Assembly: GCA_009781145.1 (NCBI GenBank)
Contig: WQYR01000002.1
Location: 1 to 46,385 of the forward strand
Direction of reading: 5' to 3'
DNA: 46,385 bases
From: Propionibacteriaceae bacterium
GTDB taxonomy: Bacteria > Actinomycetota > Actinomycetes > Propionibacteriales > Propionibacteriaceae
The notes below the pieces were generated by a model. It was not told where the DNA came from and did not search any database. It saw nothing but the letters and a program-made list of their open reading frames with translations. How positions within the stretch are numbered: the first letter of the stretch is position 1; every line of letters begins with the position of its first letter. Shown here piece by piece: positions 1-46,385 of the stretch. The position numbers and the translations under genes are program-made.

Positions 1-1831
1 CGTCCCAGCAACCTCGGATTACTACAAGTTCGTAGAGTGGCTAAAAACGACCGGCATCACGTCGGGCACGTCGGCCACAACCTTTGGTCCGGGCGATCCG
101 GTCACCCGCCAGCAGATCGCCGTGTTCCTTTACGAGCTTTCAAGCGACAAGCTCCAGTGCGGTCAATACCCGTCGGGCGTCGGGTGCATACTCATGACGG
201 GGTCGACTCCAACCATCAGCGGTTCCACGACGGTCGGGTCAACCTTGACCGTCAACATCGGAACGTGGATGCCCAGCGACACAGTGAAGACCATCCAGTG
301 GAACCGCAATGGCACGGCTATCGGTGGCGCGACAGGTACCACGTACATAGTGGCGGCCGCTGATCTGGGAACAAGCATCACGGTTAGCGTCACAGGCACG
401 CGGGCCGGTTACTCGCCGGTCACGAAGACAAGCTCGCCGGTAGCCATATCTGCTGCCCCGTTTGTGACGTCCCCAATACCCACAATCAGCGGCAACACGA
501 CCGTCGGTTCCACCTTGACCGCGACGCCAGGCACTTGGAACCCATCGGCCACATTTACCTACCAATGGTACCGAGGCGGTGCAGCCATCGTCGGTGCGAC
601 TGCTGTTACCTATGCGCTGACAGGGGCTGACTTCGGGCAGACCATGACTGTGAGTGTCACCGGCACGAGGGCCGGTTACACGACCACCACACGGACTAGC
701 CTACCCACCGCTTCCGTTACTGCAGGGCAGTTTGCCGCGGCACCGGTGCCAACTATCAGTGGCAGCCCGGTCAACGGTTCTACGCTTACCGCGATTGCAG
801 GCACCTGGAGTCCGTCTGCGGCACTGACCTACCAGTGGTACCGCAACGGCGTTCTTGTCAGCGGCGCAACAGCAATGACTTATCTTTTGACCGCGGCCGA
901 CCTCAACGCAGCCATGACGGTGCAAGTCACCGGCACTGCGACCGGCTATGTGACCACCAGTAGGACCAGCGCGGCAACACCGGCGGTGCAACAAAAGGCT
1001 TCGGTATCGTTCACTGCAGTAACACCCTATCCGGCGGTGGCTGTTGGCCAGGCCATTCCCGCTGGAACCTCCCTGATTTCAAACCTCACCTATTCAGCAA
1101 CACCCACCATCACCTGCACCGGTCTGCCGGCTGGGGTCACCTGTAACTCCACCACCGGCGCCCTCAGTGGCACCCCTGCCACTGCTGGTGGCTACCTAGT
1201 GACGGTGACGGCTAAGGTGACAGTTGGCTCCCAGCCCACCGCCACCCAGACCGCAACCACCGAGCTTCTGGTGACGGCAACATCAAAACTGCCGGTTGGA
1301 TCGGCACCCACCCAGGGGGTCTACCCAATACCACCAAGCTGCACCTACCCCTACAGCGATGCCTGCCTGACGCAGTACATCAATGACGCACTTCGGATAG
1401 AGGGCTACAGCCCGACATTCGCCCTTCCTGCCGGTTACGCGACGATGAGCCGGACGGACCAATTGATCGCGGCCACGAATGCCATCCGCGCTGCCTATGG
1501 TCTGCCGGCTCTTTCACACAACGCGTCTGGTGACGCCTCGGCCCAAACCGGCGCAGTAAACGACGCTGACCCCATAGCAACCTCATCAATGTCGTGGCAC
1601 CAGTGGGGAAGCAATTGGGCTGGCGGTCAAGCAAGTGTGCTTCAAGCCATGGTCGATTGGGTGTACCAAGATGGCCCCGGAGGCAACAACGGTGACTGCA
1701 CAGCCACGATCACGTCTGGCTGCTACGGACACCGATACAACATCTTGGCGACATGGGCGCCCACCTACATCGCCGCAGGTTATGCCACCGCCGCTTGGGG
1801 ACCGAGTTACACAATCATCGTTTGGAAGTAG
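1..1831 (+). CDS. SLH-Ig-like-CAP domain surface protein, 5' end missing
   Basis: The reading frame is open from the window edge (first full codon at base 2), so the true start and any signal peptide lie outside. The first 45 or so residues form an S-layer-homology repeat ([19 protein letters not shown]), which usually binds secondary wall polymers. Three tandem Ig-like repeats follow, each with PTISG near its start and QW(Y/N)R in the middle. Next is a putative-Ig (He_PIG-like) domain at about 1030-1230 ([18 protein letters not shown]). A CAP/SCP-PR1-like domain fills about 1450-1828 and carries the family motif GHRYNIL. The protein is probably secreted and wall-bound. Its position beside a polysaccharide locus fits SLH binding to that glycan, but this is inference. 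The usual GEN element of the CAP domain reads WGSNWAGG here, so activity is uncertain. Confidence 0.85.
206..997 (+). repeat. Three tandem Ig-like coding repeats (period 270-273 bp)
   Basis: The units begin at 206, 479 and 749, giving periods of 273 and 270 bp. Each encodes a start close to PTISG, a GSTLT strand, a GTW(M/N/S)PS turn and an ITVSVTGT-like strand, with divergence between copies. The third copy ends near 997. Repeats of this kind commonly act as spacers that extend a surface domain away from the wall. The copies are close enough to recombine. Confidence 0.8.
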
Positions 1832-1894
1832 CCGTCGCGCACCACTGCGGGCAGGTTTCCTTTCCGCCGCAGCAGTCGCATGCGCGCAACGTCG

Positions 1895-2752
1895 TCAGCC
1901 GTACGGAAATGACTTGATCAGACTGCGTTGCATCGCGAAGAGGCCACGCACGGGAACGTAAGACTTCTTCAGCGAATCCAGGTAGCTATCGTCGAACAGT
2001 TTTGATATCGTCGCGTTCTCGTACACCCTGCCAACGGAGGCGTAATAATCCGTGAACTTGTACAGCCCTCCCGTCAAACGATCGGAAAGCTGGATGTGAG
2101 CGTTAGGTATGCCATAGCTGTCCGCAAAGACCAGGCCGTGCAACGACGAGGACAACACCAAGCTGCACTCCGAAATTCGGCGGGCAACTACATCCGGTGA
2201 CCACGCCACATCAATTACAGAGAAACGATCATCCTCTTCCATCGCGCGGACAATAGGCAGTTCCTTGTCAACATAGTGCGGCACAACGCCAATCTTGCCA
2301 CTCCGCCGAGCCTTCTCGTACACGACGTTCGCCAACAGTCCCGGATCTCCGACCGGAATATCCTTGTACTCCAACGGCAGTCGGCTGCGAGTCAGCGGCC
2401 CCCGCACCAAGTGGTAGACGCCCGCCCTAGGGCACTCGCTGTCCGGCTTGATAAACCCGCTTCCCCACACCCGAAACTCTTTCTCGCGCAAACGCACGAC
2501 GGGATAATCCAGAATCGAACCCGCCCCAATCATGTCGCAGCTTTCGGGCCCGACCCACTCGCTGCGGTATCCAAAGAGCCGCCATATCAGGTCAACCATG
2601 AACCGATCGCCAAAATTGGGCTCACCGTTCCACCAAAACAACTTGATCGGCGGCTCTGCCGCGTTCTTTGCCCTGCTACTCCTTGAGTACCGCAGGCCGA
2701 CCAACCCAAAAACCAGGCGACGGGCCGTGCCCACAACTGTGTCATACAACAT
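1895..2752 (-). CDS. Polysaccharide pyruvyltransferase family protein
   Basis: This family (WcaK/AmsJ/CsaB-like) moves pyruvate from phosphoenolpyruvate to a sugar hydroxyl pair to make a ketal on an exopolysaccharide or wall glycan. Visible family features are NFGD near the N-terminus (GEPNFGDRFM), GVVPHYVD in mid-protein, and the C-terminal SSSLHGLVFADSYGIP block, whose histidine is conserved. About 285 residues is short but acceptable. The start is ambiguous: ATG at 2752 with GGGTGGG just upstream, or GTG at 2761. It sits downstream of the wzm-wzt operon but has its own promoter-like motif at 2867. Its job is probably negative-charge decoration or capping of the glycan made by this locus. 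Confidence 0.82.
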   Translation of the reverse strand: MLYDTVVGTARRLVFGLVGLRYSRSSRAKNAAEPPIKLFWWNGEPNFGDRFMVDLIWRLFGYRSEWVGPESCDMIGAGSILDYPVVRLREKEFRVWGSGFIKPDSECPRAGVYHLVRGPLTRSRLPLEYKDIPVGDPGLLANVVYEKARRSGKIGVVPHYVDKELPIVRAMEEDDRFSVIDVAWSPDVVARRISECSLVLSSSLHGLVFADSYGIPNAHIQLSDRLTGGLYKFTDYYASVGRVYENATISKLFDDSYLDSLKKSYVPVRGLFAMQRSLIKSFPYG

Positions 2753-2866
2753 GATACCCACCCATCAGAACTAAGTAGCCGCACACATCTGCTCCCAACT
2801 CAAGCATAGAGGAGACCACGGAAACCGAAAAGCGATGAACCTCCGTTGCTCCACGCCAACGCAAAT

Positions 2867-2875
2867 ACTGTATCA
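2867..2875 (-). promoter_or_regulatory. Candidate extended -10 promoter for the pyruvyltransferase gene
   Basis: Read on the minus strand this is TGATACAGT, matching TGnTAnnnT. It lies about 110 bases upstream of the coding start with no clear -35. The hexamer TACAGT is identical to that at 16371. It lies in the 192-base gap between the two genes, where I see nothing else. Confidence 0.4.
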
Positions 2876-2944
2876 CATTTACGCTTGGGCCAGATGGCAC
2901 TCAGACTTGCACACCGGACCGCGTCAGCGTTTCAGCGCCACAAC

Positions 2945-5857
2945 TCACCGCAGACCCCAGGCCCGCGCCACGAAGTCCTCCCTGTCAACGATTTTCCGCT
3001 GAACGCCGGCCTTCAGACCAAGCCTATCTACGAACATTGCGTGGGCGACTTGCATTTCAACAAAATGAGCCTTGGCCTTTGTGTTCGAGGAGACATTGTC
3101 TCCATGAGCCCTGTAATAGTTCAACGCCGTATCAACATACGAAATGTCGCCCAGCAACAGATAATTGAAGTAAAAGACCCAGTCACCAACCTGCGCAAAA
3201 TCGCGACTTTGCGCAAACATCGCCCCGTAATCAGCTTCGGGCACCTTGCGAAACACCACAGATGAGACGTTCGCGATTGTACAGTTTACAGCCATGTAGT
3301 GCGTGTCCTCGCCAATTCCGGAATTGACATAGCTGCCGTTCCAATGACCGGTGTTCATGGTGTCAATTTCGCTCTTGATGCTATCTCGCACAACCCTGCC
3401 CGCGCCATCAATGAACGCCGTATCGCAGTAGCTTAGGACCACGGAACCGTTTGCAAATGGAGGCAGGACCGTCGCCAAAAACGCGCTATCCGAATAGTCG
3501 TCCGCCTCGGCGATCCAGACATAACCGTATCTAGCATCCAGGAACCCTCGCTCCCATTGGCGAAAAGGCCCACAGTTGACCGAGTTGACGACTACCCTGA
3601 TATCAACGCAACTCCCAATTCGGTCAATAATGTCCTGAATGACAGCAACACTCCCATCATCGGATGCGTCATCCAGAACAATGATCTCGCCGACCTTGAC
3701 CGTCTGGTCAAGAATGCTAAAGATGCGCTGCAGCATGAACCGCTCATAATTGAAATTCGGGACGATGACAGACAAATTGCCTTGACCCGGCATGTTCTTT
3801 TGCGTGTCAGCCGCGGAAACGAGGTCGCTCATCGATATGTCCGGTCTGATGACGCCCTCATCAGCAGGCCTAGTCGTCGCCCGTCCCAAAAAGGCGCGAG
3901 GGTTCCTCATGGCGGATACCCCTATACGTGCGATCCCGCGCAACACCGATTTTGGATGTGCCAGCCTAGATATTGCATGACGCACGGTCTTGTACCTCGT
4001 CGTTTGCTGGATGTTCAGCATTTCGTTCCCAAGGCGGGACACCATCGCTGCGATTCCAAACCGCCCTAGGCCAAGCGACCAAAGAAGCGATTTCGCATAC
4101 ACGAACAGGATTCCATTTGCGGACATCGCGCCCCGCAGATAGACATTGCCGTTGAGGTCTATGCCGTATGTCCTCGCTCTGTCCCGGAATCTTCTCAAGA
4201 AATCTCGGCGATGCGCGAAGCCGGTGAACCTCGGCACAACATACAGCAAAAACTCAATGATCTGGTGATACTCGGTCGCCTGCCACCGTTCTTTTGAAAC
4301 AGGTCCACTCCGCTCACGGGCCAAGGACATGGCAGTAAACATGTCGAGCCGCTTGAGAGTGTAGCTGTTTTGGGTTGAGCCACCCCGCTGGAAATAGTTG
4401 TAGTGTGTGCGGCCTGCGTGGACGATCTTTGCAGCAAACAACAAAGGGATTATCACGGACACGTCCTCGTTCATGATACCCTCGGGATACGGCATACCAT
4501 CAAAGAGAAACGCCTTGAATAGCTTGTTTGTCGATGAGGCGGCCATTGGAGAGGTGACGATATCGTGAATACTCGGTGCCTCAAACTGCTCTGGTACGGT
4601 CGGATTCGCCCTGGAATGGCACATTACCATTTCACACACAGCAAGGTTGAAATCTCCTCCGACCATTGCGCAGTGCATCTCTTCGAAATAGTTTGGCGGA
4701 ACCCAGTCATCAGGGTCAATGAAACCTAGCTCTTCAGACTTCGCGTTAGCCAGACCGAGATTGCGCGTATAGCCGGTGCCTTTGTTGACGGGGTTGAAGA
4801 GCGCTGAGACTGTGTGCGGGAAATCCCTTGCATACATAGCGATTTTTGCAGCGGTGCCGTCAGTTGACTTGTCGTCGATAAGCAATATCTTGATATCCGG
4901 GTAAGTCTGGCCCAGTAGCGAGTCCACGCAGGTTGCGATGTATTCTTCCACGTTGTAGCAGGGAACGATAACGGTAATCAGCGGGTTTTCCTCGTCATCT
5001 ACGCCTTTTCTTCGCGTAGGGTCCACCGCACTCTTGTTATTGATGCGACTGACCGACAGCCCGTTACAGATGAATATCGCCTTTCCGAGAACTTCAGGCA
5101 GCACGGTAAGCGCGCGTTCCAAAGCTACGCCGGCTTGGTCGGCCTCCCTTCCGGACACCTCCGTGCAATCCCCGAACAGCGGCTTGATGGCGTCGACTCT
5201 CGCCCAAAACATCGCCTCGGCAAAGTACCCTAGGCTGCCCCTGTCGCGCAGCTGCTGGTATGCCTCATGGTCGATGTCCTGATTGGCAAGGATACTGTCA
5301 ACCGCTGCGATACCCGTCCCGTCTGATGACACTACTAGAGAATGGTAGAACGCCCCGCAGCCGAGTACTCCGGTGTCCTCCTTGCCGAGAACAGCCAAGA
5401 TCTCTCGAAAGACGCTATCGTCCTCTGGCACTAGGGACTCAACTATTCTCCCAATGCGGCAGGAGGCATTGCTCGAGTCGGTTGATCCTTTGGGGCCTAG
5501 ATTGAGAACATACTGATAGTTCGCAAGGCTCGCTCCTAACACGCCAAAGCGTTGCACACCGAGAGTTTGATCTGACGCGAAATCAATGTTGACGTCAGGG
5601 TAGTCGCCTCGAATGATGGGAACAAAGCCGGCGCTGGTCTCGGCAAGAGATACAAACAGATCGTAAGCCACGCGCGTGCTCAGCGTCTTCAGCTTTGGCA
5701 AAAGCAGACGTTCCCACAATTCGACGTCATCCAGATGAATTACCACGGCGATGTCTGCCGTCTTGGTCATCGGACGCGGTCGGCCCAGGAGCCGCGCACG
5801 TTCACCATCTGCCGCTCCGGCGTGGTGTTCTGTCCGGTCGTCGACGCCTGCCATCAT
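2945..5857 (-). CDS. Trimodular glycosyltransferase: RgpF-like domain plus two GT2 domains
   Basis: This 970-residue protein has three parts. Residues about 35-270 resemble rhamnan synthesis protein F (AVVIHLDDVELWERLL, later FAEAMFWARVDAIKPL, matching the family's FWxR region). Residues about 290-500 are a GT2 domain (ITVIVPCYNVEEYIATCVDS, metal-binding DPDD near 382). Residues about 693-900 are a second GT2 domain (LSVIVPNFNYERFMLQRI, EADD near 784). It probably builds a repeating unit containing rhamnose in the cytoplasm at the membrane. I chose the ATG at 5857 because its ATGA overlaps the wzt stop codon; the frame stays open to 5896. It is the third gene of the wzm-wzt operon, so its product is the likely cargo of that exporter. 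Confidence 0.88.
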   Translation of the reverse strand: MMAGVDDRTEHHAGAADGERARLLGRPRPMTKTADIAVVIHLDDVELWERLLLPKLKTLSTRVAYDLFVSLAETSAGFVPIIRGDYPDVNIDFASDQTLGVQRFGVLGASLANYQYVLNLGPKGSTDSSNASCRIGRIVESLVPEDDSVFREILAVLGKEDTGVLGCGAFYHSLVVSSDGTGIAAVDSILANQDIDHEAYQQLRDRGSLGYFAEAMFWARVDAIKPLFGDCTEVSGREADQAGVALERALTVLPEVLGKAIFICNGLSVSRINNKSAVDPTRRKGVDDEENPLITVIVPCYNVEEYIATCVDSLLGQTYPDIKILLIDDKSTDGTAAKIAMYARDFPHTVSALFNPVNKGTGYTRNLGLANAKSEELGFIDPDDWVPPNYFEEMHCAMVGGDFNLAVCEMVMCHSRANPTVPEQFEAPSIHDIVTSPMAASSTNKLFKAFLFDGMPYPEGIMNEDVSVIIPLLFAAKIVHAGRTHYNYFQRGGSTQNSYTLKRLDMFTAMSLARERSGPVSKERWQATEYHQIIEFLLYVVPRFTGFAHRRDFLRRFRDRARTYGIDLNGNVYLRGAMSANGILFVYAKSLLWSLGLGRFGIAAMVSRLGNEMLNIQQTTRYKTVRHAISRLAHPKSVLRGIARIGVSAMRNPRAFLGRATTRPADEGVIRPDISMSDLVSAADTQKNMPGQGNLSVIVPNFNYERFMLQRIFSILDQTVKVGEIIVLDDASDDGSVAVIQDIIDRIGSCVDIRVVVNSVNCGPFRQWERGFLDARYGYVWIAEADDYSDSAFLATVLPPFANGSVVLSYCDTAFIDGAGRVVRDSIKSEIDTMNTGHWNGSYVNSGIGEDTHYMAVNCTIANVSSVVFRKVPEADYGAMFAQSRDFAQVGDWVFYFNYLLLGDISYVDTALNYYRAHGDNVSSNTKAKAHFVEMQVAHAMFVDRLGLKAGVQRKIVDREDFVARAWGLR

Positions 5858-7095
5858 CCCGCTTTTCGGATAATGGGCAGCCCAACCATGTGCCATGACT
5901 TTTTGAACTCGACATTCGCTGAACTGAACTCCACCACGTTTTTCCTCACGTCCAGTGGTTCAGACACTCTGTCGCCAAGACTCATGTTGAGAGAAAAATC
6001 TCGGTTGCCGAAGTTGTCAGCAAACTCCACGGAAAAGTGTTCCGAATCAGACGCCCGCACCACGATTCCATCCACATATGGCTCAACGAATCTTGTGCTG
6101 TTTCCCAAGGCCACCACTCCACCGGTGACAAACTCAAACGTCACAGCAAGGTCCGACCGGTCATGATCTGTTTTGTTGACCAAATCAAAGTCAAGCACAA
6201 ACCGGCCTTCTGCCAGCCGGTGCGAAACGTTCTCGATCACAACCTCACCTGTGCCGTAGCGCATGTCCGTGTCGGTCGACATCTCGGACTGTGTGATAAA
6301 CTGCCGCGAATACGCGCTAGCCACCTGATCCGGGTCTCCGGCCAGCGCGATCTCGCCGTTCTCAATCAGAATCGCCCTGTTGCAATACGCTCGCACTGAC
6401 TCCATGGCGTGTGTGACCAGAATGACCGTCTTGGACGGGTCGAGCTTCACCTGTTGGAAATACTCATCGCACTTTCGCTGGAACGCTTCGTCGCCTACCG
6501 CCAGCACCTCGTCCAGAATCAGAATGTCGGCTTCCGCCTTGATGGCAACCGAGAATGCGAGCCGCACTTGCATGCCGCTGGAGTAATTCTTCAGTTTCTG
6601 ATCCATGAAGCCTTCGAGCTCCGCAAAGGCGACAATGTCGTTGTACATCGCCGTGATTTCGGCATTGCTGAACCCAAGCATCGCGCCATTCAAGTACACA
6701 TTTTCGGCACCGGTCAGTTCTGGGTTGAAGCCCACGCCCAGCTCGATGAACGGAACAACCCTTCCAACAGTCGAAATCGTGCCCGCCGTCGGTCGGTAAA
6801 TACCGGACAGAAGCTTCAGCAGTGTCGATTTGCCAGATCCGTTTCGTCCCACTATCCCGAAAAAGTCACCGCGGTGAACCTCGAACGAAACATCACGAAG
6901 TACGTTAAATTCTGTATAGCCTTTTTCGCCGTGCAGCATGTTGATGATGTGGCGACGCAGTTCTCCAGAATGCTCCTTGGGCAGTCTGAACATTTTCCCA
7001 AGATCTCGAACGGACACAACAACATCCTGAGCCCGTTCCCCACCACCCTCAAGAACTTCTGCATCATTAGCGTCAAGCACTTCAACACCGCTCAT
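5854..7095 (-). CDS. wzt: ABC polysaccharide exporter ATPase with C-terminal glycan-binding domain
   Basis: This is the ATP-binding subunit of an ABC-2 type polysaccharide or O-antigen exporter. Seen in the sequence: Walker A GRNGSGKST (residues 83-91), ABC signature YSSGMQ (171-176), Walker B ILILDE (191-196) and switch histidine near 229. Beyond residue 280 lies a beta-rich extension of about 130 residues. In E. coli O8/O9a Wzt the equivalent domain binds the finished non-reducing end, so export waits for completion. The start at 7095 has a strong GGAGGAAAT ribosome site and its ATGA overlaps the wzm stop; the longer in-frame start at 7212 would lie inside wzm. The protein is 413 residues. 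Confidence 0.93.
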   Translation of the reverse strand: MSGVEVLDANDAEVLEGGGERAQDVVVSVRDLGKMFRLPKEHSGELRRHIINMLHGEKGYTEFNVLRDVSFEVHRGDFFGIVGRNGSGKSTLLKLLSGIYRPTAGTISTVGRVVPFIELGVGFNPELTGAENVYLNGAMLGFSNAEITAMYNDIVAFAELEGFMDQKLKNYSSGMQVRLAFSVAIKAEADILILDEVLAVGDEAFQRKCDEYFQQVKLDPSKTVILVTHAMESVRAYCNRAILIENGEIALAGDPDQVASAYSRQFITQSEMSTDTDMRYGTGEVVIENVSHRLAEGRFVLDFDLVNKTDHDRSDLAVTFEFVTGGVVALGNSTRFVEPYVDGIVVRASDSEHFSVEFADNFGNRDFSLNMSLGDRVSEPLDVRKNVVEFSSANVEFKKSWHMVGLPIIRKAG

Positions 7096-7922
7096 ATTTC
7101 CTCCGCGAACATCTGGCTTCGCTTGTTGAACACAAGCACCCCAAGCGCCACGACCACCACCACGACGACCATCGGCACGGCCTTCACAAACGGATTGTGT
7201 AAGAAGGTCCACACCGTATCGGTTTGAAGCACGACGAGCGTCCGCAGATCTTGGATCATCTGCGCCATCGGGTTCATCAAGAGAATCTTTGCCATGAGCA
7301 GACGGCTCTCGACCGTCACGCCCTTAGGCGCATACACCATCGATAGCGGGTAGATGATCGGGGTTGCGTAAAACCAACCCTGCAGGAAGACATCCCACAA
7401 ATGCCCGATGTCCCGGAACCTCACATACAGCGCGCCGAGAAGCATCGCCAGACCGAGGGAAAATGCGTATAACTCAATCAACACCAATGGTGCGAACACG
7501 ATTTGCCATCTGAACTGCACTCCGTTTATGACGGCAAAGATCAATACAACCAGCAGGTTGATGCCGAAATTGATCAAGGCACCGACGGTCGCTGACAGCA
7601 CCACGATGACCTTGGGAAAGCTGATCTTGCGCAGCAGATCGCCCCGCGCGACGATGGCGTGAAGCCCCTGTCCGACGGCCTCCGAAAAGAAGGTCCAGAC
7701 CGTCATGGCAAGCAACAGCGACACAGCGAAGTGCGGTATGCCATCGCCAAATCGCAAGAACCGCACAAACACCACATACATCACAGTGAACAACGCCAGC
7801 GGCTTCAGAATAGACCACAGATGCCCCAAAACCGAGCCCTGATAGCGGAGTTTGAAGTCAGTCTTCACCATTTCCCGGAGTAGCAACCGGTTACGCCGAC
7901 CGAACGACTCCTTGAAACTCAT
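7092..7922 (-). CDS. wzm: ABC-2 type polysaccharide exporter permease
   Basis: This is the 276-residue membrane subunit that pairs with the adjacent ATPase to move a lipid-linked glycan across the membrane. The N-terminal cytoplasmic stretch (LLREMVKTDFKLRYQGSVLG) is typical of the ABC2_membrane/TagG/Wzm family. About six hydrophobic segments follow, the last near residues 250-265. It is the first gene of the wzm-wzt-transferase operon and is joined to wzt by an ATGA overlap. No ribosome site precedes the ATG. A TGGTACCAT extended -10 ends eight bases before it, which would make the transcript leaderless. Confidence 0.92.
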   Translation of the reverse strand: MSFKESFGRRNRLLLREMVKTDFKLRYQGSVLGHLWSILKPLALFTVMYVVFVRFLRFGDGIPHFAVSLLLAMTVWTFFSEAVGQGLHAIVARGDLLRKISFPKVIVVLSATVGALINFGINLLVVLIFAVINGVQFRWQIVFAPLVLIELYAFSLGLAMLLGALYVRFRDIGHLWDVFLQGWFYATPIIYPLSMVYAPKGVTVESRLLMAKILLMNPMAQMIQDLRTLVVLQTDTVWTFLHNPFVKAVPMVVVVVVVALGVLVFNKRSQMFAEEI

Positions 7923-7929
7923 GCGAATA

Positions 7930-7939
7930 ATGGTACCAT
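7930..7939. promoter_or_regulatory. Palindromic extended -10 element upstream of wzm
   Basis: ATGGTACCAT is a perfect palindrome and reads TGGTACCAT on each strand, a full TGnTAnnnT extended -10. On the minus strand the hexamer ends 8 bases before the wzm ATG, placing transcription start at or next to that codon. The plus-strand reading would run into the 3' side of wzm's spacer and then antisense to gtrA-like DNA; no gene needs it there. Confidence 0.45.
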
Positions 7940-8013
7940 CCGGCCAAAGTTAGCCTCTCCGATACGCGATCTACAAGGCATTTTGGCAGTGCGCCGCTCG
8001 CCTCACGGGACGC

Positions 8014-8532
8014 TCATGCAGGTGGCCTAGCGTCCCCAGTGTCAGGCTGTTTCTTGAAGACAACCTTTCGATAGAGGATGAAGTTCCAAAAAAAGCTGCA
8101 ACCCAGGGCACCGATCTTGCCAAGCACAAGTGCAGGCGAATGCCCGAAAACAGTCTGGTCGAAGGTAATGTGGGTGAACCCCCATATCACCAACGGCTGG
8201 ATTGCCCACTGGCTTGTCAAGGTGACAATCAAGAACAGCACTATCTGACGCCGCGCCGATTGCCCACCTGCGCGGAAGGTGAAGCTTCGGTTGCCGAAAA
8301 AGCTGAACGCCATGCCGCAGGATGTTGAGATCATGTTCGCCAGGAAGAACGGTACTCCCAACAGCACTACCAGGGAGTACACAGAAAAGTCGATCAGTGT
8401 GTTTACTACACCGACAAGCGAGAAACGCGTCGTGGTGGCCACCAAGCCATCACTGGTGGTCAGCCGCGATATGGGTCTCGCCGACCGCGGTTCCACATCG
8501 TCCTCCTTGCGAGCTTCGGGACCTGCCATCAT
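8014..8532 (-). CDS. GtrA-family membrane protein
   Basis: This small polytopic protein of 172 residues is homologous to GtrA, thought to help flip undecaprenyl-phosphate-linked sugars. Four hydrophobic segments are visible: about 36-55 (VGVVNTLIDFSVYSLVVLLG), 60-80, 95-118 and 138-160. The motif FFGNRSFTF is typical of the family. It starts at ATGATG overlapping the stop of the RgpF-like gene upstream, so the two are co-translated. Its usual partner, a GtrB-type transferase, is not adjacent; the best match in the window is at 25527. Confidence 0.88.
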   Translation of the reverse strand: MMAGPEARKEDDVEPRSARPISRLTTSDGLVATTTRFSLVGVVNTLIDFSVYSLVVLLGVPFFLANMISTSCGMAFSFFGNRSFTFRAGGQSARRQIVLFLIVTLTSQWAIQPLVIWGFTHITFDQTVFGHSPALVLGKIGALGCSFFWNFILYRKVVFKKQPDTGDARPPA

Positions 8533-9479
8533 CGGCCAACCATTCGCATCACACCTCGAAAGGGAGACGCCAATACCTGACTGACCCGGAATGCTCGAGA
8601 ATTCCGGAGTGACTGAATCTCGTCGTCCTTTTCTTTCCAGAGCGCGTAGTAACGACCACCGATGTAGCTATCGACGAGCTGTACCGGGTAGCTGGTGTGG
8701 TTCTCAATGAATGACCGAAGACCGTCCACCTGTTCTGGGTCCAGACGAATCGCCTTCGTCTTGATGAAAGGGTACCTGTCAACTGACTCGACAAGCCACA
8801 GCGGGCAGGCAAAGACGGTGTTGTACTTGTCAAGGTGGCCGCTTGACCAGTGGTTGACGGCATCGAAAAACACACTGAAGGTGAAACCGCCACCGGTCAG
8901 CACACGCGTCAGGCCCACCTCGTAATTGTCTATGACATCCAATGCCTCGGGATAGTCCTTGACTCCCGTCCAGAACTCCTTGAATATTGGCGCAGATATG
9001 ACACCGGCGTTGAACGTCATGTAGTAGCTCTGTATATGCGCCGGTGCTTTTAGCGTCGCCCGGTCACCGTCGACAAGAACGTCTGGTAGTGCAATGTTTG
9101 TGGTGATGCCCCAGAAGTCGCACCCCCTGGATTGCATCGCCGAATACAACTCATCAAAATCGAAGAGCGGCCCGAAGCAAGTGTCGTTCATCACGGTGAT
9201 CTCACGACAGGCGGTCAGTCGCGTCCACCCAAAGGCATTCATGCCGTCGCGCCACGCCGCAAAATCAAACCCGACATTTTCCCTTTGCATCAATGTGTCA
9301 CAGAGGGAACTCAGTCGTGTCTGGTCCTTTTCGCTCACGGGACTGTTCGAGACGAGCACGATGGTGTCAAAGATGCCCCGCATCTGTTGAAGCTGATAGA
9401 CAACATAGTCTTCAACCCGACCGAACTCGTTGAAATGGGCGTAGAACAATACTCGCGACGGCTTCACGTCACCTTCCAT
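8529..9479 (-). CDS. RgpF-like rhamnan synthesis glycosyltransferase (copy 1)
   Basis: The 316-residue protein resembles the rhamnan synthesis protein F family, which in streptococci adds side-chain or rhamnose residues during wall rhamnan synthesis. Markers include RVLFYAHFNEFGRVEDYV at the N-terminus, the NVGFDFAAWRDGM block, VMNDTCFGP, and DSYIGGRYYALWKEKD at the C-terminus. It is clearly paralogous to the gene at 21897 but lacks a segment of roughly 13 residues near residue 235. The chosen ATG has GAGGAG five bases upstream; the earlier in-frame start at 9545 has no such site. It forms an operon with the GtrA-like gene. Confidence 0.87.
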   Translation of the reverse strand: MEGDVKPSRVLFYAHFNEFGRVEDYVVYQLQQMRGIFDTIVLVSNSPVSEKDQTRLSSLCDTLMQRENVGFDFAAWRDGMNAFGWTRLTACREITVMNDTCFGPLFDFDELYSAMQSRGCDFWGITTNIALPDVLVDGDRATLKAPAHIQSYYMTFNAGVISAPIFKEFWTGVKDYPEALDVIDNYEVGLTRVLTGGGFTFSVFFDAVNHWSSGHLDKYNTVFACPLWLVESVDRYPFIKTKAIRLDPEQVDGLRSFIENHTSYPVQLVDSYIGGRYYALWKEKDDEIQSLRNSRAFRVSQVLASPFRGVMRMVGR

Positions 9480-9578
9480 AATGCTCCTCGTCTTCCAAAC
9501 CGCACGCCGGGCCGCGTTTGAGTGCCCCGCTAGCACATCTGGCATTTCGCGCTCCGCACAGCGACGCGTACGAGCGCC

Positions 9579-9588
9579 ATGTTACCAT
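9579..9588. promoter_or_regulatory. Palindromic-pattern extended -10 between divergent genes
   Basis: ATGTTACCAT fits the pattern ATGnTAnCAT. Minus strand reads TGGTAACAT and plus strand reads TGTTACCAT, both full TGnTAnnnT motifs. It lies between the RgpF-like gene (start 9479, minus) and the membrane gene (start 9687, plus), so one element could serve both directions. Confidence 0.45.
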
Positions 9589-9642
9589 CGCTGCACTCAC
9601 CGCGACCGCACAGCCGCCATGCTTCAGATCATGTGGCCCGAC

Positions 9643-9651
9643 TGGTAAACT
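9643..9651 (+). promoter_or_regulatory. Candidate extended -10 promoter for the gene at 9687
   Basis: TGGTAAACT matches TGnTAnnnT and ends 36 bases before the ATG, leaving room for a leader with the GGAGAT ribosome site. No clear -35 is seen. Confidence 0.45.
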
Positions 9652-9686
9652 TTGCTGTTACAGTTCACGCCTTTGGAGATACAGTC

Positions 9687-11468
9687 ATGTACAACAACGC
9701 CCTGGCATCAATCTTCTTCCTGCTGGCCTGCGTTGTTGCCATATCAGGGCTGTTCTTTGTTCGAAAGTCCGAAAAGACACTTGCTGGTATCTCATGGCTT
9801 GTCACCTCGGTACTCATGCTCACATGCTGGCATGCCGCCCTCGCCGCTGTGTTCGGCTTGATCCGGATACCGATCAACATCTTTTCGATGGGGCTCATGG
9901 ATGTGCTGGCGGGCGGCGCTCTTTGGTGGACGATATGGCGTCGGCGCGAGCGTCAACGATACGAGTGGCGCATCGCCGATATCATCGTGACCGCAGGCCT
10001 ACTGGTCTTCACTGCCGTGTTCTTCGCCCTGCGCACAGGTGGTACAAAGTTCACCATCCATTACACGACGATTGACCCGGCGGCATGGCTGATAGCCTCC
10101 GTCGACGTTGTGAAAACCCAGACAGTGCACGGTATGTTCTACCAGTCGCTGACCAACGGCCTGCTTATCGGTGCGCTGAGCCCGCTGACCACGCCAGACT
10201 ACTATTACAGGATTTTCATTTTCAGCGGCGGATTGTTCCTATTCATCGCAGGCCTGGCGTTCTATGCCACGTTGCGTCGATATGCCAAGACCAAACTGAC
10301 CTTCGCAATAATCGTTGCTGTCACCTTCTTGTACGTCATTGGCTACCCGCTAAACGCGACACTCTGGGGTTTCGTCTGGCTCGGCATGGGTGTCATCCTG
10401 ATCACCCACATCACCTTCCTGGCTGACTCGATGATCGCCGGTGACATCGGAAAATGGCAGTCCGCAGTGGTATTGATGTGTGCAAGCTTGGCCCTGATCA
10501 TCTGCTACGCAATGTTTGCGCCCGTGGTGTTCTTGTCGCTTGGGCTTCTCGTTCTCGCCAAGTACCGCACGTATCGGCTCTTTTCCAAAGATTCAATCAT
10601 GGTTGGGCTTGCCATCTTCCTGATTCCGGCATTGATTGGCATTGTTTATATGTTCGGTGGCGTGTTCACTGACGGCATTACGTTGACGGGCGCCATTTCA
10701 GCGGAAGGCGGCTGCTACCGTGACCTGTTTTCGAACTTTGTTCCCTTCGCCCCATTAGCCGTGTTCGGTTTCTACAAGCTCGCCCGCGCGAGGCAAATCA
10801 ACATCCACATCTTTATGTTGCCGGCCTTGCTCATCTTCATGCTTGGGCTGTTCGCCGGAGGCATGCTGGGCAAAGTTTCATCGTATTACTATTTCAAAAA
10901 CTACAACATGCTCTGGTTTGTGGTCATTTACCTGGCTGCGGTTGGCGTCATGAAAATCGCCAACCGTGAGACCGCCATACTGCTCACCACATTCGCCACA
11001 ACGTGGCTTCTGATTTTTGCGCTGTCGGGCAGCGGGATCGAGCATCAGATCCAGACACGAAACGAGTTGTTCGATCCGTCCCCCAAGGCAACGGAGATGA
11101 ATGACCTGTTCACCTGGAACCGCCGCGAGCTGATGACACCGGGGGAAATGAACCCAGAAGAAACGGCCCTTTACCATTACGTCTACAACAACTACGTCAA
11201 AGAGGGCGTGCCGACCGTGCCGATCGTGTGCTACTGGGCGAGTGCCTACTGGTATCAAGCGATAAGCAGCCAGCGGATTGATGACAGTTTCATTGCCTCC
11301 TACAGGGACCCAGACACAGTGATGACCATGGTGAAACAGTCGACTTCCGAATACATCCTGGTGATGACCGACGAGTACGACCCGACGTATCAGGCGAACA
11401 AGGCCTTTTTCGATGCGCTCCCACGCGTTTTTTCAACCACCGCCGGGTATGTGGCCCGCCTGCACTAG
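9687..11468 (+). CDS. Polytopic membrane protein, GT-C-like
   Basis: I do not recognise a named family. The 593-residue protein has about 12 hydrophobic segments over residues 5-450 and then a hydrophilic C-terminal domain of about 140 residues (from near SGIEHQIQTRNELFDP). This layout of many membrane spans plus an extracytoplasmic C-terminal domain is common to GT-C transferases that use polyprenyl-phosphate sugars. An acidic/aromatic stretch in the first long loop (HYTTIDPAAWLIASVD) could be the catalytic loop, but I cannot confirm it. The ATG at 9687 has GGAGAT seven bases upstream. It is transcribed alone, divergent from the RgpF-like/GtrA-like operon. Confidence 0.75.
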   Translation: MYNNALASIFFLLACVVAISGLFFVRKSEKTLAGISWLVTSVLMLTCWHAALAAVFGLIRIPINIFSMGLMDVLAGGALWWTIWRRRERQRYEWRIADIIVTAGLLVFTAVFFALRTGGTKFTIHYTTIDPAAWLIASVDVVKTQTVHGMFYQSLTNGLLIGALSPLTTPDYYYRIFIFSGGLFLFIAGLAFYATLRRYAKTKLTFAIIVAVTFLYVIGYPLNATLWGFVWLGMGVILITHITFLADSMIAGDIGKWQSAVVLMCASLALIICYAMFAPVVFLSLGLLVLAKYRTYRLFSKDSIMVGLAIFLIPALIGIVYMFGGVFTDGITLTGAISAEGGCYRDLFSNFVPFAPLAVFGFYKLARARQINIHIFMLPALLIFMLGLFAGGMLGKVSSYYYFKNYNMLWFVVIYLAAVGVMKIANRETAILLTTFATTWLLIFALSGSGIEHQIQTRNELFDPSPKATEMNDLFTWNRRELMTPGEMNPEETALYHYVYNNYVKEGVPTVPIVCYWASAYWYQAISSQRIDDSFIASYRDPDTVMTMVKQSTSEYILVMTDEYDPTYQANKAFFDALPRVFSTTAGYVARLH

Positions 11469-11496
11469 CCCGGGTTGGTTTTGACGTACCTCGTGC

Positions 11497-12354
11497 TCAC
11501 GCGGTATCTCGGCGACGCCGCCTTGCGGCCATGATTTCGTCAATCTTCGATGTGTCGCCAAAGACCACCGGAGAATCATATGGGCGATCAGGGAAGACAC
11601 CATACTCAAGCTTGACGTTGAGATGCTGGTCTTTGATGAACTGCTCCACCTCTGCCGCCAACGTCACCGGACGCCCCGAACATGTATTGATCACACCGGT
11701 GATCTCCGTCTGAGTCGACGCGGCGACAATCTGAGCGGCCAGATCATCAAGTGTGATGAAATCACACTGGTTTTGGCCGGACGTGAATGGGAACGTCACG
11801 TCTCCCCTGGCATCGGCTTGTAGCAATTTTGCGAAAATGGACGAACCGTCCACAGAGTCGCTGACGATATAGAACGCCCGCAGCCATGTCAATGAAAAAC
11901 CCCCACCAGCGGCGGAGAGCAGCAGCGACTGGCGAAGCGCATTTTTAGCCACCCCGTATTGACTTTGCGGGCTGCACGGCGTCGTCTCGTCGATGGCACC
12001 CACATGGTAACCGACCTCATGCATCGATCCCATCACGCTCACTTGCCCACACCCTGCGCCAACCATCGCGCTGATGAACCGCACGTGATCTGACAAGCAC
12101 TCCATATGCGCAGGCGAGCTGTGGACGAATCCGTCGCGCCATGCCAGGTGAATGAGGATGTCCGGGCGCCCAAGGCGCCCAAACGCATCACCCGAGAGGT
12201 CAAAGATGTCCTCATCGACGATCTGCGCGCGCTGGTCGATGCTTTCCGTGCGTCGATCGCACGCGATCACCTCATAGCCCTCATCAAGCAACCTGGACGT
12301 GACCGGACGCCCGATATACCCGCCGGCACCTGTGACCAGTATTCGCTGCGCCAT
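11497..12354 (-). CDS. NAD(P)-dependent epimerase/dehydratase (extended SDR)
   Basis: This 285-residue short-chain dehydrogenase/reductase probably acts on a nucleotide sugar. The Rossmann motif TGAGGYIG spans residues 8-15, and the catalytic YGVAK spans 133-137, with a serine and methionine pair (SVMGSMHE) just before it. The family includes NDP-sugar reductases and C4 epimerases; the exact substrate cannot be read from sequence. It is the right size for a single-domain enzyme. An AGGAGGA ribosome site sits five bases before the ATG. It converges with the GT-C-like gene and faces away from the GT4 gene, whose product may use the sugar it makes. Confidence 0.85.
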   Translation of the reverse strand: MAQRILVTGAGGYIGRPVTSRLLDEGYEVIACDRRTESIDQRAQIVDEDIFDLSGDAFGRLGRPDILIHLAWRDGFVHSSPAHMECLSDHVRFISAMVGAGCGQVSVMGSMHEVGYHVGAIDETTPCSPQSQYGVAKNALRQSLLLSAAGGGFSLTWLRAFYIVSDSVDGSSIFAKLLQADARGDVTFPFTSGQNQCDFITLDDLAAQIVAASTQTEITGVINTCSGRPVTLAAEVEQFIKDQHLNVKLEYGVFPDRPYDSPVVFGDTSKIDEIMAARRRRRDTA

Positions 12355-12421
12355 GCTTCCTCCTAAAAGATCAGCTTACTACGACAGCCCAGCCCGACGA
12401 AGAACCCATCTGGGCGGCTTC

Positions 12422-12430
12422 TGGTAAAGT
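12422..12430 (+). promoter_or_regulatory. Candidate extended -10 promoter for the GT4 gene
   Basis: TGGTAAAGT matches TGnTAnnnT and lies 59 bases before the chosen ATG at 12490. It differs by one base from the element at 9643. Confidence 0.42.
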
Positions 12431-12489
12431 CAGCTTGCAGTTTTGAACACCTTGATGTCATCATGCAGCGACTTACTAAGGACAAACAG

Positions 12490-13752
12490 ATGCCGCAAAA
12501 GCAACGCATACTTGTGGTTGGCCAGCATTACTGGCCAGAGACATTCCGAGTCACCGACCTGTGCGAGGGGCTCGTTGAACGAGGCTATGACGTAGACGTC
12601 CTGTGCGGCATGCCGAACTATCCATCTGGCACGCTTTTCCCGGGATACTCACTTTTCGGTCCGCGTGTTCAGCACCACAACGGGGTGCGCATCTTCCGCG
12701 CCTTCGAGGTGCCGCGCGGGGATTGTTCCAACTTCCGCATTGCGCTCAATTTCGTTTCCTGGCCTCTGGCGGCGCTCAACTGGATTCCGTTCTTGCTGAC
12801 CCAGAAATACGACCGAATTCTGTGCTACCAACTCTCGCCCGTGTTCATGACGGTGCCAGCGATAATCCTCGCCAGGCTGAAGAGGCTTCCACTCACCATG
12901 ATCGTGTGCGACTTCTGGCCCCACAGTCTGCTTTCAATCTTTCCAGTCAAGAACCGAGCCGCACTTCGCGTGATGACGGCCATGTCGTACTGGTTTTACC
13001 GCCGGGCAGACAAAGTCGTCGGCGTTTTCAAAGGCATCCAAGACCGAATGATTTCCGAGGTTGGCCTTCCGCGGGATCGCACTTTGTATGTTCCCCAGTG
13101 GGCCGAACTGCTCTATGAGCGGGACGATAGAGACCCAGACCTTGAGGCGCGGTTTGGTGACCGCTTCAATATTGTGTTTGCCGGAAACATCAACCCAGCT
13201 CAATCCTTCGAGACGGTCATCTCGGCAGCAAAGCTTGCGGTCGCGAGTTGCCCTAACCTGAACTTCATCATCATCGGCGACGGAATGAGCAAAAACTGGC
13301 TGGTTGATGCGGTCAACGCGAACGGCCTTCAGGATCACTTCACTTTCGAAGGGCTCAAGCCCACGGACGACATTCCAAAATGGCAGAATTTGGCCGATGC
13401 CCTGATAGTCTGCCTGTCGAAGAGCGACCTTTTCGAGTACGGCATTCCGGCTAAGGTCTATTCTTACCTAGCGGGCGGCCGGCCAATCATTGGGGCGATG
13501 GACGGCGAGGGAAAAAGACTGATCAACGAGTACGCACAGGCAGGCTATTGCGTCGACTCAGAGGACGCGGAAGGTTTGGCCCAGGTGATTCAGCGCCTGT
13601 ATCACATGGACCCAGCCCAGCGCGAGGCACTGGGACAAAACGGACGGCGCTACCATCAGCGCCATTTCGAGCGCGAGCAAAACCTCGACCGGCTCGAGAA
13701 CTTTCTGTTTGACCGACAGCGCATCGTCGACTCGGAATACCCCGACAACTGA
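12490..13752 (+). CDS. Glycosyltransferase family 4 (GT-B fold)
   Basis: This is a 420-residue cytoplasmic or membrane-edge transferase. The N-terminal domain begins ILVVGQHYWPETFRVTDLC with the GYDVDVLCGMPNYPSG block, typical of WbuB/WcaI-like GT4 enzymes. The donor-binding half holds FNIVFAGNINPAQSF, then IIIGDGMSKNWL, and SDLFEYGIPAKVYSYLAGGRP, where the glutamate of the E-x7-E-like region and the glycine-rich loop are visible. The ATG at 12490 has AAGGA eight bases upstream; an earlier in-frame ATG at 12463 lacks a site. It is a single gene, converging with the polytopic gene at 13788. Confidence 0.9.
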   Translation: MPQKQRILVVGQHYWPETFRVTDLCEGLVERGYDVDVLCGMPNYPSGTLFPGYSLFGPRVQHHNGVRIFRAFEVPRGDCSNFRIALNFVSWPLAALNWIPFLLTQKYDRILCYQLSPVFMTVPAIILARLKRLPLTMIVCDFWPHSLLSIFPVKNRAALRVMTAMSYWFYRRADKVVGVFKGIQDRMISEVGLPRDRTLYVPQWAELLYERDDRDPDLEARFGDRFNIVFAGNINPAQSFETVISAAKLAVASCPNLNFIIIGDGMSKNWLVDAVNANGLQDHFTFEGLKPTDDIPKWQNLADALIVCLSKSDLFEYGIPAKVYSYLAGGRPIIGAMDGEGKRLINEYAQAGYCVDSEDAEGLAQVIQRLYHMDPAQREALGQNGRRYHQRHFEREQNLDRLENFLFDRQRIVDSEYPDN

Positions 13753-13787
13753 TCGAAGCGCGCCGATCTACGTCTGGCCGGCGACCA

Positions 13788-15377
13788 CTAGTACCACCAG
13801 TAGTCATTCGCGGCAAAGCGGGTGTGGTACAACACCCAGGCGTACACCGCGAACGCCAGCAGTATCGCCAGAAACACTAGGACGAGCCTTGGGCGGACGA
13901 ATGGCACTTCCTGAAGCAGGTGTGGCTTTGAGGTCTCCACGGAGTATTGGGCGTCTGATGGACGCATACTCGCACGAATCAGCATCATCAGTATCACCAG
14001 AAGCAGAAAATTGGACAGGTAGTTCGGCCTACTTTCTGACGCCCAGACCGTAGGCGAAAACCCGATGAGGATGCCTGAGAGGAAGGAAGCCAGGTAGAGC
14101 ATGACAGCGAGGAATCTGTCGCGCTTGTCTGAAAAGGCCAGCCACAGAAGGTAAAAAGGGCTCAACACCGTAAGCCATGCGACCACAGCCAAAACAACTG
14201 CGGATGGCAACGGCCCGGATGCCATTGGAGGCGTGGTATTCAAGAAATCGAGCCAGTTATGCACACCGATGCCAAGGGCACCGGGCGTATTCCCCATTAC
14301 CGCAGATGCAGATTTTGTGTAGCCCCAGGGAAGCGGAAGGGTGTTGACCAACGCCCAGAGCGCCGGCAGAAACGCTAGGGGCGTCACCAGTCTGGCCGCC
14401 GACTTGCCTTTCCAACCACGCCTAGCTTGACGGAATGCCAACCAAGCGACAATTGCGAGCAGAAGGGTGAATAGTAGGTTAGAGATGTGTAGCAAATGGT
14501 TGGCATAGACGTTAACACCAAGCAACAGCTTATCGATGAGACTGAAGTTGGCAAACGCCGGGAAAAACTGCAACTCAGTGCCGCCCGTCACTCGCGGCGA
14601 CGTGAAATCGAGGTAGAAAAACGCGGCGCTGGCAACGAAAACAAAAACACCATGCACAATCAAACTGCGCAAGACTCGCTGGCGTGTTACCACCAGGTAC
14701 CCGAGCGTAAGCAGCACAACACCCACCTGCACAGCGGCAGTCTGCTCCGTAAAGCAACCCGCCAGACTAAAGAAGATGCACACCGGTACCAGTACCTTAT
14801 GGTAGGGCAACTGCTTGCCGTATAGCGTTAACGCAAAAGGTGCAAGACCGATCAGCATGGCGGCCGTTGGCCAGAGGTATCCGGTTGAGCCGGTGACCCA
14901 AACCGAACCGGACGTAATGACGTTGGGGTGGATCAGAAATACGATCAGGCAGGCGAGCACGGCGAGTGTCAAAACCCGCACAGTGGCCGTCCGCGACACC
15001 TGGACTGAGCCGGCACTCGTCGCACTTTCAGAACCGTCGCCGAACAGGGCGATGCGGGTGACGATCCAGAGCATGATGCTCATCACCGCCGCATTCAATA
15101 CCCTCCACAGCGAGAGGTGGAAGCCGAGAACGGAAAACACTATGTCACTGGCAATGCGTGGCTGCCATGTGACCGCACGGGTGATGACCCATTGGATTCT
15201 GCCCATCTGAATGATTTCGGAAATGTGAGCCGTGTCGTCCGATGCTCCGCGAAGCTCAATCGGAAGCAGCAATACCCAAAACGCCAGGAAAAACACAACA
15301 AAAGGCAGGATGCTGATGACCAAAGAGAGAAGGCGCTGCCGGCTTAACGTCATGTGATGATGGCTCTCAGTTGACAT
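13788..15377 (-). CDS. Polytopic membrane protein (DUF6056-like)
   Basis: The 529-residue protein has about 11-12 membrane segments and a short loop after the first one containing LRGASDDTAHISEI, where acidic residues could bind a metal or substrate as in GT-C enzymes. The overall look, with WQPRIASDIVFSVLG in the next loop, resembles the DUF6056 group found in polysaccharide clusters; I am fairly but not fully sure of that assignment. The gene starts two bases after the stop of the DPM-like transferase gene (TGA-G-ATG), so the two proteins probably work together, the transferase making a polyprenyl-phosphate sugar and this protein using or flipping it. Confidence 0.75.
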   Translation of the reverse strand: MSTESHHHMTLSRQRLLSLVISILPFVVFFLAFWVLLLPIELRGASDDTAHISEIIQMGRIQWVITRAVTWQPRIASDIVFSVLGFHLSLWRVLNAAVMSIMLWIVTRIALFGDGSESATSAGSVQVSRTATVRVLTLAVLACLIVFLIHPNVITSGSVWVTGSTGYLWPTAAMLIGLAPFALTLYGKQLPYHKVLVPVCIFFSLAGCFTEQTAAVQVGVVLLTLGYLVVTRQRVLRSLIVHGVFVFVASAAFFYLDFTSPRVTGGTELQFFPAFANFSLIDKLLLGVNVYANHLLHISNLLFTLLLAIVAWLAFRQARRGWKGKSAARLVTPLAFLPALWALVNTLPLPWGYTKSASAVMGNTPGALGIGVHNWLDFLNTTPPMASGPLPSAVVLAVVAWLTVLSPFYLLWLAFSDKRDRFLAVMLYLASFLSGILIGFSPTVWASESRPNYLSNFLLLVILMMLIRASMRPSDAQYSVETSKPHLLQEVPFVRPRLVLVFLAILLAFAVYAWVLYHTRFAANDYWWY

Positions 15378-15378
15378 C

Positions 15379-16335
15379 TCAGCGGCTTGGTTTGGCGTCG
15401 AAGGCCGGATAGCTCAGGTATGAGAGACGCGCGGCTTCATTTCTGGTCATTATGAGAACATTCAAGATCAGCCCAACCATCAGGGCCAGTATCGCGATGA
15501 TTATCAAAGACGACGCCAAAATTGCCGTGGGTAGGCGTGGCACCAAACCGGTGGTCACGAACTGCCAGATGACCGGTATTCCAAGAGCCAGGCCAACAAC
15601 CGCAAGTATTGCGGCCAGCACGCCGTAGAACAGCATCGGCCGTTCATATTGCAGTAGCGTCCCAAGTAGGCGCAGAATACGGAAACCGTCGTGGTAGGTT
15701 CGCAGTTTGCTTTCGCTGCCCGCTGGACGGTCTTTGAACCCGACTGGAACTTCGGTGCGAGGCACTCGCAGGCTCATGCAGTGAATCGTCATCTCGGTTT
15801 CGATTTCGAATTCACGCGACAAAGCGGGGAAAGATTTCACGAACCGCCGCGACATAACCCGGTAGCCACTCAGCATGTCCGACACCGGGTCGCCAAACAG
15901 CAGCTTGACTGTGCGGTTGAACACCTTGTTGCCAGTCTCATGGCCGGGCCGGTAGGCCGACGATGTCTTGTCGGGCGTCCTTACCCCAAGCACATGATCG
16001 AGGTGCTGATCGATCAGTGTGTGAATCATTTCCGGAAGCGCACTGGCATCGTACGTGTCGTCGCCGTCGATCAGCGCGTAGATGTCAGCCTCCACATCAG
16101 CGAAGGCACGCCGCACGACATTGCCCTTCCCCTTGTCTACCTCGAAGCGCACACAGGCACCAGCCTCGGCCGCGATAGCCGCGGTTCTGTCTGAACTGTT
16201 GTTGTCGTAGACGTAGATTATCGCCTCGGGCACAGCCGCCTTAATGTCGGCAATGACCTTGCCAACGGCTATCTCCTCGTTGTAACACGGAACGATGACC
16301 GCGACGGATGGCTCTGGCTGCACCTGTGATGCCAC
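15379..16335 (-). CDS. GT2, dolichyl-phosphate-mannose-synthase-like, with two C-terminal membrane segments
   Basis: The enzyme likely transfers a sugar from a nucleotide donor to undecaprenyl phosphate. It has VAVIVPCYNEEIAVGKVIAD at the N-terminus, YDNNSSDRT, the metal-binding ALIDGDDTYD, and SDMLSGYRVMSRRFVKSFP, all typical of the DPM1/DPMS-like group. Two hydrophobic segments lie at the C-terminus (LFYGVLAAILAVVGLALG and the ILASSLIIIAILAL region). I chose the GTG at 16335, giving 318 residues, because GAGAGGAG lies eight bases upstream; the longer frame from 16440 adds about 35 residues without homology. It forms an operon with the polytopic gene downstream. Confidence 0.88.
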   Translation of the reverse strand: MASQVQPEPSVAVIVPCYNEEIAVGKVIADIKAAVPEAIIYVYDNNSSDRTAAIAAEAGACVRFEVDKGKGNVVRRAFADVEADIYALIDGDDTYDASALPEMIHTLIDQHLDHVLGVRTPDKTSSAYRPGHETGNKVFNRTVKLLFGDPVSDMLSGYRVMSRRFVKSFPALSREFEIETEMTIHCMSLRVPRTEVPVGFKDRPAGSESKLRTYHDGFRILRLLGTLLQYERPMLFYGVLAAILAVVGLALGIPVIWQFVTTGLVPRLPTAILASSLIIIAILALMVGLILNVLIMTRNEAARLSYLSYPAFDAKPSR

Positions 16336-16370
16336 AGTACGTCTCCTCTCAGCGGTCGTGTTCCTAGTGC

Positions 16371-16379
16371 ACTGTAACA
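16371..16379 (-). promoter_or_regulatory. Candidate extended -10 promoter for the DPM-like GT2 operon
   Basis: Minus strand reads TGTTACAGT, matching TGnTAnnnT, with hexamer TACAGT as at 2867. It would start transcription about 29 bases before the GTG at 16335, ahead of the GAGAGGAG site. The rest of the divergent gap up to 16580 holds only a TATAGAGT element at 16531-16538 that may drive the plus-strand GT2. Confidence 0.45.
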
Positions 16380-16579
16380 GAAATACCTTGCCATTCGGAT
16401 CGCACCGTATCGGGCGCCTGGCCGCGTTGTCGTCGGTCACGATAGCCCACTATCGCTCCCTCCTCCGCCTTGCCAGGCATCCCGCCCGGCACGCCCGAAC
16501 GTGAAGCCATTTCTGTTTCAGCACACTTAGTATAGAGTCTAGCCTGGCAGCGAAGGCCACACTAGTGAAAGAGCGAAGC

Positions 16580-17536
16580 ATGCCGAGAACAGTTTCCGTA
16601 GTCATACCGGTTTACAACGCCCAGGAAACCATCGGAAAGTGCTTGGACAGCATCATTGGCCAGGACTACCAGCCCATCGAGATAATCGCAATCAATGATG
16701 GATCCACGGATGATTCTTTGGCCGTTCTCCAGCGGTATGCTGCCACAAACGCCAACCTCGTCGTGATCGATACGCCAAACCAAGGTGTCTCCAAAACCCG
16801 AGACAACGCCATCGCGATCGCGACGGGCGAGTTTTTGGCGTTCGTTGATTGCGACGATTACATCGACCCCGACTATGTCACAACCTACATGGGGCAAATG
16901 GACGACAACCACGACATTGTCATCGGTGGTTGGCGGCGAGTCGACGGGCAGGGGAAGCTGATGTTCGAGCGAAGCCTCGGCGGCTCGGAATGGGAAAGCT
17001 ACATCAACGTTTACGCATGGTCGAAACTGTACAGGCGTGATTTCTTGGTCGCCAACAATGTTCAGTTTCTGGATTACGGTATCGGCGAGGACGTCTATTT
17101 CGCCTTCACCACGAAGGCCAAGCATGCCCGTGTGAAGATCATCAGTTACGTCGGCTACACATGGACGAACAATGCCACCAGTGTTTCCAACACGTCGCAC
17201 AAGGGCCTGAACCAGAACCTTGATGTGCTGCACCTTCTGGGCAAGATCAACAGCCTTTTCCAAAACAAGCCCGAATTGTTGCGTTATTACTACCGGCGGT
17301 TTTTGGTTTGGTGGCTGCTTTACTCCGGGCGGCAGGCCACCCGCGAAGAGTTCCTTCTCGAGCACAGACGGGTGATGGCGTGGATCGACGACAACCGTGT
17401 CCGAACCAGCTTGACGCCATTCAGCCCGCGACTGGCCGGGGAGACGTTGTTCGAACGGCTCAGCGTCTTCGCGTTCTCGGCGTTGGAACGCTTTCACCTA
17501 CTGGGCCCATTTGCTTTTGTCTATTGCAAAGGGTGA
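16580..17536 (+). CDS. Glycosyltransferase family 2
   Basis: This is a 318-residue GT-A transferase. Visible family blocks are RTVSVVIPVYNAQETIGKCL, INDGSTDDSL, NQGVSKTRDNAI and the metal-binding FVDCDDYIDPDY, followed by a YAWSKLYRRDFL acceptor-region motif and GIGEDVYF. It is probably cytoplasmic at the membrane face, adding one sugar to the lipid-linked chain; donor unknown. The start is uncertain: ATG at 16580 gives a standard N-terminus, while GTG at 16565 has the better-placed GAAGG site. It is transcribed alone, diverging from the DPM-like GT2 and converging with the SGNH lipoprotein gene. Confidence 0.9.
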   Translation: MPRTVSVVIPVYNAQETIGKCLDSIIGQDYQPIEIIAINDGSTDDSLAVLQRYAATNANLVVIDTPNQGVSKTRDNAIAIATGEFLAFVDCDDYIDPDYVTTYMGQMDDNHDIVIGGWRRVDGQGKLMFERSLGGSEWESYINVYAWSKLYRRDFLVANNVQFLDYGIGEDVYFAFTTKAKHARVKIISYVGYTWTNNATSVSNTSHKGLNQNLDVLHLLGKINSLFQNKPELLRYYYRRFLVWWLLYSGRQATREEFLLEHRRVMAWIDDNRVRTSLTPFSPRLAGETLFERLSVFAFSALERFHLLGPFAFVYCKG

Positions 17537-17555
17537 CGCCGGTCTGGCCAGATGA

Positions 17556-18296
17556 TCAATGGGGCGGCTTGCCCTGAGGTGAAGCACCCCCCGTGACCAC
17601 ACGAACCAACTCGGTACTCATCACGTCATAGCCCGTAGCGGTTGGGTGAATACCGTCCGCTTGGTAGTCGGCCGCGGTATCGCCGAGGATTGACTCAAAT
17701 TCGATCAAAGGCAAGCCAAGTCTCGCGGCAACGTCCCGAATCTGAGGACGAATCAGTGATGCCAAAAGCGATTCCTGTGCCCCGTTGTCGAGAATCGCAC
17801 GAATCGGAGTGACGAGGTACACGATCGGCTTGGAGGGCAAACCGACAAATGAGTTGACGAGCGTTTCGTACTCGGACTCAAACGTGGCCTCAAGGTCGGG
17901 CGTGTCGTTCGGTGACCGCACATCGTTCGTGCCAATCATCAAAATCACAATGTCGGGATCTGATGTCAGCGCCTGGTAGTACTCCGGTTGTGCCATGTAT
18001 GGCACGTCACCTCGGCTATTCGCCGTTGCGCCGGCATGCCCGAAATTCAGAACAACATAGCCATCGCCCAGCTTTGCTTGGAGCTGTGACGGATAGCTTT
18101 CCGTTTGCCTCACTCCGTCCCCCACCGTGATGCTGTCGCCTACACATGCGACAACCGTCTGCCCAGTCCTGGCAGACTGCGAATCGCCATGCCCGGAAGG
18201 GATGACGGTATTACCGACGCTGGGGACACAGGCCCCACACAGCAGCCCAACGCCCACGATCAGCAGGACGACAGACCACAGCGAAGACCGTTTCAT
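17556..18296 (-). CDS. SGNH/GDSL hydrolase, probable lipoprotein
   Basis: This secreted esterase-type hydrolase may add or remove acyl groups on the surface glycan. The N-terminus has a positively charged start, a hydrophobic stretch and CGAC, a weak lipobox with Cys23 as the probable lipidation site. Catalytic blocks are present: GDSIT with nucleophile Ser55, the glycine block NFGHAGATAN, GTND at 122-125 and the Asp/His block DGIH at 214-217. At 246 residues it is of normal size. The ATG at 18296 has GGAAGGAG nine bases upstream, so I reject the longer in-frame start at 18533. It converges with the GT2 gene and diverges from the CapE-like gene. Confidence 0.88.
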   Translation of the reverse strand: MKRSSLWSVVLLIVGVGLLCGACVPSVGNTVIPSGHGDSQSARTGQTVVACVGDSITVGDGVRQTESYPSQLQAKLGDGYVVLNFGHAGATANSRGDVPYMAQPEYYQALTSDPDIVILMIGTNDVRSPNDTPDLEATFESEYETLVNSFVGLPSKPIVYLVTPIRAILDNGAQESLLASLIRPQIRDVAARLGLPLIEFESILGDTAADYQADGIHPTATGYDVMSTELVRVVTGGASPQGKPPH

Positions 18297-18415
18297 GAAT
18301 TGGACTCCTTCCCACTGCCGATAGCCACAATACCCCGCGTCCACCGACTTGACCGCGATCAGAACGGATCGCCGGCGGCCACTTTGGAACGCTTTCCGCG
18401 TGTCTTGCCGCGTAG

Positions 18416-18421
18416 TACAAT
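18416..18421 (+). promoter_or_regulatory. Candidate -10 (TACAAT) for the CapE-like gene
   Basis: TACAAT lies 35 bases before the proposed TTG start at 18456 in the divergent gap. It lacks the TGn extension seen at other promoters and has no convincing -35. Confidence 0.3.
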
Positions 18422-18455
18422 GGGCGGGCACGTTCATGCAGGGTTGGAGGCATCC

Positions 18456-19508
18456 TTGACCAAAACACTTTCTGGGTCCGTTGTTGGCATTACAGGCGGC
18501 ACGGGCTCTTTCGGGTCGACAATGGCCACCCATGCCCTCGAGTCAGGCGCGTCCGAAATCCACATCGTCAGCCGTGATGAGGCCAAACAGGATGACATGC
18601 GGCGCAGGTTTCAAGACGAGCGGATCAGGTTCTTCCTGGGCGATGTGCGTGACGCCGACAGCCTGAAGCCGGCGTTCCGGGGAGTCGACTACATCTTCCA
18701 CGCTGCGGCCTTAAAGCAGGTTCCATCATGCGAGTTCTTTCCGCATCAGGCCGTGCTGACCAACGTCATCGGCAGCAAGAACGTTATTGACGCCGCCGAG
18801 GCCGCTAACGTCAAGAAGCTTGTGTGCCTCAGCACCGACAAGGCCGTCTACCCGATCAATGCCATGGGAATGACGAAATCCTTGATGGAGAAGACCGTGC
18901 AAGCCTATGCGCGCAGCCATCCCGACTCCGGCCTGACAGTTGCGCTGACCCGCTATGGAAATGTGATGTACTCGCGTGGCTCTGTTATCCCTTTGTTCGT
19001 GCAACAGATCATGAACGGCCAACCACTTACGGTGACAAATGGTGATATGACGCGTTTCCTTATGTCCCTGGCTGACTCCGTGGACCTCGTCGAGTACGCC
19101 TTCGGCAATGCCGAGTCGGGTGATCTCTTCGTGATGAAGGCCCCCGCGTCAACGGTGGAAACCTTGGCGCGCGCCATGGCGTCTCTTTTCGGCATCGACG
19201 ACCCAGACATCCAAAGCATCGGCGCGCGTCACGGTGAAAAGATGCACGAGACTCTTCTGTCGGCCGAAGACATGGTCAAGGCGATCGACGAGGGCACATA
19301 CTTCCGTGTTCCGATTGACGCCCGTGGCCTCCAGTATGAGCAATACTTGGACAAAGGCACACCATCCGAGCCTGTCGAGTCGTACACCTCGGCCAACACC
19401 CGGCGTCTTGACGTCGATGAGACAAAAGAACTGTTGCTGACACTGCCCAAGCTTCAGGCCGACCTAAAGAATTGGTCCGAGCAGCATGGTGGCGTCTCAC
19501 CAAAGTGA
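18456..19508 (+). CDS. UDP-GlcNAc 4,6-dehydratase (5-inverting), CapE/FnlA/WbjB-like
   Basis: This is the first enzyme of routes to UDP-activated 6-deoxy amino sugars such as L-FucNAc, L-QuiNAc or L-RhaNAc. It has the NAD motif TGGTGSFG at residues 13-20, AAALKQVPSCEFFP, and the diagnostic block STDKAVYPINAMGMTKSLME, in which methionine stands where most SDRs carry tyrosine, as in the CapE/FnlA group. RPGDMTRF-type residues appear as TNGDMTRFLMSLADSVDLV. The TTG start at 18456 has GGAGG five bases upstream and gives 350 residues, the usual length; the frame upstream of it overlaps the SGNH gene and is not conserved-looking. The next gene follows after 30 bases. Confidence 0.85.
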   Translation: MTKTLSGSVVGITGGTGSFGSTMATHALESGASEIHIVSRDEAKQDDMRRRFQDERIRFFLGDVRDADSLKPAFRGVDYIFHAAALKQVPSCEFFPHQAVLTNVIGSKNVIDAAEAANVKKLVCLSTDKAVYPINAMGMTKSLMEKTVQAYARSHPDSGLTVALTRYGNVMYSRGSVIPLFVQQIMNGQPLTVTNGDMTRFLMSLADSVDLVEYAFGNAESGDLFVMKAPASTVETLARAMASLFGIDDPDIQSIGARHGEKMHETLLSAEDMVKAIDEGTYFRVPIDARGLQYEQYLDKGTPSEPVESYTSANTRRLDVDETKELLLTLPKLQADLKNWSEQHGGVSPK

Positions 19509-19538
19509 CGTTCAGAATGATAGCCGAGGAGGCACCTG

Positions 19539-20828
19539 GTGTCTAAGGGTTCAAAGAGACCTTCCCGAGTGATAGCGGCCCCCGGGAACGCTTGGTCAAA
19601 AACCTGGTTCCGGCAGGCGTTGTTCGGTGTCGCCGCGTTCCTGCTGTGGGTAATCATGATGATTGGTCTCCGCCACATTTACCCGCCGAACGGCGACATG
19701 GTTGTGCTTCTACGACCCTGGTTCGCCTACATCGCCGATCACGGATTCGCCGGAATTGCTACGATTCGCCAGAACACGGGCTCCGACATCACGCCGATTT
19801 GGCACTTTTTAATGTTCCTCTTCACCCAGACCAAGTTCTACAACCCGCAAACGGTGGAGTACTGCGTCAAAAGCCTGGCCATCTTTGGGACGCTCATTGC
19901 AACCGTCGCAGTGTTCTTCATCGTTAAGACTCTGGTCAAGCGGCCTGCATCATGGTTGCCACTTGTCGCCGCCGCCGTGGTGCCTTTCCTTCCGGCTTTC
20001 TTCATGGACACCGTCAAGGCAAACATTCCGGACAGCATCTATCTTGGCCTTGATCTGCTGGCATTGTTGGCCCTTCTCAAGAAGCGTCCAGGCCTTGCGT
20101 GGTTCCTGGTCGGTGTTGCGCTGTCGTTCAAGATGATGGCCATATACATCCTCCCGTTCGTCGTGTTCTTGTGGCTGCGCAAGTGGCCGTCGGCCAAGGT
20201 CTGGCACCGGGTGTCGCCCCTGTTCATAATCCCGGGTTTCCTTCTGACATGCATACCCGGCTATCTCGCCGGGTTGAGCCTTTACGATTCGACGATCGGC
20301 GTGCTGGTTTTCCGCGCGACGACGATGGGTTATGAATGGTGGGGCATATGGCAATTGCTGTTCAATAACTCGCTGTTGCACGTGCCGGGCGGCATTGCGG
20401 CCGACCAGGTGCACAACGTGATGCTTTATGGACTGGCCATGTTGGCGCTTATTTTCATCGCGCTATTCGCCCTGCTGTTCGGTATCCGCGACAGCCAACG
20501 CCAGAACCAGGCAGCGCTAGATTTTCTGGTTGCATCCCCAATACTGTGCTACATGTTCCTGCCGTCGCAGCACGAGGCATACTGGGCGCTGTCTTCCGTC
20601 TTTGCGCTGATCGTTTTGGTGATACGCCGGTCGCGTGCGTCATTGGCAGTGTTGATCGTACTCAGTTTCACCCTGTTCGAGCTGTACTTGGGTGGACGAG
20701 TGGTATCGATAATTGTGTTGAATTACGCGCTACTCGCCGTTGCCGGCTACCTGTGTTTCCGCATTTTCCAGGTGAGCGAACTGCGGGCAAAGTGGCGACG
20801 CGAGCCAGCCCCGCCCATCGACTTGTAG
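19539..20828 (+). CDS. Polytopic membrane protein, GT-C-like
   Basis: This 429-residue protein has about ten membrane segments. The first extracytoplasmic loop contains HIYPPNGDMVVLLRPWFAYI, with an acidic residue after the first span as in GT-C mannosyl- and arabinosyltransferases, and a second acidic site follows in FMDTVKANIPDSIYLGLD. I cannot name a family. The GTG start has GAGGAGG about eight bases upstream. It forms an operon with the CapE-like dehydratase gene (30-base gap), so it may transfer the amino sugar that this pathway makes; that is inference. Confidence 0.72.
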   Translation: MSKGSKRPSRVIAAPGNAWSKTWFRQALFGVAAFLLWVIMMIGLRHIYPPNGDMVVLLRPWFAYIADHGFAGIATIRQNTGSDITPIWHFLMFLFTQTKFYNPQTVEYCVKSLAIFGTLIATVAVFFIVKTLVKRPASWLPLVAAAVVPFLPAFFMDTVKANIPDSIYLGLDLLALLALLKKRPGLAWFLVGVALSFKMMAIYILPFVVFLWLRKWPSAKVWHRVSPLFIIPGFLLTCIPGYLAGLSLYDSTIGVLVFRATTMGYEWWGIWQLLFNNSLLHVPGGIAADQVHNVMLYGLAMLALIFIALFALLFGIRDSQRQNQAALDFLVASPILCYMFLPSQHEAYWALSSVFALIVLVIRRSRASLAVLIVLSFTLFELYLGGRVVSIIVLNYALLAVAGYLCFRIFQVSELRAKWRREPAPPIDL

Positions 20829-20841
20829 CGCAGAGCTTCGG

Positions 20842-21729
20842 TCACCCGTAATAGTAGTCGTAGTCTGAAACCAGGTGAGCGAGCATTCCGTCCCAGGCTG
20901 GCGGCTTCCAGCGTGTTCTCGCCTGAAATGCTGAGCTATCGAGTGACTTATCGACCTCATAGGTTGGGTCCTCACCCAAGCTCACATCCCAATCCATCGC
21001 CGACGACAGCTTGCTCAGCAGGCTGAACTTGTCGATCGGTGCGGCCGACACATGGTAAAGGCCAGAAAGGCTTTCGTCCGGCAGGATGACGTCCCTGATT
21101 ACCTTGCAAAGTGCTCTTGTTGTCAAACCGCTGAAGATCGCGCGGCTGTACCCGACCAAGGGCTCTGAACGATGGGATGCAAACCACCCAAACAAGCCGT
21201 TCTGGGTTCCAAACTGCCACCCGACGATCGACGTTCGAATGGTGACAGTGTTCTCCAGGTAGACCACCTCACCCAGTTGCTTTGACCGGCCGTAAAGGTC
21301 GTCTGCGTCGGCGAAGTCGTCCTCCCGATAGTTTCCCTTGCGGCCCGAGAACACACAGTCCGTGCTCACGTGAATGAGCCGCGCGCCGCGCGTATCGCAG
21401 AACCCCGCCAGCACATGCGGCCAAAGGCTATTCACCGCGATAGACTCTACGGCATCCCGCGCGGCGGGCCGCTGCTTCACTACCCCCACCGCATTGAGAA
21501 CAACATCCGGGTGCAGGTCGTCGAGTAGCAGGCCTACCGATGCAGGCTCCATCGCATCCAGACCGAACAGCAGCCTGTCCGGCGCCAGCCCAAGGCGCTG
21601 CGCATCGATGCCGAGTGAGTCCATGCTGGCTTTGGAGCGAGCCGCGGCGAACACCTCATTGTCACTGGAGAGCACTCGAATTGCCTCGCTGCCCAACATG
21701 CCGTTGGCGCCAAGAACCAAGATACGCAT
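20842..21729 (-). CDS. RmlD-like NDP-sugar 4-reductase (WbvR-like)
   Basis: The 295-residue protein belongs to the RmlD substrate-binding SDR family. The NAD motif is ILVLGANGMLG at the N-terminus, LIHVSTDCVFSG carries the catalytic threonine region, and YGRSKQLGE carries the YxxxK pair. It is not the standard dTDP-rhamnose reductase, because that activity is already present in the RmlCD fusion. Sited next to a CapE/FnlA-like dehydratase, it best fits the 4-keto reductase of UDP-L-QuiNAc or UDP-L-RhaNAc synthesis. The ATG at 21729 is preceded by GGAAGG about 12 bases away, a rather long spacing. It faces away from the second RgpF-like gene. Confidence 0.8.
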   Translation of the reverse strand: MRILVLGANGMLGSEAIRVLSSDNEVFAAARSKASMDSLGIDAQRLGLAPDRLLFGLDAMEPASVGLLLDDLHPDVVLNAVGVVKQRPAARDAVESIAVNSLWPHVLAGFCDTRGARLIHVSTDCVFSGRKGNYREDDFADADDLYGRSKQLGEVVYLENTVTIRTSIVGWQFGTQNGLFGWFASHRSEPLVGYSRAIFSGLTTRALCKVIRDVILPDESLSGLYHVSAAPIDKFSLLSKLSSAMDWDVSLGEDPTYEVDKSLDSSAFQARTRWKPPAWDGMLAHLVSDYDYYYG

Positions 21730-21782
21730 AACGATTTGAAACCTTCCGCAATTCCCCGGACAACCTTGGGGTACTCGATGCA

Positions 21783-21792
21783 ATGATAGCAT
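21783..21792. promoter_or_regulatory. Palindromic-pattern extended -10 between divergent genes
   Basis: ATGATAGCAT fits ATGnTAnCAT. The plus strand reads TGATAGCAT and the minus strand TGCTATCAT, both complete TGnTAnnnT motifs. It lies between the RmlD-like gene (start 21729, minus) and the RgpF-like gene (start 21897, plus), so a single element could drive both. Confidence 0.45.
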
Positions 21793-21896
21793 TCGTCGGC
21801 GGGCGGAGTTCGCCGTCGGTGATATCGTTGATCTCAGGAACCGCCGTCCCCCCGGTTCCAGTTGCCTTGAATAGTTGCGACAAGAAGGACCACAGT

Positions 21897-22928
21897 ATGG
21901 CTGAGAATGGTAATCCCAACCGGGTCTTGTTCTACGCGCATTTCAACAAACTCGGCCGTGTCGAAGAATACGTCTATTACCAGCTGGAAAAGATGCGAGG
22001 CATCTTCGGCACCATCGTGTTGGTCTCCAACAGCCCGCTGCCTGAGGACGATCAGCGCCGCCTTGGGCAACTGTGTGATCATGTGTCGCAACGCGACAAC
22101 ATTGGGTACGACTTCGCTGCGTGGCGCGAAGGAATGCAGCACTTTGGTTGGGACAAGCTAGCCCATTGTGACGAAGTGACGGTTATGAATGACACTTGTT
22201 TTGGGCCGATCTTCGACTTCCAGGTGACGTATGCCCAGATGCAGTCCCGCGGCGTCGATTTCTGGGGCATGACCACCAACCTTGCGCTCACCGACCTGCT
22301 GGAAAACAGCAGCGGCGAAACCATTTTCGCGCCGGAACACATTCAAAGCTATTACATGACGTTCAACGCCCCGGTCGTCTCGTCCGAGGTGTTTGCCGAC
22401 TTTTGGCATGGCATCCAAGACTATGCCGACGTGCTTGACGTCATCGATCACTATGAGATCCGGCTCACCAAACTGCTCGCCGACAATGGCTTCACTTTCG
22501 ACTCCTACTACGATGCCACAGCCTATTGGGGCAAGCAGGAGATGAACAAGACAGAGGTTGACATCAGCGCCTTCTCGACCGGCGATATGAAAAAGTACAA
22601 TCCCGGGTTTACCTGTAATCGCCCATTGTGGCTGTTGGAGACGGTAGATAGATACCCTTTCATCAAGACCAAGTTCGTCCGTTTGGTGCCTGCCCAGTTG
22701 GACGCCATCAGGGCGTTCATCACCGCCAACACCGACTACCCGATGCAGCTCATAGATTCCTACATCGGCGGCAGGTACTATGATCTGTGGAAAGAGAAAG
22801 ACGCCGACGTGAAATACGTGTTGAATTCAAACACGTTCAAGCTCGGCAAAGTAATGATCGCACCATTTAGGCTATTAAAACGCCTCATCACCGGAAAGAA
22901 CCCAGATGTCTTCGGACAACGCGCATAA
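21897..22928 (+). CDS. RgpF-like rhamnan synthesis glycosyltransferase (copy 2)
   Basis: The 343-residue protein is a paralogue of the gene at 8529-9479 and shares long blocks with it: VLFYAHFN, RGIFGTIVLVSNSPL, VMNDTCFGPIFDF, AHIQSYYMTFNA-like, VDRYPFIKTK and DSYIGGRYYDLWKEKD. It differs by an extra segment near residues 220-235 (MNKTEVDISAFSTGDMKKY) and by its C-terminal tail. The ATG at 21897 has AAGGA eight bases upstream; the frame is open further upstream but without homology. Two GT2 genes follow closely, the next after 26 bases, so these three probably form one operon acting on the same chain. Confidence 0.88.
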   Translation: MAENGNPNRVLFYAHFNKLGRVEEYVYYQLEKMRGIFGTIVLVSNSPLPEDDQRRLGQLCDHVSQRDNIGYDFAAWREGMQHFGWDKLAHCDEVTVMNDTCFGPIFDFQVTYAQMQSRGVDFWGMTTNLALTDLLENSSGETIFAPEHIQSYYMTFNAPVVSSEVFADFWHGIQDYADVLDVIDHYEIRLTKLLADNGFTFDSYYDATAYWGKQEMNKTEVDISAFSTGDMKKYNPGFTCNRPLWLLETVDRYPFIKTKFVRLVPAQLDAIRAFITANTDYPMQLIDSYIGGRYYDLWKEKDADVKYVLNSNTFKLGKVMIAPFRLLKRLITGKNPDVFGQRA

Positions 22929-22954
22929 CGGCAATTCCGCAAAGGACACCGCAG

Positions 22955-24475
22955 ATGCGGCGCGTAATATCTTTGCTTAAACGCCTGCTGCCGGCAGAAA
23001 CGTCGCGCGGGCAATTCGTGCGTCGCCTCATACCTGGTATCCGGTGGTCGGCGGCGCGAAAAGGGTACCGACGCTACATCCGCCACGCCGAGCCAGGGCT
23101 ATGGAGCCCACGGATTTCTGCCGACGGCGCATCCCCGTTGCTGTGCGTCGTCATACCGCTTTTCAACACGCCCGAGCGTTACCTGGCCCCACTTTTGGAC
23201 TCGCTCACAAACCAGAGTTTTGCGGGCTTTGAGGCCGTCCTGGCCGATGCCTCGACCGACCCGACTTGCGCCGCCTTCATCAAGATGCGAGCGGCCCTGG
23301 ACGACCGCTTTCGCTATCTGCGATTGGCCACCAATGGTGGCATCTCCGCCAACACAAACGCCGCGATCGCTTTGGCAAGCGCGCCATATGTTGTGTTCGT
23401 CGACCATGACGATCTCCTGGCTCGCGAAGCGCTAAACGAGGTGGCCTGCCGCCTGAGTGACGATCCGACCATCGATGTGCTGTATTCCGACGAGGACCTG
23501 CTCAGCGAGGACGGCACGCGCCGCCGGTCCCCCGCCTTCAAGCCCGAATGGTCGCCCCACCTATTGCTGCACTGCAATTTCACCAACCACCTATCGGTGA
23601 TTCGTCGTTCCCTCATTGATGAGGTCGGCGGGCTGCGAACAGAGTGTGACGGTGCCCAGGATTTCGACCTACTACTTCGGCTGCACGACCTTGGCCGTCC
23701 GTTGAACGTTGCCCACATACCTTTGGTGCTTTACCACTGGCGCGAGGCCGCGTCATCGACCGCCCGGAGCCTTGGCAACAAAACTTACGCCGTGGACGCC
23801 GGAAGGAAAGCGATGGCGGAACACCTGCGCAGGGTTGGTGTCGAGTCCGCCGGCATAGATGTCTTGCCCGCACCCCCCGGCTGGCTTCGCGTCAAGCCTC
23901 GCTGGCAAGTGCCGGTGGCAGTGTTGGGCGCTGGACCAGCTGCTGACTCCATGCCGCTACTGCGCGGTCTGACCAGAAATGCCGTCTGCGCGCCCCAGTG
24001 GATCAGCCAGCCCGACGGTCTGGACGTTTCGGCGATCCCGGGTGACGCGCACGCCGTCGTGGTTTTCTTTCAGCCATTCAAGCCACTGCATCCAGATTGG
24101 TTGGACGATATGGTCGGCGCCCTGACTATCCCCGGTGTAACCGCCGTCACCCCTTTGCTTGCCGGGCATGACGACGTGAACGACGAGGCCGCCTTTGGTG
24201 CCCTCAACCCGAACATTGCGGTCATACGTCAACTCCAAGCGGTAGGCGACACGGCCTTCACCTGGCCGATCAACATTATCCGCGACGTGCCGTCGATCAA
24301 ACCACTGGTTGTGGCAGTACGGCGCGATGGCCTCGGCCTGCTAGACCCGCTGGCTGCGGGCGAGTCAGTGCTGATCTCGCCGGACCAAGGATATTTGGTC
24401 AGTTGGGGCCTGCAACGCATGACCGCATATGATGCTTCAAAAAGCTCCAAACAGGCGGTGGGTGAAGCGTCATGA
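22955..24475 (+). CDS. Glycosyltransferase family 2, two-part
   Basis: This 506-residue protein has an N-terminal basic region of about 55 residues, then a GT2 domain (LCVVIPLFNTPERYLAPLLD, TNGGISANTNAAI, metal-binding VDHDDLLAREAL, SDEDLL). The block GAQDFDLLLRLHD and YHWRE complete the fold near residue 270. The last 200 residues look like a second, degenerate domain without the metal motif. The arrangement resembles large rhamnosyl/galactosyl GT2 proteins of O-antigen clusters. AAAGGA lies eight bases before the ATG. Its stop overlaps the next start as ATGA, indicating translational coupling. Confidence 0.87.
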   Translation: MRRVISLLKRLLPAETSRGQFVRRLIPGIRWSAARKGYRRYIRHAEPGLWSPRISADGASPLLCVVIPLFNTPERYLAPLLDSLTNQSFAGFEAVLADASTDPTCAAFIKMRAALDDRFRYLRLATNGGISANTNAAIALASAPYVVFVDHDDLLAREALNEVACRLSDDPTIDVLYSDEDLLSEDGTRRRSPAFKPEWSPHLLLHCNFTNHLSVIRRSLIDEVGGLRTECDGAQDFDLLLRLHDLGRPLNVAHIPLVLYHWREAASSTARSLGNKTYAVDAGRKAMAEHLRRVGVESAGIDVLPAPPGWLRVKPRWQVPVAVLGAGPAADSMPLLRGLTRNAVCAPQWISQPDGLDVSAIPGDAHAVVVFFQPFKPLHPDWLDDMVGALTIPGVTAVTPLLAGHDDVNDEAAFGALNPNIAVIRQLQAVGDTAFTWPINIIRDVPSIKPLVVAVRRDGLGLLDPLAAGESVLISPDQGYLVSWGLQRMTAYDASKSSKQAVGEAS

Positions 24476-25467
24476 CCAATAAAGTGGCTTTTTGTGTCGT
24501 CGCCTGGAACAATGCGGATGTCTTGCCCGTGTGCCTTGAGTCGCTGCAGGCCCAGTCAGGTGTCGATTTCGACATATACCTGCTTGATAACGGGTCCTCG
24601 GACAGTACTCGAACGGTCTTGGCTGACTATCCACATGTCAAGGTCACCTGGTCGTCAACAAACCATGGGTTTGCCCGCGGCAACAACATTCTGATCAGGC
24701 AAGCGTTGGACGATCCAAATGTGCAATACGTTGCGTTGATCAATTCCGACGCCACACTGGACCCGGCCTGGGCATCTTCGCTTGTTGACTTCGCTGAGAG
24801 CCATGCGAATGTGGGTTCCCTGCAGGGCCTGACGCTTGACTATTTCAACCATGCGGTCGTCGACTCGACCCACATTTTTGTTAACTCTTTCTTGCACCCG
24901 CAACAACAAGGTTTTGGCGAACCCAGAAAGCCACCAGGAGGGTACTACCCGCTCAAGGTATTCGGCGTCAACGCCGCCGCCTGCATGTACACCCGCACCA
25001 TGATTGAGTCGCTGCCGGACCGACAACATGGGTTCTTCGATGAACGCTTCTTCATGTACGTCGAAGACGCGGATGTCAGCTATCGGGCCCTGATTTGCGG
25101 CTGGGATTCGTGGTTCGTACCAGATGCCATCGCGTATCACATGGGGTCGACCAGCACAAAGAAGCGCGGATCCGAATACAGCCTGAAGATGATAGGACGC
25201 AATCTTCCCGCGATGGTCTACAAGAACACGCCGCGCGGCGTGTTTCGGCGAAGCATTCCACATGTCGGTTTGGGACTAATCAAACTATTGCGAGTGTACG
25301 CCGAGCGGAATGGCATCAAGGCACCCGTCATGTTTACACTGGCGCTTCTTCGCGGGTTCACACGAATCCCCAGATTCACCGCAAGCCGGCGGCAAATCAT
25401 GGCGGCCAAGTCAATCGAGGACGACTACCTGATGCGAATCTTCCGGCAGGACGGGGTTCTCGGTTAG
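24472..25467 (+). CDS. GT2 rhamnosyltransferase-like protein (WbbL/RfbF type)
   Basis: The 331-residue enzyme shows the classic blocks of GT2 rhamnosyltransferases: CVVAWNNADVLPVCLESL, LLDNGSSDSTR, TNHGFARGNNI, LINSDATLDPAW for the metal site, and GFFDERFFMYVEDADVSYRA, containing the ED catalytic-base region. It probably transfers L-rhamnose from dTDP-rhamnose made by the rml genes downstream; sugar identity is inferred from family and context. It begins inside the ATGA overlap with the preceding GT2. It is the last gene of the 21897-25467 unit. Confidence 0.9.
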   Translation: MTNKVAFCVVAWNNADVLPVCLESLQAQSGVDFDIYLLDNGSSDSTRTVLADYPHVKVTWSSTNHGFARGNNILIRQALDDPNVQYVALINSDATLDPAWASSLVDFAESHANVGSLQGLTLDYFNHAVVDSTHIFVNSFLHPQQQGFGEPRKPPGGYYPLKVFGVNAAACMYTRTMIESLPDRQHGFFDERFFMYVEDADVSYRALICGWDSWFVPDAIAYHMGSTSTKKRGSEYSLKMIGRNLPAMVYKNTPRGVFRRSIPHVGLGLIKLLRVYAERNGIKAPVMFTLALLRGFTRIPRFTASRRQIMAAKSIEDDYLMRIFRQDGVLG

Positions 25468-25513
25468 ACATCCGCAGGCGCTTGTCGCCCTTGCCCGCGC
25501 TTGAGGCATGAAC

Positions 25514-25519
25514 TATCCT
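25514..25519 (+). promoter_or_regulatory. Candidate -10 (TATCCT) for a leaderless GtrB-like transcript
   Basis: TATCCT ends seven bases before the ATG at 25527, so transcription would start at or next to the initiation codon. There is no room for a ribosome site on such a transcript, although GGACGA precedes the ATG if a longer transcript reads through. Confidence 0.35.
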
Positions 25520-25526
25520 TGGACGA

Positions 25527-26477
25527 ATGAAGGTCATAACCATCATCGTCCCCGCCTACAACGAAGAGGCGTCTCTGGGCCCACTGATTGACCGTCTTGA
25601 CCTTCTGGCCGAGTCACAGCCCAACTACCGCTTCGAGTACCTGTTCGTCGATGACGGCAGCAAGGACCGCACGCTCGAGCTGCTTAAGCAGCATGCCGCG
25701 GAAAACCCGCGAATATCCTACGTCTCACTGTCGCGCAATTTCGGGCAAGAGGTCGCCATGCTGGCCGGTCTCGACAAGGCAGATGGTGACGCAGTCGTCA
25801 TCATTGAGGCAGACCTACAAGACCCGCCGGAACTGGTTCCCGAAATGATCAAGCTTTGGGAGGACGGCTACGACGACGTCTACGCGCGTCGAAACACCAG
25901 GAAGGGTGAAACCTGGCTAAAGAGGAGTACGGCAAGCTGGTACTACAAGGTTCTGCAGCGGTCGTCGAAAGTCGAGATTCAACGTGATACCGGCAACTTC
26001 AGGTTGCTCGACCACAGGTGCGTGCTGGCGCTGCGACAGATGCGCGAGCGCGAACGTCAGGCCAAGGCCCTGTTCAGTTGGATTGGCTACAAGAAGATAG
26101 AGATCGTCTACGACCGTGACCCACGTGCCGAGGGCGAGACGAAATGGAGTTATCCGGCGCTGATCAACCTCGCAATCAACGGCATAACCTCCTTCACGAT
26201 TGCGCCATTGCGCGCAGCCAGCATCTTTGGCTTCATTATTTCCTTTGTAGCCGTCATCTACATTTTCCTGATCATCATTCAGACCCTGTTCACCAACAAC
26301 CACCAGGCCGGTTGGCCAGCTATCATGTGCGTGGTACTGTTCCTAGGCGGCATACAGTTGATCAGCCTGGGGATCATCGGGGAGTACGTCGGGCGCATTT
26401 TCAACGAGACCAAGCGTCGCCCGCTGTACCTAGTCGATGAGTACCACCGCGCCGCCGAAGAAGAGGATCAAGCGTGA
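25527..26477 (+). CDS. GtrB-like polyprenyl-phosphate glycosyltransferase
   Basis: The 316-residue GT2 enzyme transfers a sugar, often glucose, from a nucleotide donor to undecaprenyl phosphate. Features: IIVPAYNEEASLGPLIDRL, FVDDGSKDRTLELL, SRNFGQEVAMLAGLD, IEADLQDPPEL (metal site), and RDPRAEGETKWSYPALINLA just before two C-terminal membrane spans (residues about 225-250 and 262-285). This is the signature layout of GtrB/YfdH and DPM1-like bactoprenol transferases. The matching flippase candidate GtrA is 17 kb away at 8014. It is coupled to the next gene by a close junction and may be read from its own leaderless promoter. Confidence 0.92.
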   Translation: MKVITIIVPAYNEEASLGPLIDRLDLLAESQPNYRFEYLFVDDGSKDRTLELLKQHAAENPRISYVSLSRNFGQEVAMLAGLDKADGDAVVIIEADLQDPPELVPEMIKLWEDGYDDVYARRNTRKGETWLKRSTASWYYKVLQRSSKVEIQRDTGNFRLLDHRCVLALRQMRERERQAKALFSWIGYKKIEIVYDRDPRAEGETKWSYPALINLAINGITSFTIAPLRAASIFGFIISFVAVIYIFLIIIQTLFTNNHQAGWPAIMCVVLFLGGIQLISLGIIGEYVGRIFNETKRRPLYLVDEYHRAAEEEDQA

Positions 26478-26494
26478 CCCCAAGGAGGAACCCG

Positions 26495-27295
26495 ATGAGC
26501 GGGGACGCCATACACACTTTCGTTGTCTTGGCCTACAAGGAGTCCGCATACTTGGAAGAATGCATAAAGAGCGTTCTTAACCAGAAGTACCCCAGCAAGG
26601 TTCTTATCGGCACATCCACGCCAAATGACCACATTCACGGGCTGGCGCAGAAGTACGGGCTCGATGTCGTTGTCAACCCAGGGTCGAAGGGAATCGGCTA
26701 CGACTACGACTTTGCCGCGCATTGTGGCACAACAGAACTGGTGACTATCGCACACCAGGACGACTTCTACGACTACACATATTCAGATCGTATTGTTGCC
26801 GCCTACGCTGCCAGCAAGAATCCCCTGATGATTTTCCCTGGCTACTACGCCATAAAGCGGGGCAAACGGGTTTACATGGACCTGAACTTTGTGTTCAAGG
26901 GCATCATGCTTTATCCGCTCAATTTCACCCCGCTCCAAGGCGTGCGCTTCTTCAAGCGTCTCTCTTTGCGGTTTGGTGACCCCATCATGTGCCCCGCGGT
27001 GACGTACGTCAAGGCCAAGCTTCCGTCCCCGTTGTTCGCTTGTGACGACCTGATTTGCAGCGTCGATTGGTTTGCGTACGAAGTGCTTTCTCGGGAACCA
27101 GGCGAGTTCGTGTACATGAAGGATCGCCTCATGGGCCACCGCATTCATGTTGGTTCGACTACCTCCAAGACGATCGGTGCAAACATCAGAACTGAAGAGG
27201 ACGTCTACATTCTGAAGAAGTTCTGGCCCACGGCGATAGCAAAACTGGTGGCGAAGCTTTACAAGGCCAGCGAGTTCGCAAACGACCCAAAGTAG
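26495..27295 (+). CDS. GT2-like glycosyltransferase
   Basis: This 266-residue protein has a GT-A-like start (IHTFVVLAYKESAYLEECIK), SVLNQKYPSKVLI, and an unusual metal-site region reading IAHQDDFYDY. Later blocks (MCPAVTYVKAK, FACDDLICSVDW) resemble GT2 proteins of capsule clusters. The donor is unknown. I place the start at ATG 26495 because AAGGAGGA lies upstream; the earlier GTG at 26474 overlaps the preceding stop as GTGA and is possible. It is the second gene of the GtrB-like unit, so it may extend or prepare the side chain. It converges with the acyltransferase gene. Confidence 0.83.
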   Translation: MSGDAIHTFVVLAYKESAYLEECIKSVLNQKYPSKVLIGTSTPNDHIHGLAQKYGLDVVVNPGSKGIGYDYDFAAHCGTTELVTIAHQDDFYDYTYSDRIVAAYAASKNPLMIFPGYYAIKRGKRVYMDLNFVFKGIMLYPLNFTPLQGVRFFKRLSLRFGDPIMCPAVTYVKAKLPSPLFACDDLICSVDWFAYEVLSREPGEFVYMKDRLMGHRIHVGSTTSKTIGANIRTEEDVYILKKFWPTAIAKLVAKLYKASEFANDPK

Positions 27296-27347
27296 GCTCC
27301 TCGGCGCCCGACCCGGTGCGATCCGAATGGCAAGCGGTTTCAGTGCA

Positions 27348-28526
27348 CTAGATAGGTCTGGACCTGATGGCCGTGAACCTCTCCTTCAGTTTCAGGAAAC
27401 GCTTTTCAAACAGCTCATATGAGCCCCACGACAGCAGGATTGTGAGTCCTATGGCAAAAACCAATAATGCGATGGCCACCAGCGGTGTCAAGTTTTCCAG
27501 CCCGCCAAGCCGCGGCCCCAATCGTCCCATGCATTCCCTCGCCACGATGAAATGGAAGACGTACAGGCCGAACGAGATCTTGCCAAGGTAGGCCAGCACT
27601 CTGTTGCCAAGCACTACACTCATGACCCGGCTCTTGCTAGTGATCACCGCGTCCAGAATCAGAACGAACGCGACGCCATACATCGTGTATCGGGCCACAT
27701 CTCCGTAGGAAGTCGGCTCAATCGGCGGCAGTAGGAAGGTGCCTGCTGTGATCAGCAGACCCAACACGATTTCGACCCAGCTTGCCAGCTTCGACAGGAA
27801 ACCGTCGAACACGCCAAGCCCCAGCATTGTTCCGAGCACAAAGCCATCGCATTGGATTGGGGAGGCCCAGATGAACGGAGCAGGCATGGCATACACCACA
27901 GCCACCAGCCGCATCAAGCAGAGAACGGTAAGCACCGCGACACCGGCAATAAGCACCGTCTTTTTGCTCAGCTTGGCCAACACCGGCACGACGAAAGGCA
28001 GAAGCAGGTAGTACTGTTCCTCAAGTGAGATCGTCCACAGATGCGCAACGCCCACTATGTCGTTGGTCCAACCGGTCAAGGACGCCCAGAGATTGTCCGT
28101 GAAGGTGAACAGCCTCAAGACGCTGGCACCTGATACCGACCCTGGATGGGTTGCTTCTGAAATCACGATCATCACGATGATGAAGGCGAAATAGAGTGGC
28201 CAGATTCTTAGAACTCGTCTTAGAAAATACTTCTTCAGAGACACTCCGCCAAATCTTCGCACTTCCAAGACCAGCAGCCTCGTCAGCAAAAAGGAACTGA
28301 TCACAAAGAACAGCTCGACGCCCACGTATCCGTTGATGTGTATGACCCAAAAGGGGCCCCATGGCACCTCGAAGTGGTACAGGAACACCCAAAGAAACGC
28401 AAAGAACCGCAGACTGTCGACATTGCCGAAATACACCCGCGGCTGTTCTGTGCCGCTAAGCTCAGTTGTGCCAGTCTTGGCGGTCGCGGAACGAAGCATT
28501 GGTGGCATGGTCATGTCAGCACTCAC
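27348..28526 (-). CDS. Acyltransferase family 3 (OafA/YrhL-like) membrane protein
   Basis: This integral membrane acyltransferase probably O-acetylates sugars of the polymer on the outside. The 392-residue protein has about ten spans. It has the family block VDSLRFFAFLWVFLYHFEVP with the essential histidine near residue 51, then VELFFVISSFLLTRLL and a basic KKYFLRRVLRIWPLY motif, all typical of OafA. The GTG at 28526 directly follows the stop of the gene upstream; an ATG at 28514 is an alternative. It is the last gene of the minus-strand operon. Confidence 0.9.
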   Translation of the reverse strand: MSADMTMPPMLRSATAKTGTTELSGTEQPRVYFGNVDSLRFFAFLWVFLYHFEVPWGPFWVIHINGYVGVELFFVISSFLLTRLLVLEVRRFGGVSLKKYFLRRVLRIWPLYFAFIIVMIVISEATHPGSVSGASVLRLFTFTDNLWASLTGWTNDIVGVAHLWTISLEEQYYLLLPFVVPVLAKLSKKTVLIAGVAVLTVLCLMRLVAVVYAMPAPFIWASPIQCDGFVLGTMLGLGVFDGFLSKLASWVEIVLGLLITAGTFLLPPIEPTSYGDVARYTMYGVAFVLILDAVITSKSRVMSVVLGNRVLAYLGKISFGLYVFHFIVARECMGRLGPRLGGLENLTPLVAIALLVFAIGLTILLSWGSYELFEKRFLKLKERFTAIRSRPI

Positions 28527-29843
28527 TCAACCCAGCCTTGTACACGGCACATCCCACGCCGTCGTGTCCGACTCTGAAGGCTGCCACCCCAGCGGCACCA
28601 CCGGTGCCGCAACACCCTGCACGCCAGGACCGCATTGGGCGCGAGCAGAGGAAACGAAGTCGCTCCAACCCGCCCCGGACAGCCGCGCCGGGTTCGTCGT
28701 GGTGAAACTGAAACTCTGCACAACAAACAGCGCTACCAGCGTCAGCGCAGCGAGCTTGACATCCACACGCTTGGCAAAGACCAGTTGATCGAGTGCCACG
28801 ATCCATGCCGAAAGCAGGCACAACGCGGCCCCCACCCCCCAACGGCCAAGAGAGACAGTGTCCATCGTCGTGAACAGACCACCCGGGTACCGCACCATGT
28901 ATATCGCGAAGAACCAAAGCGCCACGCCAACAATCCCACCGTAAGCAATAGCTAGACGACTTACGCCTGATCCACGCCAAAACGCCAACAGCGCCGGCAG
29001 AACGGACACCACTGCAAGCAGCGCCAGACCCCGAACACCGATCACGGCAACTGCGGCGGCCAACAGCGGCACCGATGATGTCACACTGCCTCCAAACACA
29101 ATGACGACCAGCCCGCGCACCGCGCCAACAAAGGTCTGCGGATCTTCGGAATACGCATTGCGCCCCGTCGCCAGGTATGCAACCCCCTGAAAAGCGCAGG
29201 CGACCAACAGTGCGAGGCTGATTAGACGCTGGCCGCGGTTCTTGCTTCTTACGATGAACCACAACGCGATAGGCGCAAAGAACGCCACTTGTATCTCCGA
29301 CAGCCCCAACGCCAACGTGTATGCCACCAACCCAACGACGGCAAACCGAGCGCGCGGCATCGCAAAGAGTACCCAGAATGCCCCATACAGCGCCCACCAA
29401 TGCAGATTGCAGAGCGTTCCCAGCGGCTCAATGCCGGCCAGGGGCAGCAAAAGCGGCACTAGTACTACTGCCAGGCGCGTTGGCCATGACGTCAGCAGGT
29501 GCCTCGAACACTGATACGACACGGCGCTGACGACCGCGACGCAAACGCAAGCCGCGAGCGTGGCCAATACCGCCCAGTACCGAACCGGCCCCAGCGCCAA
29601 AATTCCGGCCGCCACACGCGGCACGAACTGCAGGTACCCCGCATACGGACGGAAGAGCAACCACGGACTGGGGTCTTTGAACCATTGACCGACAAAAATG
29701 ACGCCGTCCTCCGCATAGAGCCGCCCTCGCTCTTCAGGACGCACTCGAAGCCAGACCAGAATCGTGCCAAACACAACGATGCCCAGCAGCACCAACATCG
29801 GCTTGGACTTCAACCATGTCATCGCAGCGACAAGACGACCCAT
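28527..29843 (-). CDS. Polytopic membrane protein of unknown function
   Basis: I do not recognise a family. The 438-residue protein has about ten membrane spans, a first extracytoplasmic loop rich in acidic and aromatic residues (RLYAEDGVIFVGQWFKDPSP), and a soluble tail of about 60 residues with two cysteines. The loop glutamate/aspartate pair after span one is typical of GT-C glycosyltransferases, which makes this a possible polymerase or side-chain transferase. The start ATG at 29843 has GGAAGG 13 bases upstream. A promoter-like motif lies at 29954. Its stop is immediately followed by the acyltransferase start, so the two are co-expressed. Confidence 0.72.
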   Translation of the reverse strand: MGRLVAAMTWLKSKPMLVLLGIVVFGTILVWLRVRPEERGRLYAEDGVIFVGQWFKDPSPWLLFRPYAGYLQFVPRVAAGILALGPVRYWAVLATLAACVCVAVVSAVSYQCSRHLLTSWPTRLAVVLVPLLLPLAGIEPLGTLCNLHWWALYGAFWVLFAMPRARFAVVGLVAYTLALGLSEIQVAFFAPIALWFIVRSKNRGQRLISLALLVACAFQGVAYLATGRNAYSEDPQTFVGAVRGLVVIVFGGSVTSSVPLLAAAVAVIGVRGLALLAVVSVLPALLAFWRGSGVSRLAIAYGGIVGVALWFFAIYMVRYPGGLFTTMDTVSLGRWGVGAALCLLSAWIVALDQLVFAKRVDVKLAALTLVALFVVQSFSFTTTNPARLSGAGWSDFVSSARAQCGPGVQGVAAPVVPLGWQPSESDTTAWDVPCTRLG

Positions 29844-29953
29844 ATCAAGTCACTACCCTTCCGACGCTCATTGCGACACACTCCACTCCACTGGGAAGAA
29901 GGCCTGCTCGCCACCGTTTTCTTGCCTCAATTTGGAACTGGAGGCTCGCGCCG

Positions 29954-29962
29954 ACTCTATCA
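29954..29962 (-). promoter_or_regulatory. Candidate extended -10 promoter inside the long minus-strand operon
   Basis: Minus strand reads TGATAGAGT, matching TGnTAnnnT. It sits just beyond the flippase stop codon and about 110 bases before the next gene, so it may give that gene and the acyltransferase independent expression. Confidence 0.38.
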
Positions 29963-29971
29963 CAGGATACC

Positions 29972-31231
29972 TCAGAGATCGCCGTCACGTCCGCTGCCGC
30001 GAATAGCCCAAAGGTGCACAAGCACTCCGAATAGCGGCCCAACCAGCACTGCCGCGATTACCTTTCCGACACCAGCCAACGGCAAGGCGAACAGCAGGGC
30101 CACCGTCGCACCTGCCCCGAGAAGCCAACCAACCAGATACGCCCTGTGCGCGCCAACGGCGATCGTCGCGGTGCCAGAGATGGTCAGCAAGGCCACCGAC
30201 ACCGTGGCGAAGGTCAAACAGCCCAACATCAGCCCCGACATCACGTACTGCGAGCCGAACAGCAGCCGCATGATCCATGGGCCAACAAACCCGACCACCA
30301 ACGCAAGCAGGGCCCCCAAGGCAGCCAAGCCTGCGAAAGGTTTGACCAACACCTTGAGGCTGCCGTTCCTTACCGCAACAAAACCCGCGATCGCTATGCT
30401 CTGAAACACAGTGAGCGGCACCATCACCGGAGCGCGTGTCAACTGGACTGCCAGAAGAATTGTCGCAAGCCCTGGCGTGGCATCGCCAAGAGCTGCGCGA
30501 ACAATCGCCGGAAACCCATTGACAAGCACGGCGGCTGCCATCGCTGCCAACATCGCCAACAACCCATTCCCTAGCAGACGCCGCAGCCCAACATCACCTC
30601 GCGCGAGCAGCGCTTCACGAGCCGGTCTAATAGCAAGCGCAACCAGCAGCGATGTGAGAGCCGGTATCGCCATGGCCAACTGCAGTGACACCAGCGACGG
30701 CAAAGTCAGCGCGATCACCAACACCAGGCCGATCCTGACCGTTGGCTCCGACAGGAACAGCACGATCATGGTGCCCCATCGATGATGCCCCGCCAGTGCA
30801 CCCGCCAGCGAAAGATAGCACCCATAAATCACAAGGATTGCGGCGCTGACCGACACTACCAGCGTGCTGGCACCAAGACTTGGCGCCCAAAGGGGCGACA
30901 GCAGAAGCAGGGCAACAACACCTGCGCCAGTTAGGATGACGGCCATCGTCAGCACCCTGGCCGGTCGCGCAACACCCCTGTCACCAGATTCAAGGTTGGC
31001 GCTGCTGACCGCCCGCGAGGACTCGTTTTGGATGCCGGTGATGATCTGAAAGCATCCAAAAAGCGCCGAGTAATACACCAACAGCCGCGTGTAATCTGCC
31101 GTGTCGAGTACTCGCGCGGCCACCGCCATCACCACCACCGCCGAGACCGCACTCCACCCGCTCGCCACGATCATTCCCACGGATCGACTTGGCGAAATGA
31201 GCCTCTTCGCGGCCGCAGGGGCTTCAGTCAT
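29972..31231 (-). CDS. Wzx/MOP-type polysaccharide flippase
   Basis: The 419-residue, roughly 12-span protein resembles MATE/MOP superfamily polysaccharide exporters that flip lipid-linked oligosaccharides. Seen: a first span followed by AARVLDTADYTRLLVYYSAL, close in style to Wzx N-termini, a glycine-rich mid-region with QLTRAPVMVPLTVFQSI, and a late conserved-looking FGSQYVMSGLMLG. It starts eight bases inside the end of the DUF2142 gene. It belongs to the rml operon, not the wzm-wzt operon, hinting at a substrate different from the ABC exporter's. An amino-acid export role is unlikely given context. Confidence 0.8.
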   Translation of the reverse strand: MTEAPAAAKRLISPSRSVGMIVASGWSAVSAVVVMAVAARVLDTADYTRLLVYYSALFGCFQIITGIQNESSRAVSSANLESGDRGVARPARVLTMAVILTGAGVVALLLLSPLWAPSLGASTLVVSVSAAILVIYGCYLSLAGALAGHHRWGTMIVLFLSEPTVRIGLVLVIALTLPSLVSLQLAMAIPALTSLLVALAIRPAREALLARGDVGLRRLLGNGLLAMLAAMAAAVLVNGFPAIVRAALGDATPGLATILLAVQLTRAPVMVPLTVFQSIAIAGFVAVRNGSLKVLVKPFAGLAALGALLALVVGFVGPWIMRLLFGSQYVMSGLMLGCLTFATVSVALLTISGTATIAVGAHRAYLVGWLLGAGATVALLFALPLAGVGKVIAAVLVGPLFGVLVHLWAIRGSGRDGDL

Positions 31232-32834
31232 GGCCGTTGCCCGACACCTCGCCCGCGCCAACTTCGCTCGCGCGATGACGCACGGTGAACAGCACAAGCG
31301 CGAGACACGCAAACCCGATACTGCCAACAACCCAGGTGATCATGGGGGACGGTACCCCGGCCCGCCACCATTCGACTTGCTTGTTCAGATCGAGTTCAGG
31401 ACCGCTGGCACCGCTGACATAGCGTCGAATCAACTCGTGCAGCGCCCACGACTGAGCCAACACCAAGAACACGAACATCACCCACGTCTGGCCAAGCGTC
31501 AGCGCGCGTGTGCCTTCCTTCTTGCGATAGCTCAGAAGAACCGCCGCCAACAGAAGCATCAAAGGCGCCAGGTACCGAGGCTGCACGCCCTGGCCGACTT
31601 CGAGGCCGCTCATCTGCAGCGTGAACACTGGGACGACGAGCAGCAAGAATGCGACGCCACCTGCGGCGATACCCTTCATCCAGGACATGCGCCGCATGCC
31701 CTGGAACATGAGACCGACGCCGACCGCCATGCTGAGCACGGTGGTCATTGACCCCATTGGCGTATCCAGCCAGCCGAGCATTCCCGTCCAAAAACCAGCT
31801 ATCAGCCCCGGCAACTGCGTCACGTTGTAAATCAGCAGACGCCCGTCCCCAGCGGTGCCACCATTTAGCCCAACCAGCCCCGACGACTGCGAACCACCGA
31901 ACGTGCCGACGATGCCTATCACGCTCACGACCAGCATCCCCGCCCACACGAGCCGGTGAGTTCGCCACCTTGACGGACGCATGTCAGGCAAATGAGCAGC
32001 TCCAACAGCCAGGACCGCGACAAAACAATAAGTGGCACCGTCCGACCTTGCACCAGCACACATCAATGCGGCAAGCACTGCGACCACGGCTAAGGCACGT
32101 CGCCGCCAAGCGGGTGTGTCATCAAATCGGGTGGCGAAAAGGCCTGTCAGTGCGAACCAGGCCACAGGAACACCAATGAACACCCAGGCGGACGGGTTGA
32201 CAGAAGTCACAAAATAGATCACCAAAGGAACACTGAACCCAACCATCACATACGCAAGCAGCCGCTTCATCGAACGCGGCAACAACCATGCCAACACCCC
32301 GAAGAACAGCGCTGCGATCAGCGCATTCGCGGACCGCACCAACAAGTTCGTAGTGTCCGACCCGCTGGGCGACGACGACACAAACACGTGCATGATTCGG
32401 TAATACGCGCCTGGATATCCGCCGTTGTTCACCCTGTCCGAACCGATCACCGCGTCAGGTGACACCTGAGTGGAGCACCCCGCCGAGATTGGCTGATTGA
32501 AAATGAAACAGCGCATGGCTGCGATTCTGGCGGGCACCTCCACGATCGGCAATGACTTGTCATCGAAGTCGTAGCCCACGATTTTGCAGAACTGACCAAC
32601 CGGCTCTGGGCACCAAATGCTGGTCAAGTGGAAGTCGTCGTCGGGCCCGGCCCCCTCGGGGGACGAGACGATCCATGCGGCCGCGGTGAACGCGGCACCC
32701 ATAACAACGATGATAGCGACCAGAACCCGAGTGATGATTCTCCACACACCAGATGATGCCGACGCGGTGGCCTTTGGACAAGTGTCGTTCGGCACTGTCT
32801 GGTCAGTCGTCGGGCCATCAGCCGCGTTCGTCAT
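31224..32834 (-). CDS. DUF2142-like polytopic membrane protein
   Basis: The 536-residue protein has a first span near residue 30-55, then an extracytoplasmic region with GPDDDFHLTSIWCPEP, where the aspartate cluster and histidine resemble the DUF2142 family, a group with GT-C-like topology. Four cysteines lie in the first loop and may form disulfides. About ten further spans follow. The start at 32834 has GGAG eight bases upstream and overlaps the DUF2304 stop by 17 bases. Gene order GT2-DUF2304-DUF2142 suggests a three-part system: make polyprenyl-phosphate sugar, move it, attach it outside. That is inference. Confidence 0.8.
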   Translation of the reverse strand: MTNAADGPTTDQTVPNDTCPKATASASSGVWRIITRVLVAIIVVMGAAFTAAAWIVSSPEGAGPDDDFHLTSIWCPEPVGQFCKIVGYDFDDKSLPIVEVPARIAAMRCFIFNQPISAGCSTQVSPDAVIGSDRVNNGGYPGAYYRIMHVFVSSSPSGSDTTNLLVRSANALIAALFFGVLAWLLPRSMKRLLAYVMVGFSVPLVIYFVTSVNPSAWVFIGVPVAWFALTGLFATRFDDTPAWRRRALAVVAVLAALMCAGARSDGATYCFVAVLAVGAAHLPDMRPSRWRTHRLVWAGMLVVSVIGIVGTFGGSQSSGLVGLNGGTAGDGRLLIYNVTQLPGLIAGFWTGMLGWLDTPMGSMTTVLSMAVGVGLMFQGMRRMSWMKGIAAGGVAFLLLVVPVFTLQMSGLEVGQGVQPRYLAPLMLLLAAVLLSYRKKEGTRALTLGQTWVMFVFLVLAQSWALHELIRRYVSGASGPELDLNKQVEWWRAGVPSPMITWVVGSIGFACLALVLFTVRHRASEVGAGEVSGNGHD

Positions 32835-33168
32835 CAAGCTGCTCCAACTTCTGCCTCGCGATCGCGGCCTCTTCTGCCAGGCGCCGAATCTTGTCTTCCT
32901 GGCTTGATACTTCAAGCGAAAGGTGCAAGCACACTCCCAACAGCAGGAGTATTGCCAACGTGAACAACAGGTTTGAGGCAACCTGGACGCCGACCAGCCG
33001 CGCGGCCCAGTTCAACAGGCCCGGCCATGCTGCCAAGACGATGCTGATGACGCCAACTATCACCCACAGCGCTGCGTACTTTTCTTTCAGCCGACGCGAC
33101 CTCAGCAACAGCAGGATACCCAAAATGATGCATACCGCTATCACAATGAAGAAAATACTTCCGCGCAT
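32818..33168 (-). CDS. DUF2304 small membrane protein
   Basis: This 116-residue protein has three hydrophobic segments (about 5-22, 33-52 and 65-85), the conserved-looking LRSRRLKEKYAALWVIVGV loop, and a charged coiled-coil tail (EDKIRRLAEEAAIARQKLEQ). DUF2304 genes very often sit next to DPM-like GT2 genes, as here: its ATG overlaps the GT2 stop as TGATG. It may act like GtrA or anchor the transferase to the membrane, but no function is proven from sequence. A much longer in-frame upstream extension would overlap the GT2 gene and is rejected. Confidence 0.88.
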   Translation of the reverse strand: MRGSIFFIVIAVCIILGILLLLRSRRLKEKYAALWVIVGVISIVLAAWPGLLNWAARLVGVQVASNLLFTLAILLLLGVCLHLSLEVSSQEDKIRRLAEEAAIARQKLEQLDDERG

Positions 33169-33881
33169 CAGGCACCGTCCTTTTCTGAGACCCGACGCCG
33201 GGTCAGCGCAACCAGCAACGCAAACATCGTACGTCCCAACAGAATGGTTGACTTGAACGGATTGTGTGACGCCTGACCGGCCCGTCGGGCAAGCATCTCT
33301 ACCGGCACCTGGGTCACCGAGCAGCCAGAACGAATCGCCATCACCAGGGAATCCACCGTGTCGCCCAGGTATTCCGCTGGATAATGGCGACAATACTGCG
33401 CGATGGCCTTGCGGTTGGCGGCCCGGAACCCGGACGTGATGTCAGTCAGCTTCGTGCCAGCCATCCGTGACACGATCGCGGCCAGCAGGCTCATTGCCCA
33501 TCGCCGGGGGCCATGAACCGAATACTCGCCCTTACCGGCGAACCGTGCCCCCAAGCAGATGTCCGCATCCGCCAGGCCACTCAAAACCAGAGGGATGTCC
33601 GACGCCGCATGCTGCCCATCTGCGTCTACCTGAATCGCCTGGTCATAGTCGTACCGCCTGGCGAATTCATACCCGGCCCTCATTGCCCCACCGACGCCAA
33701 GATTGAACGGCAACCTCAACACAATCGCACCGGCCGCTTCGGCGATGTCCGCTGTCGCGTCAGTTGACCCGTCATCAACAACCAAAACATCAACTCCCGG
33801 GTTTGCCGAGATGATCTCGCCCAGCGTAGCCGCGATAGCTTCCGCCTCGTTCCAGGCGGGCGTGATCACAAGAGTTTTCAC
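33168..33881 (-). CDS. GT2, DPMS-like glycosyltransferase
   Basis: This 237-residue soluble GT2 shows LVITPAWNEAEAIAATLGEI, VVDDGSTDATADIA, NLGVGGAMRAGYEFA, the metal site IQVDADGQHAASDI, and LTDITSGFRAANRKAI, all marks of dolichyl-phosphate-mannose-synthase-like enzymes. It lacks C-terminal membrane spans, which DUF2304 next door may supply. The GTG start has AGGTGG a few bases upstream. It follows rmlCD by eight bases, so it is co-transcribed with rhamnose synthesis; the lipid-linked sugar it makes could be rhamnose, but this is unproven. Confidence 0.9.
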   Translation of the reverse strand: MKTLVITPAWNEAEAIAATLGEIISANPGVDVLVVDDGSTDATADIAEAAGAIVLRLPFNLGVGGAMRAGYEFARRYDYDQAIQVDADGQHAASDIPLVLSGLADADICLGARFAGKGEYSVHGPRRWAMSLLAAIVSRMAGTKLTDITSGFRAANRKAIAQYCRHYPAEYLGDTVDSLVMAIRSGCSVTQVPVEMLARRAGQASHNPFKSTILLGRTMFALLVALTRRRVSEKDGA

Positions 33882-33889
33882 CGTGCCAC

Positions 33890-35260
33890 CTACACCACGC
33901 CAGCCGGGTACTCCGGCACCTTGTAGCCCGTCGCTTCCAGCTTGCCAAGATCAAGCACACTGTGCAACGGCCGCGGCGCGATACCAACCTTTCCGGCGTA
34001 ATACTCTTCTGTTGTCACTGACGTCACGTCATCGGCACTGCGACCATGAGCCACGAACACCGCCTTGGCGATCTCCGCCCAACTGATCGGCTGTCCGCCG
34101 TCCGTGCAGTTGTAGGTACCGAAAGGCGCCTGCGTGTCCAACAGGTATTTGATGGCTGCCGCCAGGTTTGAGGTGTGCGTCAACCGACCGATCTGGTCCC
34201 CGACGACGGATGGCTTGATGCCCTTGTCAGCCAGCTCCCCCATCGTCTTGATGAAGTTCTTGCCGTCACCAACAACCCAACTGGTGCGCATCAGATAGTG
34301 GCGTGGCGCCACCGACACTGCCACATCACCCGCCGCTTTTGACTCACCGTAAACACTCAACGGCGCCATGGCGTCGTCCTCCACCCACCGATCATGGGTG
34401 CCGTCGAAAACGTAATCCGTTGAAATGTGCACCAACACCTGGTGGTGCTCGACAGAAAGCCGCGCCAACAGCGCCGGCACCGCGGCGTTGGCCTTCCACG
34501 CACCCACACGTCCCTCTGGTGTCTCCGCACCGTCGACGTTCGTCCAACCCGCTGCATTGATTACCACGCCGTAGTCGCGCCACGGGAACGCCGCCACCTG
34601 GGCCGGGTCGGTCAGGTTCAAGGTGTCAATGTCGAACCCCGAAGCATCGGGCAGCAACGCGCTGAGCGCGCGCCCCAACTGACCATTGGCGCCCAGTATC
34701 AAGGTCTTACGCGGCAGCACTGCCTTCGCGTCGGCCAACCTCGGGTGCGCCTTGTCTTTGTCCGAAACCACGGCCTCGCTCAACGGGATCGGCCAAGCTA
34801 TGTTCACCGTCTCGTCTGCCAGATTCACAAAGGCATATGAATCGAGGTTATCGGCGCTCCAATGTTCATTCACCAGATAGGAATACGCAACATTGTCCTC
34901 CAACGTCTGGTAGGCGTTTGCCACGCCGCGCGGCACAAACACGGCAATTGACTCATCCACCACGGTTGTGAACACCGCACCATAGGTCGCACCATCGCGC
35001 AAATCGACCCACGCCCCAAAAAACCGGCCATGCGCCGACGAAACCATCTTGTCCCAAGGTTCGGCATGAATGCCCCGCGTCGTGCCACGCTCGACATTGA
35101 AAGACATGTTGTTTTGCACCGGCTCGAAATCCGGCAGGCCCAGGCCCACCATCTTTGCGCGCTGCCAGTTCTCTTTGAACCAGCCGCGATTGTCGCCGTG
35201 GACCTCCAGGTGAACCACCAACAAACCGGGGATTGGCGTGACTTCAATGCTCAATGCCAT
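33890..35260 (-). CDS. rmlCD: Bifunctional dTDP-4-dehydrorhamnose 3,5-epimerase/reductase (RmlC-RmlD fusion)
   Basis: This single 456-residue protein carries the last two steps of dTDP-L-rhamnose synthesis. The RmlC cupin covers about residues 1-180, with DNRGWFKENW, the catalytic-histidine block TRGIHAEPWDKMV near residue 62, and FVPRGVANAYQTL. The RmlD part starts at about 186 with ILGANGQLGRAL for NADPH, then HISTDYVFDGTHDRWVEDD, and YGESKAAGD with the YxxxK pair. Fusions of this kind are known in some actinobacteria. It lies three bases after rmlB. Both domains look complete. Confidence 0.95.
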   Translation of the reverse strand: MALSIEVTPIPGLLVVHLEVHGDNRGWFKENWQRAKMVGLGLPDFEPVQNNMSFNVERGTTRGIHAEPWDKMVSSAHGRFFGAWVDLRDGATYGAVFTTVVDESIAVFVPRGVANAYQTLEDNVAYSYLVNEHWSADNLDSYAFVNLADETVNIAWPIPLSEAVVSDKDKAHPRLADAKAVLPRKTLILGANGQLGRALSALLPDASGFDIDTLNLTDPAQVAAFPWRDYGVVINAAGWTNVDGAETPEGRVGAWKANAAVPALLARLSVEHHQVLVHISTDYVFDGTHDRWVEDDAMAPLSVYGESKAAGDVAVSVAPRHYLMRTSWVVGDGKNFIKTMGELADKGIKPSVVGDQIGRLTHTSNLAAAIKYLLDTQAPFGTYNCTDGGQPISWAEIAKAVFVAHGRSADDVTSVTTEEYYAGKVGIAPRPLHSVLDLGKLEATGYKVPEYPAGVV

Positions 35261-35263
35261 ACG

Positions 35264-36283
<1,020 letters not shown>

Positions 36284-36314
36284 TTAAGCCTACCCGACAG
36301 AGCCCGTGGCTGGG

Positions 36315-37178
36315 CTAATTTTCCAGCAGCTGCCGAAGATACGCGCCGTAGCCAGACTTCGCGAGCGAGTCGGCCCGACTGGACAACCCATCGTCACTCA
36401 GGAAACCCCGGCGCCAGGCCGCCTCCTCGGGGCAGCCCACCTGAAGGCCCTGTCGCGCTTGAATGGTGCGAACGAAGTCGCTGGCGTCATTCAACGAGTC
36501 GAACGTGCCCGTATCAAGCCAGGCGACGCCGCGAGGCAGCACTTCGACGGCCAGCCTTCCCTGCTGCATGTACTCGCGGTTGACGTCGGTGATCTCGTAC
36601 TCGCCGCGGGCGGATGGCTTGAGATCGCGAGCAATCGCCACCACGTCATTGTCGTAGAAATACAGGCCTGGCACAGCGTAATGCGATTTCGGCTGTGCCG
36701 GCTTTTCCTCCAATGAGATGGCTTTGCCGTTCGTCCCAATCTCGACGACACCGTAGGCTTGCGGGTCGCTTACCCAATACGCGAACACAGCGGCCCCGTC
36801 CAGCCCCCGAAACCGAGTCAGCGTCTGGCCCAGCCCCTGCCCGTAGAAGATGTTGTCGCCCAGCACCAGCGCAGATTCGTCGCCGCCGATGAAGTCAGCG
36901 CCAATGGTGAAGGCTTGCGCCAAACCCTTCGGCTCGGGCTGCGTCGCATAGGTTATGGCAATGCCGAACTGGCTGCCGTCCCCAAGTAGACGGTGAAAGT
37001 TGGGTGCATCGTCCGGTGTCGTAATGATGAGGACGTCCTCGATGCCCGCCCAGATCAACGTGGCCAGCGGGTAGTAGATCATCGGCTTGTCATAGACAGG
37101 CACCAACTGCTTGCTCGTCGCCATGGTGATCGGATGCAACCGCGTGCCTGAGCCGCCCGCCAGAATAATCCCGTGCAT
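36315..37178 (-). CDS. rmlA: Glucose-1-phosphate thymidylyltransferase
   Basis: This enzyme makes dTDP-glucose from dTTP and glucose 1-phosphate, the first step of dTDP-rhamnose synthesis. Diagnostic motifs are [16 protein letters not shown] at the N-terminus, [31 protein letters not shown] with the metal-binding aspartate, and [13 protein letters not shown]. It is 287 residues long, as expected. It leads the nine-gene minus-strand operon. No ribosome site is visible before the ATG; a TGGCAGAAT element ends eight bases upstream, suggesting a leaderless transcript. Confidence 0.96.
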
Positions 37179-37185
37179 GACGACT

Positions 37186-37194
37186 ATTCTGCCA
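37186..37194 (-). promoter_or_regulatory. Candidate -10 for the rml operon (leaderless spacing)
   Basis: Minus strand reads TGGCAGAAT, one base off TGnTAnnnT (C for the first T of the hexamer). It ends eight bases before the rmlA ATG. Confidence 0.33.
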
Positions 37195-37248
37195 GATCAT
37201 GCAACCAACCGCCCCGCGATGCGAAATCTCGATCCCCACAAGTGACGC

Positions 37249-37257
37249 TGGTAGGAT
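37249..37257 (+). promoter_or_regulatory. Extended -10 promoter for the GlfT-like gene (leaderless spacing)
   Basis: TGGTAGGAT matches TGnTAnnnT exactly. Six bases separate it from the GTG at 37264, placing transcription start at the initiation codon. The AGGA within it could alternatively serve as a ribosome site for a longer transcript. Confidence 0.42.
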
Positions 37258-37263
37258 CGATAT

Positions 37264-38229
37264 GTGCCAGAAGCCCCGAATGTCGCTATTGTCATAGTGA
37301 CCTACAAGCGCCAAGAGCTTCTCAGCGTGCTGTTGGATTCGCTGGTCACCCTGACCATGCCACCCGCCCATGTGGTGATCGTCGACAACGAGGCCTCTGC
37401 GGAAACCGAAAAGCTTGCGGGTGGCCTTTCCGCGCAACTGAAAAGCACAGCGGTGCATTATGTGCCAATGGAGACAAACACCGGCGGCGCCGGCGGCTTC
37501 AGCAAGGGCGTAGACACGGCGTATCGCTTGGGCGCGGAGTGGATCTGGCTGATGGATGACGACGTGAAGGTCTTTCCGCAATCGATGGAAAAGCTGGCGC
37601 CGTGGCTGTTAGAGGGCGTGGCCAATGACACACGGGTTATGCAGGTTAGCCGTCTCAACTTCGACGGCAGCAGTTTCTACTGGCAGTACAATTTCCGCAT
37701 CGGCCTCGGCATTCCCAACCCCATCTCACCACCCGCCTTCCAGGCCAAGGAGACCAGTCGGGAAATCAACACGATGTGCTTCGAGGGTGGCCTTGTGCAT
37801 CGCAGCATCGTCCAGAAGATCGGGCTGCCAGACGATCGGTTCTTCATCTACTCGGACGACGCGGCATACGGCTACCTCGCCAGCAAGCACACCCACCTCA
37901 TTCTCATCAACGAAACCTTGATGCAACGCACAAGGCCGCTCGACAATCTGAGGATTGGGCGAATCCGCCGCCTCAATACCACCAGCGATATGACACGGTA
38001 TTACATAATGCGCAACCGCGGCTATTTGGCGCGATATTTCCAGCTTTTCGGTGATTACAAGCCGGTGTTGTTCGGGCTCGGAACCGCATTGACCATGACC
38101 AAGGAGACCATCCGCCTAGTGCTGGCGAAGGATCGTCGCGTTGGCCTCAAAGCCTTGACGAACGGGCTGAGGGACGCCCGCGCGTTGAGAACCGACAAAA
38201 ACTGGCTTCCAGTGGCGGAGCTTGTGTAA
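37264..38229 (+). CDS. GT2 glycosyltransferase, galactofuranosyltransferase-like (GlfT1 type)
   Basis: The 321-residue enzyme has VAIVIVTYKRQELLSVLLDS, VIVDNEAS, the TNTGGAGGFSKGVDTAY block and the metal site WIWLMDDDVKVFPQ (DDD at 98-100). These features match the GlfT1-like group that adds galactofuranose from UDP-Galf; the later FEGGLVHRSIVQKIGLPDDRFFIYSDDA block carries the probable catalytic base. The nearby glf gene supplies UDP-Galf, which supports the assignment. The GTG start is used because no other start precedes the conserved region. The stop overlaps the next start as TAATG. Confidence 0.85.
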   Translation: MPEAPNVAIVIVTYKRQELLSVLLDSLVTLTMPPAHVVIVDNEASAETEKLAGGLSAQLKSTAVHYVPMETNTGGAGGFSKGVDTAYRLGAEWIWLMDDDVKVFPQSMEKLAPWLLEGVANDTRVMQVSRLNFDGSSFYWQYNFRIGLGIPNPISPPAFQAKETSREINTMCFEGGLVHRSIVQKIGLPDDRFFIYSDDAAYGYLASKHTHLILINETLMQRTRPLDNLRIGRIRRLNTTSDMTRYYIMRNRGYLARYFQLFGDYKPVLFGLGTALTMTKETIRLVLAKDRRVGLKALTNGLRDARALRTDKNWLPVAELV

Positions 38230-39203
38230 TGGGCCAACTCGTAACTGTCATTATCCCGGTGCACAACGCCAAGCCCTTCCTTGAGCGCACCGTCGGGGCG
38301 GTGCTAGCGCAAACCTACCCTGATTTCCAGTTGGTGCTGGTGGACGACGGCTCGACTGACGGCTCCACGGAGATGATTAACGGCTTCTTGAAGGCGGATA
38401 GCCGGGTGCAGGCAGTCTTCCAGTCTGCACAAGGCGTTGGCAGCGCCCAAAACGCTGGCCTCGACGCCGCAACGGGCGACCTCATCACATTTTGCGACCA
38501 TGACGACTTTTACCACCCGCAATACCTGGAAATTCTCGTTGCGGCCCTCGAAAACACCAACAGTGATATCGCGAAGTGTCGCTGGTTGCGTCCGGGCTTG
38601 ACTTCCGTGCCGAACATTTCGTTCCAGCATTACGAGGCCAAGGACGTCAACATAACCGAACTGCGCGACCCCTTGCGGGCCTATCAGACCGTCTTTTCAC
38701 GACTGCTGCGATTCCTGGCCCGCAACGACGCCATTTATTTCAATGAGGCGAATTGGGGCAAACTGTACCGAGCTGCGCTATTCGATGGCGTGCGTTTCCC
38801 GGTCGGCCAGTATGCTCAAGACATATCGGTGGCCGGCTCACTGTTGTCGCAAGCCCAAAAAGTGGTCGATGTGGCTTTGCCACTCTACTTCTGGGTACAG
38901 CACTCCGGGTCCATATCGCACAACCGACGAAACTTCCAGTTCCTGGCCGACAACATAGCTGCGGCGTCGAAAGGTTTTGACCTTTCGATCCAATTGGGTG
39001 TTGTGCCCTACCGGAGCTACTTCATGCTGCGCGAGACCATCTCTGACATCGTCCGGCTTGACGGTGATCACCGCGCCTATGTCGCTGATATCCGCCGGGA
39101 CTACTTGGCCAGAATGCCGCACCGGGCACGCGCGGACGCGCTGTTCCTGCTTAGGCACCTTGAGAACCGCGCGTACAACCTTTTCGTGCACTCCCGGTCA
39201 TGA
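38229..39203 (+). CDS. Glycosyltransferase family 2
   Basis: This 324-residue GT-A transferase has VTVIIPVHNAKPFLERTVGA, LVDDGSTDGSTEMI, the AQGVGSAQNAGLDAATGD block and metal site FCDHDDFYHPQYL. The acceptor region includes NEANWGKLYRAALFDGVRFP and YAQDISVAGSL. The donor is unknown. It is coupled to the GlfT-like gene by TAATG, and its last six bases overlap the 3' end of glf on the other strand, so the three genes are tightly packed. It probably acts next to galactofuranose addition. Confidence 0.9.
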   Translation: MGQLVTVIIPVHNAKPFLERTVGAVLAQTYPDFQLVLVDDGSTDGSTEMINGFLKADSRVQAVFQSAQGVGSAQNAGLDAATGDLITFCDHDDFYHPQYLEILVAALENTNSDIAKCRWLRPGLTSVPNISFQHYEAKDVNITELRDPLRAYQTVFSRLLRFLARNDAIYFNEANWGKLYRAALFDGVRFPVGQYAQDISVAGSLLSQAQKVVDVALPLYFWVQHSGSISHNRRNFQFLADNIAAASKGFDLSIQLGVVPYRSYFMLRETISDIVRLDGDHRAYVADIRRDYLARMPHRARADALFLLRHLENRAYNLFVHSRS

Positions 39204-40355
39204 GATTGCCGCAGCAAGCGGGCCGTCCACCAAAGTCAGCGCAGATGCGATGGCCATGTGCATGTCAAGATACTGATATGTTCCCAGGCGTCCGCCGAAA
39301 AACACCTGCTTGGCCTGTTCTGCCTTGACTTCTCCGCGGTACGCCTCGATGCGCTCGCGATCGACCGGTGAATTCACCGGGTAATAGGGCTCATCGTTAC
39401 GGCATGCGAAATGGCTGAACTCACGTGCGATCACGGTCGCATCGGGCGTGTAGTTGCGCTCCGGGTGAAAATGACGAAATTCGATGATCCGGGTGAACGG
39501 CACGTCCGAATCCGCATAATTCATAACAGAAGTGCCCTGAAAATCGGCCGTCGGCAGTGTCTCATACCCAAAGGCCACTGTGCGCCAACCCAGTTCGCCT
39601 TTCGAGCACGCGAAATACCGATCGAGCGGCCCTGTGTAAACAACCGGCACCTGCCCCACGACTGCCGACTTGGACAGTGGACCGTCGCCTAGAAAGTCCT
39701 CACCCAAATGTATCTCGATGCGTTCGTCGTCGGCCATTCGCTCAAGCCACCGTCCATACCCGTCCGTCGGCAGACCCTCATACTTGTCGTTGAAATACCG
39801 GTTGTCGTATGAGTAGCGAACCGGCAGTCTGGACACAATAGACGCCGGCAGATCCTCCGGCTCCGTCTGCCACTGCTTTGCCGTGTAATTCATGAAAAAC
39901 GCCTCATACAAGGGACGTCCGACCAGCGATATCCCCTTCTCGACGAAGTTGGACGGCTCCTTACCAGCCAACTCGCCCGCCTGTGATTCAATCAACGCCC
40001 GCGCCGCATCTGGCCCCATCATTGAGCCAAAGAACTGATTGATTGTGCCCAGATTCACCGGCAGCGGAAACACCACGCCACGATGCACGGTGTACACCCT
40101 GTGCACATAATTGGTGAACGACGTGAATTGATTCACATAGCTCCACACCCGCTCATTCGAGGTGTGGAACAGATGCGCCCCGTAGCGATGTATTTCGATT
40201 CCGGTGGCCTCATCCAGGGACGAGTATGCGTTGCCGCCAACATGGTCGCGTTTCTCGACAATTGCCACCCGCAAGCCTCGCTCGCGAGCCAGACGATCAG
40301 CTACCGTCAACCCGAAAAGCCCAGCCCCAACCACCACTACATCAACCGACGACAT
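39198..40355 (-). CDS. glf: UDP-galactopyranose mutase
   Basis: This flavoenzyme interconverts UDP-galactopyranose and UDP-galactofuranose. The FAD-binding start VVVGAGLFGLTVADRLA, KRDHVGGNAYSSLDE and RYGAHLFHTSNERVWSYVNQ are hallmark motifs; later blocks include NYTAKQWQTEPEDLPASIV and the tyrosine-rich RYSYDNRYFNDKYEGLP. At 385 residues it is full length. AGGAGAGG lies just before the ATG, and a TATTAT -10 is visible 30 bases upstream (40386-40391, minus). It converges on the two transferases that probably use its product. Confidence 0.96.
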   Translation of the reverse strand: MSSVDVVVVGAGLFGLTVADRLARERGLRVAIVEKRDHVGGNAYSSLDEATGIEIHRYGAHLFHTSNERVWSYVNQFTSFTNYVHRVYTVHRGVVFPLPVNLGTINQFFGSMMGPDAARALIESQAGELAGKEPSNFVEKGISLVGRPLYEAFFMNYTAKQWQTEPEDLPASIVSRLPVRYSYDNRYFNDKYEGLPTDGYGRWLERMADDERIEIHLGEDFLGDGPLSKSAVVGQVPVVYTGPLDRYFACSKGELGWRTVAFGYETLPTADFQGTSVMNYADSDVPFTRIIEFRHFHPERNYTPDATVIAREFSHFACRNDEPYYPVNSPVDRERIEAYRGEVKAEQAKQVFFGGRLGTYQYLDMHMAIASALTLVDGPLAAAIS

Positions 40356-40385
40356 CGCCTCTCCTATACTCGAAAAACACAGTTC

Positions 40386-40391
40386 ATAATA
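40386..40391 (-). promoter_or_regulatory. Candidate -10 (TATTAT) for glf
   Basis: Minus strand reads TATTAT, close to the TATAAT consensus, 30 bases before the glf ATG and just downstream of the M23 peptidase stop codon. The leader would contain the AGGAGAGG ribosome site. Confidence 0.4.
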
Positions 40392-40409
40392 GTGGGGGTG
40401 TACTAACGG

Positions 40410-41417
40410 TCAGTGTATGAGCGACCTCGGGTCGAAAACGCCGCCTTGCGGGTTGAGCGCCTGGAAGTGCACGTGGCATCCCGTTGACAAGCCGGTGCTG
40501 CCCACGTAGCCGATGAGTTGACCCTGCTTGACCTGCTGGCCGACCGTCACCGCAATGCTGCTCTGGTGGCCGTACCCGGTGCTTAGCGTGCCGTGGTTGA
40601 TCTCGGCGTAGTTGCCGAGGCCGCTGTTCCAGCCCACATAGGTAACAACGCCGTCCGCTGCGGCCACAATCGGGGTGCCGCAGGGCGCCGCCAGGTCGAT
40701 GCCGGAATGGAACTCACGATATGGAACGGTGCGCCACCCGAAGCCGGAAGAAAGAGTGAAACCCTTGACCGGGTAGATGAACTGCCCGTCGTCGACGGCC
40801 ACCGGCGTGCCAGCCATGCTGTATTGCGCCCAGTCCATGACAGTCAGGCCAGGCCTACCCTGGGCTTGCGCGGCCTGCGCGGCGGCGCCAGCTTCCGCGG
40901 CGGCCTTTTCGGCGGCTGCTTTGGCAGCGGCGGCTTTGACCTGGCGATCAGTCGCCAGCGCGTCGGCCGCAGCGCCCGAAGCCGCCGTCAGGGTGGACGT
41001 GTCGTCGTTGGCCACCGGAACGATCGGGTCGGACGGCGCGTGCGCGATGGCAGCCACCACTGGCGGGACGGTCTGGCCGCTGGACGACGGCACAACAAAA
41101 ACCAGGCCGGCGATGGCCGCGATGGCCACAACCGGCATCAGAGCTGCCGCAACACGAAGCTTGCGCTCACGCGGGCGTGAGGCGTGCCTGGTGCGAATGA
41201 ATGTTGTCACCACCGGCGAGGCAAAGCCGCGCAGACTTGGACGAATGGTGGTTGTGTCATCTGTCAGCAGACGACGCGCCGCCAAGCGCCGGGCCGGCGC
41301 TGCAGGGGTGGCCACGTCATCGATAAAGCCTCGAGCCGCAGGTCTGGACGGTCGGTAGATGGCTTGCTCGGAGTCGACCTCAATGGCCTCACCGTCAGTT
41401 AAGCCTCTACGAGCCAT
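40410..41417 (-). CDS. M23-family peptidase (LytM-type), membrane-anchored
   Basis: The 335-residue protein is a probable peptidoglycan endopeptidase acting outside the membrane. It has a long basic cytoplasmic N-terminus of about 90 residues, one membrane span near 88-110, an alanine-rich probable coiled coil at about 155-190, and a C-terminal M23 domain from about 215. Zinc ligands are present: FHSGIDL (His and Asp), and HVHF near the end; GYGHQSS supplies the other conserved His. All catalytic residues appear intact. Only a weak ribosome site (AGGG) precedes the ATG. It is transcribed away from an unusual 436-base intergenic region full of inverted repeats. Confidence 0.92.
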   Translation of the reverse strand: MARRGLTDGEAIEVDSEQAIYRPSRPAARGFIDDVATPAAPARRLAARRLLTDDTTTIRPSLRGFASPVVTTFIRTRHASRPRERKLRVAAALMPVVAIAAIAGLVFVVPSSSGQTVPPVVAAIAHAPSDPIVPVANDDTSTLTAASGAAADALATDRQVKAAAAKAAAEKAAAEAGAAAQAAQAQGRPGLTVMDWAQYSMAGTPVAVDDGQFIYPVKGFTLSSGFGWRTVPYREFHSGIDLAAPCGTPIVAAADGVVTYVGWNSGLGNYAEINHGTLSTGYGHQSSIAVTVGQQVKQGQLIGYVGSTGLSTGCHVHFQALNPQGGVFDPRSLIH

Positions 41418-41495
41418 AGCTGCCCTAGATACCTTTCAGAAGACGACGGATGCTGAGAAAAGTTTAGAATGCTTTGTTCGCTTAGGCAAGCGTAG

Positions 41496-41512
41496 TCTGA
41501 GAAATTCTCAGA
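41496..41512. promoter_or_regulatory. Perfect 8-bp inverted repeat, possible operator
   Basis: TCTGAGAA and TTCTCAGA are perfect complements around one central base. The one-base centre favours a dimeric regulator site over an RNA hairpin. It lies about 80 bases upstream of the M23 peptidase start; a partial copy of the half-site (CTGAGAA) occurs near 41453. Confidence 0.35.
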
Positions 41513-41611
41513 TAAAGCCGTCGGCGTGTCGCGGCAGCGACCATGACATCCAGCTTCCCTCATCGCCGAAACACTCTTGTTTGAGCACACACTTGAATGG
41601 GCTCCTCACAT

Positions 41612-41653
41612 ATTGGTGCGGAGCGACGGCCCTCATCCGTCGCTCCGGGCCAA
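41612..41653. other. Strong hairpin-forming inverted repeat
   Basis: Eleven contiguous base pairs (CGGAGCGACGG with its complement) close a seven-base loop, and an outer five-pair stem ATTGG/CCAAT follows after a two-base mismatch. No T-run follows on either strand, so it is not a standard terminator. Confidence 0.55.
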
Positions 41654-41812
41654 TCTCCCGACCCCCCATGAGAGGCTGCGTAGGGCACCTGCCCTCTTGA
41701 TCCTCCTACGCGGACCCTCTCCGTTTCTCTCAATAATGAAGACGGTTGCAAAGCGCGTTTCATAACACCCTAGGCGGTATTTTTTGGAAACAATCCTGCC
41801 GCGCCCAGCCCT

Positions 41813-41818
41813 TATACT
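41813..41818 (+). promoter_or_regulatory. Candidate -10 (TATACT) for the three-gene membrane operon
   Basis: TATACT lies 35 bases upstream of the GTG at 41854. Right after it, 41823-41835 holds an inverted repeat TGGTGT/ACACCA around one base, at the position of the first transcribed bases, where a repressor could act. Confidence 0.38.
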
Positions 41819-41853
41819 GATGTGGTGTCACACCACCCAACCGGGCAAGCCAA

Positions 41854-43626
41854 GTGAACGTCGCACAAGCCACCGCACACGAAGTGGCGTACCTGTGGCG
41901 GGCCATCGCTGCCACTCTGCGCGCGCGAGGCTGGACGATTCTGCTGTTGCTGACGCTCGGCTGGGTCGGCTACAACATGACCGTCTTTATCGCCGGGTTC
42001 GTGGCGCCAATGTGGGCGTGGGCCGTCATCCCCATCATGGGGGCCGGTTGCTTGGTGCAGCTGATCGTCACCCTTGCGGCGTATCGCACCGTCATCGAGT
42101 TCGCCCAGGCAAACGACCCTTCCACCCAGTTGCCGCACCTTTCGCTTGTGCCGCTGCTGTCCACGATGCTCGTGCCATTCGCGGCCGCCTACTCGGCATA
42201 TGGTTTCTTCACGGGGTATGCCCGCGACACCGTGATAGCCGCAGGAGCCCTGGTTGGCACCTTCGCTGACGCCGCATTCCTGGGTGACATTAACCCGCTG
42301 GCCTCCGTAACCACCATGGTGATCTGTGTCGCTGTCTTCGTCCTGTTGTGGGTGGCCGCTCGCGTCATCAAGGCAGCGGCCGGCAAGACGGCGTCCCCCG
42401 TCCTGTCGGTGATCAGCGCCTTCGTGTCCAGTTGCAACACCTTTTTGATGCTGTTCTCGATTTTCCGTCTTTCCAGCTACGCCCACACGTGGGCGCAGAC
42501 CCGTGCGTTCATGCAATGGCGCGACACCGCCATCGCATGGTTGACGGGCCTGATCCACATCAACGTCGCCGACATAGTAATGCTGGCCTGGCACTGGCTG
42601 ACGAACACCGCTTGGCCGATGTTTTGGTATGCGCTGTCGCAGCCGATCCTGTGGTTGGCTGTTGTTGCCCTGGTGGGCGGCATGCAGTTCGTCAATGTCG
42701 ACACGGTGTGGTCGGGCATGCGCACCCGGCTGGGCATTCGAGAGCACGAGATCATCACCGGCGTCACAAAGCAGGCCGGGCGTCGCGTCATATCGTCCAT
42801 CAACAACCTTTTGCCCTTCTTCCATCTCTTGTCGGTGATCCTGCGGTCGGGGGCCCCTTTCCTGGCAGTGCTAATTGTCTCGTACGCGGCCGTCGACCAG
42901 TGCGGCGCCTGGCTGAGCATGCTTGTGAAACGCACTATCGGGCCGATCCCGCAACAGTACGTGTTTGCCGTCAACCCTGCGCTGCAATTCGTCGGCATGG
43001 TGGTGACCCCTGGTGTGCTGGCGGTGCTGCTGGCCGCTGCCTACGTGCGCCTGCGTCGCCACGACACGGAAATGAAGCTCGCCCGCGTCCCGTTCAGCTG
43101 GCGGACGCTGGTGGTGGCCCTCGTGGGTATCGGCATGGCCATCGGAGTCACGCTGGTGGTGCCCGGCAGCCCGAACCGACAGGTCGCCTTGACGCCCGAC
43201 ACGCCGGCCACGGTCATGGACGCGACCGTCACCATCAGCGATGTCAGGGTCGGACGGCAAATCACCGGTGTGCTGAACGGGCAGACCGTGACCGACCCCA
43301 TCAGCAGCGTGGGGCTTTTCGTCGCCGTCAACGTCACGGTGACGTCCCATGGCGCATCCAGCGTGCAGATCGCCGCGCAGTCCGGCGAAGTGACATACCC
43401 CAGTTGGGACGGCTTCAGCGCTATCGCAAACCAGGCCGGCTTCACAACCTCACGCGACCTGGTCTTCGAGATCCCATCAGATGGCATTAGTGACGTTTCC
43501 GTCACGATTTCCCCTAACGTCACCCTGTCGTCAACCATCGCTGTGGCCACCTATCAGTTGCCTGCCAACACCGCGATCGCCACCGTCATCAGAGCCAACG
43601 AACTGCCAAAGTCCGAGGTGCCATGA
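41854..43626 (+). CDS. Polytopic membrane protein with C-terminal beta-rich ectodomain, unknown function
   Basis: I do not recognise this 590-residue protein. Residues about 27-445 hold around nine or ten membrane spans in a permease-like layout. The last span (LVVALVGIGMAIGVTLVV, near 435) is followed by a 140-residue outside domain rich in beta strands (VMDATVTISDVRVGRQI, GLFVAVNVTVTSHGASSV), similar in look to DUF4352/Ig-like domains. The GTG start has only a weak ribosome site, so the start is uncertain. It is the first of three genes joined by ATGA overlaps; the other two encode one-span proteins with similar ectodomains, so a three-part membrane complex is likely. Confidence 0.75.
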   Translation: MNVAQATAHEVAYLWRAIAATLRARGWTILLLLTLGWVGYNMTVFIAGFVAPMWAWAVIPIMGAGCLVQLIVTLAAYRTVIEFAQANDPSTQLPHLSLVPLLSTMLVPFAAAYSAYGFFTGYARDTVIAAGALVGTFADAAFLGDINPLASVTTMVICVAVFVLLWVAARVIKAAAGKTASPVLSVISAFVSSCNTFLMLFSIFRLSSYAHTWAQTRAFMQWRDTAIAWLTGLIHINVADIVMLAWHWLTNTAWPMFWYALSQPILWLAVVALVGGMQFVNVDTVWSGMRTRLGIREHEIITGVTKQAGRRVISSINNLLPFFHLLSVILRSGAPFLAVLIVSYAAVDQCGAWLSMLVKRTIGPIPQQYVFAVNPALQFVGMVVTPGVLAVLLAAAYVRLRRHDTEMKLARVPFSWRTLVVALVGIGMAIGVTLVVPGSPNRQVALTPDTPATVMDATVTISDVRVGRQITGVLNGQTVTDPISSVGLFVAVNVTVTSHGASSVQIAAQSGEVTYPSWDGFSAIANQAGFTTSRDLVFEIPSDGISDVSVTISPNVTLSSTIAVATYQLPANTAIATVIRANELPKSEVP

Positions 43627-44261
43627 TGTCGGACCTCTACCCTGCCGCGCCCGACACCACCGCAGCGCAGCCCACCCGTCACCAAAAGTGGCGCCACCGC
43701 TGGACGCTGATTGGCTGGTTAACCGTCCTCGTCGCCATTCTGGCGTGGTGCGTTGCAAACGCCGCGTTCGCGGTGTCGTTCGAAGAACAGCGAGCCAAAT
43801 CCGTTTCCGAGGGGACGGCCTGGCAGACCGACCCTGTGACACTCACCATGAACATGATGACGTACGGAAGCACGGTCACCATACCGGGCCAGGACCCCAT
43901 ACTGGCCGACCCCAACACCGTCTTCGTCGCCGCAGTCCTCGACTACTCTCTGACGAACACAACCGACGACATCGCCTGTGGGATGACTCTTGTGGGGGAC
44001 GGTCGTCAGTGGCGGCCCACAAGCAGTCTGCTTATCGATCAGTTGGTGCCGGACATCGTCAGCGGCTGTCGCACGATCGATAATGACGGCAACCCCATCA
44101 CGGGTGGGCAGATGGGAGCCGTTTTCGAGATTCCCCGCTCGGCCGTTCCGGAGATTCGTGGCGTAGAAATGACGGTGGCAATCGTGGATTTGTCCAACAA
44201 CTGGTCTAGCTTGTACAAGCACCGGACGTGGATAGCGGTTTTGGAAGGAACGGTGGAATGA
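43623..44261 (+). CDS. Single-span membrane protein with beta-rich ectodomain, unknown function
   Basis: The 212-residue protein has a short cytoplasmic N-terminus, one span at about 29-50 (LIGWLTVLVAILAWCVANAA) and an outside domain of about 160 residues. The domain has a strand pattern (TVFVAAVLDYSLTNTTDDI) like those of its two neighbours and two cysteines that may pair. No signal cleavage site is evident. It starts at ATGATG overlapping the upstream stop codon. Function is unknown; it is probably a subunit of a complex with the polytopic protein encoded upstream. Confidence 0.78.
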   Translation: MMSDLYPAAPDTTAAQPTRHQKWRHRWTLIGWLTVLVAILAWCVANAAFAVSFEEQRAKSVSEGTAWQTDPVTLTMNMMTYGSTVTIPGQDPILADPNTVFVAAVLDYSLTNTTDDIACGMTLVGDGRQWRPTSSLLIDQLVPDIVSGCRTIDNDGNPITGGQMGAVFEIPRSAVPEIRGVEMTVAIVDLSNNWSSLYKHRTWIAVLEGTVE

Positions 44262-44866
44262 CCATTCCTCCATTTGACCCGCCTGTCGCAGCGCCCCGCC
44301 GGAAGTCTTGGCTGGCGCCAGCAATCTGGGTAGCCTGCATTGCGGTGGTGGCTCTGGTTGTCGCGGCATTCAACGGCTTCGCGGCAAGAACCGACCAAAT
44401 ACTGACCATCGACCCCGGCACACCGGTGCCGTTGGGGCTGGGGCAGGTTCGCATCGATGATGTCACGCTGCAAGCATCGGCAGGTGGTTACACCTACATT
44501 GTCATCGATGCCGCAGTGAACAACACCTCTGGCCAGCCACTGGTATCAATCTCGTTTGACTATGCCGTTGTCTTGGCCTACACGGGCAGCGACGGAACAC
44601 TTCAGGTGGCACGCGACCCAGTACTGGGCATCATGGACGAAACCGGTCGCGTCTCACCCCGCACCGTCCTGCCACCGATCCCCGGGTTCGTGCCCGTCCA
44701 GTTCACATTCATGATCAGCGAAGAACTAGCCGAGCCGGCACAAGTGACGGTGGCGCTGGTGCCCGTCGTCTACACACAAGACTCGGTGCTCAACACCCTT
44801 CAGGGCAACGCCTGGGTGGATGACCAATCTGTCGGTCACCACTGGCTAGTGCACATGACCGCCTGA
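44258..44866 (+). CDS. Single-span membrane protein with beta-rich ectodomain, unknown function
   Basis: The 202-residue protein has a proline-rich basic N-terminus, one span near 21-41 (IWVACIAVVALVVAAFNGF) and a 155-residue outside domain. That domain repeats the neighbours' pattern: a start strand (LGQVRIDDVTLQAS), then YTYIVIDAAVNNTSGQPLVS, and a late FTFMISEEL strand. I chose the ATG at 44258, which overlaps the previous stop as ATGA and has GGAAGGAA upstream, over the GTG at 44228. No known catalytic motif is visible. It is the last gene of the operon. Confidence 0.78.
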   Translation: MTIPPFDPPVAAPRRKSWLAPAIWVACIAVVALVVAAFNGFAARTDQILTIDPGTPVPLGLGQVRIDDVTLQASAGGYTYIVIDAAVNNTSGQPLVSISFDYAVVLAYTGSDGTLQVARDPVLGIMDETGRVSPRTVLPPIPGFVPVQFTFMISEELAEPAQVTVALVPVVYTQDSVLNTLQGNAWVDDQSVGHHWLVHMTA

Positions 44867-44943
44867 CACGCCATCGCGCTTGCCACCACCAGGCGGCACA
44901 GAGGGCCTGCCTTCGAGCCGTCGAAATGGCCACTTGTGCCGCC

Positions 44944-44949
44944 TATACT
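44944..44949 (+). promoter_or_regulatory. Candidate -10 (TATACT) for a leaderless lipoprotein transcript
   Basis: TATACT ends six bases before the GTG at 44956, placing transcription start at the initiation codon. The same hexamer occurs at 41813. Confidence 0.38.
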
Positions 44950-44955
44950 CATCCC

Positions 44956-45759
44956 GTGCAAAGACACCGGATTACTCGCCTTCTGATGCTTGGGCTGGTT
45001 GTATTGACGGCTGGCTGCTCAGCGACTCCAGCGGCGGGCGGCGGCGCTGATGTCGCCTACCTCGCACTGGGGCTGGTCTTTGTGGGTTTGGCAACGTTGG
45101 CAACGGCCATCGGGTTGGGAAGACGCATGCTGCGTGGCCTCATTCGTCGGGGTGCGCCGTCCGATGCGTCACAACAAGGGTCAGGCAGCCCCAGTGAGTC
45201 AGACATCTTCAGGTATTCAGAGAGCAAAATCAACGCAGGCAATCGCGTAGCCGCCTTCGCTGGCATGGTGGCCGTTGTATGGGTGGTCACTGGTGCAGCG
45301 CTTATGTTCTCGTCACTCGGTGCTTTTGGGTTTATGTGCTTTGCCGCTCCAAAAAGCAGTGGGATCTTTGAGAAGCTGATGTACATAGGCATGATCGGTG
45401 GCATTGCGGCGCCGGTGATATTGCTGGCAGTTGTTGGCATCGGAGTCGGTTCAGTATTCGGTGGGCAGTCGCTCAGCAAATACGGTTTCGTCGTCTCCGT
45501 ACCATTTGCCATCTGGTTCTGGGCAGGCATCCTGCTCTGCAACGTCGGTCATGCTGGCGACGCGACCGAAAACTTGCTCAGTCGCATCGGGACTGATGTG
45601 TCGCTGCCCCACTGGCCGGCCCAGGTGTACTGGGTGGTGATGGCGATGCTGGTCTTTGGGTGGTTTGCACTGCTATCCGAAGCTCGGTCGACGGTCAAGG
45701 TCAAATCCGAAGATCATTCACCGGAACCCGACGCCGCGGGTGAGCAGCACATTGGCTGA
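44956..45759 (+). CDS. Predicted polytopic membrane lipoprotein, unknown function
   Basis: The 267-residue protein begins with a lipoprotein-type signal: basic start, hydrophobic stretch and LTAGC lipobox, with the cysteine near residue 21. Five further hydrophobic segments follow (about 33-55, 95-125, 135-165, 172-195 and 220-240), which is unusual for a lipoprotein, and the tail is acidic. I recognise no family. The GTG at 44956 puts the signal at the N-terminus and is six bases after a TATACT element; the earlier in-frame ATG at 44926 would lie upstream of that promoter. It converges with the adhesin gene. Confidence 0.7.
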   Translation: MQRHRITRLLMLGLVVLTAGCSATPAAGGGADVAYLALGLVFVGLATLATAIGLGRRMLRGLIRRGAPSDASQQGSGSPSESDIFRYSESKINAGNRVAAFAGMVAVVWVVTGAALMFSSLGAFGFMCFAAPKSSGIFEKLMYIGMIGGIAAPVILLAVVGIGVGSVFGGQSLSKYGFVVSVPFAIWFWAGILLCNVGHAGDATENLLSRIGTDVSLPHWPAQVYWVVMAMLVFGWFALLSEARSTVKVKSEDHSPEPDAAGEQHIG

Positions 45760-45770
45760 GCATCATCTTG

Positions 45771-46385
45771 TCAGGCGGGTGTAGTCGCACGGCGGCGTTG
45801 CCACAACAGGGCTGCCCCGGTCAGGGCCATCACTGTTGCTACTAGCATGCCGGCATCAAGGTTGGCGTGGGTACCGCCGGTTTGCACGACGATCGGTACT
45901 GCCGTGTACAACACGGTGGTTTCAACGCTCGCCGGCGGGCAGATGGTCGGTGTTGCCGCGACAGGCAGGACCGGTACCGCGGTGGGATCAGGTGTATACC
46001 CGGCAACCGACGGTGATGTTACAGCCGGATAGTTTGGGCTACTGGGAGCCCCACAAGTGGATACACCGGTGACCAGGTCTGTGGTTTCTTCCCAGGTGAT
46101 AGTTTGCACCGCATCCCCAGGTGTGGCCGCACCGGCACCACGGTAGTGGATCGTTCTTGTCACATCGACGTGGGCGATCGCCATCGCATGTGTCAAGTGA
46201 ACAGTCACCGTTTGAGCAGCAAAAGTGAACACCTGAACATTATCGATACGGTCCAAAACATACTTCGTGGCATCAAACCCGTCAGCCGCATCCGTGGCCG
46301 TGAAACTGAACGCATCACCAGGATTCCCCATGCGGGTTGTCACAAACCTAGACACCGGGGCCACATCCTGATCCAACGTGTCATC
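45771..46385 (-). CDS. Muc_B2-domain surface adhesin, 5' end missing
   Basis: The frame is open to the right edge of the window, so this is the C-terminal 200 or so residues of a longer surface protein. It contains a repeat like the mucin-binding Muc_B2 domain: VTRTIHYRGAG, then DAVQTITWEETTDLVTGVS, then PNYPAVTSPSVAGYTPD. A proline/threonine-rich stalk follows, then VVQTGG, a hydrophobic span (LVATVMALTGAALLW) and an RRR tail. This is the layout of a sortase signal, with VVQTG in place of LPxTG. It may bind host glycoproteins and be wall-anchored, if a matching sortase accepts this variant. Confidence 0.8.
   Translation of the reverse strand, partial: DDTLDQDVAPVSRFVTTRMGNPGDAFSFTATDAADGFDATKYVLDRIDNVQVFTFAAQTVTVHLTHAMAIAHVDVTRTIHYRGAGAATPGDAVQTITWEETTDLVTGVSTCGAPSSPNYPAVTSPSVAGYTPDPTAVPVLPVAATPTICPPASVETTVLYTAVPIVVQTGGTHANLDAGMLVATVMALTGAALLWQRRRATTPA

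Follow-up and report, generated by a model that had tools for sequence, protein, structure and literature searches.

The window, as we call the whole stretch of DNA that was analyzed (46,385 nucleotides of contig WQYR01000002.1 from a Propionibacteriaceae bacterium), carries three co-oriented ORFs, here termed genes A, B, and C. A preliminary description made from the letters alone had proposed that they are joined by ATGA overlaps, and an ORF check bears out both the coordinates and the overlaps, which lie at 43623-43626 (A/B) and 44258-44261 (B/C). The genes and the part of gene A that is treated separately below are as follows.

41854..43626, plus strand: gene A, 590 aa, GTG start; 8-span core (residues ~1-410), anchor span (416-434), and fused ectodomain E1 (~436-590).
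43096..43623, plus strand: E1 part of gene A, comprising the ninth span and the ectodomain; a gene of its own in many relatives, for example at L031:8323-8880 and L037:9281-9880.
43623..44261, plus strand: gene B (E2), 212 aa; N-terminal span and an ectodomain with a Cys pair (C119, C149).
44258..44866, plus strand: gene C (E3), 202 aa, ATG start; N-terminal span (19-37) and a beta-sandwich ectodomain.

An alternative GTG start for gene C is possible at 44228. Sigma-70-like sites (3 versus 1.2 expected) and terminator-like sites (6 versus 3.3 expected) in the region are both weak signals.

This copy of the gene set adjoins genes for an M23 peptidase and a UDP-galactopyranose mutase. Directly 3′ of gene C, an ORF at 44926-45759 encodes an unrecognized polytopic protein of 277 aa with a lipobox-like start (LTAGC); because no homologue of it was found at the first set of related loci, we do not count it as part of the set. 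On the minus strand, 45771-46376 encodes the C-terminal part of a surface protein that reaches the end of the window and carries a Muc_B2 domain (E = 2e-13) together with a weaker mucin-binding domain, which may hint at a mucosal habitat. By eye, positions 2945-40355 form a big surface-polysaccharide region (glycosyltransferases, an ABC exporter ATPase, flippase- and acyltransferase-like proteins, rhamnose genes, and UDP-galactopyranose mutase), and 122-1831 encodes a protein that looks secreted, with three Ig-like repeats that resemble one another and a CAP/SCP-like domain at its C-terminus.

Searches of A, B, and C against Pfam, NCBIfam, and PADLOC yielded no significant family (PADLOC, 0 families), and a sequence search of the PDB with gene A returned no match, in agreement with the preliminary description, which had recognized no family for any of the three proteins. 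The outcome that it had named as damaging, a profile search placing the first protein in a known transporter family, did not occur, nor was any other family assigned. When 22 cores were compared with Pfam, nothing came close to any cut-off, and more remote cores likewise matched no Pfam or NCBIfam family. Neurensin, DUF4307, INV_N, and other Pfam matches (E 0.003-1) were rejected, each being confined to one or two members and far under the cut-offs. The DUF4352 profile (PF11611) reached E = 0.009 with the E1 protein of locus L031 and E = 0.006, under the gathering cut-off, with the best E1 homologue; the window proteins gave no match to it, and every member tested scored under the Pfam cut-off.

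An AlphaFold2 model of gene A (pLDDT 87.6, pTM 0.79) is all-helical to about residue 434 and continues as a beta-sandwich from 442 to 590, and the model of gene C (pLDDT 81) consists of one N-terminal helix (19-37) and a beta-sandwich. The loop charges of gene A fit an N-in protein with 8 spans whose ends are cytoplasmic, a ninth span at 416-434, and E1 outside; by the same charge-based topology, a longer basic loop (275-333) is placed inside. Genes B and C each have one N-terminal span, as judged from sequence for B and from the model for C, in line with the earlier description of them as single-span proteins. This topology fits a location of E1, E2, and E3 outside the cytoplasmic membrane. 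Since the host is an actinobacterium, we read the "outer membrane face" of the preliminary description as the external side of the cytoplasmic membrane.

Foldseek searches of the PDB returned 5bxg as the top match both for E3 (E = 4.3e-6, TM-score 0.62 by target length) and, through its E1 part, for the gene A model (E = 5e-4, followed by 3cfu at E = 0.03). For both proteins, other beta-sandwiches of DUF4352 type follow; among the structures of this kind, 3cfu, 3qfg, 4les, and 2llg are ones that we take to be of DUF4352 type. At rank 4 for gene C stands YxkC, which PDB model 9a4z pairs with the envelope enzyme DacA. A search of BFVD matched E1 weakly to annotated DUF4352 phage proteins (E 0.02-0.13). 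The models of E1 and E3 thus have the extracytoplasmic immunoglobulin-like beta-sandwich fold of DUF4352, and the fold comparison suggested earlier succeeds at the level of structure but not at the level of the PF11611 family score. No convincing fold was found for the core, the significant matches being confined to the E1 part, and the best long-chain alignment for gene A was to GLUT3 (E = 0.29, TM-score ~0.1). An internal repeat in the core was looked for, and none was found. Neither Pfam and NCBIfam profiles nor solved folds therefore place the core in a known transporter, permease, or enzyme family.

The preliminary description had noted by eye that the ectodomains resemble each other. In hhalign comparisons of ectodomain-only profiles (71-82 sequences each, anchor left out), E1 and E2 aligned with a score of 54.6 (E = 2.9e-10, 105 columns), E1 and E3 with 33.9 (E = 6.7e-6, 101 columns), and E2 and E3 with 27.2 (E = 2.2e-4, 109 columns). 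Column-shuffled controls (30 shuffles per pair) gave means of 7.3-8.0 and a maximum of 12.2, and comparisons with the core gave 7.8 for E1 and 9.0 for E3. The resemblance is therefore above chance, and it is matched by the common top Foldseek hit of E1 and E3; the three ectodomains are homologous end to end. With 23-member profiles that include the anchor, E1-E2 reached a probability of 97% (E = 1.4e-10) and E2-E3 92%, mostly over the anchor and first strands, and E1-E3 was weak. The Cys pair of E2 is invariant in 23 sequences, as would be anticipated for an extracellular domain.

Genes A, B, and C represent a single copy of a conserved membrane module with four parts, a core, E1, E2 (gene B), and E3 (gene C), all at one locus. 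In relatives, the core is often a protein of ~450 aa that lacks an ectodomain and is followed by a separate gene matching the C-terminal domain of gene A (phmmer of gene A against L031 8323-8880, E = 6.6e-9), from which it follows that the ectodomain of gene A is a fused subunit. The earlier reading of three coupled subunits had missed this fusion, with which the system has four parts. Iterative profiles recovered E1, E2, and E3 at 23 of 23 close loci and the core at all 22 loci on intact contigs. A fused core-E1 gene occurs in a 14-row clade and at loci L038 and L062, and other loci have E1 as a separate gene; E3 is encoded on the opposite strand in most relatives, unlike in the window.

Tandem duplications of the whole block occur at L021, in the genome that the window comes from, and at L027/L042 in Desertihabitans. 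At L021:6581-12679, on contig 37, two whole modules (A+E1, E2, and a convergent E3) stand in tandem downstream of what by eye resembles a Tad-type-pilus cluster (an ATPase and two TadB/C-like membrane proteins). A fourth module copy of this genome, truncated by the end of contig 118 (L022:3-2147) and 40% identical over the matched C-terminal part, adjoins a gene for a predicted rifampin ADP-ribosyltransferase (Arr-ms).

Of 98 related genomes, 45 contain homologues of gene A, and the 2-Mb genome to which the window belongs has four copies. A contig scan with gene A alone as the query gave no match, and a narrower alignment did give matches. The core profile was positive in 142 of 393 genomes of the order and in 50 of 297 genomes of the class; in the same 393 genomes, E1 was found in 145 and both parts in 135 (Fisher p = 5e-83, uncorrected for phylogeny). 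Core and E1 also occur together at 20 of 20 remote actinobacterial loci, mostly from other families; 17 of these loci have a recognized E3 and most have a separate E2, the usual layout being E3-E1-E2 convergent with the core. Together with the presence of the parts at all close loci, this makes the conservation of the gene set strong, the point on which the preliminary description had proposed a genome search. The set is also present in Planomonospora and Mycolicibacterium. In Xanthomonas (L076/L077) and Achromobacter (L078), the order is E3-E1-E2-core in one direction, with E1 at E = 5e-12 to 6e-11; E3 is weak in Xanthomonas (E = 2e-3, or recognized only as E2-like) and better in Achromobacter (3e-7). 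These proteobacterial cores, from four loci in all, fall inside the actinobacterial tree, a nesting that suggests horizontal transfer. Several near-complete Propionibacteriaceae genomes lack the module, so its function is dispensable. Distance-matrix covariation beyond phylogeny, with dnaN and gyrB as controls, was as high for core-recF as for core-E2, and gave no signal for core-E1.

The preliminary description had missed that, in this family, the module usually resides at oriC. At 13 of the 20 first neighbour loci, the module lies at oriC between dciA and gyrB, in the order dnaA-dnaN-gnd-recF-dciA-[module]-gyrB-gyrA, with the oriC genes named by Pfam in L031 and by phmmer at the other loci. 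A scan of named genomes added 27 dciA-[module]-gyrB loci, four of which repeat earlier genomes, giving ~36 distinct genomes. Auraticoccus, Desertihabitans, Microlunatus, Enemella, Micropruina, Aestuariimicrobium, Granulicoccus, Propionicicella, Tessaracoccus, Propioniferax, and other genera have this arrangement, which is typical for most Propionibacteriaceae loci and for a sister family with 7-10 Mb genomes. Relative to this usual site, the module is an insertion and contains no replication gene. At the dciA-core junction in L034, L030, and L031, the two genes are co-oriented and are either separated by a short gap or overlap in their reading frames (the latter in L034), and the core at oriC may be co-transcribed with recF-dciA.

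The copy in the window, in contrast, and those of the other families sampled lie away from oriC. Within the window's genus, the dciA-gyrB interval at L114, L115, and L119 is without the module and the oriC genes are intact, a check that leaves out L113, the short gyrB contig of the window's genome. In a quick tree of 75 cores, some of whose branches are long, gene A falls in a ten-copy clade (SH-aLRT 99) with no oriC genes seen beside its members, and this clade is sister to the oriC copies of Auraticoccus and Desertihabitans. The simplest story would be a single core-E1 fusion in the ancestor of the 14-row clade, with oriC left afterwards. Neighbours of the off-oriC copies vary by lineage (for example, GlnR, LmeA, and rhodanese genes in Streptosporangiaceae), and no conserved neighbour pointing to an envelope pathway was found across the off-oriC loci examined. 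The large-genome sister family has a second, more distant off-oriC copy (L110, L071, L072, L096, L101, L103, and L105), whose neighbours are common to the Streptosporangiaceae copies (rhodanese, DUF4395, thioredoxin-like, 5′-nucleotidase, and GlnR-type regulator genes).

Across 81 core ORFs, P264 and W267 are invariant, and Y113, W213, R217, G333, and G363 are conserved at 90-95%. Three charged positions, E192 (71 of 81), R327 (72 of 81), and R169 (R or K in most), stand at 83-89%, and the copy in the window has lost all three. E192 is replaced by S or Q in most of the off-oriC clade; R169 and E192 are both lost in the window, L021, L023, and L033, and R327 in the window and L023. Loss of R169 is confined to copies that also lack E192, a pattern that hints at a paired interaction between these residues. 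The module may have diverged in function after leaving oriC, to judge from these substitutions.

It is likely that the core, E1, E2, and E3 form one complex, given their co-occurrence, their synteny, the gene fusion, and the duplication of the block. The 8-span core would act as a membrane scaffold that holds the three homologous single-span subunits, DUF4352-like beta-sandwiches outside the cytoplasmic membrane, together on its outer face, with E1 fused to the core C-terminus in the window's lineage. There the sandwiches would bind an enzyme, lipoprotein, or polymer of the cell envelope, so that the whole would serve as an assembly or adaptor complex. We prefer this role because DUF4352-type domains are small extracytoplasmic modules and because YxkC has been modelled with DacA in the PDB; taken by itself, the adaptor role is put forward tentatively, as a possibility short of an even chance. 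As a whole, the reading that we favor, and consider probable, is a hetero-oligomeric membrane complex with three outside DUF4352-like domains that may serve as an envelope adaptor.

The main rival would place the core in a new family of transporters or channels, for a solute, lipid, or polymer precursor, with E1-E3 as substrate-binding or gating subunits. A polytopic core with conserved charged residues (R169, E192, R327, R217), the invariant P264/W267 pair, and three accessory ectodomains would suit such a protein, and known transporters with accessory ectodomain subunits share the general architecture of a polytopic core and single-span extracytoplasmic subunits, though only that. Unlike these, the module core matches no transporter in sequence or fold, has no internal repeat, and has no consistently linked ATPase gene; most copies in the clade of gene A have lost E192, often together with R169, and two have lost R327, which would be odd for a coupling site. 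We regard a transporter as unlikely, if still the nearest competitor. Less probable again is a membrane sensor, in which E1-E3 would bind an outside ligand and the core would signal inward through the basic loop 275-333: the external domains and the one longer cytoplasmic loop fit, but a cytoplasmic signalling domain is lacking, and genes for a kinase, sigma factor, or anti-sigma factor are not conserved adjacent to the module across loci.

The position behind dciA, in the same direction, in so many distinct genomes might instead point to a replication-linked system anchoring the oriC region at the membrane. Yet copies of the window and of the other sampled families sit off oriC, the ectodomains face outside, the window's genus keeps its oriC genes intact without the module, and the oriC position may merely reflect expression level; we give this explanation very little credence. 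An accessory defence or interbacterial-immunity module is equally improbable. Its patchy presence, the four copies in a 2-Mb genome, and the likely horizontal spread to Xanthomonas and Achromobacter would be in keeping with such a role, but no PADLOC profile assigns the genes to anti-phage defence, no defence neighbours were seen, and in most of the family the module holds a stable syntenic position at oriC.

Like E1-E3, the DUF4352 (PF11611) proteins whose fold E1 and E3 share (5bxg CD630_09570, 3qfg, 3cfu YjhA, the YxkC of 9a4z, and annotated phage proteins) are extracytoplasmic and single-anchored. The module differs from them in that its three paralogous sandwiches accompany a polytopic core to which one is fused. 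The literature searched, mostly open-access texts, described no DUF4352 system that includes a core of this kind, and its coverage of DUF4352 and of recF-gyrB insertions gave no description of the module. With no family, no core fold, and no published account found, the earlier proposal of a candidate undescribed system holds: the module is undescribed in Pfam, NCBIfam, the PDB, and the searched literature, and its cellular role could nevertheless prove ordinary.

It is a serious possibility, which we rate slightly below an even chance, that the module represents a new class of widespread envelope machine, in which an 8-span core with a fold absent from the PDB would assemble an extracellular heterotrimer of DUF4352-like sandwiches, ancestrally at oriC in Propionibacteriales, and would work in both Gram-positive and Gram-negative envelopes. 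The gene set is kept as a unit across actinobacterial families and some proteobacteria, with neither a Pfam or NCBIfam name nor a solved core fold. With four genes, invariant residues, and cultured hosts (for example, Micropruina and Microlunatus), it is a defined target, and it gives DUF4352-like domains a system context.
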